A stretch of 60,928 nt of DNA from Bacteroidales bacterium (GTDB lineage Bacteria > Bacteroidota > Bacteroidia > Bacteroidales > WCHB1-69), in contig JAILCI010000026.1 in NCBI GenBank assembly GCA_024686335.1, positions 1-60,928 of the forward strand. Direction: 5' to 3'. Position numbers and translations under genes: made by a program. The notes below the pieces were generated by a model. It was not told where the DNA came from and made no database searches. It saw only the letters and a program-made list of their open reading frames with translations. Within the stretch, counting starts at the first letter, position 1, and each line of letters starts with the position of its first letter. Positions 1-60,928 of the stretch are shown one piece after another.

Positions 1-1
1 A

Positions 2-1063
2 TTTCAATTTAATCCTTCGTTGGTTAACTACGAAAGGTTCAAATCTGTATCTGGTGAAGATTGGGTGTCAAAAAACATCAGAGATTATGGTTTAATTCGT
101 GATGCATTGCTGGATGAGATCTTGAATAAGAAGAATGACGGGGTGTCCGATGCCGAATGGAGAAAATATGTCGAAGACAAGTTGTTCAAATATGCTTTTG
201 CTGCTGATTTGTTCAACTTGCGGATTAAATGGGAACAAGGGGACGACAATGATGAAAATGAAATTAAAAGATTGTATGACGGTATAGGAGAAGTAAAAAA
301 GAATTATATAGATATTTTTTTGTGTGTTAATGGTGGCCGACTGAAAGACATAAACATCAAATGCTATTTATATTTATGTGTTTTGACTTTATTGGGTTTG
401 AAATCTAAAAGAGGAGGTGCGTTTTTTGACAACAAACATTCAATGAAATTATTCCTATATGATAATTTGGAAGTTGATAATCCCCAGCCAGCTAGTGTGA
501 TCTCTCGCTTTAAATCAACCTTGAGTAGCAATATCTATGAACCGATTTCTAATGACAAAGCGGATTTGTTCAACGACATTATGTCTCAATTGCGGGCAAT
601 GTGGAGAATAGTGCCGCAAGAGGAAGCTGCTAAGGTGGAAGAAGCTAAAGTCACTAATGCCGTCAGTTATTTGAATGAAAGTGTTGATCATTATTTTGAT
701 CAGAAAAAATATGTGAAGGGGGTAAAAAATAAATGGTTAAAGTTCTTTAAATCTTTCTATGAGGAGATTTTCAAGAAAATGTTTCCTGATGTAAAAGACG
801 CAGACCAAGTGCTGCAAATATGGTGGGTGGCTATTGTGCTGGGAAACAAAACCGCTCATCATAACAAAGAAGATCTTCTTGACCTTGTAAATGGCTTGCG
901 TTCTCAGGATGACATGCTAAAAAGTATAGACGATAAATGGTGCCAGGCGATATTGAATTCTGAGATTGCATACGATGAGAGATACGCCTTCTTTTTCAAG
1001 GAATATGCAGGAGCGGAAAAGTGGTTGCAAGGTATTCTTGATACGGGCTTCCGTTCGGAATAA
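2..1063 (+). CDS. Hypothetical protein, 5'-truncated by the window edge
   Basis: The frame is open from base 2 to the TAA at 1061-1063, giving at least 353 residues. The first possible start inside the window is a TTG at 20, which has no obvious ribosome binding site, so the gene most likely begins upstream. I do not recognise the family. The product looks soluble: no signal peptide or membrane segment, many Lys, Asp, Asn and Trp residues, and a C-terminal part containing a TAHHNKED stretch. The DNA is visibly more AT-rich than the operons that follow, which would fit an accessory gene. It shares a terminator with the convergent ABC transporter operon. Confidence 0.7.
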   Translation, partial: FQFNPSLVNYERFKSVSGEDWVSKNIRDYGLIRDALLDEILNKKNDGVSDAEWRKYVEDKLFKYAFAADLFNLRIKWEQGDDNDENEIKRLYDGIGEVKKNYIDIFLCVNGGRLKDINIKCYLYLCVLTLLGLKSKRGGAFFDNKHSMKLFLYDNLEVDNPQPASVISRFKSTLSSNIYEPISNDKADLFNDIMSQLRAMWRIVPQEEAAKVEEAKVTNAVSYLNESVDHYFDQKKYVKGVKNKWLKFFKSFYEEIFKKMFPDVKDADQVLQIWWVAIVLGNKTAHHNKEDLLDLVNGLRSQDDMLKSIDDKWCQAILNSEIAYDERYAFFFKEYAGAEKWLQGILDTGFRSE

Positions 1064-1072
1064 TGAAGGAGC

Positions 1073-1109
1073 AAAAAAAGAGTCCCGGGTTGATCCAGGA
1101 CTCTTTTTT
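1073..1109. terminator. Bidirectional intrinsic terminator
   Basis: A hairpin with arms AAAAAAGAGTCC and GGACTCTTTTTT sits between two convergent genes. The A-run on one side and T-run on the other let it terminate transcription in both directions. Confidence 0.85.
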
Positions 1110-1119
1110 CTAAGTTACT

Positions 1120-2445
1120 TTATGCACTCTTCAACCAGCGGAAGATCTCCTTCCAGCTTGTCTTCTTGCCGTACATCAGGATGCCGATGCGGTAGACCTT
1201 GGCGGCGAACCAGATGCAGAAGATGAGGAAGAGCAGACAGATGGCCATGGAGGTCAGCAGCTGCCACAACGGTACGCCCGACGGTAGCCTTACCATCATG
1301 GAGATGGGGGAGGTAAGCGGTATCATGGAGAGCCATGTTGCCAACTGTCCGTTCGGATTCGTGGAGATGGACGGGACAGTGATGATGGCGAGCATAAGCG
1401 GTATCGTGACCGGCATCGTGTATTGTTGCGAGTCACTCTCGTTGTCTACCACCGAACCCATAGCCGCGTATAGAGTAGCATAGATAAGGTATCCAATGAC
1501 GAAATAGAAGAAGAAACTGAGAATCAGTTCGGCGAATGAAATCGGGAAGTGGTTGCTGATGGCTTGGAAGATGTTGCCGTCTGCCAGTTCTGCCATCTCA
1601 GGTGCATTTGCCATTTCGGTTGCCATTTCCGTGGTTGCTTCGTCTTGGAAAAGATTCGGGGCCGCCAGTTGTATGCCGAATAGTATGCCTGTGGTGAGCA
1701 CTACCCAAATCAGGAACTGGGTGATGCCGACCAATGCAATGCCCACAATCTTGCCGACGAGCAGTTGCATAGGCTTGACGGAGGAGATGAGCACCTCAAC
1801 AATACGGTTGGTCTTCTCTTCCAATACACCGCGCAACACTTGGCTAGCGAAGATGATGATGATAAAGTAGATGAAGAAACCGCAAACCATACCGATAATC
1901 ATGTTCATGTCGGCATCGTTCTCCCGTTGATTACCTTCCTTGTCAATCTGGATTGCAGTGATGTTAACTTTAGTCAGATCCTGGAGTTTTTCGAATTCTG
2001 CCAGCTCGATATGTAGAGAATCTTGTAACAGTTTGTCGAAAAAGATCTCGTTCATCTGACTTTCAATGGAAGACTGCAGAGTGGTGGGAATAGTCTCTTT
2101 GTAGTAAAGGTTGCTTACTAATCCATCACTGTTGTCTAAGATATGGAAGACGCAGTCAAATTCATCGTTGTCAAATGCCTCTTTCGTGAGCTGGTTGATG
2201 TCGCCAGAACGATATTGGAAGGTAGTGTTGTCGTTTTCTTCAAAATTGTTGAGGAAAATCTCGGTATCATCTACGACCAAAACGCGGGAGTGCTGATTCT
2301 TCTCGGAGTTCATGACGAGCAGCAACGGCAGGAAGATGAGCGCGGCCATCAAGATAGGAAGAAGAATGGTCAGGATGATGAATGATTTCTTCTTGACGCG
2401 GGTCGTATATTCGCGGCTTATGATGAGGAATGTCTTATTCTGCAT
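1120..2445 (-). CDS. ABC transporter permease (NatB/ABC-2 type)
   Basis: This 441-residue membrane protein has one N-terminal membrane segment (about residues 20-45, LTILLPILMAAL), a long extracytoplasmic domain (about 50-180), then a block of five or six further membrane segments to the C terminus. That is the layout of NatB-like ABC-2 permeases. It overlaps the upstream ATPase gene by 11 bases, so the two are translationally coupled and form one transporter. The family includes Na+ and drug efflux systems. The substrate cannot be read from sequence. Confidence 0.88.
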   Translation of the reverse strand: MQNKTFLIISREYTTRVKKKSFIILTILLPILMAALIFLPLLLVMNSEKNQHSRVLVVDDTEIFLNNFEENDNTTFQYRSGDINQLTKEAFDNDEFDCVFHILDNSDGLVSNLYYKETIPTTLQSSIESQMNEIFFDKLLQDSLHIELAEFEKLQDLTKVNITAIQIDKEGNQRENDADMNMIIGMVCGFFIYFIIIIFASQVLRGVLEEKTNRIVEVLISSVKPMQLLVGKIVGIALVGITQFLIWVVLTTGILFGIQLAAPNLFQDEATTEMATEMANAPEMAELADGNIFQAISNHFPISFAELILSFFFYFVIGYLIYATLYAAMGSVVDNESDSQQYTMPVTIPLMLAIITVPSISTNPNGQLATWLSMIPLTSPISMMVRLPSGVPLWQLLTSMAICLLFLIFCIWFAAKVYRIGILMYGKKTSWKEIFRWLKSA

Positions 2446-3370
2446 GGTGCTCTTTGTTGAAGTTTTCTACTTGTTGGATGAAAATATCGTTCATGGAAGG
2501 TAGCATCTCCGCAAAGGAGGTGATGTTGCAATCTTGTGTGAGCTTTTGGAGAAGCTCATTAGACTCATGTCCTTCAGCAATGCGGATGACGTATGAGGTG
2601 GTGTGCTCACCCTCTTTTTGGGAAATCATCTGAAAGATGTCGTTGAAGAAACTCTCATCAAGGCGGTTGTCGTTGGTGACCTCAACAGAGAAGGTGTTCT
2701 GCTTGAACTGTTGTTTAATGTCGTAAATGTTGCCCTCGAGAATTTTTTGGGATTTGTTGATGAGCGCGATTTCGTTGCATATCTCTTCCACGGATGTCAT
2801 GTTGTGGGTGGAGAGGATGATGGTGGCGCCTTCGCGGGAGAGGTTCATGATCTCCTCTTTCAGCAGATTGGTGTTGATAGGGTCGAAACCGCTGAAAGGC
2901 TCGTCGAGGATGAGGAAGGAGGGCTTGTGCAGAATGGTGATGATGAATTGCAGTTTCTGCTGCATGCCCTTGGAGAGTTCTTCCACGGGACGGTTCCACC
3001 AGTCGGAAATCTGATATTGCTCGAACTTCTGTTTCAACCGTTTTTTCGCTTCGGAGGCTGACATGCCCTTTAGCTGAGCTAAATAGAGGGCTTGCTCTCC
3101 GGCCTTCATCTTCTTGTAAAGACCGCGCTCCTCAGGAAGATAACCTATCTTGGAGACATCTTCCGCCTGCAGAGGGTGTCCTTGGAAGATGATGCGACCT
3201 TCGTCAGGGAAGGTGATGCGGTTGAGAATACGGATGAGCGTCGTCTTGCCGGCGCCGTTGGGGCCAAGCAGACCAAATACCGCACCTTCTCGCACAGAAA
3301 GCGATACTTTGTTGAGCGCGGTATGGTTGGAGTACCGTTTGGTGACCTCCTGAACTTCTACAATATTCAT
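2435..3370 (-). CDS. ABC transporter ATP-binding protein (NatA-like)
   Basis: This 311-residue ATPase carries Walker A GPNGAGKT (36-43), signature LSKGMQQ (132-138), Walker B LILDEP (153-158) and the H-loop histidine in STHN (about 189). About 90 C-terminal residues beyond the ATPase core are typical of NatA/DrrA-like subunits. It starts one base after the stop of the DUF4290 gene and overlaps the permease gene, so all three are one operon. It energises the permease at 1120-2445; the substrate is unknown. Confidence 0.92.
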   Translation of the reverse strand: MNIVEVQEVTKRYSNHTALNKVSLSVREGAVFGLLGPNGAGKTTLIRILNRITFPDEGRIIFQGHPLQAEDVSKIGYLPEERGLYKKMKAGEQALYLAQLKGMSASEAKKRLKQKFEQYQISDWWNRPVEELSKGMQQKLQFIITILHKPSFLILDEPFSGFDPINTNLLKEEIMNLSREGATIILSTHNMTSVEEICNEIALINKSQKILEGNIYDIKQQFKQNTFSVEVTNDNRLDESFFNDIFQMISQKEGEHTTSYVIRIAEGHESNELLQKLTQDCNITSFAEMLPSMNDIFIQQVENFNKEHHAE

Positions 3371-3371
3371 A

Positions 3372-4028
3372 TTATATGGTTGGATTTACTTTTTTCTTTT
3401 TCTTTTTCTTCTTCTTTTTCTTGGCGGGAGGTGTCACGAAGAAGGCATTGTTGCTGATGAGTTGGTTGAGTTCTTTTGTGGGAGCTAGCTGGTACTCTTC
3501 CGGTACAGTGATGAGACCGTCGGAGAGGTCTGACAGTTGTTGCTTGATAACGTTGTCGTTTACGGAGTCACGGTTGAAGGTAAGATAGAGCATTTTGAGA
3601 TGGTTGACCAACGGTTTGGCCATACGTTCGCGCTGCTCGGGCGGATATTGAGCGACCTCCTTGATGATGCGTTCCATGTTGCGGCCATAGGTGCGCAACT
3701 TGATGTTATGCTTGTTGTAATCTGGTTTCACCATGACGGGTTTCTCCACCTGTTTTTCAACTTTTGGGAAGGGCGCGTCAATGTCCAGCTCATAATTGGT
3801 CATCACATAGAGGTGATCCCACAGTTTATGCCAGTAGTCTATAGAATCAGTCTTGTTGCTATTCGGATCCATGTTCCGGTTCAGCTGGTCCATGGTGCGA
3901 ACCACTGCGCGGGCAGCCTCGTTGCGCTTCTCGCGGTCTTCAATCAGTTTCAGTTGCTCGACCATCTTCTGCACGTTCCGGCCGTATTCCCTAATAGTCA
4001 GCGTGTTTCTTTTGGTATTGTATTCCAT
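3372..4028 (-). CDS. DUF4290 family protein with poly-lysine tail
   Basis: This 218-residue protein begins MEYNTKRNTLTIREYGRNVQ, the typical start of the Bacteroidota-specific DUF4290 family, whose function is not known. A second related stretch (NIKLRTYGRNMERII) near residue 108 suggests an internal repeat. No signal peptide or membrane segment is seen. The C terminus is a run of about 11 lysines before VNPTI, encoded by mixed AAA and AAG codons. It is first in an operon with the ABC transporter. The TATCTTTG promoter lies 33 bases upstream. Confidence 0.88.
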   Translation of the reverse strand: MEYNTKRNTLTIREYGRNVQKMVEQLKLIEDREKRNEAARAVVRTMDQLNRNMDPNSNKTDSIDYWHKLWDHLYVMTNYELDIDAPFPKVEKQVEKPVMVKPDYNKHNIKLRTYGRNMERIIKEVAQYPPEQRERMAKPLVNHLKMLYLTFNRDSVNDNVIKQQLSDLSDGLITVPEEYQLAPTKELNQLISNNAFFVTPPAKKKKKKKKKKKVNPTI

Positions 4029-4060
4029 GTGTGTGATAAAGTACTTGTGATAAAAACGCG

Positions 4061-4068
4061 CAAAGATA
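4061..4068 (-). promoter_or_regulatory. -7 promoter element for DUF4290-ABC operon
   Basis: On the minus strand this reads TATCTTTG followed by C, a match to the Bacteroidota TAnnTTTG element. The predicted 5' UTR is about 25 bases. Confidence 0.75.
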
Positions 4069-4091
4069 CATTTTTTTTGGTGAAAGGAGGA

Positions 4092-4169
4092 GTTAAGAAA
4101 CTAAGAAGTTAAGAAACTAAGAGGTGCTAACTGAAAACTATTATCTATCATCTCTTATCTATTATCTAA
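4092..4169. repeat. Degenerate 7-bp-period intergenic repeat
   Basis: The stretch contains two copies of GTTAAGA-AACTAAG separated by two bases, then a second block with units such as TATCTAT, CATCTCT, TATCTAT, TATCTAA. The period is seven bases. No coding potential is seen. Confidence 0.6.
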
Positions 4170-4208
4170 AAAAACAGCGGATCGGAAAATGTCGACCCGC
4201 TGCTTTTT
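4167..4208 (-). terminator. Intrinsic terminator of rocD
   Basis: On the minus strand a hairpin with arms near CAGCGGGTCG and CGATCCGCTG is followed by a T-run (the A-run at 4168-4174 on the plus strand). It lies just beyond the rocD stop codon. Confidence 0.8.
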
Positions 4209-4231
4209 GGTGATAGAATCGCGAAACAAGA

Positions 4232-5458
4232 CTATTCGAAAGACAAAATGGCTTTCTTGATAATCTCGATAGCTTCGCGGAGTTCTTCCTCGGTGATAAC
4301 CAATGGAGGAGCGAAGCGGATGATGTGCTGGTGTGTCGGTTTGGCGAGCACGCCGAGTTCTTTCATCTTCACGCAAACGTCCCAAGCCTCTTTGCCGTTG
4401 GTCGGTTGGATGATGACAGCGTTGAGGAGGCCTTTGCCGCGAACTTGTTTGATCATCGGGCTGTTGACCTTGCCCATCTCCTCGCGGAAGATTTTGCCAA
4501 GGTACTCAGCACGTTCGGCGAGTTTCTCCTCTTTCACAACCTCGAGGGCAGCGATACCCACGCGGCATGCAACAGGGTTGCCGCCGAAGGTGGAACCGTG
4601 CTCACCCGGTTTGATGTTCATCATGATGTCGTCATCGCAGAGAACTGCGGATACCGGCATGGTACCACCAGAGAGAGCTTTACCCAAAACCAAGATGTCA
4701 GGACGAACACCCTCGTGGTCGCAAGCCAGCATCTTACCCGTACGGGCGATACCTGTCTGGACCTCGTCAGCGATGAAGAGCACGTTGTGAGCCTTACACA
4801 GGTCATAACATTTCTTCAAATAGCCCTCGTCGGGTACATATACGCCAGCTTCACCTTGGATAGGCTCTACGAGGAAACCACATACCATAGGATCTTCCAA
4901 TGCCTTTGCCAATGCGTCTACATCGTTATACGGGATTTTGATGAAACCAGGGGTGAACGGACCGAATCCTTTGTAAGCGTCAGGATCGATGGAGAGGGAG
5001 ACGATGGTGATGGTACGACCGTGGAAGTTACCGTCGCAAACGATAATCTTAGCCTGGTTCTCAGGAAGACCTTTCTTGTCGTAACCCCAACGACGGCAGA
5101 GTTTCAGAGCTGTCTCATCAGCCTCAGCACCAGAGTTCATCGGGAGCACCTTGTCATATCCGAAAGTCTCAGTCACATATTTCTCATACGGTCCCAGACA
5201 GTCGTTGTAGAAAGCACGGGAGGTCAGGGTGACCTTCTGAGCTTGGTCGATCATAGCACTGATAATCTTCGGGTGGCAGTGACCTTGGTTGACTGCAGAG
5301 TAAGCAGAGAGAAAATCGAAGTATTTCTTTCCTTCTACGTCCCATACGAACGGACCTTTACCCTTAGCAATGACTACATCCAGGGGATGATAGTTGTGGG
5401 CGCCATATCTGGCTTCCATGTCAATGGCTTGTTGACTTGATGTAATTTTTTCTACCAT
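4232..5458 (-). CDS. rocD: Ornithine--oxo-acid aminotransferase
   Basis: This 408-residue class III aminotransferase transfers the delta-amino group of ornithine to 2-oxoglutarate, giving glutamate semialdehyde and glutamate, with PLP as cofactor. The PLP lysine is K260 in LGKALSGG, and the DEVQTG motif (231-236) supplies the aspartate that holds the PLP ring. The N-terminal substrate region ([12 protein letters not shown], about 18-29) is typical of ornithine rather than acetylornithine aminotransferases. It stands alone between its own promoter and terminator. With the arcC and arcB genes at 20-22 kb it completes ornithine disposal. Confidence 0.93.
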
Positions 5459-5507
5459 AATATTGTTATTATTTAATTGATAAGTTTTTTTCCAAAAAAG
5501 CAGGGCG

Positions 5508-5515
5508 CAAATATA
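5508..5515 (-). promoter_or_regulatory. -7 promoter element for rocD
   Basis: The minus strand reads TATATTTG followed by C, about 50 bases upstream of rocD. It is divergent from, and within 25 bases of, the promoter at 5539-5546. Confidence 0.75.
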
Positions 5516-5538
5516 CTATTTTTTCTCAATATTTTTTG

Positions 5539-5546
5539 TACTTTTG
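5539..5546 (+). promoter_or_regulatory. -7 promoter element for lipoprotein-psd-GT operon
   Basis: TACTTTTG followed by C matches TAnnTTTG. It lies 33 bases before the ATG at 5580 and overlaps the longer alternative reading frame that would begin at 5544, which argues for the later start. Confidence 0.75.
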
Positions 5547-5579
5547 CCACGATTTTTTATTAGTAAACATTATTGTAAT

Positions 5580-6482
5580 ATGAAAAAGAATATCCTCTTA
5601 TTAGCGTTGGCTATTTTCGTCGTAGGCGCTTTCACTTCCTGTCAGAAGAATGTAGAAACCTATCAGCCTAAATGCAAGATCAAAAAGATCTGGTATCGCA
5701 GTGATGTTTATGATCCCAACGAGGTCTATAACTACGATGACAAAGGTGTGCTGACAAGCATCACCATAGATTCTACTCAAAGTTTTGAGTTCACGTATAA
5801 CAAAAAAGAAAAGACAGTCTCTTCTATCTACCATGTTGGTGAGAAATATACGGAGACCGTCAACATCACGTATAATGATGATGATCTGATGGAATCAATG
5901 ACCTATACTGTCGATGGGCAGGTGCGTCAGGAGATGACTGTCAGCCGTGATGAAGAGACCAACCGTATCTCAAAGATCGAAGAAAACTATGATAAAGATT
6001 TCTTTGACAACCTGATCTATACCAAAGACCTCCTGTTGTATAATCGTATGGTCGGTGATGTGGAGGAAATTCAGCAACTCTGCAAGCAGGATGCTTCTAA
6101 GGATTTGATTTTCCGTTCTACCAAGACCTTTACCTATGAGGAGGGCTCTGAGAAGAATTTCGACAACATCTCCCAGATTGTGGAGGAGTATCCTTCCCTT
6201 CGTCGTGTTGTTACTCGCACCTATCAATATGATGAGGAGTCTTTCAACCCCTTCTACGGCCTGCCTTTCGCTTATGCCGACTATGCTGGCTATTATTTGA
6301 ATAATAAATTGTACGAGACTGAAGATGTTACCGTTGAGGGTATCCCTACCCGCAGTGTGACATATACATATAGCTACGAGGGTTTGCATTATATGAACAA
6401 TAAGATGTATCCTCGTCAGTTCATCACCATCTCATCCGAGAACAATATTCCAATTCACACTTATATTCTTTACGTGAAATAA
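5580..6482 (+). CDS. Secreted lipoprotein of unknown function
   Basis: This 300-residue protein starts MKKNILLLALAIF with a signal peptide ending in a lipobox (AFTSC), so it should be a lipid-anchored envelope protein. The ATG at 5580 is preferred to an in-frame start at 5544 because it opens the signal peptide and lies downstream of the promoter. The mature part has repeated short units rich in Tyr, Asp and Asn (VYNYDDKGVLTSI, FEFTYNKKEKTVSSI, NITYNDDDLMESM), resembling the beta-strand repeats of YD/DUF4595-like lipoproteins. It is eight bases upstream of psd. The function is unknown. Confidence 0.82.
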   Translation: MKKNILLLALAIFVVGAFTSCQKNVETYQPKCKIKKIWYRSDVYDPNEVYNYDDKGVLTSITIDSTQSFEFTYNKKEKTVSSIYHVGEKYTETVNITYNDDDLMESMTYTVDGQVRQEMTVSRDEETNRISKIEENYDKDFFDNLIYTKDLLLYNRMVGDVEEIQQLCKQDASKDLIFRSTKTFTYEEGSEKNFDNISQIVEEYPSLRRVVTRTYQYDEESFNPFYGLPFAYADYAGYYLNNKLYETEDVTVEGIPTRSVTYTYSYEGLHYMNNKMYPRQFITISSENNIPIHTYILYVK

Positions 6483-6490
6483 AATAGAGC

Positions 6491-7147
6491 ATGAAGTTAC
6501 ACGCCGCCGGAACTCTTATCGTTATTACCAGCCTTTCCGTGATTTTGTTGACCACGGTGTGTTATATCCTTTTATTGAACAACCTCTGGTGGGTTAATTT
6601 GATCTTTTTTGCCCTGATGTTCATCATAGGGGGAATGATTGTACGTTTCTTCAGAGTTCCTTATCGCATTACAAATGTTGTGGAAGATGGCGTGATCTCT
6701 CCTGCAGATGGTACGGTTCTTTCTATCGGTCCTGCCTTTGAGTATGAATTTTTTCAAGATGAAAGGATAAAGATTTCCATCTTCATGTCGATAAATAATG
6801 TTCATGTTAACAGCTATCCTATAAGTGGGGTGGTGGAGTGCTCAGCTTACCATCCGGGCAAATATGCGTTGGCCAAGCTTCCAAAGTCTTCCGTGGATAA
6901 TGAACATAATACTATTGTCGTGGCTAAGGATGAAGATCATAAGATTCTCTTCCGACAGATTGCTGGATTCGTAGCCCGCCGTATCATCAGTTATCCTGAG
7001 GTTGGCGACCATGTGGAACAGGGCGAAGAGGTCGGTATGATCAAATTCGGTTCCCGCGTGGATGTTTTTCTTCCATTGGATGCACAGGTGTTCGTTAATG
7101 TGGGCGACAAGGTGGTCTCTAAAAAAACCGTTTTGGCCTATTTCTAA
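6491..7147 (+). CDS. psd: Phosphatidylserine decarboxylase (short form)
   Basis: This 218-residue enzyme makes phosphatidylethanolamine from phosphatidylserine at the inner membrane. It has two N-terminal membrane segments (about 7-30 and 34-55), the ISPADGTV block (69-76), the NNVHVN block (102-107) and the self-cleavage motif FGSRVD. Cleavage is expected between G187 and S188, leaving the pyruvoyl group on the C-terminal chain. The length fits the short proenzyme family common in Bacteroidota. It lies in an operon with eight-base gaps to both neighbours. Confidence 0.93.
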   Translation: MKLHAAGTLIVITSLSVILLTTVCYILLLNNLWWVNLIFFALMFIIGGMIVRFFRVPYRITNVVEDGVISPADGTVLSIGPAFEYEFFQDERIKISIFMSINNVHVNSYPISGVVECSAYHPGKYALAKLPKSSVDNEHNTIVVAKDEDHKILFRQIAGFVARRIISYPEVGDHVEQGEEVGMIKFGSRVDVFLPLDAQVFVNVGDKVVSKKTVLAYF

Positions 7148-7155
7148 TCTCTTCT

Positions 7156-9111
7156 ATGAAGCTCAGCATCGTCATCGTCAACTATAACGTCTGCTATTTT
7201 CTTGAACAGGCACTTCACTCTGTCTTCAAGGCGCTGAAGAATGTGGATGGCGAAGTCTTTGTTGTGGATAATAACTCCGTGGATAATTCCCTGGAGATGC
7301 TGGCGGAGAAGTTTCCGCAGGTCAAGGTGATTGCGAATAAAGACAATGTCGGTTTTTCTCGCGCAAACAATCAGGCTATAAGAATCTCGACAGGTGAATA
7401 TGTGCTGCTGCTGAATCCAGACACTGTTGTGGAGGAGGATACTTTTGAGAAATGTATTGCCTTTATGGACAAGACTCCGGATGCCGGTGGCTTGGGCGTT
7501 AAGATGGTCAACGGCAAAGGCGAGTTCCTGCCTGAGTCCAAGCGCGGAATTCCGTATCCCTCGGTGGCATTCTATAAACTGTTCGGACTATCCAAACTTT
7601 TCCCTCATTCTAAGAAGTTCGGCTCCTATCATGCGACCTATCTTGACGAGAACGAGGTCAACCAAGTGGAGGTGCTTTCCGGCGCTTTTATGATGCTCCG
7701 TAAGAGTGTGCTCGATAAAATCGGACTTCTCGACGAGGACTATTTCATGTATGGAGAGGATATAGATCTCTCGTATAGGGTTCTGAAAGGTGGTTATAAG
7801 AATTATTATTTTCCTGAAACCAGAATCATCCACTATAAGGGAGAGAGTACAAAGAAGGGAAGTCTGAACTATGTCCATGTCTTCTATAAGGCGATGCAGA
7901 TTTTTGCTCAGAAGCATTTCTCTCAGAAGAATGCAAAACTATTTAGTGTCTTCATTAACTTCGCTATCTGGTTTCGGGCTTCTTTGGCGGTGCTGAAGAG
8001 GATCTTTGATCGTCTGTGGCTTCCTTTATTAGATGCTATCATCATCTATGCTGGCATGTTCATGATTGCCCGTTATTGGGACAGCAATATTTTGGCGGCG
8101 CGCGATAGTGCGTTTCCCTCCTTTTATTATTATATTGTAATACCTTGTTATATATTAGTGTGGCTCCTTGCCGTTTTGCTCTGCAAAGGCTATCGACGGC
8201 CCGTACAACTAAGTAGTCTTAACAAAGGTATCCTGACAGGCACTGTCGTCATATTGCTAGTCTATGCTCTGTTGCCGGAAACACTCCGTTTCTCTCGAGC
8301 TGTCACACTCTTCGGAGCTATGTGGACGGTTATTTCGATGAATCTGACGCGTTATGTCTTGCGCCATTTGCCGGCGGGCAGCGATTTCGTGGGTTCACAG
8401 AACACGCGCCGAATTCTAGTGGTAGGGGAGAGTGTGGAGGCTAATCGCGTGCTAGGGCTTGTCCGCATGATGGACGCCAAGTGCTCTTTTGCGGGTATAG
8501 CCACGCTTCATGATGGACAACCGAAAGCTGCGCCGATAGTAGGCACTATCGAACATTTTTCCGAACTGCTCTCCTTGTATCGTGTCAATGAAGTTATCTT
8601 CTGCGCTAAGGATGTGACTTCCGAGCAGATCATCGACTGGATGAGCCGTTTACAAGATTCCCAGATAGAGTTCAGGATTGCCCCTGAAGACAGTCATTTC
8701 GTCATTGGCAGCAACTCAATATTCACCCCTGATAGTCTCTATACGATTCCAGTTCGGTCCTTGGCGCAGAGAAGTGTCCGTCGCAGCAAACGAATCTTCA
8801 ACGTGCTTATCTCCTGTCTGTTGCTGCTCTTCATTTGGCTCGACATTTGGTTTGTCAGACGAAAAGGCCAATTCGTCCGCAACATCTTTGCGGTGTTGGC
8901 TGATCGCAAAAGTTGGGTCAGTTGCGTACACTATGACCGCTTTGGCGAGTTCGTGCGTCCGGGTGTCCTGCATCCCACTGATACGTACAAGGGACAGACT
9001 TTCTCCGACGACATGGTGATGCTTGCTGACGACCTCTATTTCCGTGACTACAGGCCGAGAGTCGATTTGGCCACCATGTGGAACAGTTTTGGAGACCTGG
9101 GAAGGTCATAA
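7156..9111 (+). CDS. GT2 glycosyltransferase fused to a degenerate polyprenyl glycosylphosphotransferase-like half
   Basis: This 651-residue protein has an N-terminal family 2 glycosyltransferase domain (about 1-250: SIVIVNYN, VDNNSVDNS, NVGFSRANNQ, LLLNPDT). Then come several membrane segments (about 285-400), a Rossmann-like domain starting at TRRILVVGES (about 420-540) and a last segment KRIFNVLISCLLLL. The second half resembles WbaP/CapD-like glycosylphosphotransferases, but the catalytic sugar-transferase block (normally with a KFRSM-like motif) is missing and replaced by RNIFAVLADRKSWVS. It probably glycosylates a lipid-linked envelope glycan. The acceptor is unknown. Confidence 0.85.
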   Translation: MKLSIVIVNYNVCYFLEQALHSVFKALKNVDGEVFVVDNNSVDNSLEMLAEKFPQVKVIANKDNVGFSRANNQAIRISTGEYVLLLNPDTVVEEDTFEKCIAFMDKTPDAGGLGVKMVNGKGEFLPESKRGIPYPSVAFYKLFGLSKLFPHSKKFGSYHATYLDENEVNQVEVLSGAFMMLRKSVLDKIGLLDEDYFMYGEDIDLSYRVLKGGYKNYYFPETRIIHYKGESTKKGSLNYVHVFYKAMQIFAQKHFSQKNAKLFSVFINFAIWFRASLAVLKRIFDRLWLPLLDAIIIYAGMFMIARYWDSNILAARDSAFPSFYYYIVIPCYILVWLLAVLLCKGYRRPVQLSSLNKGILTGTVVILLVYALLPETLRFSRAVTLFGAMWTVISMNLTRYVLRHLPAGSDFVGSQNTRRILVVGESVEANRVLGLVRMMDAKCSFAGIATLHDGQPKAAPIVGTIEHFSELLSLYRVNEVIFCAKDVTSEQIIDWMSRLQDSQIEFRIAPEDSHFVIGSNSIFTPDSLYTIPVRSLAQRSVRRSKRIFNVLISCLLLLFIWLDIWFVRRKGQFVRNIFAVLADRKSWVSCVHYDRFGEFVRPGVLHPTDTYKGQTFSDDMVMLADDLYFRDYRPRVDLATMWNSFGDLGRS

Positions 9112-9236
9112 AAAAAGTTTCTGAGTGGAATAGAAAAATTAACTACATAACAATCTGATTAACAATAGATTATACATATTTATAACAAGTATAGAAAAAA
9201 ATATTTGTAAGTCATTGGTTGTTAATAAAAAAAGTG

Positions 9237-9244
9237 TATCTTTG
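9237..9244 (+). promoter_or_regulatory. -7 promoter element for the rpmD-rplQ cluster
   Basis: TATCTTTG followed by C, with a TTG at 9215-9217 that is 19 bases upstream and fits the -33 element. It is the only good promoter in front of the ribosomal protein cluster. Confidence 0.8.
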
Positions 9245-9379
9245 CACGCTTTTTGAAGTGGAATGCTATAAAGCAGCGAAAGGAAGATTTTTTTGTTGTA
9301 ACTGCTTGATTTTCACGGACTGTATTGAAATAGGGTAGAGAATTGAAGGGTTGATTTCTTATAGTTAGAAAATACAATG

Positions 9380-9417
9380 TAGCACGCTTTTTCTTCAAAA
9401 AGTATGCTATTTTTTTT
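9380..9417 (+). terminator. Terminator-like hairpin inside the rpmD leader (candidate attenuator)
   Basis: Arms TAGCACGCTTTTT and AAAAAGTATGCTA (one G-U pair and one mismatch) enclose a CTTC loop and are followed by eight Ts. It lies 38 bases before the rpmD start, on the coding strand of the operon, so full termination here would silence the cluster. Regulated read-through is an inference. Confidence 0.6.
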
Positions 9418-9455
9418 GATAATAATCAATAATTAAAAATCATAATTTTAAAAGG

Positions 9456-9635
9456 ATGAAAAAGATTAAAATTACACAGGTGAGAAGTGCGGTAGGTAGA
9501 CCGATCCGCCAAAAAAGATCCTTAGAATCATTGGGTTTGCACAAAATGCACCAAACGGTTGAACATGAGGCTACTCCTCAAATTGAAGGTATTGTGAATG
9601 CTATCAAGCATTTGGTAACCGTTGAAGAGTTATAA
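9456..9635 (+). CDS. rpmD: Large ribosomal subunit protein L30
   Basis: This 59-residue protein starts MKKIKITQVRSAVGRP and contains QKRSLESLGL and a VNAIKHLVTVEE tail, the usual L30 fold and length. The start is preceded by AAAAGG. It is the first gene of the cluster here. In most genomes it follows rpsE, which is absent, so the usual spc gene order is cut exactly upstream of rpmD. The gap to rplO is 31 bases. Confidence 0.93.
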   Translation: MKKIKITQVRSAVGRPIRQKRSLESLGLHKMHQTVEHEATPQIEGIVNAIKHLVTVEEL

Positions 9636-9666
9636 CAGATTTTAAAATTTTAGTTGAGAAAAAGAT

Positions 9667-10134
9667 ATGACAACGAAATTACACAACTTAACACCAGCAG
9701 AGAATTCTACAAAGAATGTGAAAAGAATAGGTAGAGGTCAAGGTTCCGGTAAGGGCGGTACTTCTACAAGAGGTAACAAGGGTGCTCAGTCTCGTTCAGG
9801 TTACAGCCGTAAGATCGGTTTCGAAGGTGGCCAGATGCCCATTTACCGTATTCTCCCTAAGAGAGGTTTCAAAAATATCAACCGTGTGGAATATAACGCT
9901 ATCAACATCAGCACTCTTCAGAAGCTTGCTGACAAGAACATCCTCGACATTAACAAGGAGGTTTTGATGGCTAACGGTTTGGCTAAGAAGAAAGATCTCA
10001 TCGTCATACTGGCCAAAGGCGAACTGACCGCCAAGGTTAATGTGACTGCAGACAAGTATTCTGCAAAAGCCAAGGCTGCTATCGAGCAAGCTGGTGGCAC
10101 TGCCAACCTGGTTAACGCTCCTGCAGCTGAATAA
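9667..10134 (+). CDS. rplO: Large ribosomal subunit protein L15
   Basis: This 155-residue protein has the basic, glycine-rich N terminus of L15 (GRGQGSGKGGTSTRGNKGAQ, about 23-42) and the PIYRILPKRGF block. It binds 23S rRNA late in 50S assembly. A short Ala-rich C-terminal tail is present. It lies between rpmD and secY as in the standard spc operon. Confidence 0.95.
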   Translation: MTTKLHNLTPAENSTKNVKRIGRGQGSGKGGTSTRGNKGAQSRSGYSRKIGFEGGQMPIYRILPKRGFKNINRVEYNAINISTLQKLADKNILDINKEVLMANGLAKKKDLIVILAKGELTAKVNVTADKYSAKAKAAIEQAGGTANLVNAPAAE

Positions 10135-10160
10135 TTTTTTAACAACACTCATTTTCTGTT

Positions 10161-11516
10161 ATGAAAAGATTTATTGAAACGATAAAAAACATTTTCAGGA
10201 TTGAAGATCTGAGAAAACGTATTCTCTACACGCTCTTCATCATCCTGATTTACCGTTTTGGTGCGCATGTGGTGCTCCCGGGTATCAACCCTGGCGGACT
10301 TTCCGCTTTCACCAAGGCAACCCAAGAGGGTATTCTCGGTATGTTAGACCTCTTCTCTGGTGGTGCATTCTCTAATGCTTCCATCTTTGCATTGGGTATC
10401 ATGCCTTACATCTCCGCATCCATCGTTGTCCAATTGATGACTTTGGCTGTTCCCTATTTCCAGCGTCTTCAGAAGGAAGGCGAGAGTGGACGTAAGAAAA
10501 TCAATCAGATTACCCGTTATCTTACCGTCCTCGTGCTGGCTATCCAGTCTCCCGCTTACATCGCTCAGCTGGTGAACCAATTCCCGCAGGCTATTGCTCC
10601 TTCAATGCTTGAGCACCATATCCTCGGTTTCACGGCATTCAGCGTTTGTGCGTTTATCCTCCTGATCTCCGCAACCCTGTTTATCATGTGGTTGGGCGAG
10701 AGAATCACTGACAACGGTATCGGTAACGGTATTTCCATGATCATTATGATCGGTATTATCGCCCGTTTGCCGTATGCTCTCAAGGCTGAGTTCGTAGCTC
10801 GTATTACCGAGATGAACGGTGGTCCGATCGTGTTCATCATCGAGATCGTTCTCATGATGGTCATCATCGCCCTCTGTATCCTCCTCGTTCAGGGTACCCG
10901 CCGTATTCCCGTCCAATATGCAAAGCGCGTCGTGGGCAACAAACAGTACGGTGGTGTTCGTAACTATCTGCCTCTGAAGGTCAATGCTGCCGGCGTTATG
11001 CCTATCATCTTCGCTCAGGCTATCATGTTCCTGCCGTTGATGTTCGTCAGAAACGTTGAGACCACCTCTGGTTTCTGGAGCAGTTTCATCGACTATAACA
11101 GATTCGGATACAACTTGGTGTTCTTCATCATGATTATTCTCTTCACCTATTTCTATACCGCTATTACTATCAACCCGCAGCAGATTGCTGAGGACCTGAA
11201 GAAGAACGGTGGCTTTATCCCTGGCATCAAACCGGGTAAGCAGACCCAAGAGTTCATCGATACTGTGATGTCCCGCATCACTCTTCCGGGCTCTATCTTC
11301 TTAGGTATCGTGGCTATCCTTCCTGCTGTAGTCCGTATGTTCGGTGTTAACCAACAGTTCGCACAGTTCTTCGGCGGTACTTCCCTCCTCATTATGGTGG
11401 GCGTTGTGCTGGATACGTTGCAGCAGATAGAAAGTCACTTGTTGATGAGACATTATGACGGTTTGACCAAGTCCGGTAGAATCAAAGGCCGTACCGGCGG
11501 TGTTTATGGAGGTTAA
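10161..11516 (+). CDS. secY: Preprotein translocase channel subunit SecY
   Basis: This 451-residue membrane protein has ten predicted membrane segments. Family landmarks include YRFGAHVVLPGI near residues 30-42, the cytosolic loop RKKINQITRYLTV after segment 2, and SGRIKGRTGG at the C terminus. It forms the Sec channel together with SecE and SecG, which are not in this window. It follows rplO by 26 bases and is followed closely by map. Confidence 0.96.
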   Translation: MKRFIETIKNIFRIEDLRKRILYTLFIILIYRFGAHVVLPGINPGGLSAFTKATQEGILGMLDLFSGGAFSNASIFALGIMPYISASIVVQLMTLAVPYFQRLQKEGESGRKKINQITRYLTVLVLAIQSPAYIAQLVNQFPQAIAPSMLEHHILGFTAFSVCAFILLISATLFIMWLGERITDNGIGNGISMIIMIGIIARLPYALKAEFVARITEMNGGPIVFIIEIVLMMVIIALCILLVQGTRRIPVQYAKRVVGNKQYGGVRNYLPLKVNAAGVMPIIFAQAIMFLPLMFVRNVETTSGFWSSFIDYNRFGYNLVFFIMIILFTYFYTAITINPQQIAEDLKKNGGFIPGIKPGKQTQEFIDTVMSRITLPGSIFLGIVAILPAVVRMFGVNQQFAQFFGGTSLLIMVGVVLDTLQQIESHLLMRHYDGLTKSGRIKGRTGGVYGG

Positions 11517-11518
11517 TA

Positions 11519-12325
11519 GTGTTTATGACATTCAGAAGAATTAAATATAAGAGCGAAGCTGACTTCGTCAAGCTGAGAGAGAGCGCTAAGGTGGTGGCAA
11601 TCACCCTCGCCGAGGTGGCTAAATATATCAAGCCCGGCGTACCCTTGACCTATCTCGACAGCATTGGCGAGCAGTGTATCCGCGACCATCATGCCATCCC
11701 GTCTTTCAAGGGTTTTGAGGGCTTCCCTGCATCCCTTTGTTTGTCGGTGAACGATGTGGTGGTTCACGGAATCCCGAAACAGGGCGATGTGCTCCGCGAC
11801 GGTGACATCATCTCTGTTGACTGCGGTGCTCTTCTTAATGGCTTCCACGGCGATTTCGCCTATACCTTTGCCGTTGGCGAGGTGAAAGAGGAAGTACGTC
11901 TTCTGATGGAAAGAACCAAGGAATCCCTCATGCTTGGCATCAAGGCTGCAGTGAACGGCAATACGGTAGGCGACATCGGACACGCTGTCCAGACCTACTG
12001 CGAGCAGTTCGGATACGGTGTAGTTCGCGAACTCTGCGGTCATGGCATCGGCCGTGACATGCACGAGCGCCCTGACATCACCAACTACGGACGCCCTCAT
12101 ACTGGCGACCGTCTGCAACCCGGCATGTGCATCTGCATTGAACCGATGATTACCCTTGGTACTCATAAGATCTATATGGAGAAGGACGGATGGACCATCC
12201 ATACTCAGGATAACAAGCCCGCCGCCCATTATGAGCACCAGATGATCATCACCGACCACGGCACAGAGGTAATTTCCTCCTATAAGCTCATCGGAGAAGT
12301 ATTAGGCACACAAGAACTTTATTAA
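11519..12325 (+). CDS. map: Methionine aminopeptidase, type I
   Basis: This enzyme removes the N-terminal methionine from new proteins. The metal-binding residues are present: D in SVDCGAL, D in HGDFAY, H in GHGIGRDMHE, E in ICIEPMI and E in EHQMIIT. Two starts are possible. The GTG at 11519 (268 residues) has GGAGG six bases upstream. The ATG at 11525 (266 residues) is the more usual codon. The gene is in the standard secY-map-infA order, with only two to eight bases after secY. Confidence 0.94.
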   Translation: MFMTFRRIKYKSEADFVKLRESAKVVAITLAEVAKYIKPGVPLTYLDSIGEQCIRDHHAIPSFKGFEGFPASLCLSVNDVVVHGIPKQGDVLRDGDIISVDCGALLNGFHGDFAYTFAVGEVKEEVRLLMERTKESLMLGIKAAVNGNTVGDIGHAVQTYCEQFGYGVVRELCGHGIGRDMHERPDITNYGRPHTGDRLQPGMCICIEPMITLGTHKIYMEKDGWTIHTQDNKPAAHYEHQMIITDHGTEVISSYKLIGEVLGTQELY

Positions 12326-12338
12326 AACGAAATAATAT

Positions 12339-12560
12339 ATGGCAAAACAATCATCATTCGATTTAGACGGCATCGTAACGGAAGCTTTGGGCAACGGCAT
12401 GTATCGCGTGCAGTTGGACAACGGCCACGTTATTCTTGCCCACCTGTCCGGGAAAATGCGTCTGCATTACATCAAGATCCTCCCGGGCGACAAAGTTCAA
12501 GTGGCTATGTCTCCTTATGACCTTACAAAAGGTCGCATCACCTATCGCTACAAAGCATAA
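12339..12560 (+). CDS. infA: Translation initiation factor IF-1
   Basis: This 73-residue S1/OB-fold protein has the family blocks [20 protein letters not shown] and [17 protein letters not shown], with the length expected for IF-1. It binds the A site of the 30S subunit during initiation. It lies 13 bases after map and 33 before rpmJ. Confidence 0.96.
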
Positions 12561-12593
12561 CAATAATTGATAAAATAATAAATAATAATAGCA

Positions 12594-12710
12594 ATGAAAG
12601 TTAGAACTTCAGTAAAGAAAAGATCAGACGATTGTATCGTCGTTAGACGTAAAGGTGTTGTTTACGTAATCAACAAAAAGAACCCTAAGTTCAAACAACG
12701 TCAAGGATAA
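12594..12710 (+). CDS. rpmJ: Large ribosomal subunit protein L36 (zinc-free type)
   Basis: This is a 38-residue protein, [14 protein letters not shown] followed by [14 protein letters not shown] and ending KFKQRQG. Zinc-binding L36 has three Cys and one His. Here only C14 remains and the other ligand positions are S11, N27 and a non-His residue. It is therefore the C-minus form, known from Bacteroidota, that works without zinc. It sits between infA and rpsM as usual. Confidence 0.95.
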
Positions 12711-12743
12711 TAATAATTAATAACTTAATAAATATACATTAAT

Positions 12744-13118
12744 ATGGCAAGAATTGCAGGTATTGATTTACCGAAGAACAAGCATGGCGAGATCGGTTTG
12801 ACATACATCTATGGGATTGGCCGAAGCACAGCCCAAAGAATTTTGACAAAAGCCGGTATCAGCTGGGACAAAAAGGTAAATGAATGGAATGACGATGAAT
12901 TGGCAGTAATCCGTGGATTGGTTAGTGAGATTAAGGTGGAAGGTCCCCTTAGATCTGAAGAACAGATGAACATCAAACGATTAATGGATATCGGCTGTTA
13001 CAGAGGCATTCGTCATCGTTTGGGTTTACCGGTTCGTGGTCAGAGCACCAAGAATAATGCCCGTACACGTAAGGGACGTAAGAAAACTGTTGCTAACAAG
13101 AAGAAAGCAACTAAGTAA
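12744..13118 (+). CDS. rpsM: Small ribosomal subunit protein S13
   Basis: This 124-residue protein starts [20 protein letters not shown] and carries [11 protein letters not shown] and [14 protein letters not shown] with a basic tail ([10 protein letters not shown]). It sits at the head of the 30S subunit and contacts the P-site tRNA and the bridge to the 50S subunit. It follows rpmJ by 33 bases and precedes rpsK by 28. Confidence 0.97.
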
Positions 13119-13146
13119 TCATTAACATCTTAATTGGATAAACAAT

Positions 13147-13536
13147 ATGGCTAAAAATACTAAATCATCCAAGAAGAAAGTCGTTAGAATTGACGCTCAA
13201 GGAAAAGCCTTCATCTACGCTTCTTTCAATAATGTAATCGTATCCCTTACCAACAACGACGGCCAAGTTATCTCTTGGTCTTCCGCAGGTAAAATGGGTT
13301 ACAGAGGTTCTAAGAAAAACACTCCCTACGCTGCTCAGATGGTAGCTCAGGATTGCGCCAAGGTTGCTTACGACCTCGGTCTTCGCAGAGTGAAAGTTTT
13401 TGTTAAAGGTCCGGGACAAGGCCGTGAGTCAGCTATCCGCTCTATTAACACTTGCGGTATCATCGTGGAAGAAATTATGGATGTTACTCCGCTTCCTCAC
13501 AATGGTTGTCGTCCTCCTAAACACAGAAGAGTATAA
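13147..13536 (+). CDS. rpsK: Small ribosomal subunit protein S11
   Basis: This 129-residue protein has the S11 blocks [37 protein letters not shown] and the terminal [13 protein letters not shown]. It forms part of the 30S platform near the mRNA exit. It lies between rpsM and rpsD in the alpha-operon order. Confidence 0.97.
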
Positions 13537-13574
13537 TTCATTGAATACAATAACAATATAGAAAGATTAAGATT

Positions 13575-14180
13575 ATGGCAAGATATACAGGACCTAAGAC
13601 TAGAATCGCTAGAAAGTTCAAGGAACCGATTTACGGACCCGACAAATATTTGGACAGAAAGAACTATGCCCCCGGCCAGCACGGTCTGAGCAGAAGACGT
13701 TCTAAATTGTCTGAGTACGGTCTTCAGTTGCAAGAGAAACAAAAAGCTAAATACACCTACGGCCTTCTGGAAAGACAGTTCCGTAAACTGTTTGACATGG
13801 CATCCCGTAAGAAAGGTGTTACTGGTCAGAACTTGATGCAACTCATCGAGTCCAGACTGGACAACGTGGTGTTCCGTTTGGGTATTGCTCCCAGCCGCGC
13901 CGCTGCCCGTCAGCTCGTTAACCATCGTCATATCACCGTTAATGGTCAGATTTGCAGCATCCCCTCCCGTCTGTTAGTGCCAGGCGATACCGTTGAGGTA
14001 CGCGAGCGCTCTAAAGCTCTCGAGGTGATCACCAACTCCCTGAGCGGTAAGGCTATGACTTCTCCTTGGCTTGAATGGGACGGAAACCTCATGGTTGGTA
14101 AGTTCATGAACTACCCGCAGAGAGCAGAAATTCCGGAGACCATCAACGAGCAGGCTATCGTCGAGTTGTACTCCAAGTAA
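13575..14180 (+). CDS. rpsD: Small ribosomal subunit protein S4
   Basis: This 201-residue protein has an N-terminal S4 domain and a C-terminal S4 RNA-binding domain ([24 protein letters not shown]). It nucleates 30S assembly on 16S rRNA and in other bacteria is the translational repressor of the alpha operon. The N terminus lacks zinc-ligand cysteines. The 79-base gap to rpoA holds a small hairpin and heptamer repeat. Confidence 0.97.
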
Positions 14181-14193
14181 TAGTAAGTAATCG

Positions 14194-14230
14194 GTGAACT
14201 GTGTTATGCAGTTCACTGTCCACAGTTCAC
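14194..14230 (+). repeat. Hairpin plus heptamer repeat in the rpsD-rpoA gap
   Basis: GTGAACTG and CAGTTCAC pair around a 7-base loop. The right arm begins a run of three 7-base units, AGTTCAC-TGTCCAC-AGTTCAC. There is no T-tract, so it is not a terminator. It lies 30 bases before the rpoA start and could affect rpoA translation. Confidence 0.55.
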
Positions 14231-14259
14231 TTAGATTATTAATTAAAAAATCAAATACA

Positions 14260-15255
14260 ATGGCAATATTAACATTTCAAAAACCGGATCGAGTCATCTT
14301 AAATGAGGCCGACGATTTTCATGGAGTCTTCGAATTTCGTCCCCTGCAGCAAGGCTTCGGTGTTACCGTAGGTAATGCCCTTCGTCGCGTACTGCTCTCC
14401 TCATTGGAAGGCTATGCCATTACTTCTCTTAAAATAGAAGGCGTGACTCAGGAGTTCTCCTCCATCCCTGGCATCATGGAAGATGTTACCGACATCGTCC
14501 TTAACTTGAAGCAGGTCCGTTTGAAGAACAAGATTGAGAACAACACCAGCGAGAAGGCTACCATCGTCATCAGCGGTCAAGAGACATTCACCGCCGGCGA
14601 CATCAATGGTTTCCTCAACTTCTTCCAGGTCCTCAATCCCGATCTGCTCATCTGCCGCATGGAGCCTTCCGTACGCCTCGTTATGGAAATCACCATCGAC
14701 AAGGGTCGCGGTTATGTTCCAGTAGAGGACAACCGTTCTTTGCATGAAGGTATCGATGTTATCGCTATCGATTCCATCCATACACCTATTAAGAATGTGA
14801 AGTACTACATTGAGCCTTATCGTGTAGAGCAGAAGACCGACTTCGAAAAGCTGATTATGGAGATTGACACTGACGGTTCCATCCATCCTAAGGATGCCCT
14901 GAAGGAAGCTGCTAACATCCTGATTCAGCACTTTGCTCTCTTCACCGACGAGAAGATTACCCAAGACACTCCGGAACCTGCACAGGAAGCCATCAGCAAT
15001 GATGACAACACTATGCTTATCCGTCAGGTCTTGAGTTCCAAACTCATCGACATGGACCTCTCCGTGAGAGCTCTCAACTGCCTCAAGTCTGCTGAACTGG
15101 AGACCTTAGGCGACCTCGTGGCCATTCATAAGAGCGACCTGCTCAAATTCCGTAACTTCGGTAAGAAATCTCTCGCTGAGTTGGAAGAGCTGGTTCACTC
15201 CAAAGGACTCGAATTTGGTATGGATGTATCACAATATCAATTAGATAAAGAATAA
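14260..15255 (+). CDS. rpoA: RNA polymerase alpha subunit
   Basis: This 331-residue protein has the N-terminal dimerisation domain ([20 protein letters not shown], about 28-47) and a C-terminal HhH domain ([21 protein letters not shown] to FGKKSLAEL) that binds UP-element DNA and activators. The ATG at 14260 ([12 protein letters not shown]) is chosen. An upstream in-frame GTG at 14194 lies inside the hairpin repeat and would add residues not found in the family. It follows rpsD and precedes rplQ by eight bases. Confidence 0.96.
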
Positions 15256-15263
15256 GAAGCAAT

Positions 15264-15761
15264 ATGAGACACCAAAAGAAAAACAATCATTTAGGAAGAA
15301 CAGATGCCCACAGAAAAGCAATGCTTTCCAACATGGCATCATCCTTGATCATGCACAAGAGAATCAATACGACTCTTGCAAAGGCTAAGGAATTGAGAAA
15401 ATACATTGAGCCCCTCGTGACTCGTAGTAAGAATGATACTACCCATTCCCGTCGTATCGTTTTCGGTCAACTGCATAACAAATTTGCCGTTACCGAATTG
15501 TTCAGAGAAATTTCTCAGAAGATCGGCGATCGTCCCGGTGGTTATACCAGAATTCTTAAAACCGGTTTCCGTAAGGGTGATAACGCAGAGATGTGCTTGA
15601 TCGAGTTCGTTGATTACAACGAGACTTACACACAAGCTGGTGGTAAGAAGAAATCTACCCGTACACGTCGTAGCAGTAAGAAGTCCAACAAGCCAGCTGA
15701 GGCTGTTGCTGAGACTACCGAAGCTCCGGCTGCAGAAGCTACTGAAACTCCCGCTGAATAA
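15264..15761 (+). CDS. rplQ: Large ribosomal subunit protein L17
   Basis: This 165-residue protein has the L17 core (about 1-118: [20 protein letters not shown], then [16 protein letters not shown] and [15 protein letters not shown]). A C-terminal extension of about 45 residues is rich in Lys, Ser, Ala, Glu and Pro, of a kind common in Bacteroidota. It is the last gene of the ribosomal cluster and is followed by a terminator. Confidence 0.96.
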
Positions 15762-15784
15762 GCGACTAGTTCATACACAAATTG

Positions 15785-15811
15785 AAGGAGGATCCATCGG
15801 GTCCTCCTTTT
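15785..15811 (+). terminator. Intrinsic terminator of the ribosomal protein cluster
   Basis: An 11-bp stem with arms AAGGAGGA..CC and GG..TCCTCCTT closes on a 3-base loop and is followed by a short T-run. It is 23 bases after the rplQ stop. Confidence 0.8.
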
Positions 15812-15822
15812 CTGTTTATGTT

Positions 15823-15844
15823 GAGACGTTTCATGAAACGTCTC
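15823..15844. repeat. Perfect 22-bp palindrome
   Basis: GAGACGTTTCA is followed directly by its exact reverse complement TGAAACGTCTC, with no loop. It lies between the rplQ terminator and the stop of the convergent CotH gene. Palindromes of this GAGACGTT..AACGTCTC type are, as far as I recall, frequent in Bacteroidales intergenic DNA. It may also assist termination of the minus-strand gene. Confidence 0.65.
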
Positions 15845-15850
15845 TGTCAT

Positions 15851-17896
15851 TTATTTCTTGACTATTTTTCTGGTTAATGTGTTGCCATCTTCGGTGACGA
15901 CTTGCAGAATATATATTCCGGATGGAAAGGTACTCATATTTAGATCGCATTTGTCACTGAAAATGTCTTGAATCTTTATGATTCTGCCACTGATGTCTGC
16001 GAGTGTGATTCTCTTAATGAGTTTATCAGAATGGATAGAGGTTATATCAGAAGTCGGGTTGGGTGTCACGGATAATGCTGTTTGTCTATCATGCTCCTCA
16101 ATGCCAACGAATTCACTTGCTGACATCCAACTCTCTGCCAGACTGTTATCATAGTCCAAGTCTATCAAGATGAGAAACTCTCCAAATCCGTCTGCTGCTG
16201 TAGGCCAGGGTGGGGTATCGGCATACGTCACCTCGTCGATGATATTCCCCCACGCGTCAGCTAGTACCAAAGCCTCAGATTTGTTGTCTAAATGACGATA
16301 GAATTTTCCATAAGCAGTCTTGTGATAGCAATCTTGGAATACCTGCGGATTTGATGCGAGGAAAATCTCCTGATGTGGATTGATAACTGAATTTGCTGGG
16401 AACTGATATGTAAGCCCCAAGTTCTTAAAATAGATACCTGTGACATCCACTGTGTCTGAACTGTTGTTGGTGATACCGATAAACTCTAGTTCGTCTGAAG
16501 AGTGTCCCATCATAATGGGCGGATGGTAATTGATTTTACTGATGACTAATGATGGTAGTGTTTCTACTGCACAAGATAACGTGTCATTGAACGCGCTGTC
16601 AAGCCAGTCGAAACGATTTCCAATCCACTCTTTCATTTCTAAGAGATGAGCGTCGTAGTCATAGAATCTTAGCCAGCGCCAGATCTCTCGCCCCATTGCA
16701 TTCTCAATGCGGTTCACAAGACTGTCGATAAGATGATTAATGTGGTTGATGTCTAATGGAGCACCCTCTTCTGTCAACTCGTTCCATCTATTGGAGAGAT
16801 AGCAATAAAACATATCATCTTCATATAGCTGATGCCAAAAGTCTGAACCGGTGTTGTCACCATTATCGAACTGTAATACGTCATAGCCTGAGCGACCTAC
16901 AACATTTCCCAAATCATTACCAAAGGTCAAGTTGAAGTCCCACACGGGACCAGCGCGCAGTTTGCCCATACGGTCCTTGTGGAAGAAGGTGCTCTTCTGA
17001 TAGATGTCCACATTAGAGGTGAATTCACCCATTATCATATAATCGACAAAGGCGGGAATGTCAATGTAAGCAGGAAATCCTGTGCCCACATCCTGATTAT
17101 GTGCAGCTATCGTCTGAGTGATTGTGTCGAAGTACTGCTGAATATAGGTTCCCTGTTCGGCAGAAATTTCTTCGGGTTTTGGATCGTGAAAGATATAGTT
17201 GACATCCTCCCAATAGTCATGAGCGGGTGTTGTCCATGCAGCTACGTCTCCACCTGTGGTTTTATCAGCCTTGATGATATAGCCTCCACTAACCTTTGGG
17301 AAAGTGTTGTCAGTGCTGTCCATAGCCCAAAGATCTACTCTGTTATCGTCAATCTTGATCTTTTCAGTCAGGTAATAGAGTCCTCGGTAGTCACCATTGA
17401 CGATCACCTCGCAGTAGCGCGTGCGTGGTGCATAGTGACCTAACTCAGCCATAAGGATGTAAGAGAGGGCATCGCGCAAGTATGACCGTTCGTCATTCAT
17501 TGGGTTGAGAATCCAGTCGTTTTCGGCTGGAAGGCCGAGAAGTGGTACGTTGAGATTTGTGCTGTCGTCCGCCATACGTGTCTCTAACCCGTAAGGTTTC
17601 TTATTATGCCCTTGGGATGTAGAACCTCGCAACTCAATGCCAATTCGACCGTTATAGTTCAAATATGCACTGTCATTTTGGTTGTCTAAATAGTTGATGG
17701 TAGAGTCATTGACGAACAGAATCTTCATCGTTGCACCCACTTTCGGATCATCCTGAATCGCATAATGGTTATTGGTGTTTGGGTCTATGTCTGTAGTGAT
17801 GATGACGATTGGCAGATTTGACGAAGAGAGCCATTGCGCATGCCCAGCAAGGTAGACCAGGCAGATAGTTATTATCAGTAATGCTCTTTTCATCAT
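15851..17896 (-). CDS. CotH-kinase family surface protein with T9SS sorting domain
   Basis: From the ATG at 17896 the protein has 681 residues. It has a signal peptide (MMKRALLIITICLVYLAGHAQ) and a CotH-type domain (ELRGSTSQGHNKKPYGLETR, then LRDALSYILM, GDYRGLYYLTEKIKID and GPVWDFNLTFGN). A lamin-tail-like region (DELEFIGITNNSSDTVDVTGIYF) follows, and then a type A T9SS C-terminal domain (VTPNPTSDIT to GIYILQVV). CotH proteins are atypical protein kinases in spores; the substrate of secreted versions is unknown. An in-frame ATG at 17908 lies at or upstream of the likely transcription start and is disfavoured. Confidence 0.88.
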   Translation of the reverse strand: MMKRALLIITICLVYLAGHAQWLSSSNLPIVIITTDIDPNTNNHYAIQDDPKVGATMKILFVNDSTINYLDNQNDSAYLNYNGRIGIELRGSTSQGHNKKPYGLETRMADDSTNLNVPLLGLPAENDWILNPMNDERSYLRDALSYILMAELGHYAPRTRYCEVIVNGDYRGLYYLTEKIKIDDNRVDLWAMDSTDNTFPKVSGGYIIKADKTTGGDVAAWTTPAHDYWEDVNYIFHDPKPEEISAEQGTYIQQYFDTITQTIAAHNQDVGTGFPAYIDIPAFVDYMIMGEFTSNVDIYQKSTFFHKDRMGKLRAGPVWDFNLTFGNDLGNVVGRSGYDVLQFDNGDNTGSDFWHQLYEDDMFYCYLSNRWNELTEEGAPLDINHINHLIDSLVNRIENAMGREIWRWLRFYDYDAHLLEMKEWIGNRFDWLDSAFNDTLSCAVETLPSLVISKINYHPPIMMGHSSDELEFIGITNNSSDTVDVTGIYFKNLGLTYQFPANSVINPHQEIFLASNPQVFQDCYHKTAYGKFYRHLDNKSEALVLADAWGNIIDEVTYADTPPWPTAADGFGEFLILIDLDYDNSLAESWMSASEFVGIEEHDRQTALSVTPNPTSDITSIHSDKLIKRITLADISGRIIKIQDIFSDKCDLNMSTFPSGIYILQVVTEDGNTLTRKIVKK

Positions 17897-17915
17897 AATG
17901 ATTTTCAATAAAGAG

Positions 17916-17923
17916 CAAAACTA
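17916..17923 (-). promoter_or_regulatory. -7 promoter element for the CotH gene
   Basis: The minus strand reads TAGTTTTG followed by C. Transcription should start near 17909, which leaves a leader of only about 12 bases before the ATG at 17896. Confidence 0.65.
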
Positions 17924-18024
17924 CAATTTTTATCTTACGAATAGAAAAATATGACTTTTTTCAGTGCATTTTTTTCAGCTAAATATTATTCTTTATAATG
18001 CTTTTGAATGCAGAAAAAAATATG

Positions 18025-18032
18025 TATCTTTG
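18025..18032 (+). promoter_or_regulatory. -7 promoter element for the M13 peptidase operon
   Basis: TATCTTTG followed by C, with TTTG at 18003-18006 as a -33 candidate 18 bases upstream. The leader is about 55 bases. Confidence 0.78.
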
Positions 18033-18092
18033 CCATTCCCTTTCACGAGGGAATTTTTATTTGTAAATTATTGAATATTAAATATTTATCAT

Positions 18093-20156
18093 ATGAAAAA
18101 GTATGGATTTTTAACCTTGCTTTGTGCAGTTAGTTTTTTTATTTTTTCTAGTTCTGCGCCTATGACTACTAAAGCTAAACCTAAGAAGAACAAGTCAGGA
18201 GTTACTTTGACGAATCTTGACAAGTCGGTGAAGCCGACAGAGGATTTCTATCAATATGCATGCGGTGGATGGATGAAGTTGAATCCGTTGAAAGCCGAGT
18301 ATGCCCGTTACGGTAGTTTTGATGTCTTGGGAGAGAACAACCAAAAGCAGTTGAAAGAGCTTGTGACAAATCTTTCCAAGAAGACCTATGCCAACGGTAC
18401 TGTTGAGCAAAAGGTTGGCGATCTCTATAAAATTGGTATGGATTCTGCTAAGATTGAAGCTCAGGGTGCTCAACCAATCCAAGACGAGCTGAAGAAGATT
18501 GCTTCCATTCAGCGCTCTGCTTTGACATTTACTTTGGCAGACATGGCTAAGGAAGGCCATTATCCTTTCTTTGGCCTTTTTGGCTCTTCAGATCCCGATA
18601 ACAGTGCTATGACGATGGCTTATTTCTGGCAGACTGGTTTGGGAATTGGCGATCGTGACTATTATCTTGATGCTGATCAGCAGAATATTCGCGATGAGTA
18701 TGTGAAATTGATGACCAAGATGTTCCGTATCTCTGGTTACAGCCGTATGGCTGATGCTGAAGGACAGGAGGAAGTGCTGGCCAAGAAGGTGCTCGCATTG
18801 GAGACCGCTATGGCTAATTTCTTCGTAGACAAGACCGTCTTGCGTGATCCTTATCAGACAATTCACAAGATGACTCCTGCCGAGTTCCAGAAGATGTTCC
18901 CGGCAGTGAATCTCACTCAATATTTTGAGAAGCTGAATCTGAAGATTGACACTCTCAATGTTGGTCAACCTTCCTATTTCCAAGGCTTAAATAGTCTTAT
19001 CACTATCGCTGATATGGAGATTATCCGTGCTTATCTGGCATGGAATGTTATCCGCAGTGCTGCTCCTTATTTGAGTTCTGAGTTTGTGGATGCAAGTTTC
19101 GACTTCTATGGCAAAACCCTTTCCGGCCGTGTGGAGAACAGCCAGCGCTGGAAACGCGTAATTAATACCATTGATGGTACGCTCGGCGAGGCTCTAGGCC
19201 AAATGTATGTAAAGGCTTACTTCCCAGCCGAAGCTAAGGTCCGCATGGAACAACTGGTGAAGAATCTTCAATGGGCTCTCGGCGAGCGCATTAAGAATTC
19301 TACCTGGATGACAGAAGTCACCAAGAAAAATGCTCTTGCAAAACTGGATGCTTTCCGTGTGAAGATTGGTTATCCTGATAAATGGCGTGACTATAGCGCT
19401 TTGATCATTAAAGATGATAGCTATTATGCTAATATTCAACGTGCTAACCGTTTTGAGACAGCATACAGCCTCTCCAAGATTGGCAAACCGGTAGATCCTA
19501 CGGAGTGGCAAATGACTCCCCAGACCGTTAATGCATATTATGAGCCCAACACTAACGAGATTTGCTTCCCGGCAGGTATTCTTCAACCGCCTTTCTTCGA
19601 CATGAATGCTGATGATGCCGCCAACTATGGCGCAATCGGCGTGGTGATTGGCCATGAGATGACTCACGGCTTCGATGATCAAGGTCGTAACTATGACCTT
19701 AAGGGTAACCTTACCGATTGGTGGACCGCCGAAGATGCAAAAGCATTTACAGACCGTGCTCAACTTATTGTGGATCATTTCAACTCTATTGAGGTGGCTC
19801 CTGGCGTCTTTGGAAATGGTTCTTTCACTTTAGGTGAGAACATTGCCGACAACGGTGGTTTGAATGTCTCCTATACCGCTTTGAAGAAAGCTATGAAGGA
19901 TGATCCTAAAGCCATCAAACCGTTGATGGACGAGTTTACTCCTGAGCAGCGTTTCTTCCTGGCATATGCCACCGTTTGGGCTGCCAATATTCGCCATGAA
20001 GAGATTCTTCGCCGTACCAAGACTGACCCGCATGCTCTTGGCCGTTGGCGTGTTAACGCTACTTTAAGACATATTGACGCTTTCTATGAGGCCTTTAACG
20101 TCAAATCTACTGATCCGATGTGGATGGCTCCTGAGAAACGTGCCCGTATTTGGTAA
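18093..20156 (+). CDS. M13 family zinc endopeptidase (neprilysin/PepO-like), exported
   Basis: This 687-residue peptidase cuts oligopeptides. It has a hydrophobic signal sequence (about 5-22), an M13 N-terminal domain starting at DFYQYACGGWMK (about 51-62), the zinc motif HEMTH (521-525), the third zinc ligand E582 in GENIADNGG, and the typical C-terminal end DPMWMAPEKRARIW. The signal sequence does not end in a clear lipobox, so it is probably periplasmic. It is first in an operon with arcC and arcB, which suggests peptide supply for amino-acid fermentation. Confidence 0.92.
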   Translation: MKKYGFLTLLCAVSFFIFSSSAPMTTKAKPKKNKSGVTLTNLDKSVKPTEDFYQYACGGWMKLNPLKAEYARYGSFDVLGENNQKQLKELVTNLSKKTYANGTVEQKVGDLYKIGMDSAKIEAQGAQPIQDELKKIASIQRSALTFTLADMAKEGHYPFFGLFGSSDPDNSAMTMAYFWQTGLGIGDRDYYLDADQQNIRDEYVKLMTKMFRISGYSRMADAEGQEEVLAKKVLALETAMANFFVDKTVLRDPYQTIHKMTPAEFQKMFPAVNLTQYFEKLNLKIDTLNVGQPSYFQGLNSLITIADMEIIRAYLAWNVIRSAAPYLSSEFVDASFDFYGKTLSGRVENSQRWKRVINTIDGTLGEALGQMYVKAYFPAEAKVRMEQLVKNLQWALGERIKNSTWMTEVTKKNALAKLDAFRVKIGYPDKWRDYSALIIKDDSYYANIQRANRFETAYSLSKIGKPVDPTEWQMTPQTVNAYYEPNTNEICFPAGILQPPFFDMNADDAANYGAIGVVIGHEMTHGFDDQGRNYDLKGNLTDWWTAEDAKAFTDRAQLIVDHFNSIEVAPGVFGNGSFTLGENIADNGGLNVSYTALKKAMKDDPKAIKPLMDEFTPEQRFFLAYATVWAANIRHEEILRRTKTDPHALGRWRVNATLRHIDAFYEAFNVKSTDPMWMAPEKRARIW

Positions 20157-20179
20157 TCTGTAACGATAGAATATTTTGT

Positions 20180-21124
20180 ATGGAAAAGAAAAAATTAGCC
20201 GTAATTGCCTTTGGTGGCAATGCGCTTTTGAAAAGTAAACAGAAAGGAACTTACAAGGAACAGATCGAAAACGTGACCGAGACCTGCCGCTCTCTGCTTC
20301 CGATGATCAAGGCAGGATATAATATCGTCATCGGTCATGGTAATGGTCCTCAAGTGGGCAATGTGATGTTGCAACATAAGGCTGGTAAGGCTACATATGA
20401 TGTGGAAGCCATGCCGCTTAACTTCTGTGTTGCCGAGACTCAAGGCTCAATTGGCGCTCTCATTGAAGATGGTCTGCGTCATATTTTTGCTGAAGAGGGG
20501 TTGGAGAAAGACACTGTAACTTTGTTGACTCATGTCGAGGTAGACGCTAACGATCCGCACTTCTGGAATCCTACTAAACCAGTCGGTCCTTACTGCACTG
20601 CAGATGAGGCTCTCGAGTATCATGAGGCTACCGGTGATGTCTATCATGAGGATCCGAAAGGCAACGGTTGGCGTAAGGTAGTCGCATCTCCCAAGCCTAT
20701 CCGCATTCAAAATGTTAAGCTCGTCCGTCAACTTGCTGAACAGGGCATCATTGTTATTACTGTCGGCGGTGGTGGTATCCCCGTGGCTATGAAGAATGGC
20801 TATCTGCAGGGCGTTGAGGCTGTCATCGACAAGGACCTCGCATCTGCTTTGACAGCTACTCAAATCGAAGCCGATGAGTTCTACATTCTCACGGATGTGC
20901 CAAAAGTGTACATTAATTTCCGTAAGCCTAATGAGAAAGCTCTGGACGAGATTACCGTCGCTGAAGCGAAGAAGTATCTCAAAGAAGGTCAGTTCACGGA
21001 AGGTTCTATGGCACCTAAGGTCCGCGCTGCTATATCTTTTGTGGAGGCATCAGGACATCCTTGTATCATCACGGAAGCCGGCCGTTTGGGCGATGAGTCT
21101 TGCGGTACCAGAATCGTGAAGTAA
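20180..21124 (+). CDS. arcC: Carbamate kinase
   Basis: This 314-residue enzyme converts carbamoyl phosphate and ADP to ATP, CO2 and ammonia. Family blocks are IAFGGNALL (near 8), GHGNGPQVGN (about 53-62), VVASPKPI and GGGGIPV. The ATG at 20180 (MEKKKLAVIAFGG) is chosen; the earlier in-frame GTG at 20150 would overlap the M13 stop codon and adds non-family residues. It lies 23 bases after the M13 gene and 53 before the ornithine carbamoyltransferase. Confidence 0.94.
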   Translation: MEKKKLAVIAFGGNALLKSKQKGTYKEQIENVTETCRSLLPMIKAGYNIVIGHGNGPQVGNVMLQHKAGKATYDVEAMPLNFCVAETQGSIGALIEDGLRHIFAEEGLEKDTVTLLTHVEVDANDPHFWNPTKPVGPYCTADEALEYHEATGDVYHEDPKGNGWRKVVASPKPIRIQNVKLVRQLAEQGIIVITVGGGGIPVAMKNGYLQGVEAVIDKDLASALTATQIEADEFYILTDVPKVYINFRKPNEKALDEITVAEAKKYLKEGQFTEGSMAPKVRAAISFVEASGHPCIITEAGRLGDESCGTRIVK

Positions 21125-21177
21125 TTTTAAGCAAATTTAAGAACAAATCAATAATAAACATCTAATTACCAATCATT

Positions 21178-22179
21178 ATGGCATTTAATTTAAGAAACAG
21201 AAGCTTTTTGAAGCTGTTAGATTTCTCTCCGAGAGAGATCCAATTTTTCCTTGACCTGGCTCGCGACCTCAAACGTGCTAAATATACAGGCACTGAGCAA
21301 CCGCGCTTGAAAGGTAAAAACATCGCTTTGATTTTCGAAAAGACCTCTACTCGTACACGTTGCGCTTTTGAAGTGGCCGCCTACGATCAAGGTGCTCACG
21401 TTACCTATCTTGGACCTTCAGGTTCTCAGATCGGTATTAAAGAGTCTATGGCTGACACCGCTCGCGTGTTGGGTCGTATGTTCGACGGTATTGAATATCG
21501 TGGTTTCAAGCAGACCACCGTTGAGGAACTCGCTAAGTTCGCCGGTGTTCCTGTATGGAACGGTTTGACCAATGAATTCCACCCGACTCAGGTTCTCGCT
21601 GACTTCTTGACAATGAGCGAGCATGTAGACAAACCCCTCAACCAGGTTACTTACGCTTACCTCGGCGATGCCCGTTTCAACATGGGTAACTCTCTGATGG
21701 TCGGTGGTGCCAAGATGGGTATGGATGTCCGTATCGTGGCTCCTAAGGCTCTCCAACCGGATCCTGAGCTCGTAAAACAATGCAAGACTATCGCTAAAGA
21801 GACCGGCGCTAAGGTTACCGTTACCGACGATGTCAAGAAAGGCGTCAAAGGCTGCGACTTCCTCTATACCGACGTTTGGGTTTCCATGGGCGAGCCCGTT
21901 GAGGTATGGAAAGAGCGTATTGCTCTCCTCAAACCTTATCAGGTTAACAAAGAGACGATGGCTCTCACTGGCAATCCTAACTGCAAATTTATGCACTGTC
22001 TGCCCGCTTACCATAACCTGGAGACTCAGGTGGGTCGCGACGTACACAAACAATTCGGTCTCGATGGTATCGAGGTTACCGAAGATGTGTTCGAGTCAGA
22101 GAACTCCATCGTATTTGATGAGGCCGAGAACCGTATGCATACGATCAAGGCTGTCATGGTTGCCACTCTGGGTGACTAA
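21178..22179 (+). CDS. arcB: Ornithine carbamoyltransferase (catabolic context)
   Basis: This 333-residue enzyme interconverts ornithine plus carbamoyl phosphate with citrulline plus phosphate. It has the carbamoyl-phosphate loop STRTR (57-61), HPTQ, and the ornithine-binding HCLPA motif. Length and N terminus ([20 protein letters not shown]) fit the ArcB/ArgF group of about 333 residues. Pairing with carbamate kinase in one operon argues for the citrulline-degrading direction. The arc rather than arg name is inferred from context. Confidence 0.92.
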
Positions 22180-22199
22180 TCATCAAGTTAGTGATATTG

Positions 22200-22230
22200 A
22201 AAAAGGATGGTCAATGGCCATCCTTTTTTT
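22200..22230 (+). terminator. Intrinsic terminator of the M13-arcC-arcB operon
   Basis: Arms AAAAAGGATGG and CCATCCTTTTTTT enclose a 7-base loop (TCAATGG). It is 20 bases after the arcB stop. Confidence 0.88.
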
Positions 22231-22252
22231 GTATCTATCAATTTGGGGTAAA

Positions 22253-22582
22253 CTAAACTACCGTGACTGCAGTGCCAGTAGCAATAATCATCAGCATTGC
22301 GTTGTTGGAGCCTAATACCTCATAGTCGATATCGATGCCGATAACTGCATTGGCACCGATCTTCTCTGCACGCTGACAGAGCTCGCTGAGAGCTTTTTCG
22401 CGGGCTTCTATAAGTTCGCCTTCATAGGACCTCGAACGACCGCCTAATACATTATGAATGCTGGCAAAAAAGTCTTTAACAAAATTGATACCGGTAATGA
22501 CCTCCCCAGAGATTATGCCGTAATATTTGGTAATCTGTTTTCCCTCAATGGTAGGAGTGGTTGTTAAAATAATATTGCTCAT
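22253..22582 (-). CDS. UPF0145 (YbjQ) family protein
   Basis: This 109-residue cytosolic protein has the YbjQ blocks [24 protein letters not shown]...A...[13 protein letters not shown] and a hydrophobic end ([13 protein letters not shown]). The family forms small oligomers and is sometimes called a heavy-metal-binding domain, but its role is not established. It lies 48 bases downstream of the porin gene on the same strand with no separate promoter seen, so it may be the end of that operon. Confidence 0.9.
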
Positions 22583-22630
22583 AGTGTTAGTGTTTAAAAA
22601 TGGTTATAGATATGATTTTATTGTATTTTT

Positions 22631-23692
22631 TCAAAGATGAACGATGAGTTCGCATATGAGACGGTCCAATTCTTTGTTTGAGTTTTTATGTAGGAAGTAT
22701 TTCTCATAGTCGAATCTTATGCCAGCCCTTACAGGTTTTTCGATGAATATCAGCGTTAAACCAGTGGTTAAGCGCTGATAGAAGGTGTCGTATGTGTAAT
22801 GCCCCAAGTCGTCAGCAATACCATTGCAGTTGGGTGATATGGCATCGTAGCGTAGTGATAATGAAATGTTAGAGAGCGCCTTCTTCTCGATGTTGAACTT
22901 GTAGTATGCGAATCCGTACATTGCGTGTGTGGCGGGCATATTCGCTTCGTCGTACATTTTGTAGATATATTCAGCCTCCAAGTGTAAATTATGGATGTCG
23001 TAAGCAATGCCTGCGTCCATAACGTGCATCCGCAAATTATCGGGGATGACGGCCGCATAGTTTAATGATAGCGTAAATCCCTTGAAGAACTGGAAGGTGC
23101 CTCGTGCTACGTAATTGAGGCGTTTTTGGAACTCAGTTTGACGACCGAATCCCTTGCTGTTGAAAACTCCAGCCTTAATGGTGAAGGGTACGGTTTTGTC
23201 CCATTGGTATTCAATGACTCCTCCCACGTCACTCCACGCTGTAATCTTTTGTGTGAGGAATGATTTGTCGGAGAAGTAATATTGATAGGGTGACAGCAAG
23301 TTTTCGTTGCTGAAGGGCATCTTGTCGTATCCTATGAGGAAAGAAAGACCCTTGACGGGCTTGTATTTGGCGAAGATGGCCACGGGAGAGAACTTACCGC
23401 CGAAGGTCAGGTCTACCAATGCCATATAGGAAAAACATGGATGTACACTGCCAGAAACCCCAATTCGGGTGTGACGCAGCTCAAAATGTTGTCCCCAGTT
23501 GTTTGTGTTTAACTCATAACGCCCTAGCACCGTAGCGGTGAATTTGGGTATGTAGTCTTTTTTGGTAAAACGCTTATAACGATGTGTAGTCGTGTCAGGA
23601 GCGGGTAACGAGTCCTGTTGCTGAGCCATTAATGAAGGGGCGCAGCATAAGCCGACAAGGAAAAGTATCAGATAGAGGTGCTTTCTTGCCAT
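22631..23692 (-). CDS. Outer membrane porin, OprO/OprP-like
   Basis: This 353-residue protein has a signal peptide (MARKHLYLILFLVGLCCAPSLMAQ) and a beta-barrel pattern of alternating residues with many aromatic residues. Phosphate-selective-porin-like blocks include HFELRHTRIGVSGSV, LIGYDKMPFSNENLLSP and GGVIEYQW. Barrel porins of this family allow diffusion of anions in some species. The substrate here is not known. It starts nine bases after the GWxTD gene. Confidence 0.8.
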   Translation of the reverse strand: MARKHLYLILFLVGLCCAPSLMAQQQDSLPAPDTTTHRYKRFTKKDYIPKFTATVLGRYELNTNNWGQHFELRHTRIGVSGSVHPCFSYMALVDLTFGGKFSPVAIFAKYKPVKGLSFLIGYDKMPFSNENLLSPYQYYFSDKSFLTQKITAWSDVGGVIEYQWDKTVPFTIKAGVFNSKGFGRQTEFQKRLNYVARGTFQFFKGFTLSLNYAAVIPDNLRMHVMDAGIAYDIHNLHLEAEYIYKMYDEANMPATHAMYGFAYYKFNIEKKALSNISLSLRYDAISPNCNGIADDLGHYTYDTFYQRLTTGLTLIFIEKPVRAGIRFDYEKYFLHKNSNKELDRLICELIVHL

Positions 23693-23701
23693 AGCCTAAA
23701 A

Positions 23702-25168
23702 TCAGTGATAACGCCAATTTCCATTGATGTCGCCGCCGAAATAGTCCTCAGGCTCGGGATCATAAATGTCGCGCTGCGGTTGCAACTTGCGAACCAGACG
23801 CATCTTCCAGTTGCTGTCGTGCGGCTCCCCATATTTGTTGGAATGCAATAACTCATAATCATTGCCCACTAATGCCGGGTCATAGAAAACGAACTTGACA
23901 TTCGACTGGTTGTCAAGATAGTAGTAGTGCCAGATCTCGTATGGAAGTGTCACGGGGTCGGAGGGGATCTCCAGAATCTCGTTGGGCTGACCATATTGCA
24001 GATAGACTCGTCCACGGTCGGTTCTGTAACCCTTGACTTGCAGACTGCCAAAGCGCTCTTGTACCATGTCAACCATCTTCTTGTACTTCAACCATTCACC
24101 TTCCGGATTGGAAGGATTACGTGCCAGCCAGAATGAGTAGAAGTATCGTTGCAACTGCTCGGTGGAAACATTCTTCATTCGCAGGTCGAAGAACTCTCGC
24201 TCCATAGTGTTGGCAATAGGGTAGAGGCATCTCACATTCTCAACAAGAATCTCGTGATCTGTCATAGTACTTACAAAAGAACCGTCCAAGACAACGTCAT
24301 TATAGTTGTTAATATCAAAATGAATGTCCGGGTTACTCTTTTGGAAGAAAACTTTATTGATAAACAACAATGAATCCCCATCATAAAGCTCAACAACGGC
24401 GTTGTAATTGCCGGAAGGCAGTTTGAAGGTGTTGAACTGATCGAAAACAAGCACAACATCATTGGTCTTCAATTTTTTGGTAATGATGTTTTCCGGCATG
24501 GCCACCAGGTTGTTCTCCGCATATTCAATGAAACACTTTGCAGTGATGGGCTTGTCAGCACCAACGATGTTTTTGGTATTGTAAATCTCGGTGGCAAAAG
24601 GCAATGCATATTGTGTCTCAGGTACGAAGTTGTAGAAGAGTGGGGGAAGACTGAAGCCGTACTTGATAAATAGGTCGGTAGATTTTGGTGATGAGGCAGA
24701 AGAGTATAGTGAGATGTGTGAAGATGATATCTTATCTTCTGGGAAGTTAACCTGAATATAGTCAATGTACTTCAAGGCTGAAGTGTCACTATTGTGTAAG
24801 TCTTTGAGAGTGAAATGGATGTAGTAGTCTCCGTTCTCAACGGGCAAGTTGTTTATATTAGCGAAGTCAGCCTTGCCGACTCGTATGCTGTCGTTATAGA
24901 GGTCGGAGGATAATATATAGTGAAGACCGGTAATGATAGAGTCGTTTTTTACAATGTCAACTTGAATTTCCACATCAGCCTCATATTTTCCCTGCTCATT
25001 GAGTGCGTATTGCACAGAATTGCCGCCTATAATGAATGAGAATTCAATATAGGGCTGCATTGCGTGGGTACAATAGGCCTTGTGACTGATGAAGGCCTTC
25101 ATGTTTTGGGCTTGTAGGCTGCCGAACAACAGCATGAGGATGCTCAGCAGTAGAACCGGTCTTTTCAT
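23702..25168 (-). CDS. GWxTD domain-containing secreted protein
   Basis: This 488-residue protein has a signal peptide (MKRPVLLLSILMLLFGSLQAQ) and a C-terminal GWxTD domain: EREFFDLRMKN, RYFYSFWLAR and VKGYRTDRGRVYLQYGQPNEI, with Tyr in place of Trp in the motif. The family is common in Bacteroidota and Acidobacteriota and has no assigned function. It lies between glyS (two-base gap) and the porin gene, which ties it to envelope functions. Confidence 0.87.
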   Translation of the reverse strand: MKRPVLLLSILMLLFGSLQAQNMKAFISHKAYCTHAMQPYIEFSFIIGGNSVQYALNEQGKYEADVEIQVDIVKNDSIITGLHYILSSDLYNDSIRVGKADFANINNLPVENGDYYIHFTLKDLHNSDTSALKYIDYIQVNFPEDKISSSHISLYSSASSPKSTDLFIKYGFSLPPLFYNFVPETQYALPFATEIYNTKNIVGADKPITAKCFIEYAENNLVAMPENIITKKLKTNDVVLVFDQFNTFKLPSGNYNAVVELYDGDSLLFINKVFFQKSNPDIHFDINNYNDVVLDGSFVSTMTDHEILVENVRCLYPIANTMEREFFDLRMKNVSTEQLQRYFYSFWLARNPSNPEGEWLKYKKMVDMVQERFGSLQVKGYRTDRGRVYLQYGQPNEILEIPSDPVTLPYEIWHYYYLDNQSNVKFVFYDPALVGNDYELLHSNKYGEPHDSNWKMRLVRKLQPQRDIYDPEPEDYFGGDINGNWRYH

Positions 25169-25170
25169 AA

Positions 25171-26685
25171 TTATCTGAGTTTTTTGGATATCTCGTCAAT
25201 CAGGCTGTCGATGGGCAGACGGTACTGCTCCATAGTATCACGCTCACGAACAGTAACGGTGTTGTCCTCTTTGGTCTGGTTGTCGATGGTGATGCAGAAT
25301 GGGGTTCCGATGGCATCCTGACGACGATAACGACGTCCGATGGCATCTTTGTCCTCGTACTGAACCATGAATTCTTTCTTTAATTTTTCAAAGATCTCCT
25401 GGCCGATTTCAGGCAGACCGTCTTTCTTCACCAACGGAAGAATGGCGACTTTGTAAGGAGCCAGTTTCGCGGGCAGGCGCAAGACTGTACGGATGGAACC
25501 GTCCTCCAGTTTCTCTTCCGTGTAAGCATTGCTGAAGACTGCCAAGAACATACGGTCTACACCTATTGAGGTCTCGATGACGTATGGTACGTAATTTTCG
25601 TTCAATTCAGGATCGAAGTAGCGCAGCTTTTTGTTGGAGTATTTCTCGTGTTGTGAGAGGTCGAAGTTGGTACGGGAGTGGATGCCTTCCAACTCTTTAA
25701 AACCGAACGGGAACTTGAACTCGATATCGGTAGCGGCATTGGCGTAGTGAGCCAGCTTTTCGTGATCGTGGAAACGATAGTTTGAAGGATCAATACCCAA
25801 GTCGGTGTGCCACTGCAGGCGAGTCTGTTTCCAATAGTCGAACCATTTGAGTTCCTCGCCGGGTTTGACGAAGAACTGCATCTCCATCTGTTCGAATTCG
25901 CGCATACGGAAGATGAACTGACGGGCCACGATTTCATTACGGAATGCCTTGCCAATCTGGGCAATGCCGAAAGGCAGTTTCATACGGCCAGTCTTGTAGA
26001 TGTTCAAGAAGTTGACGAAGATGCCCTGAGCTGTTTCAGGACGCAGGTAGATGGTGTCGGCGCCTTCAGAAACGGAACCCAACTTGGTGGCGAACATCAG
26101 GTTGAACTGACGGACATCTGTCCAGTTGCGTGTGCCGGAAATAGGGCAGGCGATGCCTAACTCTTCAATCAAGGACTTCAAGCCAGCCAAATCATTTGCG
26201 TTCATCATCTCGGAGAAACGCTTGGTGATGTCGTCAATTTGTTTTTGATATTGCAGAACGCGACCGTTGGTTTCACGGAACATCTTCTCGTCGAAGTTTT
26301 CAAAACGCTTTCTGGCCTTTTCCACCTCTTTGTTGATTTTGTCCTCAATCTTCTGGATATGATCTTCGATCAGGACATCAGCACGATAACGTTTCTTAGA
26401 ATCTTTGTTGTCAATCAACGGGTCATTGAATGCGTCAACGTGACCGGAAGCTTTCCATATGGTGGGGTGCATGAAGATGCTGCTGTCCAGACCTACAATG
26501 TTCTCGTGGTATTGGACCATTGCCTTCCACCAATATTGTTTGATATTGTTTTTCAGTTCCACACCGTTTTGACCGTAGTCATACACAGCACTCAGACCGT
26601 CATAGATCTCGCTGGATGGGAAAATGAAACCATACTCTTTAGCGTGTGCTATAATCTGTTTGAAAAGCTCTTCGTTGTTTGCCAT
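25171..26685 (-). CDS. glyS: Glycine--tRNA ligase, alpha2 type
   Basis: This 504-residue class II synthetase charges tRNA-Gly. It has motif 2 (GKAFRNEI, then RMREFEQMEMQFF), the LRPETAQGIFVNF block and a C-terminal anticodon-binding domain (about 400-504: LAPYKVAILPLV). It is the single-chain eukaryote/archaea-like type used by Bacteroidota, not the alpha2beta2 form. It begins five bases after porT. Confidence 0.96.
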   Translation of the reverse strand: MANNEELFKQIIAHAKEYGFIFPSSEIYDGLSAVYDYGQNGVELKNNIKQYWWKAMVQYHENIVGLDSSIFMHPTIWKASGHVDAFNDPLIDNKDSKKRYRADVLIEDHIQKIEDKINKEVEKARKRFENFDEKMFRETNGRVLQYQKQIDDITKRFSEMMNANDLAGLKSLIEELGIACPISGTRNWTDVRQFNLMFATKLGSVSEGADTIYLRPETAQGIFVNFLNIYKTGRMKLPFGIAQIGKAFRNEIVARQFIFRMREFEQMEMQFFVKPGEELKWFDYWKQTRLQWHTDLGIDPSNYRFHDHEKLAHYANAATDIEFKFPFGFKELEGIHSRTNFDLSQHEKYSNKKLRYFDPELNENYVPYVIETSIGVDRMFLAVFSNAYTEEKLEDGSIRTVLRLPAKLAPYKVAILPLVKKDGLPEIGQEIFEKLKKEFMVQYEDKDAIGRRYRRQDAIGTPFCITIDNQTKEDNTVTVRERDTMEQYRLPIDSLIDEISKKLR

Positions 26686-26690
26686 ATTGT

Positions 26691-27419
26691 TTATTCAAAA
26701 GTAAATGATATCTGTAATATTTTTGATTTTAACGAGGTTACACTCGTTGCGTACATGTTGTCTTCTTCTTTCAAGAGGTTAACGAAACCAAAGGACATCT
26801 TCAGTTCCGTAGAGAATTTGAAATAGGTGCAGTAGAAATCAAAACCGATGCCCGCGAAACCTTGAAAGTCGTTGGGATAGAGTTTCAAGATAATCTCCTG
26901 CGGGTTGGACGACTGCTTCTTGGCTGCAGAGATGAGGTCGAGACTGTACTGCGCACCGGCGATGACGTATGTTCGGATATTGTTCATCATACGTGATGAC
27001 TTGAACTTGATCATCAATGGCAGATCCAGATAAACAGACTCTGCATGTTTCTCTGTAACCAATTGATTTCCGGTACTATACTGGATATTGTAGTTGACGA
27101 TACGGTCGCCAAAGGCCAAACCTGGGATGAAACGGAGATCAAAGTATTTGCCTAGTCGTACATTTGTCACGATACCTAGATTGAAACCTGATAGAGGTTT
27201 TGTATTGACGACCATTAGGGAGTCATATTCCGCTAAATTTGGCTTGGAGGCTATCGTAAAGTCGAATTGATTATAACCAATCAAAAAACCGAAATGGAAA
27301 GGTTTCTTGTCATATTTCAGAAGATTGGGTACACCAAATGACCATCGGTCGGACTGTCCAAAGAGACTAGTAGAACATAAGGACAAGAGCGTTACCACGA
27401 CAAAAAGTCTTTTCTTCAT
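26691..27419 (-). CDS. porT: Type IX secretion protein PorT
   Basis: From the ATG at 27419 the protein has 242 residues with a signal peptide (MKKRLFVVVTLLSLCSTSLFGQ). The beta-barrel begins with the PorT-type LLKYDKKPFHFGFLIGYNQ and includes LRFIPGLAFGDRIVNYNI. PorT is an outer membrane barrel needed for the T9SS. An in-frame ATG at 27434 would add five residues before the signal peptide and is disfavoured. Its position directly before glyS gives constant expression as the likely mode. Confidence 0.85.
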   Translation of the reverse strand: MKKRLFVVVTLLSLCSTSLFGQSDRWSFGVPNLLKYDKKPFHFGFLIGYNQFDFTIASKPNLAEYDSLMVVNTKPLSGFNLGIVTNVRLGKYFDLRFIPGLAFGDRIVNYNIQYSTGNQLVTEKHAESVYLDLPLMIKFKSSRMMNNIRTYVIAGAQYSLDLISAAKKQSSNPQEIILKLYPNDFQGFAGIGFDFYCTYFKFSTELKMSFGFVNLLKEEDNMYATSVTSLKSKILQISFTFE

Positions 27420-27494
27420 AGCTATTGTATTCAAATGTTCTGTTTAACGATAAAAAAGCGTGTTTTATTATAGGAAGGAAGCAATACAAGTGAT

Positions 27495-28502
27495 TTAATC
27501 CTCTTTTTTCTCAGCGAATTCCTTTTTGAGATGAGCGGGGTTGACAGGTACTACGCCCAGATATTCGCAAACAAGTCCGCCGGCGATATTGGCAGCCAGA
27601 CAGGTGTCTTCTATCGACATTCCTTTAAGCAGGAATAGAGTGGCTACGGCGATAACGGTGTCGCCAGCACCTGACACGTCGTTGACATGACGCTGGAAGG
27701 CGGGATGATGGTAGAAGTGATCATTTGTTCTGTCGTAGAAGGCAATACCTTTTGCAGACATGGTGATCATCACTTTGTCAATTTGCTTTTCTTTAGCGAA
27801 ATTCTTTCCTATTTCATGGATTTCATCCAATGAAAGTTCTACTGTATCCTCAAGACGAATGCCATGGACCAATTCTTTCAAGTTTGGTTTGAAGAGTTGA
27901 ACATTTGAATAGTTACCAAAGTTGCGGTGTTTAGGATCTACAGCGATAAAAATATTTTTGGCTTTGGCAAAGCTGATAATCTCCTCAATTAAAGTCTTGG
28001 AGAAAAGTCCTTTGTCGTAGTCTTCAAATATGATGGCATCAATTGAATGGTGTTCAATGAGTTGTTCGATAGTGGTGAGAAATTGGCGTTGTTCACGCTC
28101 TTTCAGCACTTCCACTTGCTCATCGTCCACACGCACAATCTGTTGGCTGTTGCCTATGATACGATATTTCACGGTGGTGCGACGGCCGTACATGGGCACA
28201 ATACCTAAGGACTCCATGCCGGCGTCCTCTAGAAGTTCGTAGAAGACTTTCGCTTTGTTGTCACTGCCAATGACAGAGCAAAGGATAGGGTTGGCGCCGA
28301 GCTCTTTAAGGTTGAGTGCTACGTTGGCGGCACCACCCAAGCGGTAACTTCTGTTCTGAGCATTGACGATTGGCACAGGAGCTTCCGGACTAATACGGTT
28401 CACTTTGCCCTCAATGTAGCAGTCGATCATGGCATCGCCAACGACTAATATGTTCGTATCTTTAAAATTATCAAAGATTTGGTTTACTTTTTCAATATCC
28501 AT
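27495..28502 (-). CDS. rfaE1: D-glycero-beta-D-manno-heptose 7-phosphate kinase (RfaE1-like PfkB kinase)
   Basis: From the ATG at 28502 (MDIEKVNQIFDNF) the product has 335 residues. RfaE1 blocks are VVGDAMIDCYIEG, ISPEAPVPIV, RLGGAANVALNL and the PfkB catalytic motif DVSGAGDT. It would phosphorylate heptose 7-phosphate at C1 for the ADP-heptose of the LPS core. The separate nucleotidyl-transferase half (RfaE2) is not in this window. An ATG at 28526 lies within the promoter element at 28524-28531 and so cannot be the start. Confidence 0.88.
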   Translation of the reverse strand: MDIEKVNQIFDNFKDTNILVVGDAMIDCYIEGKVNRISPEAPVPIVNAQNRSYRLGGAANVALNLKELGANPILCSVIGSDNKAKVFYELLEDAGMESLGIVPMYGRRTTVKYRIIGNSQQIVRVDDEQVEVLKEREQRQFLTTIEQLIEHHSIDAIIFEDYDKGLFSKTLIEEIISFAKAKNIFIAVDPKHRNFGNYSNVQLFKPNLKELVHGIRLEDTVELSLDEIHEIGKNFAKEKQIDKVMITMSAKGIAFYDRTNDHFYHHPAFQRHVNDVSGAGDTVIAVATLFLLKGMSIEDTCLAANIAGGLVCEYLGVVPVNPAHLKKEFAEKKED

Positions 28503-28523
28503 TTTGACAGAATTTTTAGGTTG

Positions 28524-28531
28524 CAAAAATA
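28524..28531 (-). promoter_or_regulatory. -7 promoter element for rfaE1 and possibly porT-glyS
   Basis: The minus strand reads TATTTTTG followed by C. Its position excludes the longer rfaE1 reading frame as the true start. Confidence 0.75.
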
Positions 28532-28557
28532 CAAAAAAATAATGATACTTTTTCCCC

Positions 28558-29931
28558 TTACATCAAAGGGTTGCAATTTAGTGATTGCGGGATCTGAAGA
28601 CCACTCTTCAGAGGGAAGAGAAGTGCATTGTCTTGTTCTGTATTACCAGTGCCGAGGTCGAGGCTACTGTTAAAATGCAGATGTGAAGACTTTGGCTGGA
28701 AACCAAGTCTGATATAGTATTCGGTAAGATGTTCGTCTGCCGGTATAAGGGCCGCTGCAGCCAATTGCTTATCCCTACAAAAATCTATAGCTTGTTTTAC
28801 CAACGCCTCCGCGATGCCTTGCTTGCGGTATTCCGGAAGAGTGGCAATGGCGTATAGGTAACCGATTTGTCCAATCTCAGTATCACAGACAATGGCGAAA
28901 CAGGTGGCAACTACCTGGCCGTTTTCACGATGCAAGAAGGCAGTGTCCATGCAATAATGACGAGAAAGGAAGGAGTGGATGAACTCAGGTTCGTCGCCAA
29001 AGCAAGTGGTCCAGACTTTTAGTATCTCCCGGTGGGTGGCGTTCAATAGAAAAGCAGTATGCTTCTCACCCATTTGGGAAGGTTGGTATGATTCCTTGGA
29101 TTTTCTTAATCCTGGGAGTCCAAGGTCTTCTTCTCGGTCAAGATATATATACTGAGCGGGAAGATGCTGTGCGAATAGTTGCGCTATCATGGGGTAAACT
29201 CCTTCGTATGAGGTGTCGGCTTTCTCAATATGTACACAGATGGTCTGATCGTTGAGAGGTGAACCATAAGTGAAGGCTACGGGAGTCTCGTCTACTAGCA
29301 AGACTCCTCCAATGATACCCAACTCAGTATAGTGCTCAAATGCCTTTCGTATAACTAGTTGTTCTGCCTCTTCTTGATTTGAATCATCTCCTCGGGCTAT
29401 ATGCCACGATTGTTCCAGACGGAGACAAGCTTCAAACAATTCTGGTGTAAGTGTTTCGTATCGATATTGGTACAAACCGTTGAATTTATTCACATGATTC
29501 CTTTTGGCTGCTAACTTTTTGCCTCTGTATGCCTTGAATTTCTCTGTTTCGTAGAGATAATCGTCATAGTCGCGGTTGTGGTCAAAACCCCATAAGTCTG
29601 GTTGCTCTTGTCGTAGCCATTCAGTCTCTTCTTTCGACAAATTGATGAGTGTGAGACTTGAACATTCAGGTTGCTTTTTAAGTTGGTCAATAATTATAGG
29701 TAGCCGTTCGCTATAAATGTCAGGGAGAATCATGTAACCGATTCTTCGCTCTCCGTATATTTTGCAGCGGATTACAAATCTGTCTTCCACTACTGTCCAT
29801 TGGGTTTCGTAGAAATTTTGCCAACAGAAAAGGTTGGTGAAGGCTTGATCGCATACGCGTCCACCATTTGGCATAAAACTCCGGAAAGTGGAGAGGTCTT
29901 CGATATGTAGAGGTTGAAAATTGAGTGCCAT
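28558..29931 (-). CDS. DUF2156 plus GNAT acetyltransferase fusion
   Basis: This 457-residue protein starts MALNFQPLHIEDLSTFRSFM. The first part (about 1-300) is a DUF2156/LPG_synthase_C-like domain with FTNLFCWQNFY, LAAKRNHVNKF and YIYLDREEDLGLPGLRKSKESY. The rest (about 300-440) is a GNAT domain with acetyl-CoA loop TLPEYRKQGIAEALVKQAI. The substrate is unknown; relatives transfer aminoacyl or acyl groups. The start codon overlaps the stop of the upstream gene as TAATG, so the two are translationally coupled. Longer frames extending upstream run inside that gene. Confidence 0.86.
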   Translation of the reverse strand: MALNFQPLHIEDLSTFRSFMPNGGRVCDQAFTNLFCWQNFYETQWTVVEDRFVIRCKIYGERRIGYMILPDIYSERLPIIIDQLKKQPECSSLTLINLSKEETEWLRQEQPDLWGFDHNRDYDDYLYETEKFKAYRGKKLAAKRNHVNKFNGLYQYRYETLTPELFEACLRLEQSWHIARGDDSNQEEAEQLVIRKAFEHYTELGIIGGVLLVDETPVAFTYGSPLNDQTICVHIEKADTSYEGVYPMIAQLFAQHLPAQYIYLDREEDLGLPGLRKSKESYQPSQMGEKHTAFLLNATHREILKVWTTCFGDEPEFIHSFLSRHYCMDTAFLHRENGQVVATCFAIVCDTEIGQIGYLYAIATLPEYRKQGIAEALVKQAIDFCRDKQLAAAALIPADEHLTEYYIRLGFQPKSSHLHFNSSLDLGTGNTEQDNALLFPLKSGLQIPQSLNCNPLM

Positions 29932-32108
29932 TATTGTTTGATGATTTTTAGTCTTACTTGAGAGTTGACTACAAGTATATAAATGCCGTTGGCTAGAGTA
30001 GACAAGTCGATGGAATCCTTGGTTGAATTTATCAGATGTCTGCCTGAGATGTCGTAAAGATCTAATGATTGGATAGGTGATTGTGTGTCGGTTGGCATAC
30101 AATGCACTAATCCGTTTGTGGGGTTGGGGTAGAGGCGGAAATTTTCCTCTTTCATCACGGTGATGCCCGTCCCGTGGGGCAGCCTGTCACTTCCTATAAA
30201 AAAGGAGACTCCGCCGGCATAGTTTCCGATGAGGAGGTCAGGGAGATTGTCGCCGTCTAAAAGCCCTACGGCAGCGCTACAGCGTATTCCTTCGCGCAGT
30301 CGTTGCGGTACTCCATCAATGGTCTCTGCCAAAGTCTGCTCCGCTAAGGTGAAAGCTCCATCCAGATTGCCGTCGATGTTCTTATAGTATTGGATGTGCC
30401 CTTTCTCACTTCCGCAGAATAGTACGGTGCCTAAGTTGGGGTCGCGATAGAAGCAGGGTACACTGTAACCGAAATATGAGAGGTTAAAGTCGCGCACGTC
30501 TACTTGCCCTAAGGTGTCAGTCACAAAATCGAAGCTGCCGTTTGCATTGCTGTGATAGTAGCTGAGCAGTCCCCGCCGGTTGCCAATGATGAGGTCTGTC
30601 TTTTGATCACCATCCAGGTCGAATAGCTGCGGCGTGCTGTAAGCACCTGCGGAGATTCCAAGATAGTTGGTCGTGATCTCGCCTGTTCCTGTGGTTATCC
30701 TATTGTGTGGAACTAGCGTCAAAGTGCCGTCACGATCTCCACAGAGCATGTCAACCAATCCGTCTCCGTTTAAATCTCCGAAAGTTGGGTGCAGGGCTTG
30801 TCTGTTGAGTGCGCGCAGATTGCCGAAGTCCTCATCTGCCAGTTGGAAAACGGGCTGTGAACTGCTGCCAACATTGTGGTAATAACGGATTGATGACGAG
30901 AAGTCGCTGGTGAGAAATCCGTTGACAAGATGTGCGCTGTCAAACTGCCCGTAGTTGGCGAGAAAGAGGTCGAGGAGACCATCCGAGTCCCAATCAAAAA
31001 GGACAGGACTACAGCCGCTGCCCATGTCCAGCATCTCACCTTGGAGGAAGTCTTTCTGTGTTAACGTGTATTGCTGTAGTAGAGTGTCGTAGTCATAGCG
31101 CCATACGCTCTGAAGATCTTGAGATTTGCTCAAAGATGGGTCGGAGGGCGAGATGAGTAACGAGGGACGATTTTCTCCAGCCAACTGGACCTGTGCAGCT
31201 GCGGGCATGGAGTAGAGAACAACTGGAGCATTGGACGGGAAGAGGGTGTCCTGAGTGTCCATATAAGTGTCAGTGTCCGTGCCTCCATTGTGAAGGTAGA
31301 TGAGATGGGGAGAGTCCACATCTCCCACCAATAGGTCATGAGTCCCGTCACCGTCAATGTCAATCCATAGCATGGAGGAACCCGTGTGACGGATGTTATT
31401 CTCGTCGCCTTTGTCATCACAATCAGTGAAAAGGGTAATTGTATTATTGTCGTCTGCTTCCGAGAAATGTCCCCAGCAGGACTCTTCCAGTCGCAGGTCA
31501 AAGTCACTGGATGTGGTCGAGTAATTGCGCAGATAATGGACATACTTACCTAATACCCAGAAGTTTAGTACGTCAGTGCGTCCATCCCCATCGATGTCTT
31601 CTACTACCAAGTAGTCATCTGGAGATGCGTATAGGTTAACATAGCCATTGTAGTACCAAGCTGGTAGTTGTTCTGTAACAAGGGTGAAAGAGAGAGTGTC
31701 TGAGGAGGTGTTGCGAAAGACCCTTATGCCTGCGAGCCTGTATGTGAAGATGTCGTTTCGGCCATCACCGTCATAATCTTTCAGCAGAGCCCAGTCGTGC
31801 AAGTCCGGGAAACAGCGTGCATATTGCGGAGCATACGTATAGTGGCCGTTTTGCAACAGAAAAGGCAGGATTCGGTTGCCATGTTTCTCAAAGGCCACCA
31901 GGTCGTCGCTGCCGTCAAGATTTAAGTCGATAGGGGAGAAGAAGACCGAATTCATGCCGCCGGCCCACGGTTGTGCCAATGTGTCGGAAGAGTGATAAAC
32001 GGGAACATGAAGATTACGGGTGAAACCGTAGTCAAAGAGGTCTGTTTGTGCGTGCGCGATGACTGAGGTGAAGAGGATACAAAACGTTATGATCAGATGT
32101 GGTTTCAT
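29931..32108 (-). CDS. FG-GAP/VCBS repeat protein with T9SS sorting domain
   Basis: This 725-residue secreted protein has a signal peptide (MKPHLIITFCILFTSVIAHAQ) and many FG-GAP-like repeats with calcium-binding style aspartates (DLNLDGSDDLV, DYDGDGRNDIF, DIDGDGRTDVL, DLNGDGLVDML, DLDGDQKTDLI). These probably form a seven-bladed propeller. A type A T9SS domain (LYPNPTNGLV to GIYILVV) ends the protein, so it should be on the cell surface. It lies three bases after the M23 peptidase gene and is coupled to the GNAT gene. The ligand is unknown. Confidence 0.88.
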   Translation of the reverse strand: MKPHLIITFCILFTSVIAHAQTDLFDYGFTRNLHVPVYHSSDTLAQPWAGGMNSVFFSPIDLNLDGSDDLVAFEKHGNRILPFLLQNGHYTYAPQYARCFPDLHDWALLKDYDGDGRNDIFTYRLAGIRVFRNTSSDTLSFTLVTEQLPAWYYNGYVNLYASPDDYLVVEDIDGDGRTDVLNFWVLGKYVHYLRNYSTTSSDFDLRLEESCWGHFSEADDNNTITLFTDCDDKGDENNIRHTGSSMLWIDIDGDGTHDLLVGDVDSPHLIYLHNGGTDTDTYMDTQDTLFPSNAPVVLYSMPAAAQVQLAGENRPSLLISPSDPSLSKSQDLQSVWRYDYDTLLQQYTLTQKDFLQGEMLDMGSGCSPVLFDWDSDGLLDLFLANYGQFDSAHLVNGFLTSDFSSSIRYYHNVGSSSQPVFQLADEDFGNLRALNRQALHPTFGDLNGDGLVDMLCGDRDGTLTLVPHNRITTGTGEITTNYLGISAGAYSTPQLFDLDGDQKTDLIIGNRRGLLSYYHSNANGSFDFVTDTLGQVDVRDFNLSYFGYSVPCFYRDPNLGTVLFCGSEKGHIQYYKNIDGNLDGAFTLAEQTLAETIDGVPQRLREGIRCSAAVGLLDGDNLPDLLIGNYAGGVSFFIGSDRLPHGTGITVMKEENFRLYPNPTNGLVHCMPTDTQSPIQSLDLYDISGRHLINSTKDSIDLSTLANGIYILVVNSQVRLKIIKQ

Positions 32109-32111
32109 ACC

Positions 32112-33065
32112 TTATCTGACGCGTAAGCGTTGACCTTCACGGATGAAGTCGCTACGTAAATGGTTCAGTTTTTTCAGTTTGGAAACGGTAGTATGGTATT
32201 TCTGGGCAATTCTGCCAAGGTTGTCACCTCTACGGACTCTGTAATAGGTAGCACTAGAAGTCGGTTTCGGCTTTTGAACTATTTGGGTTGGATCAGTCTT
32301 GGCTGGAGCCGGAGTGGATACAGTGTAACCAGATATGAAAAGAGTGTCGTGTTTCAGTTTATAGTTGTCGAAGTCAACAATTCTGTTCGGGTTGATGTCG
32401 TTGCCCAGGTAACGAATTTCAAAATGAAGATGGGAACCATAGCTGCGGCCAGTATTGCCACCTAAACCAATGATGTCGCCAGCCTTGACAATCTGTCCGG
32501 GGTTGACGAGTCTTCTGGAGAGATGTGCGTAGTAGGTCTCCAGGCCATTGTCGTGACGGATGACGACCAGATTTCCATAACCACCTGTGTTATTACCTTT
32601 TGAGATGCGTACCATGCCGTCAAAAGCAGCAGCGATAGGAGTGCCTTCGGGGAGGCCTAGGTCAACGCCACGGTGCATACGGCGATGACGCCAGCCATAA
32701 TTGGAAGTGATTTTGAATTTGGCAGGATGATAGTAGCCGGTCAGAATCAACGTATCTTTCGGGGCGGAACCTTGGTGACGATAGTGAATATTTATAATGT
32801 CAAAATGCTGGTAACGAGTATATCCCGGCATCCATTTGAAATAGGTGAACAACATTCCATCGCCGTGATCAATATTGTCATCAGAGTCTGAATCATCAAG
32901 ACCCAATGCCAACCCCATGGAATCTATCGGTGCATTAGCGTCAATACGAGCGGTGTCGTTAACTACGCTGAATTGTATGTGATCTTCTTGACAGTATGCG
33001 AGGTGTTGTAATCCTAAGATGGTGACAAATAATATGAGTAGTGCTCTTATTTTCAAATAATGCAT
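32112..33065 (-). CDS. M23 metallopeptidase with C-terminal LysM domain
   Basis: This 317-residue exported murein hydrolase has a signal peptide (about 1-25). The M23 domain shows the zinc residues: H in RRMHRGVDLGLPEGTPI, with D in the same motif, and HLHFEIRYLG. A LysM domain (YYRVRRGDNLGRIAQKYHTTVSKLKKLN, about 270-312) binds peptidoglycan at the C terminus. It would cut peptide cross-links in the wall or regulate such cutting. It follows a small basic lipoprotein gene by nine bases. Confidence 0.93.
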   Translation of the reverse strand: MHYLKIRALLILFVTILGLQHLAYCQEDHIQFSVVNDTARIDANAPIDSMGLALGLDDSDSDDNIDHGDGMLFTYFKWMPGYTRYQHFDIINIHYRHQGSAPKDTLILTGYYHPAKFKITSNYGWRHRRMHRGVDLGLPEGTPIAAAFDGMVRISKGNNTGGYGNLVVIRHDNGLETYYAHLSRRLVNPGQIVKAGDIIGLGGNTGRSYGSHLHFEIRYLGNDINPNRIVDFDNYKLKHDTLFISGYTVSTPAPAKTDPTQIVQKPKPTSSATYYRVRRGDNLGRIAQKYHTTVSKLKKLNHLRSDFIREGQRLRVR

Positions 33066-33074
33066 AATTGAATT

Positions 33075-33329
33075 CTAGTATTTCTTCTTGGGTTGTGGTT
33101 GTGCTTTAGGTTTGGGACTGTGTCTTTGCTTCGTGCTATGTTTTTTGATATAGTACGTGGTAGTGCGAGAAGTTGTGGAGTTCCATCGAGCTTGTCTAGT
33201 CTTTTGACGAGAGTACCTGGCAGCCTTTTTGTTGCCGTACTGGGAAGTCGTGCAGGATGGAGCGCAGATACTGATAAGAAACAAACCTAAAAGGACGGTT
33301 ATAATATGGAAATATCTTCTCTTTTTCAT
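33075..33329 (-). CDS. Small, very basic lipoprotein
   Basis: From the ATG at 33329 (MKKRRYFHIITVLLGLFL) the protein has 84 residues. A lipobox-like CAPSC ends the signal peptide. The mature part of about 60 residues is rich in Lys, Arg, Gln, Ser and Thr, ending KPKAQPQPKKKY, with no recognisable domain. Such a tail could bind peptidoglycan or LPS. The longer frame from 33356 begins inside the promoter element. It leads the operon with the M23 peptidase. Confidence 0.7.
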   Translation of the reverse strand: MKKRRYFHIITVLLGLFLISICAPSCTTSQYGNKKAARYSRQKTRQARWNSTTSRTTTYYIKKHSTKQRHSPKPKAQPQPKKKY

Positions 33330-33353
33330 AATATGCAGAATAAAGACAGGCGG

Positions 33354-33361
33354 CAAAGATA
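33354..33361 (-). promoter_or_regulatory. -7 promoter element for lipoprotein-M23-FG-GAP-GNAT operon
   Basis: The minus strand reads TATCTTTG followed by C, about 25 bases before the ATG at 33329. Confidence 0.78.
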
Positions 33362-33496
33362 CACTTTTTTTTCATATTAATATTGTATGAAGTCCATAAA
33401 TCACCTTCTTGGCTTTATGGATTTTTATTATACAATTGAGTAATAACACTTTATGAAAAAATCTTTTGTGGATGAAAAATGAATGAATAAAAAGTG

Positions 33497-33504
33497 TACT
33501 TTTG
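33497..33504 (+). promoter_or_regulatory. -7 promoter element for tRNA-Val
   Basis: TACTTTTG followed by C, ending 13 bases before the tRNA. Confidence 0.78.
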
Positions 33505-33517
33505 CGCTCGATTTCTC

Positions 33518-33595
33518 GGGATGTTAGCCCAGTCGGTTTAGAGCGCTGCCTCCACACGGCAGAGGTCATTGGTTCGAATCCAATACATCCCACCA
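33518..33595 (+). tRNA. tRNA-Val (anticodon CAC)
   Basis: The acceptor stem GGGATGT/ACATCCC, T-arm ATTGG/CCAAT and anticodon stem CTGCC/GGCAG are perfect. ACCA is encoded at the 3' end. The 7-base anticodon loop is TCCACAC, giving anticodon CAC at 33553-33555 for GTG codons. Two positions are odd: C replaces the near-universal T at position 33, and the D-stem has GCCC against GAGC, a C-A mismatch where T-A is usual. Confidence 0.9.
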
Positions 33596-33597
33596 GA

Positions 33598-33626
33598 ACA
33601 GATGGTTTTCGCCATCTGTTTTTTTA
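33598..33626 (+). terminator. Intrinsic terminator of tRNA-Val
   Basis: Arms ACAGATGG and CCATCTGT enclose TTTTCG and are followed by a T-run, two bases after the tRNA. Confidence 0.88.
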
Positions 33627-33851
33627 TTTTTACAGCCCAAAAAATGGAGTTATACACATGATGGCACAACAAAGATGAGTACAAAGTCGTAAAAAGCACT
33701 TTAACCTCACTTTGATTTACCGAGGCTCCTGCCCATAGAGCACGCGGGCGGGATTCATGTCGGCTTGATCTTTTGGCAACTTTTCTATCAAGAGAAAAGT
33801 TGAAGAATTGTATTTATGGAAATAGTTTACCATGAAGCCCTTGTCTCCCTC
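33627..33851. repeat. Non-coding region with two hairpins, repeat-like
   Basis: No gene is seen. TCCTGCCC (about 33728) can pair with GGGCGGGA (about 33746), and CAACTTTTCT pairs perfectly with AGAAAAGTTG at 33777-33802. The CGGCTTGATCTTTTGGCAACTTT-like wording resembles intergenic repeats that I recall from other Bacteroidales genomes, but I cannot verify the copy number. Confidence 0.4.
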
Positions 33852-33888
33852 AAAAAAAAACGTCTCCGTTTCCAGAGACGTTTTTTTT
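33852..33888. terminator. Bidirectional intrinsic terminator
   Basis: Arms AAAAACGTCTC and GAGACGTTTTT with long A- and T-runs outside form a hairpin just after the stop of the minus-strand gene at 33908. The arm core ACGTCTC/GAGACGT is the same as in the palindrome at 15823-15844. Confidence 0.85.
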
Positions 33889-33907
33889 GTATTTTTAGTA
33901 TTAAAGA

Positions 33908-35560
33908 TTACTCTTTGGTGAATTTTTGAGTGGTGGTACCATTGGCGGTGATGATGCGGGCAAAGTAGTTGCCACTTGCCAAAGAACCAACATTGATGGT
34001 GTTCATGTTGCTCTTCTCAACCATGAGGAGCTGACCCTGCATGTTGTAGATCTCAACGCTCTCGATGTTCTCGTCGGTAGCGATATTCAGAGTAGAATGA
34101 ACGGGGTTAGGATAGAGTTTGAACTCAGCATTGTTTTCTGCGATGCCAGTACCATCGAGAACTTGAACGTTGTCAATCCAGATGTTGTTACCATAAGCGC
34201 TCTTGAATTCGAATTTGAGGATAACGTTCTCTTTATCAGTGATGCCGGAGAGGTCAACCATTTCTGAACGCCACTGGCTCTCGGTAGGAACGTAGTTGCT
34301 GGTGGTAGTGCCGGCAGTAGCCAATGTGGAACCGGATTTTGTGTAGGCACTGGTCCAGGTCTGACCGCAGTTGGTGGAGTACATCACGCGAAGTCTCTCA
34401 GCAGAGTTGGTGCTGTATTGTCTGTAGGCAACGTCGAATTTTATAACCGGAGTTGTCATGCCAGAGAGATCCTCATAAGGCAGATAGAGTTCGTCGATAA
34501 CGCCGCTGTCAAAACTGTAAGCGTTGAAGATGATAGCTTTACCATGGCTGCCGCTAGAAATGTTGTAGTCGAAGAGAAGACCTTGTTTGTCAGTCCAAGT
34601 GGAAGGAATACCATTGGAGAAGTCCTCGTCGATAGTGGTGGACGTCGGTTCAATAGCTACATTGAAGGTCTTGGAAATGCTATTCATAGCAGCATCTGTG
34701 TCGGCAGAACCATTCACTTGGTTGATAGTTACAGTGTAGGTGTGCTCTCCATTGGTAGTAGCACTGATCTGAGGCAATGTAACATTTGCTGTAGAATATC
34801 TTTCAACAGAACCTGTCCAGTCAAAGGTAGAGGTCTGACCATCATATTCGATGGTGAAACTTGCAGAGGTCATTGTGGCAGTACCAACATTTTGAAGCTT
34901 GATAACAGGAGTGACATCAGCGCTGCAATAGTAGGGAGGCTCGAAACCTGTGACTTCGATGATTAAGCCGTTGTTGGCAAGAGTGGCATCGTATTGCGGG
35001 CAATATTGGCTGATGGAGGCATAGAGACCAGCGGTTGTCTGCTGACCAACTTCATAAACCAAACGGTTAGGAGTGATCATGTAAATGGTCGGGAAGTAAC
35101 CGATAGCATAGGCGTTGTTGAAAGCGGTTGTATTCGGACTCATAGCCAAGGGAATGACAGGATATTCCACGCCATTGAGCCAGTTGCCTTGAGTAGAGGA
35201 TCCACCAGCATCAGGACCGGTGCCACTCAAAGATGCGTAGTTACCATCACTACCTTCGATAGCCATAACTCGTAATTCGTTAGTGCCGCTAGGACCATAC
35301 TGAGAATAGAGGTTCTCTAGATAACCGCCTGTGTGGAATGACCAGCACGGGCCGCACCATGTTGCGAATACATCGATGAATACAGGATAACCAGCATCTG
35401 TCCAATCATATAGTACGATGGGATTGGTAGTATTGATGGTACCGTCGGTCTTGTTAATCTCATAACCGGTGAAGGCAGGAGCGTAACTACCATTCGGCAA
35501 CTGTGCGAAAGTGGTCATAACCAATGCACAGAGACAAAAAAGTAAAGATAATTTTTTCAT
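33908..35560 (-). CDS. Surface thioredoxin-like protein with T9SS sorting domain
   Basis: From the ATG at 35560 the protein has 550 residues. Domains in order are a signal peptide (MKKLSLLFCLCALVMTTFAQ), a thioredoxin-like domain with FIDVFATWCGPCWSFHTG (active-site CGPC), a CARDB-like beta domain (about 190-300), a choice-of-anchor/cleaved-adhesin-like beta-sandwich (about 315-465) and a type A T9SS domain (LYPNPVHSTLNIATDEN). This predicts a surface-exposed thiol redox or Omp28-like protein. The partner is unknown. The ATG at 35656 starts upstream of the promoter and is rejected. Confidence 0.85.
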   Translation of the reverse strand: MKKLSLLFCLCALVMTTFAQLPNGSYAPAFTGYEINKTDGTINTTNPIVLYDWTDAGYPVFIDVFATWCGPCWSFHTGGYLENLYSQYGPSGTNELRVMAIEGSDGNYASLSGTGPDAGGSSTQGNWLNGVEYPVIPLAMSPNTTAFNNAYAIGYFPTIYMITPNRLVYEVGQQTTAGLYASISQYCPQYDATLANNGLIIEVTGFEPPYYCSADVTPVIKLQNVGTATMTSASFTIEYDGQTSTFDWTGSVERYSTANVTLPQISATTNGEHTYTVTINQVNGSADTDAAMNSISKTFNVAIEPTSTTIDEDFSNGIPSTWTDKQGLLFDYNISSGSHGKAIIFNAYSFDSGVIDELYLPYEDLSGMTTPVIKFDVAYRQYSTNSAERLRVMYSTNCGQTWTSAYTKSGSTLATAGTTTSNYVPTESQWRSEMVDLSGITDKENVILKFEFKSAYGNNIWIDNVQVLDGTGIAENNAEFKLYPNPVHSTLNIATDENIESVEIYNMQGQLLMVEKSNMNTINVGSLASGNYFARIITANGTTTQKFTKE

Positions 35561-35614
35561 AAATTTTTTAGGTTTTAAATAATGATTGATTGTATTGCAC
35601 ATTTTTAGAAAGCG

Positions 35615-35622
35615 CAAAAATA
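35615..35622 (-). promoter_or_regulatory. -7 promoter element for the thioredoxin-like T9SS gene
   Basis: The minus strand reads TATTTTTG followed by C. It lies in the short gap after rnc, so this gene is transcribed separately from the acpP-fabF-rnc unit. Confidence 0.75.
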
Positions 35623-35664
35623 ATAAAAAGAAAGAGAAATGTGCAAATATTCTCAAAAAAAAAA

Positions 35665-36354
35665 TTATGCATCAGGATTCATCTGATGCCAAGCCTTTTC
35701 CGAAGCCAGTTGCTCTGCTTGTTTGATGGAGAGACCGTCGCTTTCGGCTACCAGTTCATCATCAATGAAAATCTGTGAGTGGAAATTATGTTTCTGGTTG
35801 TCTTTGTTGGGCTCATTGTGGAAGCGAATCCTCTTTTTGTTCCTTTGTGCCCAAATGAACATTTGACTTTTAAAGTCACCCTCTTCCTCTTTTATGCTTT
35901 CAATGTCTAAATGAACGAGGAAGATGTTCTTAATCAGGATTTTAAAAGTCTTCTTGAAACCGTGATCAAGATAGATGGCACCGATGACGGCTTCCAAAGC
36001 ATTGCCGTCGATACTGCCTCCGGGGATGTTGGCTGCAGTGCGGATCATCTCATGCAAACCTAACTTGATGGCCAGCTTATTTAGTTGTGAACGGTTGACA
36101 AGCTTGGAGCGAAGTTGGGTGAGTTGACCTTCTGTTTCGAGTGGATATTTGTGGAAAAGATAGTCGGCTATAACAGAACTAAGCACAGCGTCGCCTAGAT
36201 ATTCAAGGCGCTCGTTATTATACTTGCCGAATTGTTTGTCATTGCTGGACAAAGAGCGATGTGTAAGGGCTATCTTGTAAGGTTCGATGTTGTGAATTCG
36301 AAGCCCGAAAATGTTTCTGAAATAGCGCCGTATCTCTTTGTCTGTGTGGTCCAT
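35665..36354 (-). CDS. rnc: Ribonuclease III
   Basis: This 229-residue enzyme cuts double-stranded RNA, for example in rRNA processing. It has the RNase III signature NERLEYLGDAVLSSVIADYLF (about 60-80), the second acidic site near GNALEAVIGAIYLD and a C-terminal double-stranded RNA-binding domain (about 160-229). It follows fabF by five bases. Confidence 0.95.
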   Translation of the reverse strand: MDHTDKEIRRYFRNIFGLRIHNIEPYKIALTHRSLSSNDKQFGKYNNERLEYLGDAVLSSVIADYLFHKYPLETEGQLTQLRSKLVNRSQLNKLAIKLGLHEMIRTAANIPGGSIDGNALEAVIGAIYLDHGFKKTFKILIKNIFLVHLDIESIKEEEGDFKSQMFIWAQRNKKRIRFHNEPNKDNQKHNFHSQIFIDDELVAESDGLSIKQAEQLASEKAWHQMNPDA

Positions 36355-36359
36355 AGCAT

Positions 36360-37613
36360 CTATTCGGTATAACGCTTGTAAAGCAGAGTGACGTTGTGAC
36401 CGCCGAAACCGAATGAGTTGGACAAGACCGTATTGATGGTGCGACGGACGGGTCCGTTTGCGCAGAAATTCCAGTTCTGCGGGATGCGCTCGTCAAGATG
36501 GTTGAGGTTTATGGTTGGGTGGACGATATTGTCTTGTATTGACTTGAGGATAGCCACAGACTCGATGGCGGGACCGGCACCGAGGAGGTGACCAGTCATG
36601 GACTTGGTGGAGTTGAGCAGTAGCTTCTCGGCATGATCTCCGAAGGTGTTTTGGATGGCAATGCATTCAGCGAGATCGCCCTGTTGGGTAGAGGTGCCGT
36701 GCATGTTGATGTAGTCGACCTCTTCCGGCTGTACGCCGGCGTCTTGCATGGCAAGTCGCATAGAGGCGCTAGCACTCTTGCCGTCGGGTGCGGGTGCCGT
36801 GATGTGGAATGTGTCAGCTGTCATGCCGACGCCACAAAGTTCACCATATATCTTGGCGCCGCGGGCCTTGGCATGATCTAAGGTCTCCAGAATGAGTGTA
36901 GCGGCACCTTCGCCCATGACAAATCCGTCTCTTTCACTATCGAAAGGGCGGGATGCGTGAGTGTAGTCTTCATTGCGCGTGGAGAGTGCATACATGGCAT
37001 TGAAACCGCCGATAGCAGTCTCGTTGATGCTTGCCTCTGTGCCACCCGTGACAATGATGTCAGCTTTTCCTAATTGGAGCAGATGCATTGCATCCCCAAT
37101 GGCATTCGCAGCCGAAGCGCAAGCGGATGATGTGATATAATTAGGACCACTAAAACCATATTTTAATGAAATGTGGCCAGAGATTACGTCTCCTAAAACT
37201 TTGATGAGAAGATATGGACTGAAACGGGGCGTGCGGTTGTTGTCAATAAAGGAGATGGCACTGTCCATCATCGAAGTGAAACCACCGATGCCGGAACCAA
37301 AGATAACTCCAATGCGTTCTTTGTTGACCTTCTCAAGGTCTAATCCCGAATCTTCCAACGCCTCCATCGTGCTGACCATGGCAAATTGGGCGCACAAATC
37401 CATACGCGCTAATGTCTTCTTCGGGATGTAATCCTCAACCACAAAATTTTTCACCTCACAGGCGAAACGGGTGAGGAACTTCTCCGGATCGAAGTGCGTG
37501 ATAGGTGCAGCTCCAGAAACTCCGTTCAAGAGCCCATTCCAAAAATCAGCAACGTTATTACCGACAGGGGTGATGGCACCCATGCCGGTAATAACGATTC
37601 GTTGAAATTCCAT
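36360..37613 (-). CDS. fabF: Beta-ketoacyl-ACP synthase II
   Basis: This 417-residue condensing enzyme elongates fatty acids by joining malonyl-ACP to acyl-ACP. The catalytic triad is visible: Cys in ITSSACASAANAIG, His in NMHGTSTQQGD and His in STKSMTGHLLGAGPAIE. It follows acpP by 15 bases and precedes rnc, the standard Bacteroidota arrangement. Confidence 0.96.
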   Translation of the reverse strand: MEFQRIVITGMGAITPVGNNVADFWNGLLNGVSGAAPITHFDPEKFLTRFACEVKNFVVEDYIPKKTLARMDLCAQFAMVSTMEALEDSGLDLEKVNKERIGVIFGSGIGGFTSMMDSAISFIDNNRTPRFSPYLLIKVLGDVISGHISLKYGFSGPNYITSSACASAANAIGDAMHLLQLGKADIIVTGGTEASINETAIGGFNAMYALSTRNEDYTHASRPFDSERDGFVMGEGAATLILETLDHAKARGAKIYGELCGVGMTADTFHITAPAPDGKSASASMRLAMQDAGVQPEEVDYINMHGTSTQQGDLAECIAIQNTFGDHAEKLLLNSTKSMTGHLLGAGPAIESVAILKSIQDNIVHPTINLNHLDERIPQNWNFCANGPVRRTINTVLSNSFGFGGHNVTLLYKRYTE

Positions 37614-37628
37614 AAGGAAAATGTGGTA

Positions 37629-37871
37629 TTATTTCTCAGCTAACAATTTTTCTATGGCATTGATGGCATCACCAACAGTGGCAATGTTCTCCATTTCCTC
37701 TTGCGGCATCTTGATGCCAAAAGCGTTTTCAAAATCCAATACCATTTCTGCAGTATCCAAAGAGTCTGCGCCTAAATCATCAGAGAAACTTTTTTCTGGT
37801 GTTACATCAGCCGGATTAACACTAAGTCTGTCGGCAATGATGGTCTGTACTTTTTCTAAAATTTCTGACAT
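37629..37871 (-). CDS. acpP: Acyl carrier protein
   Basis: From the ATG at 37871 (MSEILEKVQTIIADRL) the protein has 80 residues, as usual for ACP. The phosphopantetheine-bearing serine is in DDLGADSLDTAEMV. It carries growing acyl chains for FabF, encoded next. The longer frame from 37916 begins upstream of the promoter element and is not used. Confidence 0.96.
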   Translation of the reverse strand: MSEILEKVQTIIADRLSVNPADVTPEKSFSDDLGADSLDTAEMVLDFENAFGIKMPQEEMENIATVGDAINAIEKLLAEK

Positions 37872-37895
37872 AATATTAGTTTTAAAATTAGGCGG

Positions 37896-37903
37896 CAAAA
37901 ATA
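37896..37903 (-). promoter_or_regulatory. -7 promoter element for acpP-fabF-rnc
   Basis: The minus strand reads TATTTTTG followed by C, about 25 bases before the acpP ATG. Confidence 0.78.
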
Positions 37904-37916
37904 CATTTTTTTTCAA

Positions 37917-38474
37917 TAATAAGTTTTTTAGCCCCTTTCAGACACCCTTTACCCGCTATTTCTAAACCATTTTGTGCGATATCATCTTGAAATCAAGTAT
38001 TTTATAAATGTTAATAACGAGATTTTTTTTTCAACTTAATCCGTTTTGGTCCCTTTTTTCGCGCTAGTATGTCGTTTAATTTTGGATAGTAGTATGGCGA
38101 AAAATGACAATTTTGTCTTTCCCTTTCACTCAGTTTCCAAACAAATTTCTATATACAATATTGTAATAAGCAATCTATCAAATTAGAAGATTAAATAGAA
38201 CTGACATGTTATGATAAAGAATGGAATTCAGAATAGTCAAACTGAGACGCCTTTTCCTGATTTGCTATTGATGATGAGTTTTTCGTATTTTTCCATTATT
38301 ATGCAAAAATCCTCCGACAAGGTTCTCTCCAACGATGCCTCAAAGGTCCTCAAAAGATGCCTTTTTCTACATATATGATCTTCGAAAATTAATTTTATCT
38401 TTTTGATAATGAGCAGGATAAAAAATATTTAAAAAAAATATGCATAGTGCGGTTGCAGGATATTGAAAAAAGTA
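37917..38474. other. Long AT-rich region without an assigned gene
   Basis: About 560 bases between the acpP promoter and the tRNA promoter. Two short plus-strand frames stand out: about 38094-38189 (begins MAKNDNFVFPF) and 38211-38378 (55 residues, begins MIKNGIQNSQTETPF). Neither has a recognised family, signal or promoter. They could be remnants of a decayed gene. Confidence 0.35.
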
Positions 38475-38482
38475 TATTTTTG
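38475..38482 (+). promoter_or_regulatory. -7 promoter element for the tRNA trio
   Basis: TATTTTTG followed by C, with a TTG at 38453-38455 that is 19 bases upstream. Confidence 0.78.
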
Positions 38483-38519
38483 CACCCGCAAACAACGCGA
38501 GTTCTTTGAGAAAATTTAT

Positions 38520-38595
38520 GCCGATATAGCTCAGTTGGTAGAGCAGCTGATTTGTAATCAGCCGGTCGTGGGTTCAAGTCCCTCTATCGGCTCCA
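38520..38595 (+). tRNA. tRNA-Thr (anticodon TGT)
   Basis: Acceptor GCCGATA/TATCGGC, anticodon stem GCTGA/TCAGC around TTTGTAA giving TGT, and encoded CCA at 38593-38595. Confidence 0.95.
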
Positions 38596-38616
38596 GGCAT
38601 AATGAAAAATAATGTT

Positions 38617-38698
38617 GGGAGAGTTCCAGAGCGGTCAAATGGGACAGACTGTAAATCTGCTGGCTAAGCCTTCGGAGGTTCGAATCCTTCCTCTCCCA
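38617..38698 (+). tRNA. tRNA-Tyr (anticodon GTA)
   Basis: Acceptor GGGAGAG/CTCTCCC, anticodon loop CTGTAAA giving GTA, and a long variable arm (GCTGGCTAAGCCTTCGGAGG region) typical of class II tRNA. The 3' CCA is not encoded. Confidence 0.95.
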
Positions 38699-38710
38699 CT
38701 TTTTTTCTAT

Positions 38711-38783
38711 GCGGAAGTAGCTCATTTGGCAGAGCGACAGCCTTCCAAGCTGTAGGTGGCGGGTTCGAGCCCCGTTTTCCGCT
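38711..38783 (+). tRNA. tRNA-Gly (anticodon TCC)
   Basis: Acceptor GCGGAAG/TTTCCGC, anticodon stem ACAGC/GCTGT around CTTCCAA giving TCC, and a GGGTTCGAGCCCC T-arm. The following bases are CCC, so CCA is not encoded. Confidence 0.94.
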
Positions 38784-38835
38784 CCCCATTTTTTCATATC
38801 ATTCATTTCATTAAATCATAATTGTGTTTGTTTTT

Positions 38836-38861
38836 GGAGTGCAGAGATGCACTCCTTTTTT
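38836..38861 (+). terminator. Intrinsic terminator of the tRNA trio
   Basis: Arms GGAGTGCA and TGCACTCC around GAGA, followed by six Ts. Confidence 0.9.
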
Positions 38862-38887
38862 GTATTGCCCGTCTCCTTATTTTTTAT

Positions 38888-38895
38888 TACTTTTG
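38888..38895 (+). promoter_or_regulatory. -7 promoter element for the murD operon
   Basis: TACTTTTG followed by C, 22 bases before the murD ATG. Confidence 0.78.
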
Positions 38896-38917
38896 CGGCG
38901 CTATATAAATATATTGT

Positions 38918-40318
38918 ATGCAACCAGATTTTATTATAAATAAGTTAGATGGGAAGAAGATAATCATTCTTGGCTACGGTCGCGAAGGTAGTTCTTCCTA
39001 CCATTTTCTGCGTCGCCATTTCCCTTCAATGCACATTACCGTTGCTGACAAAAGCGAGACTCTAAAACAAGAGGAAGTCAGCAAAGATCCGAATGTGACT
39101 ATGATAACAGGTGATGAGTACGACAGAAATCTCAATGAGTACGATTTTATCTTGAAATCTCCTGGCATCAGTTTCAGTAAGCTCGACTATCTGGTGGAAA
39201 CGGAGCGTATTACCTCGCAAACGGACCTTTTCCTGCAAGAATTTCATGCCCAAGTAGTCGGTATCACTGGAACCAAAGGAAAGAGCACGACTGCCTCGCT
39301 CATATATCATCTTTTTAAGGAGGCTGGCAGAGATACGATCCTGGCTGGTAATATCGGCGTGCCACTTTTTGATATCATCGATAAAATGACTCCTCAGACT
39401 GTGGTGGTGGCTGAACTTTCGGCCCATCAACTCGAGTTCCTCCATCGCTCCCCGGATTACGCAGTACTTCTCAACATCTATCAGGAACATCTCGACCATT
39501 TCAACTCATTCAACAATTACCAGATTGCCAAAATCAATATTGCCCGATTCCAGGAAGAACGCCAGTTCTTCGTTTATAATGGTGATAATCAATTAATTGA
39601 GGATCTTATAGATTCTTACGATTTGAATCGTAATCGCGTAATCTTCGGAACCGAAAGACATTCTGGCATCTATGCGATGTGCGATGACCATGTGGTCCGT
39701 TTCTATAACGGAAAAACGCTCCTAGACGAATATGATCTGACGGATCATACTCATCTGCCTGGTCGACATAACTATTTCAATATCATGGCTGCTATAGCCG
39801 TGGCTCGTCACTTCAATCTTACACAGGAGCAGATTTTGAATGGTCTCTCCTCATTCCGCGGCCTTCCACACCGTCTGGAACTGGTGGGCAAGTTCAAGGA
39901 TATCACTTTTTATAATGACAGTATCTCTACGATTCCTGAGGCTGCCATCGCTGCTGTCAAAGCGCTGCGCAGAGTGGATACACTCATACTAGGTGGTTAT
40001 GACCGTGGCATCGATTATACTTCGCTGATTGAATTTTTAGGTGAAAATCCTATCCGAAACGTGGTTTTCACGGGTCCTGCCGGAGAACGAATCCTCAATG
40101 AATGGAAAACCACCACATCTCTGCCGTTGCCCGAGAATATATTGGAGGAGAACGACTTCCAAAAGATAGTCTTATTCGCTTTTCAGCATACTAAGCCCAA
40201 TAAGATTGCACTGCTCTCACCCGCGGCAGCCAGCTATAACCAGTTTAAGAATTTCGAAGAACGGGGTGACCTGTTCAAAAAATACATTTTAGAATACGCA
40301 AAAGACCAGAACTTATGA
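38918..40318 (+). CDS. murD: UDP-N-acetylmuramoyl-L-alanine--D-glutamate ligase family protein
   Basis: This 466-residue Mur ligase joins D-glutamate to the peptidoglycan precursor. It has a Rossmann N-terminal domain (IIILGYGREGSSSYHFL), the ATP loop VGITGTKGKSTT (about 113-124), the NIYQEHLDHF block, and the C-terminal domain from HRLELVGKFKDITFYNDSIST. It sits outside any division cluster, with no ftsW, murC or ddl nearby. A second MurD elsewhere in the genome is possible, so the exact role is slightly uncertain. Confidence 0.88.
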   Translation: MQPDFIINKLDGKKIIILGYGREGSSSYHFLRRHFPSMHITVADKSETLKQEEVSKDPNVTMITGDEYDRNLNEYDFILKSPGISFSKLDYLVETERITSQTDLFLQEFHAQVVGITGTKGKSTTASLIYHLFKEAGRDTILAGNIGVPLFDIIDKMTPQTVVVAELSAHQLEFLHRSPDYAVLLNIYQEHLDHFNSFNNYQIAKINIARFQEERQFFVYNGDNQLIEDLIDSYDLNRNRVIFGTERHSGIYAMCDDHVVRFYNGKTLLDEYDLTDHTHLPGRHNYFNIMAAIAVARHFNLTQEQILNGLSSFRGLPHRLELVGKFKDITFYNDSISTIPEAAIAAVKALRRVDTLILGGYDRGIDYTSLIEFLGENPIRNVVFTGPAGERILNEWKTTTSLPLPENILEENDFQKIVLFAFQHTKPNKIALLSPAAASYNQFKNFEERGDLFKKYILEYAKDQNL

Positions 40319-40845
40319 AGAAATTCATCTTTTTAACATTGGCATTCCCCATCATCATGGGCGCTTGCCAGCAAAAAAATACGAAAACTGTCGAGCCGAC
40401 GGATCCTGTTGCCGTAGAGACTGCTCAAACCACCACTCCTGACCCTGCTGCAACAGAAGTTGAAGAGGCAACTCAGGAAGATCTCACGGGTAAGGTTATC
40501 ACCCTTACAGCCAGAGATTTCCGTGAAAAAATCATCGATATTGACCCTAATCAGGGCTACCGCTATAAAGGCCAAATGCCTTGCGTGGTTGACTTCTATG
40601 CCAACTGGTGCCGTCCCTGCATGGGATTCAAACCGATTTTTCATAAACTCTCTGAACAGTATAAGGGAAAGATCATTTTTTATCAAATAGATGTCGACAA
40701 GGCTCAAGACATCTGCTCGATTTTCAATATTGAGAGTATTCCTACCTTCATCTTCTTTGATAAAGGTGCCCAACCCCTTAAGATGGTCGGTGCTCCTACC
40801 GAACAGGAGATGGTAAAAGCCATAGATGATTTCTTAGCTCAATAG
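40315..40845 (+). CDS. Thioredoxin-family lipoprotein
   Basis: This 176-residue protein has a lipoprotein signal peptide ending IMGAC, a Pro/Thr/Glu-rich linker (about 20-55) and a thioredoxin domain with FYANWCRPCMGFKP (active site CRPC). The cis-proline motif SIPTF follows. It should act in the periplasm as a thiol oxidoreductase. The start overlaps the murD stop as ATGA, so translation is coupled. Confidence 0.9.
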   Translation: MKKFIFLTLAFPIIMGACQQKNTKTVEPTDPVAVETAQTTTPDPAATEVEEATQEDLTGKVITLTARDFREKIIDIDPNQGYRYKGQMPCVVDFYANWCRPCMGFKPIFHKLSEQYKGKIIFYQIDVDKAQDICSIFNIESIPTFIFFDKGAQPLKMVGAPTEQEMVKAIDDFLAQ

Positions 40846-40848
40846 TCG

Positions 40849-41691
40849 TTGAAACGTCTCCTTTTATTGGTGTTTATATGTATGACAGTCGCCGCATACG
40901 CACAGAGCGACTGTGAGACCGTGCTGTCTAAACTTACAGCCTGGGAGGAGCGTATCGGTCAGTTGACGACTGAAGATCCAGAGTTGATTTCCCTGCATTA
41001 TCTCTTTTTACAAGATATTTTACACGATTTGGACAAGGTTCAGACGAAGCAGTTGCCCAAGATGACCAAATGTCCTGACATGGACTACTATCAGGTGCGT
41101 GCAGTCTATCAGCGTGTCAGATACAAAGCGGATGCCAAAAACGAAAAGTTGCGGGTGCTCCGAAATCATGTTGATGACCTTTTTTATCAAAAGGCAGTAA
41201 ATGAGTTGCAGTATAATGCAGTCACGCAGTGCCATTATTTTCTAGATCGTGCCTTGCAGTACAATCCCCTTAATGCCGACGCACTCTTGCTGAAAGCTCA
41301 ACTACAGTTGCGCGACGAGCAGTTTGATGAGGCAGTGGAGACCATTCACATTATTTATACCAAGGCAACGCTGACAGAGGAGCAAGAGCGACATGTGTCC
41401 GATTTCACGTTGGACCTTTACGAACAGATGTATAACAAAGGCCAATGGCTCGTGCAGCAAGGCCGTTCTGCCGAGGCTCTGGAGACCTTTCAGACCTTGG
41501 AGCATTTCTGTAACAACATGCCCAGTGGCTATTGCAATGACGACTACTATCGTGGAATTCTCGTGTCCCGCGAGGGAGTGTATGAATCCTATATTGCCAT
41601 CGCAAAGGCTGCCGAGAAGCGGCATAACATGGAGATGGCTAAGAAGTTCTACGGCTATGCCGAAGAGTATAAGAAACAGATGGAGCAATAA
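40849..41691 (+). CDS. Exported TPR-like protein with TTG start
   Basis: This 280-residue protein begins at a TTG at 40849. That start is preferred because it gives a full signal peptide (MKRLLLLVFICMTVAAYAQ), while the first in-frame ATG lies inside it. The mature part is helical, with TPR-like pairs near NELQYNAVTQCHYFLDRALQYNPLNADALLLKAQ and later helices. It likely binds another protein. It follows the thioredoxin gene by three bases and ends three bases from the convergent YfcC gene. No enzymatic motif is seen. Confidence 0.8.
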   Translation: MKRLLLLVFICMTVAAYAQSDCETVLSKLTAWEERIGQLTTEDPELISLHYLFLQDILHDLDKVQTKQLPKMTKCPDMDYYQVRAVYQRVRYKADAKNEKLRVLRNHVDDLFYQKAVNELQYNAVTQCHYFLDRALQYNPLNADALLLKAQLQLRDEQFDEAVETIHIIYTKATLTEEQERHVSDFTLDLYEQMYNKGQWLVQQGRSAEALETFQTLEHFCNNMPSGYCNDDYYRGILVSREGVYESYIAIAKAAEKRHNMEMAKKFYGYAEEYKKQMEQ

Positions 41692-41694
41692 CTG

Positions 41695-43299
41695 TCAGAA
41701 GCCTGCGAAGGTCATGAAAAGCGGCGGGAGCAGAAGCAAGAAGCCGATGATGATGAGTGCCAGCAGGAATTTCCAAATGAACTTAAACCATTGCGCATAA
41801 GGAATGCGTGCCACACCGAGGACGGCGATGAGGACACCCGATGTGGGAGTTATCATATTGGTGAATCCGTCGCCGAACTGGAAGGCTAGGACGGTCAACT
41901 GGCGGGAGACACCCATCAAGTCGGACCACTCGGCCATCATGGGGATGGTGAGGGCGGCTTTGGCGGAACCGGACGGGATGATCAGATTCAACAAGTTCTG
42001 TACCACATACATGGAGGCGGTTGTGCCAACACGACCTGCATCGCCCATGCCCTGTGAGATGGCATACAGCAATGTGTCGATGATTTTGCCGTCTTCCAGG
42101 ATGACGATAATACCTCCGGCGAGACCGACGATGAGGGCGGCGACCATGATGTCCTTGCAGCCATCGAGGAAGAGTCGTACCACCTTGTCGAATTGGAATC
42201 CGTAGGCGATGCCGACGCTAATGCCCATGGCGAAGAAGAGTCCTGCAATTTCCATCACATACCATCCGTATCCGAGCACACCGACCACCAGACAGATGAT
42301 GGTGAGTAGCAGTAATGTTAAGATAAAATGATGAACTGATTTGCGTACGGCGAAAATACCGAGCAGAATGAAACAGCCGGCTATGATAGGCCAGAGAACT
42401 ATTGAATGAGCCGTGGTGCCCAAAGTGATCGTCGTCTGTGGTAAACGGATGGCGCAGAAGATCAGTACTGCACTAAGGATAGCGAAAACAATCCATGCAC
42501 GAGCAGTAGATGGAGTTAACTCTTGGGTGGTCTCCTCAGCAGAGGCTTTGTCGCGCCAGTATTGGTCCAAGTCATACATTAGAGAGCTCTCGGGATGCTT
42601 CTTGACATGCTTGGCATAGAGTAGTGTGAAGATGATGGCGATGGCGGTGAGCAGTACCCAGCAGAGGAAACGGTAGCCAATGCCTGAGAAGGTGGGCAGT
42701 CCCGACAACCCTTGCGCGATGCCGATGGTGAACGGGTTGAGCATGGCTCCCGCGAAACCGATATGCGCGGCCACGTAGCACATCAGTACGCCCGTGATGG
42801 AGTCGTAACCCATGGAAATAGCTAAAGGCACAAAAATGCCGATGAAGGCTATCGTCTCCTCACTCATGCCGAAGACTGAACCGAAGAGACTGAACACAAT
42901 CATGATGGAAATGATGAGGATGTTGTCCACCCCAACCGCTCGGAAGAACTTGTACTTTTGTATTTTCTTAGTCTTCTCCAAGAAGAGGAAGATGCCTTTG
43001 TTGATGGCGTTGGTCTCATTCATAATCCAGAAGGCACCGCCAATCATCAAGATGAAGACGATGATGTGGGAGGTGCGTTGGAAACCTTGGAAAAAAGCGG
43101 TAAAGACTTGCCAAGTTTGAGGCTGCCGGTCTACTTGGTGGTAAGAATTCTCCACCACAATGTTACGTTCGTGACCGTCCACGTCTATCGTTTGTCGGTC
43201 GAACTCGCCGCCAGGAATGATCCATGTGAGGACAGCACAGACCACGATGATGGCAAAGACAATAGTGAAGGTGTGCGGTATGTTCAGTTTCTTGCGCAT
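41695..43299 (-). CDS. YfcC family membrane transporter
   Basis: This 534-residue protein has about 12 membrane segments and the YfcC/DcuC-superfamily blocks WIIPGGEFDRQ, GGAFWIMNET, FGMSEETIAFIGIFVPLA, GFAGAMLNPFTIGIAQ, NLLIPSGSAKAALTIPMM and FGDGFTNMITPTSGV. Family members are annotated as basic amino acid or C4-dicarboxylate carriers. An ornithine/arginine or citrulline role would fit the arc genes but is only an inference. It lies 21 bases after the esterase gene with no separate promoter. Confidence 0.88.
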   Translation of the reverse strand: MRKKLNIPHTFTIVFAIIVVCAVLTWIIPGGEFDRQTIDVDGHERNIVVENSYHQVDRQPQTWQVFTAFFQGFQRTSHIIVFILMIGGAFWIMNETNAINKGIFLFLEKTKKIQKYKFFRAVGVDNILIISIMIVFSLFGSVFGMSEETIAFIGIFVPLAISMGYDSITGVLMCYVAAHIGFAGAMLNPFTIGIAQGLSGLPTFSGIGYRFLCWVLLTAIAIIFTLLYAKHVKKHPESSLMYDLDQYWRDKASAEETTQELTPSTARAWIVFAILSAVLIFCAIRLPQTTITLGTTAHSIVLWPIIAGCFILLGIFAVRKSVHHFILTLLLLTIICLVVGVLGYGWYVMEIAGLFFAMGISVGIAYGFQFDKVVRLFLDGCKDIMVAALIVGLAGGIIVILEDGKIIDTLLYAISQGMGDAGRVGTTASMYVVQNLLNLIIPSGSAKAALTIPMMAEWSDLMGVSRQLTVLAFQFGDGFTNMITPTSGVLIAVLGVARIPYAQWFKFIWKFLLALIIIGFLLLLPPLFMTFAGF

Positions 43300-43320
43300 A
43301 TCTGTCAGTGTGAATGATTG

Positions 43321-44295
43321 CTATTTGAATTTTTTGAGATCCTTGATCTTGTAACTGCCGATCTCATAATGCTTGATGGCGGGGGAGTAGTAGCGCTCGT
43401 CAATTTGGAGGAATTTATGGTCGAAGACAAAGTCTTGGATGAATTTCATGATGAGGTCGGGCTCATATGCATGTCGCGCTGCCACCTCGTGGCCGAGGTT
43501 CTCATAGCGGCGGACATGATAGGGATAGTCATATTTTTCAAATCTCTTGGCGAGAGCATTGCTGCCGAACATGCCGATGTTGAAGAACTGTATCTTGTTG
43601 TAAGGCACAAGGTTATCGTCCATTCCGTGGCAGAGCAGGGTGGGGGCGGGATTTCCCTTCTCGTATTTGATCTTACCGTGTTTGGAGAAGATGCCGCCAG
43701 AGAAGGAGAGCACGCCCGCATAGTTGAAGGTGTCGGGCAGGTTGACCTGGAAGGGCGCCTCGTTGTGCAGATAGTAGTCCGCTTGCAAAACCGTAATGGC
43801 ACCGGCACTGCTGCCACAGGTGATGATGTAGTTAGGGTTGATAGTATAAGAACCCATTGTAAGCAGGTTTTTTATCACATAGCTAGTCGCCTCAAGCAAA
43901 TCCTCAGCTGCGTATTCAATGGCACGCTGGTAATTCTTCATGCCACTAATCACACCATAGCTGTTTTGGTTTGCCATGGCATGACGATAGTCGATGGATA
44001 TCAGGATGAAACCTTCTCTCAAAAAATAGGGCGCAATGTAGGGGATAGCCTCGTCATAGCGACTGCCGCCGATGAAACCGCCTCCATGCGCGTATATGAC
44101 ACACGCATGCTGCTCATTCTGTTTTTCTGGAAGGAAGATGGCAAGTTTCAAGGCTTGTGTGTCGCGCGTCACGAAAGTCTCAGTCCTGGAGACAGGCACT
44201 TTTTCTGCTGGCGGTAACTCTTCCAATAAGTTTTCCTGCGCCAACAGGGATAGGCTTGCTGCTATAATGGCGAAAAAAAAGAGTGCTTTTTTCAT
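43321..44295 (-). CDS. Exported alpha/beta-hydrolase (esterase/lipase)
   Basis: This 324-residue hydrolase has a signal peptide (MKKALFFFAIIAASLSLLAQ), the oxyanion-hole motif HGGGFIGGSR of the hormone-sensitive-lipase group, the nucleophile elbow GSSAG and a late GMDDN acid plus GHE histidine. It probably cleaves carboxylic esters in the periplasm. The substrate is unknown. It is upstream of, and probably cotranscribed with, the YfcC carrier. Confidence 0.87.
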   Translation of the reverse strand: MKKALFFFAIIAASLSLLAQENLLEELPPAEKVPVSRTETFVTRDTQALKLAIFLPEKQNEQHACVIYAHGGGFIGGSRYDEAIPYIAPYFLREGFILISIDYRHAMANQNSYGVISGMKNYQRAIEYAAEDLLEATSYVIKNLLTMGSYTINPNYIITCGSSAGAITVLQADYYLHNEAPFQVNLPDTFNYAGVLSFSGGIFSKHGKIKYEKGNPAPTLLCHGMDDNLVPYNKIQFFNIGMFGSNALAKRFEKYDYPYHVRRYENLGHEVAARHAYEPDLIMKFIQDFVFDHKFLQIDERYYSPAIKHYEIGSYKIKDLKKFK

Positions 44296-44369
44296 ATTGC
44301 TTGATCGTTAGAGGATTATAATCACAATGTTTAAAATTCATGACAACCTCATGAACCACTTTAAGAGTG

Positions 44370-44377
44370 CAAAAATA
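44370..44377 (-). promoter_or_regulatory. -7 promoter element for esterase-yfcC
   Basis: The minus strand reads TATTTTTG followed by C; the leader would be about 65 bases. Confidence 0.7.
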
Positions 44378-44448
44378 CAAAAACAGAGTGAATAATAGTC
44401 TGGTCCCTCTAATTTCTTCTAAACACAGACGTAAAAGACGGAAAATCT

Positions 44449-44490
44449 CAATTAATTTTTAATTTTCAATTATCAATTTTCAATTAAAAC
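44449..44490. repeat. 7-bp-period AT repeat
   Basis: Successive units CAATTAA, TTTTTAA, TTTTCAA, TTATCAA, TTTTCAA and TTAAAAC keep a seven-base period. It lies between divergent promoters for the esterase and ffh genes. Confidence 0.6.
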
Positions 44491-44520
44491 ATTTGCCGCA
44501 AAACATATCGGAGAAATGAT

Positions 44521-44528
44521 TATTTTTG
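44521..44528 (+). promoter_or_regulatory. -7 promoter element for ffh-folD
   Basis: TATTTTTG followed by C, about 60 bases before the ffh ATG. Confidence 0.75.
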
Positions 44529-44588
44529 CAGCCGCGATAATCCGTCGCATTTTTTTGATATAGAATTTGAAAAAATTGTAATAGGAAT

Positions 44589-45929
44589 ATGTTTGAAAGT
44601 TTATCAGAAAGATTAGAACGCTCGTTTAAAATATTAAAAGGCCAAGGCAAAATCACTGAGATCAATGTGGCTGAGACCATGAAAGAGGTCCGCAAGGCCC
44701 TGCTCGATGCCGATGTCAGCTATAAGATTGCGAAGGAGTTCACCGATGAGGTCAAGAAGAAAGCCCTCGGCATGAATGTGCTGACAGCTGTTTCTCCCAG
44801 CCAGTTGATGGTGAAGATCACTTATGACGAACTCATCAATTTGATGGGTCGTGAAGCGATTGACATCAATATTACTGCAAATCCGTCTATCATTTTGATG
44901 TCTGGTTTGCAAGGTTCCGGTAAGACAACACATGCAGCCAAGTTGGCAAATCTTCTTAAAAACAAGCGCCATAAAAAACCGATGCTCGTAGCTTGCGACG
45001 TTTACCGTCCTGCTGCTATCGACCAGCTGAAGGTGTTAGGTGAACAAATTGGTGTTTATGTTTATGCAGAAGAAGATAATAAGAAACCTGTTGAGATTGC
45101 TAAAAACGGTGTCAAATATGCCAAAGAGTATGGCTATGATGTTGTTTTGATAGATACCGCCGGTCGTCTTGCTATTGACGAAGAGATGATGACTGAGATT
45201 GGCAACATTAAGGATGCTGTCAACCCGCACGAGATCCTCTTTGTGGTGGATGCCATGACAGGTCAGGATGCCGTCAATACTGCTAAAGCTTTCAATGACA
45301 AGCTGAATTTCGACGGTGTCATTTTGACCAAGATGGATGGTGATACCCGTGGTGGTGCTGCTTTAACTATTCGTTCAGTGGTTCAGAAGCCTATCAAGTA
45401 CATCGGTACCGGTGAGAAGATGGAAGCCCTCGATGTCTTCCATCCCGACCGTTTGGCAGAGCGTATCCTCGGCATGGGTGATATCCGTTCTTTCGTGGAG
45501 AAGGCTCAAGCCCAGTTCGACGAGGAAGAGGCCGCCAAGTTGCAGAAGAAACTGGCAAAGAATCAGTTCGATTTCAACGATTTCATGGCTCAGATCCAGC
45601 AGATCAAGAAGATGGGTAATCTGAAAGACTTGATGGGTATGATTCCAGGTATGGGTAAGATGATCAAGGATATGGATATTGACGATGACGCCTTCAAAGG
45701 CATTGAGGTTATCATCCAATCCATGACACCGCAAGAGCGTGCTAATCCAGACATTATCAACGGTTCACGCCGCAAACGTATTGCGAAGGGTAGTGGTAGC
45801 GACATTCAGGATGTCAACCGCCTTATCAAACAGTTCGAGGAAACTCGCAAGATGATGAAGATGGTAAATAACGGTAAAGCCAAAAATCTGATGCGCGCTA
45901 TGAAAGCCCCTGGCCGCAGACCGTTGTAA
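44589..45929 (+). CDS. ffh: Signal recognition particle protein
   Basis: This 446-residue GTPase recognises signal sequences on ribosomes. It has an N domain, the G domain with GLQGSGKTTHAAKLA (about 106-120), DTAGR, TKMDGDTRGGAAL, and a methionine-rich M domain (about 330-446: MGMIPGMGKMIKDMD, MTPQERANPDIINGSRRKRIAKGSG) that binds SRP RNA. Its receptor gene ftsY is also in this window at 51.6-52.5 kb. Confidence 0.97.
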   Translation: MFESLSERLERSFKILKGQGKITEINVAETMKEVRKALLDADVSYKIAKEFTDEVKKKALGMNVLTAVSPSQLMVKITYDELINLMGREAIDINITANPSIILMSGLQGSGKTTHAAKLANLLKNKRHKKPMLVACDVYRPAAIDQLKVLGEQIGVYVYAEEDNKKPVEIAKNGVKYAKEYGYDVVLIDTAGRLAIDEEMMTEIGNIKDAVNPHEILFVVDAMTGQDAVNTAKAFNDKLNFDGVILTKMDGDTRGGAALTIRSVVQKPIKYIGTGEKMEALDVFHPDRLAERILGMGDIRSFVEKAQAQFDEEEAAKLQKKLAKNQFDFNDFMAQIQQIKKMGNLKDLMGMIPGMGKMIKDMDIDDDAFKGIEVIIQSMTPQERANPDIINGSRRKRIAKGSGSDIQDVNRLIKQFEETRKMMKMVNNGKAKNLMRAMKAPGRRPL

Positions 45930-45963
45930 TGTTTTAAATTAGCAAAAAGAAAAAAGATAAACT

Positions 45964-46839
45964 ATGACGAGAATAATTGATGGAAAAGAGATTGCTTCGG
46001 CAATCAAGACTGAAATAGCTGTTGAGGTTAAGTCCCTGCTTGACCAAGGTAAACCGGCACCCCATTTGGCAGTGATTATTGCTGGCGAGGATGGTGCCGC
46101 GCTGAGTTATGTGAATAGCATCGAGAAACAGTGTAAGGGCGTGGGTTATACCTGCTCTGCTTACAAGTTCCCTGCAAATATTCCTGAAAAGGATTTCCTT
46201 TCCACAATTGATTTTTTGAACTCTGACGACGAGGTGGACGGCTATATTATCCAGATGCCGCTTCCTAAGCAAGTCTCTATGGAAAAGGTGGTCGCTCACG
46301 TGGATCCCAAGAAGGATATGGACTGCTTCCATCCCATCAATATGGGCAACCTGTTGCTTGGTAATGACTGTTATGCTCCGGCAACCCCAGCAGGTGTCAT
46401 GGAACTGCTGCGTAGAGGTGGAGTAGAGACAGCAGGAAAGAATTGCACTATCATTGGACGTAGTAATATCGTTGGTAAACCTTTGGCCATGATGTTGTTG
46501 CAGAAAGATGCCAATGCTACTGTGACGGTTTGTCACAGCCGTACGGAGAATCTGCCTCAGGTTTGCCGTCGTGCCGATATTTTGATTGTTGCTATAGGAA
46601 AGCCGGAGATGATTACGGCGGAATATGTGAAAGAAAACGCAACTGTCATTGATGTCGGTATCCATCGTATTCCAGACGAGAGTCAGCCTAAAGGCTATAA
46701 GGTTTGTGGTGATGTTAAGTTTGACGAGGTGGCACCCCGTTGCGAGGCCATCACGCCTGTTCCTGGTGGTGTAGGTTCCATGACCATGGCCTGCCTTCTC
46801 CAGAACACGATGAAAGCGTACAAGAAGAAGGCCCGCTAA
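45964..46839 (+). CDS. folD: Bifunctional methylene-THF dehydrogenase/cyclohydrolase
   Basis: This 291-residue enzyme interconverts 5,10-methylene-, methenyl- and formyl-tetrahydrofolate. It has the YVNSIEKQC region with the catalytic lysine, YIIQMPLPKQ, the DCFHPINMG motif, the NADP site GRSNIVGKP and PGGVGSMTMA near the end (Ser where Pro is usual). It lies 34 bases after ffh. Its formyl-THF is used by purH at 49-50 kb. Confidence 0.96.
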   Translation: MTRIIDGKEIASAIKTEIAVEVKSLLDQGKPAPHLAVIIAGEDGAALSYVNSIEKQCKGVGYTCSAYKFPANIPEKDFLSTIDFLNSDDEVDGYIIQMPLPKQVSMEKVVAHVDPKKDMDCFHPINMGNLLLGNDCYAPATPAGVMELLRRGGVETAGKNCTIIGRSNIVGKPLAMMLLQKDANATVTVCHSRTENLPQVCRRADILIVAIGKPEMITAEYVKENATVIDVGIHRIPDESQPKGYKVCGDVKFDEVAPRCEAITPVPGGVGSMTMACLLQNTMKAYKKKAR

Positions 46840-46861
46840 TATCTTCTTCCTTCCTTCTCCT

Positions 46862-46945
46862 ACGTCTCACGTCTCACGTCTCACATCTTACGTCTTACAT
46901 CTTACATCTTACGTCTCACGTCTTACGTCTAAACCTAAAACCTAA
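46862..46945. repeat. Heptamer array between folD and murG
   Basis: Ten consecutive 7-base units of the form ACGTCTC, ACATCTT or ACGTCTT run from 46862 to 46931. Two AACCTAA-like units follow. Only positions 3 and 7 of the unit vary, always as transitions. It is not coding and has no spacer structure, so it is not a CRISPR. Confidence 0.8.
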
Positions 46946-46952
46946 ATAAATT

Positions 46953-48065
46953 ATGAGTAAAAGATACTTGATTAGCGGGGGTGGCACGGGTGGCCACATT
47001 TTCCCGGCCCTTGCGATTGCCAACAAAATCAAGAAAGAACAACCAGATGCAGAGTTCCTCTTTATCGGCGCCAATGATAAAATGGAGATGCAGCGTGTGC
47101 CTGAGGCTGGTTATGATATCAAAGGCTTGACTATCTATGGTGTCAGTCGTGATTTTTCATGGAAAGGCATAAAGAAAAATGTCAGATTGCCGTTTGTGCT
47201 CCTAAAGGCTATCAGTGAAGCTAAAAAGGCTATTAAGGAGTTTAATCCAGATATCGCAATAGGTGTGGGTGGTTTTGCGAGTGGTCCGGCTCTGAAGGCT
47301 GCCGAGAAATTGGGTGTCCCGACTATGTTGCAGGAACAGAATTCATACCCTGGCGTTACCAACAAGATGTTGGCTGCCAAGGCTCGCAAGATATGTGTCG
47401 CTTATGATGGTTTGGAGAAATATTTCCCAGGAGAAAAAATAGTGAAGACGGGAAATCCTGTCCGTGCTGAAATTCTTCAAATCCAGAATAAGAATCCTAA
47501 AGCCTACGAATACTTTAATTTTGTCCCGGAGAAGAAACTGGTTCTCGTGGTGGGTGGCAGCCTTGGTGCCCGTACTTTGAATGAGACCATGGCCGCTCAT
47601 CTTGACGATTTTCGGAAAGCTGGTGTCCAACTGCTATGGCAGACGGGCGAACAATTCTTCCGTAATATTGATTCCAAACTGCTCGCAGAACAGGATGAGT
47701 ACATCCGCATAGTTCCTTTTATCAAGAACATGAATGATGCCTATAGCATTGCTGATATCATTGTGTCTCGAGCAGGCGCATTGGCCATCTCCGAGCTTTC
47801 CATTGTAGGGAAGCCTGTTATTTTGGTTCCTTTCCCATATGCTGCCGAAGATCACCAGACCTTTAACGCAAAAGCGTTATCTTCAAAGAATGCAGCTATC
47901 TTGATTCCCGATTCTGAAGCAAAGGAGAAGTTGTATCCTGAACTTATGGCGTTGGCCCAAGATGATGCTCGTTGCAAGGAGATGTCTGAAAATATATTGC
48001 AGTTTGCCAAACCCGAGGCAATTCAGAGTATCTATGATGAGATACAGAAAATTGTTGGCAAATAG
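46953..48065 (+). CDS. murG: MurG N-acetylglucosaminyltransferase
   Basis: This 370-residue GT28 enzyme adds GlcNAc to lipid I to make lipid II at the inner membrane. It has the glycine loops SGGGTGGHIFPALAIA (about 8-23) and VVGGSLGARTLNE (about 195-207), QEQNSYPGVTNK, and the donor-binding SRAGALAISEL with PFPYAAEDHQ. It is separated from murD by 8 kb, so the division cluster is dispersed here. Confidence 0.95.
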   Translation: MSKRYLISGGGTGGHIFPALAIANKIKKEQPDAEFLFIGANDKMEMQRVPEAGYDIKGLTIYGVSRDFSWKGIKKNVRLPFVLLKAISEAKKAIKEFNPDIAIGVGGFASGPALKAAEKLGVPTMLQEQNSYPGVTNKMLAAKARKICVAYDGLEKYFPGEKIVKTGNPVRAEILQIQNKNPKAYEYFNFVPEKKLVLVVGGSLGARTLNETMAAHLDDFRKAGVQLLWQTGEQFFRNIDSKLLAEQDEYIRIVPFIKNMNDAYSIADIIVSRAGALAISELSIVGKPVILVPFPYAAEDHQTFNAKALSSKNAAILIPDSEAKEKLYPELMALAQDDARCKEMSENILQFAKPEAIQSIYDEIQKIVGK

Positions 48066-48139
48066 GATACTAGATCAATAAATGAGACATACTGTATTCC
48101 AAAAGCCGAACTGGATTTTATAAGGCATTCTGATTCAAT

Positions 48140-48176
48140 ATATTACTACCCCGCCCGTAGGGCGGGGTAGTAATAT
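48140..48176. repeat. Perfect 17-bp stem hairpin between murG and ung
   Basis: ATATTACTACCCCGCCC pairs perfectly with its reverse complement around a 3-base loop (GTA). There is no T-run on either side. It lies between convergent genes and could end transcription weakly, protect mRNA 3' ends, or be a repeat unit. Confidence 0.75.
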
Positions 48177-48238
48177 GAATATCAAATCCTTATGGAAAAT
48201 CTGACAGACGAAATGTCTATTTTTTATTTTCCAATCTT

Positions 48239-48922
48239 TTACAATTGCCACTGAATAGGTTCTTTTCCCAGTTGCCGCAATATCTCGTTGGTCTTGGAGA
48301 AATGTCTGCATCCGAAGAATCCCCGAGAGGCGGATAGGGGAGATGGGTGGGCAGCGGTTAGAACATAGTGCTTGGTCTCATCGATGAGTTCCCGTTTCCG
48401 TATGGCGAAGTTGCCCCACAAGAGGAAAACGAGTCCGCTGCGTTGCTCGGATAGACTTCTGATGGCTGAGTCGGTAAAAATCTCCCAACCGTGGTTCTGA
48501 TGAGAACCTGCCTGATGCGCACGCACCGTTAAGGTCGCATTCAAAAGCAAGACTCCCTGGTTAGCCCATTTCTGCAGACTGCCACTTTGTGGAATCTGAA
48601 AACCTACATCGTCGGAAAGCTCTTTGAAGATGTTGACTAGGGAACGGGGGAATGGAACACCATCCTGGACGGAGAAACAGAGCCCGTGGGCTTGCCCCTC
48701 TTCATGATATGGGTCCTGTCCGATAATGACTACTTTAACTTTGTCAAAAGGGCATGAGTCGAACGCGTTGAATATGAATCTTCCCGGAGGAAAGACTTTG
48801 TAATGGCGCTTTTCCTCCATGAGAAAACTCTTTAAGGCGTGGAAATAGGGCGCTTGGAACTGGTCCCAGAGAACCTTCTTCCACGATTCTTCGATACGCG
48901 GTGTGATAGGCTGTTGTTCCAT
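48239..48922 (-). CDS. ung: Uracil-DNA glycosylase, family 1
   Basis: This 227-residue enzyme removes uracil from DNA. It has the water-activating GQDPYHEEGQAHGLCFSV (Asp in QDPYH), LLLNATLTVR, LLWGNFA and the DNA-intercalation motif HPSPLSASRGFFGC. It lies 15 bases after purH and is probably cotranscribed with it. Confidence 0.96.
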   Translation of the reverse strand: MEQQPITPRIEESWKKVLWDQFQAPYFHALKSFLMEEKRHYKVFPPGRFIFNAFDSCPFDKVKVVIIGQDPYHEEGQAHGLCFSVQDGVPFPRSLVNIFKELSDDVGFQIPQSGSLQKWANQGVLLLNATLTVRAHQAGSHQNHGWEIFTDSAIRSLSEQRSGLVFLLWGNFAIRKRELIDETKHYVLTAAHPSPLSASRGFFGCRHFSKTNEILRQLGKEPIQWQL

Positions 48923-48937
48923 AGTATGACCTTACGA

Positions 48938-50473
48938 TTAGTGCTTAAAATGTCTTACGCCTGTAAATATCATTGCGATGCCAAGCTCGTTGCACGCCTT
49001 GATAGAGTCTTCGTCTCTGACTGACCCACCAGGTTGGATGATAGCTGTAACACCGTATTCTGCGGCCATCTTCACTACATCATCGAATGGGAAGAAAGCG
49101 TCGGAGGCAAGGCACAGCCCATTGTTGATGCCTTTGGACTTGGCCTCTTCAAGGGCGATGTGGGCAGCACCAACACGGTTCATCTGACCGGCGCCGATAC
49201 CGGCGATTTTTTGGTCGGCCGCTACGGTGATGGCATTGGAACGGACGTGCTTGCAAATCTTCATTGCTAAGAGCAAGTCGGCAATCTCCTTATCAGTCGG
49301 AGCTTTCTCGGTGACAACCTTAATATCGTAGTTTTCAGTAGAATAACGGTCAATAGATTGTGAAAGCATGCCGCCTTGAACGCTGATGAACATGCGGTCG
49401 TCTGCATTTTCTTTCGATGGATCGAAGGTCATCAGTCGGATGTTCTTTTTGGTGGAGAGATGCTCAAGAGCTTCCGGTGTGAAACTTGGGGCGAGGATGA
49501 TCTCGAGGAAGACAGGCTTCATGGCCTCAGCGGTGGCGAGGTCTATCTCGCGGTTGGAAGCCACGATGCCGCCGAATATGGAAACGGGGTCAGCTTCGTA
49601 TGCGCGTTGCCATGCTTCTAAAGCGTTAGTGCCTAGGCCTACGCCACAAGGATTTTTGTGTTTGACGGCAACTACGGCAGGTTCATCGAACTCACGAAGA
49701 ATTTGCAGAGTAGCGTCGGCATCCTGTATGTTGTTGTAAGATAGTTCTTTACCATGTAATTGCTCAGCCCAAGCGATGGAGTAACCCTGTTTGCGTCCTG
49801 CATAGAAGGTGGCCTCCTGATGCGGGTTTTCGCCATAGCGGAGACTCTGCTTGCGATTGAAGGAGAGTGTGATGCTTTCGGGTTCCTCTTCGCCAACCTG
49901 CTCGGTAAGATACCCGGAGATGCAAGCATCGTAGGCTGCCGTGTGACGGAATACTTTCGCTGCCAGTTTGCGGCGGGTGTCCAAGGAGGTCTCCCCATTG
50001 TCGCGGATCTCTTCCAGCACTTTTCCATAGTCGTTAGGGTCGCAAACAACCGTGACAAACTGATGGTTCTTAGCTGCGCTGCGCAACATGGTCGGACCGC
50101 CGATGTCAATGTTCTCGATAGCATCAGCCCAGGTGACGTCAGGCTTGGAGATGGTCTCCTTGAAGGGATATAAGTTGACAACAATCATGTCGATAGGATC
50201 GATGTCGTTGTCCTTCATCGCCTTCTGGTGATCTTTGTTGTCGCGAATGGCCAGCAAACCGCCATGTACTTTAGGATGCAATGTTTTTACACGACCATCC
50301 ATGATTTCGGGGAATCCGGTCACATCGCTGATGCTGATGGTGGGAACACCTGCAGCGTCCAAAGCTTTTTTGGTGCCGCCTGTGGAGATGATTTCAAATC
50401 CTGATTCTGCAAGCCCCACTGCAAAGGGAATGAGACCTGTCTTGTCGCTTACACTGATGATAACTCGTTTCAT
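48938..50473 (-). CDS. purH: Bifunctional AICAR transformylase/IMP cyclohydrolase
   Basis: This 511-residue enzyme does the last two steps of IMP synthesis. The N-terminal MGS-like domain (about 1-190) has SVSDKTGLIPFA, STGGT and VKTLHPKVHGG. The C-terminal transformylase domain includes RYGENPHQEA, VKHKNPCGVG and the final GGSVRDEDSI. Its formyl donor comes from the folD pathway nearby. Confidence 0.96.
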   Translation of the reverse strand: MKRVIISVSDKTGLIPFAVGLAESGFEIISTGGTKKALDAAGVPTISISDVTGFPEIMDGRVKTLHPKVHGGLLAIRDNKDHQKAMKDNDIDPIDMIVVNLYPFKETISKPDVTWADAIENIDIGGPTMLRSAAKNHQFVTVVCDPNDYGKVLEEIRDNGETSLDTRRKLAAKVFRHTAAYDACISGYLTEQVGEEEPESITLSFNRKQSLRYGENPHQEATFYAGRKQGYSIAWAEQLHGKELSYNNIQDADATLQILREFDEPAVVAVKHKNPCGVGLGTNALEAWQRAYEADPVSIFGGIVASNREIDLATAEAMKPVFLEIILAPSFTPEALEHLSTKKNIRLMTFDPSKENADDRMFISVQGGMLSQSIDRYSTENYDIKVVTEKAPTDKEIADLLLAMKICKHVRSNAITVAADQKIAGIGAGQMNRVGAAHIALEEAKSKGINNGLCLASDAFFPFDDVVKMAAEYGVTAIIQPGGSVRDEDSIKACNELGIAMIFTGVRHFKH

Positions 50474-50552
50474 ATGTTTTATATTTATTCGCTGTTTAGT
50501 AGGGTAGAGGACTAGTATTGCCTAAAGGTCGTCCTTCTTTCATTATGAAGCG

Positions 50553-50560
50553 CAAAAATA
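50553..50560 (-). promoter_or_regulatory. -7 promoter element for purH-ung
   Basis: The minus strand reads TATTTTTG followed by C. The predicted leader is about 70 bases. No purine riboswitch-like structure was recognised. Confidence 0.72.
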
Positions 50561-50690
50561 CAATAAAAAGCTCTTACTTGTTTTTGCCAACATAAAAAAG
50601 AACATAAAAATTTTGTAAAAAAATTTATTATTCAACAAAATGTCAAGCGGAATTTATCTAAAAAGAAATGACTGTTTCTGGTCAGCAATT

Positions 50691-51554
50691 TTACTCTTTA
50701 CAGAGTTCGGCGCATTGTTCCATAAGCCAACGGGGCGTGGAGGTGGCGCCACAAATACCTACAGAAGTTGTGTTCGAGAAGTCGATGTTCTTTACCTCTT
50801 CTGGGCGAGTGATGAAATGACTGTTAGGGTTGTTCTCTTTACAGATGTTGTATAGATAAAGCCCATTGGAACTTTTTTGATCTGACACGAAGAGAATCAT
50901 ATCGTGCTCTTTGGCAAAGAGAGCTGTCTGCTCGGCGCGGTTGGCCACTTTGCGGCAGATGGTATCTTTATATTGGAAGAGATGACCGTTACCCGCATCT
51001 TCGTATCGCTTTTTGATGGTTTCGATGAGTTTGTAATACTGTTCCAGACCTTGTGTGGTTTGTGAGTAGAGCATGGCCGGTTTGGCATAGTCGATGCGGT
51101 CTAGCTCATCCACCGAGGAGATGACGATACCTTTGCCTTCCACTTGGCCTAAAAGACCAATCACCTCGGCATGTCCCTTTTTCCCGAATATGAGAATCTG
51201 GCACTCCTCCTGTTGGTGACTATGATGGAAGTCAAAGATATGTTTTTGGAGTCTGAGCACGACAGGACAGGTAGCGTCAATCAGGGTGATGTTGTTCTGG
51301 TGTGCGATATCGTATGTCCGTGGTGGTTCTCCGTGGGCTCGGATAAGGACAGTCGTGTCATGCAACTGCTCAAACTGTTCGTATGAGATGACGCGTAATC
51401 CGATGCTGGTGAGTCTATTGACCTCTTCATTGTTGTGTACAATGTCTCCTAAGCAGTAGAGCATATTATGGTTTTGGAGATACCGCTCTGCCGCTTCTAT
51501 AGCGTGGATGACGCCGAAGCAGAAACCGGAATGATCATCAATAGTGATGCGCAT
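50691..51554 (-). CDS. ispH: 4-hydroxy-3-methylbut-2-enyl diphosphate reductase
   Basis: This 287-residue iron-sulfur enzyme does the last step of the MEP isoprenoid pathway. The three cluster cysteines are in SGFCFGV, DATCPVV and DTICRKVANRAEQT. VGICGATSTPRWLMEQ marks the C terminus. It follows ftsY by six bases and is probably cotranscribed with it. Confidence 0.96.
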   Translation of the reverse strand: MRITIDDHSGFCFGVIHAIEAAERYLQNHNMLYCLGDIVHNNEEVNRLTSIGLRVISYEQFEQLHDTTVLIRAHGEPPRTYDIAHQNNITLIDATCPVVLRLQKHIFDFHHSHQQEECQILIFGKKGHAEVIGLLGQVEGKGIVISSVDELDRIDYAKPAMLYSQTTQGLEQYYKLIETIKKRYEDAGNGHLFQYKDTICRKVANRAEQTALFAKEHDMILFVSDQKSSNGLYLYNICKENNPNSHFITRPEEVKNIDFSNTTSVGICGATSTPRWLMEQCAELCKE

Positions 51555-51560
51555 TATCTG

Positions 51561-52520
51561 CTACCAGTTGTCAGGGAAAAGTGAGTCTACAAACTCGGCG
51601 CGGTTGAAGACCTGCAATTGGTCGATACCCTCGCCAATACCGATGTATTTGATCGGGATCTGGAACTGGTTGGAGATGCCGATGACTACACCGCCCTTTG
51701 CAGTACCGTCAAGTTTGGTGACAGCCAGAGCATTGACTTCCGTTGCCGCGCTGAATTGCTTGGCCTGTTCAAAGGCATTCTGTCCCGTAGAGGCATCCAA
51801 TACGAGCAGTACCTCGTGAGGTCCATTGGGGACAAGTTTGCGGATGACGTTCTTGATTTTGACTAACTCGTTCATCAGATTGGTCTTGTTATGCAGACGT
51901 CCTGCGGTGTCGATGATGACTACATCGCTTTTATGAGAGAGAGCAGAGGCTACTGTGTCGTAAGCGACGGCAGCCGGGTCGGAGCCCATCTTTTGGGTTA
52001 TGATAGGTACGTCGGCACGTTTGGACCACTCTTCCAATTGCTCGATGGCAGCTGCACGGAAAGTGTCTGCCGCACCTAACATGACGGAGTAGCCTTTCTT
52101 CTTGAATTGATAGGCTAACTTGCCGATGGTGGTCGTCTTACCAACACCGTTTACACCAACTACTAAGATGATATAAGGTCCTTCTTGTTCGGGAATCACA
52201 AAATCGTTAACCTTTTCAATATCGTTTTCCAGCAGTAAGCCTACAATTTCCTCCTTGAGGATGGTGTTCAACTGCTCAGTGCCGATGTATTTGTCGCGCT
52301 GAACACGTTGCTCGATACGTTCGATGATTTGAAGAGTTGTGGTGACACCTACGTCTGACGTTGCTAAAACCTCTTCCAAACGGTCCAGGACATCATCGTC
52401 AACTTTGGATTTGCCGACAACCGTTTTGGCCAGTTTCGCAAAGAAACTTTCCTTGGATTTTTGCAACCCTTCGTCTAACTCTTTCTTTTTTTCTCTGGAA
52501 AATATTGAAAAGAAACCCAT
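51561..52520 (-). CDS. ftsY: Signal recognition particle receptor FtsY
   Basis: From the ATG at 52520 (MGFFSIFSREKKKELDEGL) the protein has 319 residues. It has the NG GTPase domains with GVNGVGKTTTIGKLAYQFK, DTAGRLHNKTNLM and TKLDGTAKGG. The acidic A domain of E. coli FtsY is absent, as in most Bacteroidota; a short amphipathic basic N terminus should bind the membrane. The earlier in-frame ATG at 52547 overlaps the promoter. Confidence 0.96.
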   Translation of the reverse strand: MGFFSIFSREKKKELDEGLQKSKESFFAKLAKTVVGKSKVDDDVLDRLEEVLATSDVGVTTTLQIIERIEQRVQRDKYIGTEQLNTILKEEIVGLLLENDIEKVNDFVIPEQEGPYIILVVGVNGVGKTTTIGKLAYQFKKKGYSVMLGAADTFRAAAIEQLEEWSKRADVPIITQKMGSDPAAVAYDTVASALSHKSDVVIIDTAGRLHNKTNLMNELVKIKNVIRKLVPNGPHEVLLVLDASTGQNAFEQAKQFSAATEVNALAVTKLDGTAKGGVVIGISNQFQIPIKYIGIGEGIDQLQVFNRAEFVDSLFPDNW

Positions 52521-52544
52521 GGCGTATGTTTTTAAATTCGGCGG

Positions 52545-52552
52545 CAAAGGTA
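52545..52552 (-). promoter_or_regulatory. -7 promoter element for ftsY-ispH
   Basis: The minus strand reads TACCTTTG followed by C. It is only 12 bases from the dnaX -7 element on the other strand. Confidence 0.75.
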
Positions 52553-52564
52553 GTGAAAATTTTT

Positions 52565-52572
52565 TATATTTG
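52565..52572 (+). promoter_or_regulatory. -7 promoter element for the dnaX operon
   Basis: TATATTTG followed by C, 25 bases before the dnaX ATG. Its -33 region must overlap the ftsY promoter. Confidence 0.77.
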
Positions 52573-52597
52573 CACCCTTGAAAAATATAGTAGTATT

Positions 52598-53725
52598 ATG
52601 GACACTTTTATCGTTTCGGCGCGCAAATATAGACCTACCAACTTCCACTCTGTAGTGGGGCAGGATGCTATTACCACCACTTTGAAGAACGCCGTTAAGA
52701 CTGGCCAAGTAGCTCAGGCGTTTCTTTTTTGTGGACCTCGAGGAGTGGGTAAGACCACCTGCGCTCGTATCTTGGCAAAGGCTCTCAACTGCCAGCATCT
52801 GACAGAGGATTGTGAACCTTGTAATGAGTGCGAGTCCTGCCGTGCCTTTAACGAGTCTGCCGCATTTAATGTCTTTGAGTTGGACGCCGCATCCAAGAAC
52901 TCAGTAGAGGATATCCGTGATCTGGTGAAACAGATTCGGGTCCCACCGCAAGGCGCTTCCTACAAGATCTATATCATCGATGAGGTCCATATGCTTTCAA
53001 CACAGGCCTTTAACGCTTTCTTGAAGACGTTGGAGGAACCTCCTGCATACGCTAAGTTTATTCTGGCAACGACGGAGAAGCATAAGATTATGCCGACTAT
53101 TCTTTCCCGTTGTCAGGTGTACGATTTCAAACGTATTACTGAGAATGATATCGTCAAGCATTTGCAATATGTTGCTGAACAAGAGCATGTTACTGCAGAT
53201 ATTGATGCACTCCGTATGGTGGCAACCAAGGCCGACGGAGCTTTGCGTGATGCCCTCTCCATCTTTGACCAGTTGGTGACCTCCGTCGGGAAGGAAGTCA
53301 CATACCAAAAGGCGGCAGCACACCTGAATGTGCTGGATATCAGTAATTTCTTCAAAATCACGGATTATGTCCTCAGCGATAATGTTTCCGATGCTCTGCT
53401 TCTGCTTGATGATATTTTAGCCAAAGGTTTTGATGGACAGAACTTTATCAGTGGTCTGGCGACACATTTCCGTAATTTGTTGATGGCTCAGAACCCTGCC
53501 ACCCAACCTCTGTTGGAGTCTTCAGATTCTGTGAAACAACAACTTCAGGTCCAGGCTCGCAAGGCAGACCGTACTTTGTTCCTCCGTGCCCTCGAGTTGA
53601 CCAACCTGTGTGATCTCAACTATAAAGATGCTCACAATAAGAGGTTGACTATTGAGCTTTGCTTGATGCAGATTAATGCGAATTACATTTTCAAAAAAGT
53701 CAGGCAATCGCAGGAGCGAAGATAA
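52598..53725 (+). CDS. dnaX: DNA polymerase III clamp-loader subunit DnaX, zero-frame (gamma-like) part
   Basis: From the ATG at 52598 (MDTFIVSARKYRPTNFHSVVG) the zero frame gives 375 residues. It has the Walker A FCGPRGVGKTT (about 46-56), a four-cysteine zinc module (CQHLTEDCEPCNECESC), the Walker B/DEVH box IIDEVHM, the sensor-1 ATTEKHK and the collar domain. The frame ends at TAA 53723-53725 just after the collar, and lacks the C-terminal region that binds polymerase alpha and DnaB. That region continues in the +1 frame. Long upstream frames inside ftsY are not real. Confidence 0.93.
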   Translation: MDTFIVSARKYRPTNFHSVVGQDAITTTLKNAVKTGQVAQAFLFCGPRGVGKTTCARILAKALNCQHLTEDCEPCNECESCRAFNESAAFNVFELDAASKNSVEDIRDLVKQIRVPPQGASYKIYIIDEVHMLSTQAFNAFLKTLEEPPAYAKFILATTEKHKIMPTILSRCQVYDFKRITENDIVKHLQYVAEQEHVTADIDALRMVATKADGALRDALSIFDQLVTSVGKEVTYQKAAAHLNVLDISNFFKITDYVLSDNVSDALLLLDDILAKGFDGQNFISGLATHFRNLLMAQNPATQPLLESSDSVKQQLQVQARKADRTLFLRALELTNLCDLNYKDAHNKRLTIELCLMQINANYIFKKVRQSQERR

Positions 53726-54383
53726 CACAGAAAGCGGAGCGCTGCCCGCTCAGACAGAAAATCAAACCACAGAAACTGTCACGGCGCCATCCAAAACACC
53801 GAAGATGTCACAATCCTCGTTTAATTTTCCGGGCTATCCTGCTATCAAACCGATGCCTTCCATCAAGAGTGTGACTTCTCGCCCTATGCCTGAGGTCCAG
53901 CCAACAGCCGAACCCACTGCAGAACCTAGTCCTGTCACCGATGCCGAGACACCTGCACCTGCCAATTCAGATGTGGTTCTAGACCAAGAAAAAACCACTG
54001 AAGCGACTCCCGAACCTGCTGAAGAGAAAGAAGAGACCTTGGAATCTAATTGGAACGAGGTTGTGGATGAGATATTTAAGAATTTACCCATGCTCTACTA
54101 TACCCTCAAGAAGTCTTTGCCAACCTATCAGGACGACATTCTTACAGTGGAGGTGAATAATAAAATCCAGGAGGATGAGCTCTCCCAACGCAAACGGGCA
54201 GTTTTGGAGTATTGGAGATCTCATTTCAAAATGAACGTGGACGATTTTGAGATTGTCGTGAACGAGGATAAGGTGATTGAAACGGCTATTCTCACTTCTG
54301 ATGAACAGTTCAAATGTATGAAGGATCAAAATCCCGAACTGATTCATTTTCTTAATTTCTTGAAATTCAGGATGAAAAATTAA
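53667..54383 (+). CDS. dnaX: DnaX tau C-terminal region in the +1 frame (frameshift product or broken gene)
   Basis: This frame is open from 53667 and overlaps the zero frame for 59 bases. It first encodes a linker rich in Pro, Thr, Glu and Ala (about residues 30-110). A conserved domain follows (NWNEVVDEIFKNLPMLY, ILTVEVNNKIQEDELSQRK, TSDEQFKCMKDQNPELIHFL) matching the end of full-length Bacteroidota DnaX. An ATG at 53676 exists but independent translation is unlikely. Joining requires a +1 (or -2) shift, for example at the A6 run 53693-53698 or at AGA-TAA 53720-53725. An assembly indel or true mutation cannot be excluded. Confidence 0.75.
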   Translation, partial: CRLMRITFSKKSGNRRSEDNTESGALPAQTENQTTETVTAPSKTPKMSQSSFNFPGYPAIKPMPSIKSVTSRPMPEVQPTAEPTAEPSPVTDAETPAPANSDVVLDQEKTTEATPEPAEEKEETLESNWNEVVDEIFKNLPMLYYTLKKSLPTYQDDILTVEVNNKIQEDELSQRKRAVLEYWRSHFKMNVDDFEIVVNEDKVIETAILTSDEQFKCMKDQNPELIHFLNFLKFRMKN

Positions 54384-54403
54384 TATTCACATAATCAGAT
54401 ACA

Positions 54404-56278
54404 ATGAAAAGACTCTTTACCACTTTAGTTTTGATTATAACAATTCAGATGGCTTTTGGCCAGATGTGGTTGCATAGAGCAGTCCCCGATGGCCGCGTCG
54501 ACAGCGTATGGAATGCAATTGGATTACCGCAAGCCTATCATGGCGAAGGCGTGATTATCGGTGTCACGGACTGGGGCTTTGATTATACACACCCGGTCTT
54601 TTATGATACCTCCATGACTAATTACCGTATCTTGCGTGCATGGGACCAGTACAAGATGTCTGGTCCTGCCCCTGAGGGTTTTACCTATGGTACCGAATAT
54701 GTCGGTCAGGAAGAACTCTTGGCAGCTCAATGTGATACGTCCAATGATTACAATTTTGCCTACCATGGCACGCATTGTGCTTCTATCGCAGCCGGTGCTG
54801 CTGCAGGTACCCAGTATCGTGGAGTAGCATGTGGTGCGGACCTTCTCTTATGTACTTTCAACCTCAACTACGTCCAGTGCGTCATTGATGCATGGCGTTG
54901 GATGTATGATGTCGCTCAGCAGGAGGGCAAACGTCTCGTCATCAGTATGAGTTGGGGCGTATATTTCTTGGATAACATGGATGGTACCGGCGTCTTGGCT
55001 GATGAGGTGAAACGTCTTTCCGACCTCGGCGTAGTCTTCGTCTCTTCCGGTGGTAATAATGGTGGTGAGGATTTTCATATAAGCAAGACTTTTACCCAAT
55101 CCGACACGGTTTATAGCCGTTTCTCATTTCCACCATCCTCCGGAGCATATTGGGGAGCGTCAATCAGCATGACTAATAGTGCAAATACACCTTTCTCTTT
55201 TCAACTGCTAGCTATGAACAGCAGCTATGAGACATTAGCCTGCACCCCATTTATCTCTTCACAGCAAGACACCTATGTGGACTCTGTCTTCGTGATTAAC
55301 GGGGATACTGTGGTCTTTAACTATGAGGTGGTCTCTACCAATCCATACAACCATGCTCCAAATGCCCGTCTTCGTGTCAAACAGAACAACAATTACAGAT
55401 TTGTCCTCGGTGTGGCAGCTGAGAGTGGCACTTTCCATGCGTGGAATCTTGCTGAACTGACGAAAGCGTGGGGCAACTGGGGCGGTAACTTCTATACGAT
55501 TCCAGGGTGGAACAACTCTATCGCAGGCGATGACCTCTATGCTATAGGTGCTCCTGCCAATATAGATGAGATCATTACTGTGGCGGCTCATCAGTCACGT
55601 TATGTTAACAATGCCGGATACAACATTGGTGGCGCCATTGCTGATTTCTCCAGTTCTGGTCCTGGTTTCCATGATGTGAAAAAACCAACTATCTCAGCCC
55701 CAGGCAAGAATGTTGTTTCTGCACTGTCTTCTTTTACAGATAGTTATACTGGAACTTTCGCAAAGACTATCACCTTCAATGGACGTACCTATCGCTTTGT
55801 TTCATTGTCAGGTACCTCCATGTCCTGTCCTTTCGTGGCTGGCGTCTGTGCTTTGATGTTGCAGGCTAATCCATATTTGTCACCTGCTCAGGTGCTGGAG
55901 ATCCTTGGCGAGACTGCTTATCAGGACAGCTTTACTGAGTCCGCTGGTGAGCTCCGTTTTGGCTATGGTAAGGTTAACGCTTACGATGCTGTACTCCTTG
56001 CTCTGAACACTGTCGGTGTAGAGGAGCATATCGCACCGGCTATTTCTCAATACACTGTCTATCCGAATCCAGCTTCTGGCGAAGTCTATGTGACAGCTAA
56101 TACTGAAAATGCTACGATTCCTTGTGTTGTTTACGACCTGTCGGGTAGGGCAGTGCTTCATCAAACCCTTTATCAAGGCGTTACCCGTCTAGATCTTTCT
56201 AATTTGACTCCAGGCTGTTATATCCTGCGTCTCCAAGATAATCAACAGGTGATTTCTAAAAAACTGATTGTCAAATAA
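54404..56278 (+). CDS. Subtilisin-like S8 protease with T9SS sorting domain
   Basis: This 624-residue secreted protease has a signal peptide (MKRLFTTLVLIITIQMAFGQ). The catalytic triad is Asp in IIGVTDWGFDYTHP, His in YHGTHCASIAAG and Ser in LSGTSMSCPFVAGV. A long insert (about 220-400) separates His and Ser. The protein ends in a type A T9SS domain (YTVYPNPASGEVY to GCYILRLQDN). It should be exported to the surface or medium. It lies 20 bases after the dnaX region and 30 before rel. Confidence 0.92.
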   Translation: MKRLFTTLVLIITIQMAFGQMWLHRAVPDGRVDSVWNAIGLPQAYHGEGVIIGVTDWGFDYTHPVFYDTSMTNYRILRAWDQYKMSGPAPEGFTYGTEYVGQEELLAAQCDTSNDYNFAYHGTHCASIAAGAAAGTQYRGVACGADLLLCTFNLNYVQCVIDAWRWMYDVAQQEGKRLVISMSWGVYFLDNMDGTGVLADEVKRLSDLGVVFVSSGGNNGGEDFHISKTFTQSDTVYSRFSFPPSSGAYWGASISMTNSANTPFSFQLLAMNSSYETLACTPFISSQQDTYVDSVFVINGDTVVFNYEVVSTNPYNHAPNARLRVKQNNNYRFVLGVAAESGTFHAWNLAELTKAWGNWGGNFYTIPGWNNSIAGDDLYAIGAPANIDEIITVAAHQSRYVNNAGYNIGGAIADFSSSGPGFHDVKKPTISAPGKNVVSALSSFTDSYTGTFAKTITFNGRTYRFVSLSGTSMSCPFVAGVCALMLQANPYLSPAQVLEILGETAYQDSFTESAGELRFGYGKVNAYDAVLLALNTVGVEEHIAPAISQYTVYPNPASGEVYVTANTENATIPCVVYDLSGRAVLHQTLYQGVTRLDLSNLTPGCYILRLQDNQQVISKKLIVK

Positions 56279-56308
56279 TTATCGTATCTTTTCAGAACCA
56301 TTGATACT

Positions 56309-58570
56309 ATGAACCAAAACACTCCCTCTGCCTATATCCCCAATGAGGAGTTGGAAAACAAAACCATTGTAAGGAAGTATTATGAACTTCTTGAGGTGGT
56401 TTATCATCGGACAACGCCGGCCGATCGTAAGTTGATACGCAAAGCCTTCGTGTTAGCCACCAATGCGCATAACGGCGTGCGTCGCAAGAGTGGTGAACCA
56501 TATATCTACCATCCTATCGCAGTTGCGATGATATGCTGCAAGGAGATGAACCTCGGCACCACTTCAGTGGTCTGTGCCCTTTTGCATGACGTAGTGGAGG
56601 ATACGGAATATACGCTTGCAGACATTCGTGAAATCTTTGGTGATACGGTGGCTGAGATTATTGATGGTTTGACAAAAATCAGCGATTTGGTCATTGACAA
56701 CAAGAATATCTCCCTACAGGCTGAGAACTACAAGAAGATATTCCTCTCCATGTTGAAAGATGTCCGCGTAATTTTGATTAAGTTGGCAGATCGTCTGCAT
56801 AATATGCGTACGCTGGAGTCTATGCCGCCTGAGAAACAGTTGAAAATAGCTTCAGAGACATCTTTCTTCTATGTCCCTTTTGCTCATCGTCTAGGTCTTT
56901 ATAGTATCAAGAGCGAGTTGGAGGACTACGCTATGCGCTATACTAATCCTACAGAGTATCATGCCATTGCTGACCGACTGAAGGAGACAGAGGAACAGCG
57001 TCAAACTTTGATCAATGATTTTGTGAAACCTATCGTCGATGATCTTGAAAAAGTGGGTATTCATGTTGAAGTCTCTAGTCGCATGAAGTCCATTTACTCT
57101 ATTCATCAAAAGATGATTCGTAAGAACATCCCTTTTGATGATGTATATGATATTTTTGCAGTAAGATTTGTCTTTGATAGTCCTGAGTCTCAGGAGTTTG
57201 AGGTATGTTGGCGCATTTATAAGGTTGTGTGTCTTTTGTATCAAACAAATCCCTCGCGAGATAGAAACTTCCTTGTGCATCCGAAGGCTAATGGTTACCA
57301 GTCGTTGCATGTGACAGCCATGAGTAAGGCGGGACGATGGGTGGAGGTTCAAATTCGATCCAAGAGAATGGATGAGATTGCTGAGAAGGGTCTTGCAGCA
57401 CACTATCACTATAAAGAGGAAACGGAGGAACCCAATGTGACGGATTCTGAGGTGAGTGATAAGTTGGAGGATTGGCTCTCTAAGACACGCGAGATTCTTA
57501 ACAGCAAAGATGCTGACGCCTTGGAATTCCTCAAGGAGGTGCGCTTGAATCTGCAGTTGAAGGAGATATACGTTTTCACCCCTAAGGGCGACATGATGAC
57601 TCTACCTGCGGGTGCTACCGTTCTTGATTTTGCTTATCTGCTTCATACTAACTTGGGTGACCATTGTATCGGTGCTAAGGTCAATTATAATATTGTGCCC
57701 GTTGACAAAGAACTGCGTAATGGTGACCAGGTGGAAATCATCACATCCAAGAGGCAAATGCCGAAAATCGAGTGGCTTGAGGTGGTTCGTACTCCTAAGG
57801 CGCGTCGTAGTATTCGCGACTTTATTCGTAACGAACAGAAGAAACTCAATGTGTCTGGAGAGCAGACTCTTAGGGAATATTTCCGTCAAATTAATGTGGA
57901 ATATAATGAGGAGAATCTTAATAAACTCATGACCGCCACCATGAAGAAGTCCCCTGAGGAGTTCTGGAATGATATTGTGACTAAGAAGATCACTAAGGAT
58001 AAGGTTCGCAAGATTCTGGAGATGAAGAATCCAGTAGAGATGGCGGAGTTTCAGAAAAAAGTGGCTGAAGAGATTGATAATAAATCACTTGACCAGCTGA
58101 TTGATGAACAGTTTGATGAGACTCCTAATGTCTTTATGTTGGATGAGGATTACGAACAGATCAAGTATGTTTTGGCAGATTGCTGTAATCCCTTGCCTGG
58201 AGATCAGGTGGTGGGCTTCCAAGTGGCCGACAACCGTATCGTTATCCACCAAACCAGCTGTCGTCACGCCATTGAGCAGATGTCTAAGTTTGGCAACCGT
58301 ATTATCAAAACCAGGTGGCGTAAGGGACAGAATATAGCCTTCCTTTCGGGTATCCAAATCACCGGTTTTGACCGTAAGGGTATGATTAAGGAGATTATTG
58401 ACGTGGTCTCATCCCAAATGGATCTTAATATTCGTATGCTCAACATAGAGAGTAAAAACAATGTCTTTACCGGCACTATGATGCTCTATATTCAAAGTGT
58501 TCGCGCTCTCACCAATCTTATTGAGAAGCTGAAAAATATTGATCAGGTGGAAAAGGTTGAGAGGATTTAA
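56309..58570 (+). CDS. rel: RelA/SpoT family (p)ppGpp synthetase/hydrolase
   Basis: This 753-residue protein has an intact HD hydrolase domain (YIYHPIAVAMI and CALLHDVVEDTEY), a synthetase domain (FDDVYDIFAVRFVF, HPKANGYQSLHVTA, EVQIRSKRMDEIAEKGLAAH), TGS (IYVFTPKGDMMTLPAGAT), a helical/zinc-finger-like region (YVLADCCNPLPGDQVVGF) and a C-terminal ACT domain. It should be bifunctional. The motif that is R-x-K-D in Rel proteins reads R-D-R-N here, just before FLVHPK. Confidence 0.94.
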   Translation: MNQNTPSAYIPNEELENKTIVRKYYELLEVVYHRTTPADRKLIRKAFVLATNAHNGVRRKSGEPYIYHPIAVAMICCKEMNLGTTSVVCALLHDVVEDTEYTLADIREIFGDTVAEIIDGLTKISDLVIDNKNISLQAENYKKIFLSMLKDVRVILIKLADRLHNMRTLESMPPEKQLKIASETSFFYVPFAHRLGLYSIKSELEDYAMRYTNPTEYHAIADRLKETEEQRQTLINDFVKPIVDDLEKVGIHVEVSSRMKSIYSIHQKMIRKNIPFDDVYDIFAVRFVFDSPESQEFEVCWRIYKVVCLLYQTNPSRDRNFLVHPKANGYQSLHVTAMSKAGRWVEVQIRSKRMDEIAEKGLAAHYHYKEETEEPNVTDSEVSDKLEDWLSKTREILNSKDADALEFLKEVRLNLQLKEIYVFTPKGDMMTLPAGATVLDFAYLLHTNLGDHCIGAKVNYNIVPVDKELRNGDQVEIITSKRQMPKIEWLEVVRTPKARRSIRDFIRNEQKKLNVSGEQTLREYFRQINVEYNEENLNKLMTATMKKSPEEFWNDIVTKKITKDKVRKILEMKNPVEMAEFQKKVAEEIDNKSLDQLIDEQFDETPNVFMLDEDYEQIKYVLADCCNPLPGDQVVGFQVADNRIVIHQTSCRHAIEQMSKFGNRIIKTRWRKGQNIAFLSGIQITGFDRKGMIKEIIDVVSSQMDLNIRMLNIESKNNVFTGTMMLYIQSVRALTNLIEKLKNIDQVEKVERI

Positions 58571-58606
58571 TGATTAAAACAATAGAGAATAAGAAAATTT
58601 GCCATA

Positions 58607-60514
58607 ATGTCTGTTTTTAATAAGATAGCTCGATATTTCAACAAATTCCTCAATGCGGGAGTGATTTTTGTGATGGATACCGTTTTGTCGTTGCTGGCTT
58701 CGTTGCTGGCTCTGCTCTTGTTGGGCTATTTCCGAGGAACTACCTATACGACAGGCCATTTCGCTTTGATATGGATTCTTTCATCTTTGGCTGCAACTCT
58801 AGCCGCAAAGCTAATTTTCAAAAGTCATCAGTTAATTATTAGGCATACTACTTTCAATGACATGATTCGTTTTGTCATAGAGACTTTTTCAAAGGTTCTG
58901 CTGATGGGATTGGTGATATATCTTTTCAAACAACTCTTCAGCGGTGTCTTTTTTGCCCTACTCGCAGATTTCTTCTTAACGATTTTCTTGCTGCTTGCTC
59001 TTCGTTTGCTTATGATTTCTGGTTATGAATTCTATAAAAATAAGCGTAAAGAGGAGAAAAACACCTTACGGGTTTTAGTGTATCGGACTTCAGACAAGTC
59101 TTTGGCTGCTGTGATGCGCTTGAAGAATTCGAAACACTATAAAATTTTGGGTTTTATCTCTAGCCAGAAACAGACCAAGCAGATGATTCTCTTGGACCTG
59201 CCGATATATGACTATTCAGAGGTGGAGCAGGTTGTCCAAGATCTGTCGATAGATGCTATTCTTTTCACTACAGACCGCGATGCGCAGTATCAACGCGACA
59301 GATTGGTACGTTTTTGCTATGATCACAAACTCCGTCCTTTGATTATTCCCTCTATTGATGAGGTTCCTGAGGATGGTAACCTGAAGAGCGGTGTGCGTAA
59401 ATTGCGAATTGAAGACCTTTTGGGCCGTGAGGAGATTAAGATAGAGATGGACAAGATTACGGCTACCTTCCAAGGCAAGGTGGTGATGGTCACGGGTGCC
59501 GCAGGTTCTATTGGTTCTGAACTTTGTCGTCAGTTGGTCAATTTTAATGTCAGTAGACTGATTCTTTTTGACAATGCAGAGACGCCTATGCACAATTTCC
59601 GTTTGGAGATGGAAGAGAAATATCCTGAGCAGGATTTTGTGCCTGTCATAGGGGATGTGCGCCATCAACAGCGACTTGACTTTGCTTTCCGTAAATATAA
59701 ACCCCAGGTTGTGTTTCATGCCGCTGCCTACAAGCATGTTCCGCTGATGGAAGAGAACCCTTGCGAGGCTGTGCAGGTAAACGTGTTCGGCACGCATAAT
59801 GTAGCGGACAAATGTATCGAATATGGTGTGGAGAAGATGGTGATGATTTCAACGGATAAAGCTGTTAATCCTACCAACATAATGGGGTGCACCAAACGAT
59901 TGGCGGAAATCTATATCCAGTCTCTGGGCTTGGCAGTCGAGTCGGGCAAGAAAGTAGGGAAGACTACTTTCGTGACCACCCGTTTCGGTAATGTACTCGG
60001 CTCTAATGGCTCTGTGATTCCACGTTTTGCAGAGCAGATTGCCAAGGGTGGTCCTGTTACGGTGACCCATCCTGAGATTACCCGTTTCTTTATGACCATC
60101 CCTGAAGCCTGCCGTCTGGTGATGGAGGCCGTGGCGCTCAGCACAGGTACCCAGATCTTTGCTTTCGATATGGGTGAACAGGTCAAAATTGACAATCTGG
60201 CTCGCCATATGATAGAACTGGCTGGTTATAAGCCAGATGTGGATATTAAAATTGAATATACTGGTCTCCGCCCTGGAGAGAAACTCTATGAGGAGGTGCT
60301 CTCTAATAGCGAAAATACTATCGAGACCGAGCATAAGAGTATCTTTATTGCTAAAGCTCGAAAGTATGAGTATGAAGACGTTCTTCCAGATATCCTTGAA
60401 TTGGAGGACCTCTCCGTTAAGGTTAACATCCCCGATATGGTGGTAAAGATGAAACAGATTGTGCCGGAATATATCAGTAATAATTCGGTTTTTGAGCAAT
60501 ACGACAAGGCATAA
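58607..60514 (+). CDS. Membrane nucleotide-sugar dehydratase/epimerase, CapD/FlaA1-like
   Basis: This 635-residue protein has four N-terminal membrane segments (about 15-150), a Rossmann-like middle domain (LRVLVYRTSDKSLAAVMRL) and a C-terminal SDR domain with NAD loop VTGAAGSIGSELC (about 296-308), the STDKAVNPTNIMGCTKR motif (Met in the usual Tyr position of YxxxK) and GLRPGEKLYEE. The family makes 4-keto-6-deoxy sugars from UDP-HexNAc for capsules, O antigens or glycoproteins. It follows rel by 36 bases. It is paired in function with no other sugar gene in the window. Confidence 0.92.
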   Translation: MSVFNKIARYFNKFLNAGVIFVMDTVLSLLASLLALLLLGYFRGTTYTTGHFALIWILSSLAATLAAKLIFKSHQLIIRHTTFNDMIRFVIETFSKVLLMGLVIYLFKQLFSGVFFALLADFFLTIFLLLALRLLMISGYEFYKNKRKEEKNTLRVLVYRTSDKSLAAVMRLKNSKHYKILGFISSQKQTKQMILLDLPIYDYSEVEQVVQDLSIDAILFTTDRDAQYQRDRLVRFCYDHKLRPLIIPSIDEVPEDGNLKSGVRKLRIEDLLGREEIKIEMDKITATFQGKVVMVTGAAGSIGSELCRQLVNFNVSRLILFDNAETPMHNFRLEMEEKYPEQDFVPVIGDVRHQQRLDFAFRKYKPQVVFHAAAYKHVPLMEENPCEAVQVNVFGTHNVADKCIEYGVEKMVMISTDKAVNPTNIMGCTKRLAEIYIQSLGLAVESGKKVGKTTFVTTRFGNVLGSNGSVIPRFAEQIAKGGPVTVTHPEITRFFMTIPEACRLVMEAVALSTGTQIFAFDMGEQVKIDNLARHMIELAGYKPDVDIKIEYTGLRPGEKLYEEVLSNSENTIETEHKSIFIAKARKYEYEDVLPDILELEDLSVKVNIPDMVVKMKQIVPEYISNNSVFEQYDKA

Positions 60515-60569
60515 TTGTTAGTTGTCAGTTGTCAGTTTCAGTTGATAGTTATCAGTTGACAGTTGTATA
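60515..60569. repeat. 7-bp-period repeat after the CapD-like gene
   Basis: Units TTGTTAG, TTGTCAG, TTGTCAG, TTTCAG (six bases), TTGATAG, TTATCAG, TTGACAG and TTGTATA follow the stop codon directly. The same TTGTCAG-type heptamer is known to me from intergenic DNA of other Bacteroidota and cyanobacteria. Confidence 0.75.
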
Positions 60570-60623
60570 GACGGTTCAATGGAGCAAACTGCGTCCTCGC
60601 AGTTTGTATTTCCATGGAACGTC
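60570..60623. repeat. Long imperfect hairpin
   Basis: An inner 9-bp stem CAAACTGCG/CGCAGTTTG encloses TCCT. Outer arms GACGGTTCAATGGA and TCCATGGAACGTC pair with one mismatch and one bulge. There is no T-run. It adjoins the heptamer repeat and may be part of the same mobile or repetitive unit, or end transcription of the operon. Confidence 0.6.
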
Positions 60624-60728
60624 TTCTTGGTTATATTGCCCGTTATATTCGGACAAATTGTTTATAATTTGTTGAAAACTTTTTAGCCATAGGTTGTTTT
60701 TTTATTGTTAATAATACTTGTTTTTTTA

Positions 60729-60736
60729 TACTTTTG
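60729..60736 (+). promoter_or_regulatory. -7 promoter element for the last gene
   Basis: TACTTTTG followed by C, about 55 bases before the ATG at 60791. Confidence 0.75.
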
Positions 60737-60790
60737 CTCTTTTATTTAGCGAAAATTCAAACCTTAAGTATAATTTAAATAATAAGCATT

Positions 60791-60928
60791 ATGAAAAAAC
60801 GACTACTTTTATGGCTTGTATTGTTTACAATCATGCCATTCCTGGCGTTCTCACAGTTTACTGTGACGTTGGGAACAGGAACCTCGGCGACCACTACAGG
60901 TGGTGCTGCGGGTGCTCCTATGAGCTAT
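60791..60928 (+). CDS. Secreted protein, 3'-truncated by the window edge
   Basis: Only 46 codons are inside the window. They start MKKRLLLWLVLFTIMPFLAFSQ, a clear signal peptide, followed by FTVTLGTGTSATTTGGAAGAP. A mature N terminus of the GTGTS type is common in Bacteroidales T9SS cargo, so a large surface protein is likely, but the sorting domain cannot be seen. Confidence 0.8.
   Translation, partial: MKKRLLLWLVLFTIMPFLAFSQFTVTLGTGTSATTTGGAAGAPMSY

Follow-up and report, generated by a model that had tools for sequence, protein, structure and literature searches.

A conserved 18-nucleotide block at the frame change of split dnaX genes in a Bacteroidales family, a probable +1 frameshift signal

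Introduction

The dnaX gene of a Bacteroidales bacterium, carried on a stretch of 60,928 nucleotides that was analysed as a whole (contig JAILCI010000026.1, hereafter the window), is divided between two reading frames, and in the family to which this genome belongs the frame change falls on a conserved block of 18 nucleotides. We consider it probable (roughly 0.8) that a programmed +1 ribosomal frameshift at this block, whichever codon pair within it is used, makes the tau subunit, and that translation without the shift makes gamma. Judging from the sequences, it is very likely that ribosomes do shift in the dnaX of this family, and a new +1 frameshift signal is the best reading of the block. 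The dnaX gene is a textbook example of recoding, for which two kinds of signal are known, the A_AAA_AAG site and runs of A. If the prediction is true, the block would be an additional dnaX signal, acting in the opposite direction and distributed across 12 genera, and the two-subunit output would be kept while the means of obtaining it turns over. Sense-codon +1 shifting would also gain a compact bacterial model, from a group in which the anti-Shine-Dalgarno is reported to be occluded (PMC8710568), and gene callers may be separating tau from dnaX throughout a family.

In the mechanism that we consider most likely, the P site is occupied by GTC, or else by GCG or GCC, and the A site by the slowly read rare arginine codon AGG; the Gly-tRNA for GGC would bind one base further and the A would be skipped. 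Ribosomes that skip this base would continue in the +1 frame and produce tau with its C-terminal region, and those that stay in frame would end a few codons past the block at the zero-frame stop, yielding gamma. The CAATCRCGGGAG part of the block may stimulate the shift. A programmed +1 shift with gamma as the unshifted and tau as the shifted product had been suggested in a preliminary description of this DNA, and as a prediction it is supported by the conservation of both the split and the block.

The split dnaX gene

The source genome comprises 2.74 Mb in 64 contigs and is 99.85% complete, and its dnaX spans positions 52598-54383 of the window with the following features.

52598..53725, + strand: dnaX zero frame, a gamma-like protein of 375 aa that starts at ATG 52598, has the AAA+ and collar domains and ends in the short tail ...VRQSQERR
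53667..54383, + strand: +1 open frame with the tau C-terminal region, open from 53667 and overlapping the zero frame by 59 bases
53693..53698, + strand: A6 run (C-AAAAAA-G), not conserved and outside the 18-nt element
53699..53716, + strand: putative frameshift element, GTC AGG CAA TCG CAG GAG, the 18 nt conserved in the alignment of split genes
53699..53705, + strand: predicted shift heptamer GTC_AGG_C (P-site codon GTC, A-site codon AGG, +1 codon GGC), based on the bracket of the shift, codon choice and usage, and tRNA genes
53711..53716, + strand: 3' portion of the element, rich in purines, CAGGAG in the window and CGGGAG, TGAGGA or CGAGGC in relatives
53723..53725, + strand: zero-frame stop TAA that ends gamma, read from the sequence

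The coordinates and +1 direction of the frame change were given in the preliminary description and hold, in agreement with 83 of 83 split family genes, and its 59-base overlap (53667..53725) and A6 run were likewise found again on re-reading the sequence. The zero-frame protein matches the AAA+, lid and gamma domain III in a domain search and scores 424.7 bits against TIGR02397. On the NCBIfam model PRK14971 (614 positions) it corresponds to positions 1-361 and the +1 protein to positions 392-606, and such consecutive matches indicate one gene in two pieces. In this single dnaX the frame change separates the clamp-loader domains from the tau C-terminal region, and these matches confirm the earlier assignment of the AAA+ and collar domains to the zero frame and of the tau region to the +1 frame. 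Translation of the tau part presumably begins at GGC 53703. An overlap of 59 bases is unremarkable by itself, and the significance of the split comes from its conservation among relatives. A plasmid search with dnaX gave, among the matches listed, just 60-80% matches that cover at most 38% of the gene.

Conservation of the split

In the window's genus the tau region was matched in 37 of 40 genomes, the window's own counted, and the three genomes without it are assemblies that are 59-86% complete. The tau match of one genome in this search (G034) contains one TAA, because it extends 5' beyond the block and takes in a TAA of the +1 frame there. In the window's family, a dnaX match at E<=1e-60 was obtained in 96 of 104 genomes, and every split gene that was read (83 of 83, from 82 genomes in 12 genera) has the +1 split at the same place. 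These 83 comprise 81 genes that were aligned and two more, L318 and L319. One genome that counts twice, G100, has two different dnaX genes (L089, L092) with the block in both, which reflects either a mixed bin or a duplication. A comparison of the overlap in relatives had been proposed as a check, and the recurrence of the same split in 82 genomes indicates that it is no assembly error.

A single long dnaX frame is present in 11 genomes of the family from four genera (g3, g8, g12, g15), nine of which were fetched and two judged from frame length alone, and dnaX is truncated in G054, G071 and G074. The 18-nt block is absent from the nine fused genes fetched. The fused genes L127 (G091) and L128 (G053) have an A9 and A10 run at the place of the block, and it is possible that one recoding signal was swapped for another in these genes. 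In a quick dnaX tree that used 90 of 131 prepared rows, each half of the family contains split genes. The tree shows three changes, and the fused genes are nested among the split ones; the history of the split may have been either one old origin followed by losses, or a few gains.

The conserved block

Alignment of the 81 split genes on the frame change gives the block consensus G[T/C]C AGG CAA TCR CGGGAG. The core [A/C]GG CAA [T/C]C is kept in all 83 split family genes read, and among the 81 aligned genes GGCAA and the C of TCR are invariant and the A of AGG is found in 80. With weighting by genus, the 81 genes carry 0.84-2 bits of information per block position, at most 0.70 bits at each of the 18 positions 5' of the block, and at most 0.58 bits at the 16 positions 3' of it, bar one at 0.87. 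The AGG CAA TCG of the window, located just 5' of the purine run, had gone unmentioned in the earlier account. Exact matches to AGGCAATCRCRGGAG in the 104 family genomes are all at the dnaX place, and outside the family they are found in 4 of 387 genomes of the order, where the backward control gives 2. With one mismatch, AGGCAATCRCRGGAG has about 45 hits away from dnaX in the family genomes, and the backward control pattern has 24 hits at no more than one mismatch in the same 104 genomes. A recurrent one-mismatch hit is CGGCAATCAC[AG]GGAG, found at 12 places in family genomes; seven of these places were fetched and show long open frames without sign of a frame change, and the sites are perhaps antisense to a conserved gene.

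The codon that follows TCR is CGG, CAG, CGA or TGA in the 81 genes. Invariance in the 3' half of the block is partly expected because this stretch is double coding (RQS in one frame and GN[H/R] in the other), and the preferences for AGG over CGG and for GTC would not be expected from double coding. The purine run together with the nearby stop does appear to belong to the conserved context.

Predicted position of the shift and codon choice

The place at which the frames must be joined can be bracketed from unusual members of the alignment. In L087 (G076) the second and third bases of the P-site codon make a +1-frame TGA with the first base of AGG, directly before GGC, so that +1 reading starts at GGC or later. 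In six genes (L117, L119, L121, L124, L125 and L126, from g6 and g13) the zero-frame stop comes directly after TCR, and the shift must therefore precede this stop. Provided that one position serves all genes, the shift is bracketed to about 10 nt, the upstream end of the bracket depending on one gene, L087.

Within this bracket, it is moderately likely that the shift takes place with GTC in the P site and AGG in the A site. The P-site codon of the 81 genes is GTC in 40, GCG in 26, GCC in 9, GCT in 3, and CTT, TCT and GTG in one each. Where this codon specifies valine it is GTC in 40 of 41 genes, compared with 4-27% of valine codons by genus in the genes sampled, and where it specifies alanine it is GCG in 26 of 38, compared with 5-22% of alanine codons by genus. 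The A-site codon is AGG in 80 genes and CGG in one, though AGG makes up 25-70% of AGG and CGG taken together. In the window's ORFs AGG is used less than any other codon (1.7 per 1000), and its rank, counted from the rarest, is 1-9 among 61 codons across the 11 sampled split genera. In three fused genera sampled it ranks 4-7, so that its rarity does not distinguish the split genera. Among the 45 tRNA matches in the genome there are one gene for tRNA-Arg(CCU) and three for tRNA-Gly(GCC), and by codon and tRNA gene counts a rare A-site codon is thus combined with a well-read +1 codon (AGG/GGC). A tRNA-Ala(CGC) was not found in this list, which may be incomplete in an assembly without a 16S match, and GCG is accordingly probably read by wobble. 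CGG stands in place of AGG in two of the 83 genes, those of G006 (L068) and G030 (L319), and in both the preceding codon is CTT, as if a slippery P-site codon offset the codon change.

By codon-anticodon reasoning, no +1 re-pairing is available after GTN or GCN, which are the P-site codons of 79 of the 81 genes (40 GTC, 1 GTG, 38 GCN), and Ty1-type slippage is thus inapplicable to most of them. In yeast, CUU_AGG_C is reported to be avoided in other genes. No such avoidance of AGG_C is seen in the other genes sampled here, where in-frame AGG_C occurs 59 times with 56.3 expected (93,679 codons), GTC_AGG_C twice and CTT_AGG_C once, five dnaX frames being left out. Since the heptamer is not avoided elsewhere, it is probably not strongly shifty alone, and the conserved 3' half of the block, CAATCR with the purines, probably has a role in the shift.

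The same programmed +1 shift could use another codon pair, namely AGG_CAA_T, CAA_TCR_N or TCR_stop, with the block acting as a unit. This sub-case of the main explanation has a lesser chance, rather unlikely but well ahead of the alternatives discussed below. The bracket of about 10 nt leaves room for all three pairs, the GG of AGG is matched in its invariance by CAA and by the C of TCR, and the six genes with a stop right behind TCR are prfB-like in this respect. It would, however, leave unexplained why GTC or GCG precedes AGG against codon bias and why AGG is preferred over CGG, and the variety of codons after TCR offers no common slow A site.

Other routes to the shift were also considered. 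RNA structure was predicted around the site for 26 of the 81 loci, in eight windows; mean z values ranged from -0.68 to 0.11, with no common stem visible. The 13 genomes searched for 16S rRNA included nine of the window's genus, none of which gave a match, and duplex energies of the element with the one 16S found, from another family of the order (L332), were no better than those of shuffles. Two candidates were rejected by eye. An expanded-anticodon tRNA that reads AGGC is disfavoured by the sole tRNA-Arg(CCU) found, whose anticodon loop has the ordinary 7 bases, and hopping between AGG and another AGG 10 nt downstream would fit g1 alone.

Alternative explanations

In the window, AGGAG at 53712-53716 is followed by CGA, AGA and TAA, and from this spacing a resemblance to the prfB site had been proposed, in which AGGAG would act as an internal Shine-Dalgarno and the A site would be occupied by the stop codon of gamma. 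The genome's own prfB (L321, contig C23, about 11452) has the canonical +1 site AGGAGG TAT CTT TGA C, and such shifting is probably available to the cell. The spacing is indeed present in the window, but it is not conserved: among the 81 genes the codon before the stop takes 16 forms and the stop lies 3-10 codons after AGG, so that neither a stop right after a slip codon nor a fixed short Shine-Dalgarno spacing is found, and in six genes (g6, g13) the purine run first begins inside the stop. A prfB-type shift is hence improbable in dnaX.

To a similarly small degree, the block might be no nucleotide signal at all, its invariance arising from the peptides of both frames (RQS and GN[H/R]). Conservation of both peptides would by itself largely dictate AGG CAA TC. 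Yet replacement of the A of AGG by C would alter neither peptide and is seen in 2 of 83 genes only (G006 and G030), both after CTT; moreover the P-site GTC lies outside the double coding, the sequence on either side of the block is poorly conserved, and joining of the frames would still require a shift.

Slightly less probable still is a gene fission, by which gamma and a separate tau C-terminal protein would be made through re-initiation at the purine-rich, Shine-Dalgarno-like stretch. An ATG does occur in the window's +1 frame, at 53676, and an SD-like AGGAG or GGGAG lies close to the gamma stop. Among the 81 genes, however, no start codon for a separate tau fragment is conserved: just 46 have an ATG, GTG or TTG in this frame 5' of the block, at varied distances, and those downstream are scattered. 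Fission also does not predict the conserved GTC AGG CAA TCR. Substitutions bear on the same question, since in 160 within-genus pairs the +1 frame directly 3' of the gamma stop shows 935, 803 and 1293 changes at codon positions 1, 2 and 3, a third-position excess which suggests that this linker is translated in the +1 frame; the rest of tau shows the same trend (7206, 5300 and 14165), stronger than behind the gamma stop.

RNA polymerase slippage on the A6 run is very unlikely. It has a precedent in Thermus (PMC5009743), and runs of nine or more A are common at the same place in other Bacteroidota dnaX; but the run is just A6, short of about 7-10 A, and is missing at that place from most split family members. 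A6 is present in some g1 species and not kept in other genera, and split relatives read AAGAAG, CTGCGCAAT, CGGCACCGT, GCGACTAAA and others there. The preliminary description had favoured the A-run as slip site and had named, as evidence against it, relatives with the same split and no conserved A-run. Such relatives are what was found, and the A-run fails as the slip site; its lack of conservation makes slippage an unlikely process in this family. Finally, a sequencing error or pseudogene, conceivable for a single window in a draft assembly, has a negligible chance given the identical split in 82 genomes.

Comparison with known recoding systems

In E. coli, dnaX has a -1 site, A_AAA_AAG, with stimulators, and in Thermus slippage occurs on A9, tau being the unshifted product (PMC5009743, PMC3711429). 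The recoding predicted for the family described here would likewise give two subunits from dnaX; it differs by the +1 direction and by tau as the shifted product. Antonov et al. (2013, PMC3711429) reported 17 two-ORF dnaX genes, all -1 at the DNA level, 12 of which have A7-A10 runs for which transcriptional slippage was proposed. Such two-ORF genes resemble the family dnaX in that the zero frame ends with a gamma stop and tau of the same gene needs recoding, whereas the change in the family is +1 (81 genes together with L318 and L319) and not -1, without an A-run and with another conserved signal. The modes treated in the dnaX section of the 2016 review PMC5009743 are those of E. coli, Thermus and Caulobacter and the two-ORF mode; a +1 dnaX is absent from that section. 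Likewise, a +1 dnaX site was not found among the papers listed in full-text literature searches, which covered mostly open-access papers and no bioRxiv preprints, and a 2025 paper on prfB (PMC12421855) names dnaX just in a reference.

The prfB shift involves a stop in the A site, re-pairing on CUU and a Shine-Dalgarno at a short fixed spacing (PMC8710568). Family dnaX has the +1 direction and a purine-rich stretch with a stop close by in common with prfB, but the A-site stop, the CUU re-pairing and the fixed Shine-Dalgarno spacing are none of them conserved. According to the same source, the anti-Shine-Dalgarno is occluded in Bacteroidia and prfB shifting occurs there (PMC8710568).

Further counterparts are the +1 sites of Ty1 (CUU_AGG_C), Ty3 (GCG_AGU_U) and the yeast genes YFS1 and ABP140 (PMC5009743, PMC12719033), and the Ty1-type site also has a natural variant, CUU_CGG_C in YFS1 (PMC12719033). 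The P-site codon of this type either can slip (CUU) or is a special non-slipping codon (GCG). Ty1 and the site predicted in the family dnaX both place a rare AGG in the A site with GGC as the +1 codon, GCG as presumed P-site codon recalls Ty3, and CUU_CGG_C is shared by YFS1 and the dnaX of G006 and G030. The family signal differs from Ty1 and Ty3 in that it is bacterial, mostly has GTC or GCN without re-pairing in the P site, and possesses a longer conserved 3' part. We see a little better than an even chance that G[T/C]C_AGG_CAA_TCR_RRGR is an independently evolved bacterial counterpart of the Ty1 and Ty3 sites, which would shift at a sense codon without a stop, Shine-Dalgarno pairing, P-site re-pairing or RNA structure.

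dnaX in other Bacteroidota

Loci of other Bacteroidota and of the window's order were picked by short frame or similarity and not randomly, and the tallies that follow are therefore not frequencies. Of 80 named Bacteroidota loci listed, 56 have a single long frame and 18 are split at a run of nine or more A (read by eye from the codons); the remaining loci are three with an in-frame TAG, one member of the window's family, one off contig and one with an adapter-like end. Of the 56 single-frame loci, 48 carry a run of at least 8 A and eight are without it, the run being sought from about codon 333 past the stop so that its exact place may differ. In the order, frame lengths were available for about 150 + 78 rows listed, of 287 genomes with a match, and 37 genes were fetched, either for their short frames or to serve as comparison: 29 are split at an A-run, three are in one frame, three run off the contig and two are undecided. 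The 18-nt block is absent from all 29 order genes split at an A-run. Bacteroidota dnaX thus often appears to have an A-run at the place where the window's family has the probable +1 signal.

Runs of 9 to 13 A were observed at the gamma/tau boundary in L131-L141, L143-L146, L301-L309 and 18 of L152-L230. Genes with such runs are single-frame or split even inside one family (f29, f68, f16), and their long product would flip between the shifted and the unshifted form. In L181 (JADILW010000088.1), dnaX runs into CTGTCTCTTATACACATCTGACGCTGCCGACGAA at the contig end, presumably a sequencing-library adapter, and this end is a probable assembly artefact.

Three loci from other uncultured Bacteroidales/Bacteroidetes (L164, L171, L185), which form one supported group in the dnaX tree, show a different arrangement, with a TAG after about 366 aa and tau in the same frame. 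The context of this TAG is (P/T) TAG ATT GCW AGG (...*IAR[S/G]P...), and it is followed by 201 (L164), 254 (L171) and 189 (L185) codons. The gene after dnaX in L185, which we take to be DapF-like, apparently ends in TAG, and a general reassignment of TAG is thus unlikely. These genes are candidates for programmed UAG readthrough, which would be a further means to obtain gamma and tau.
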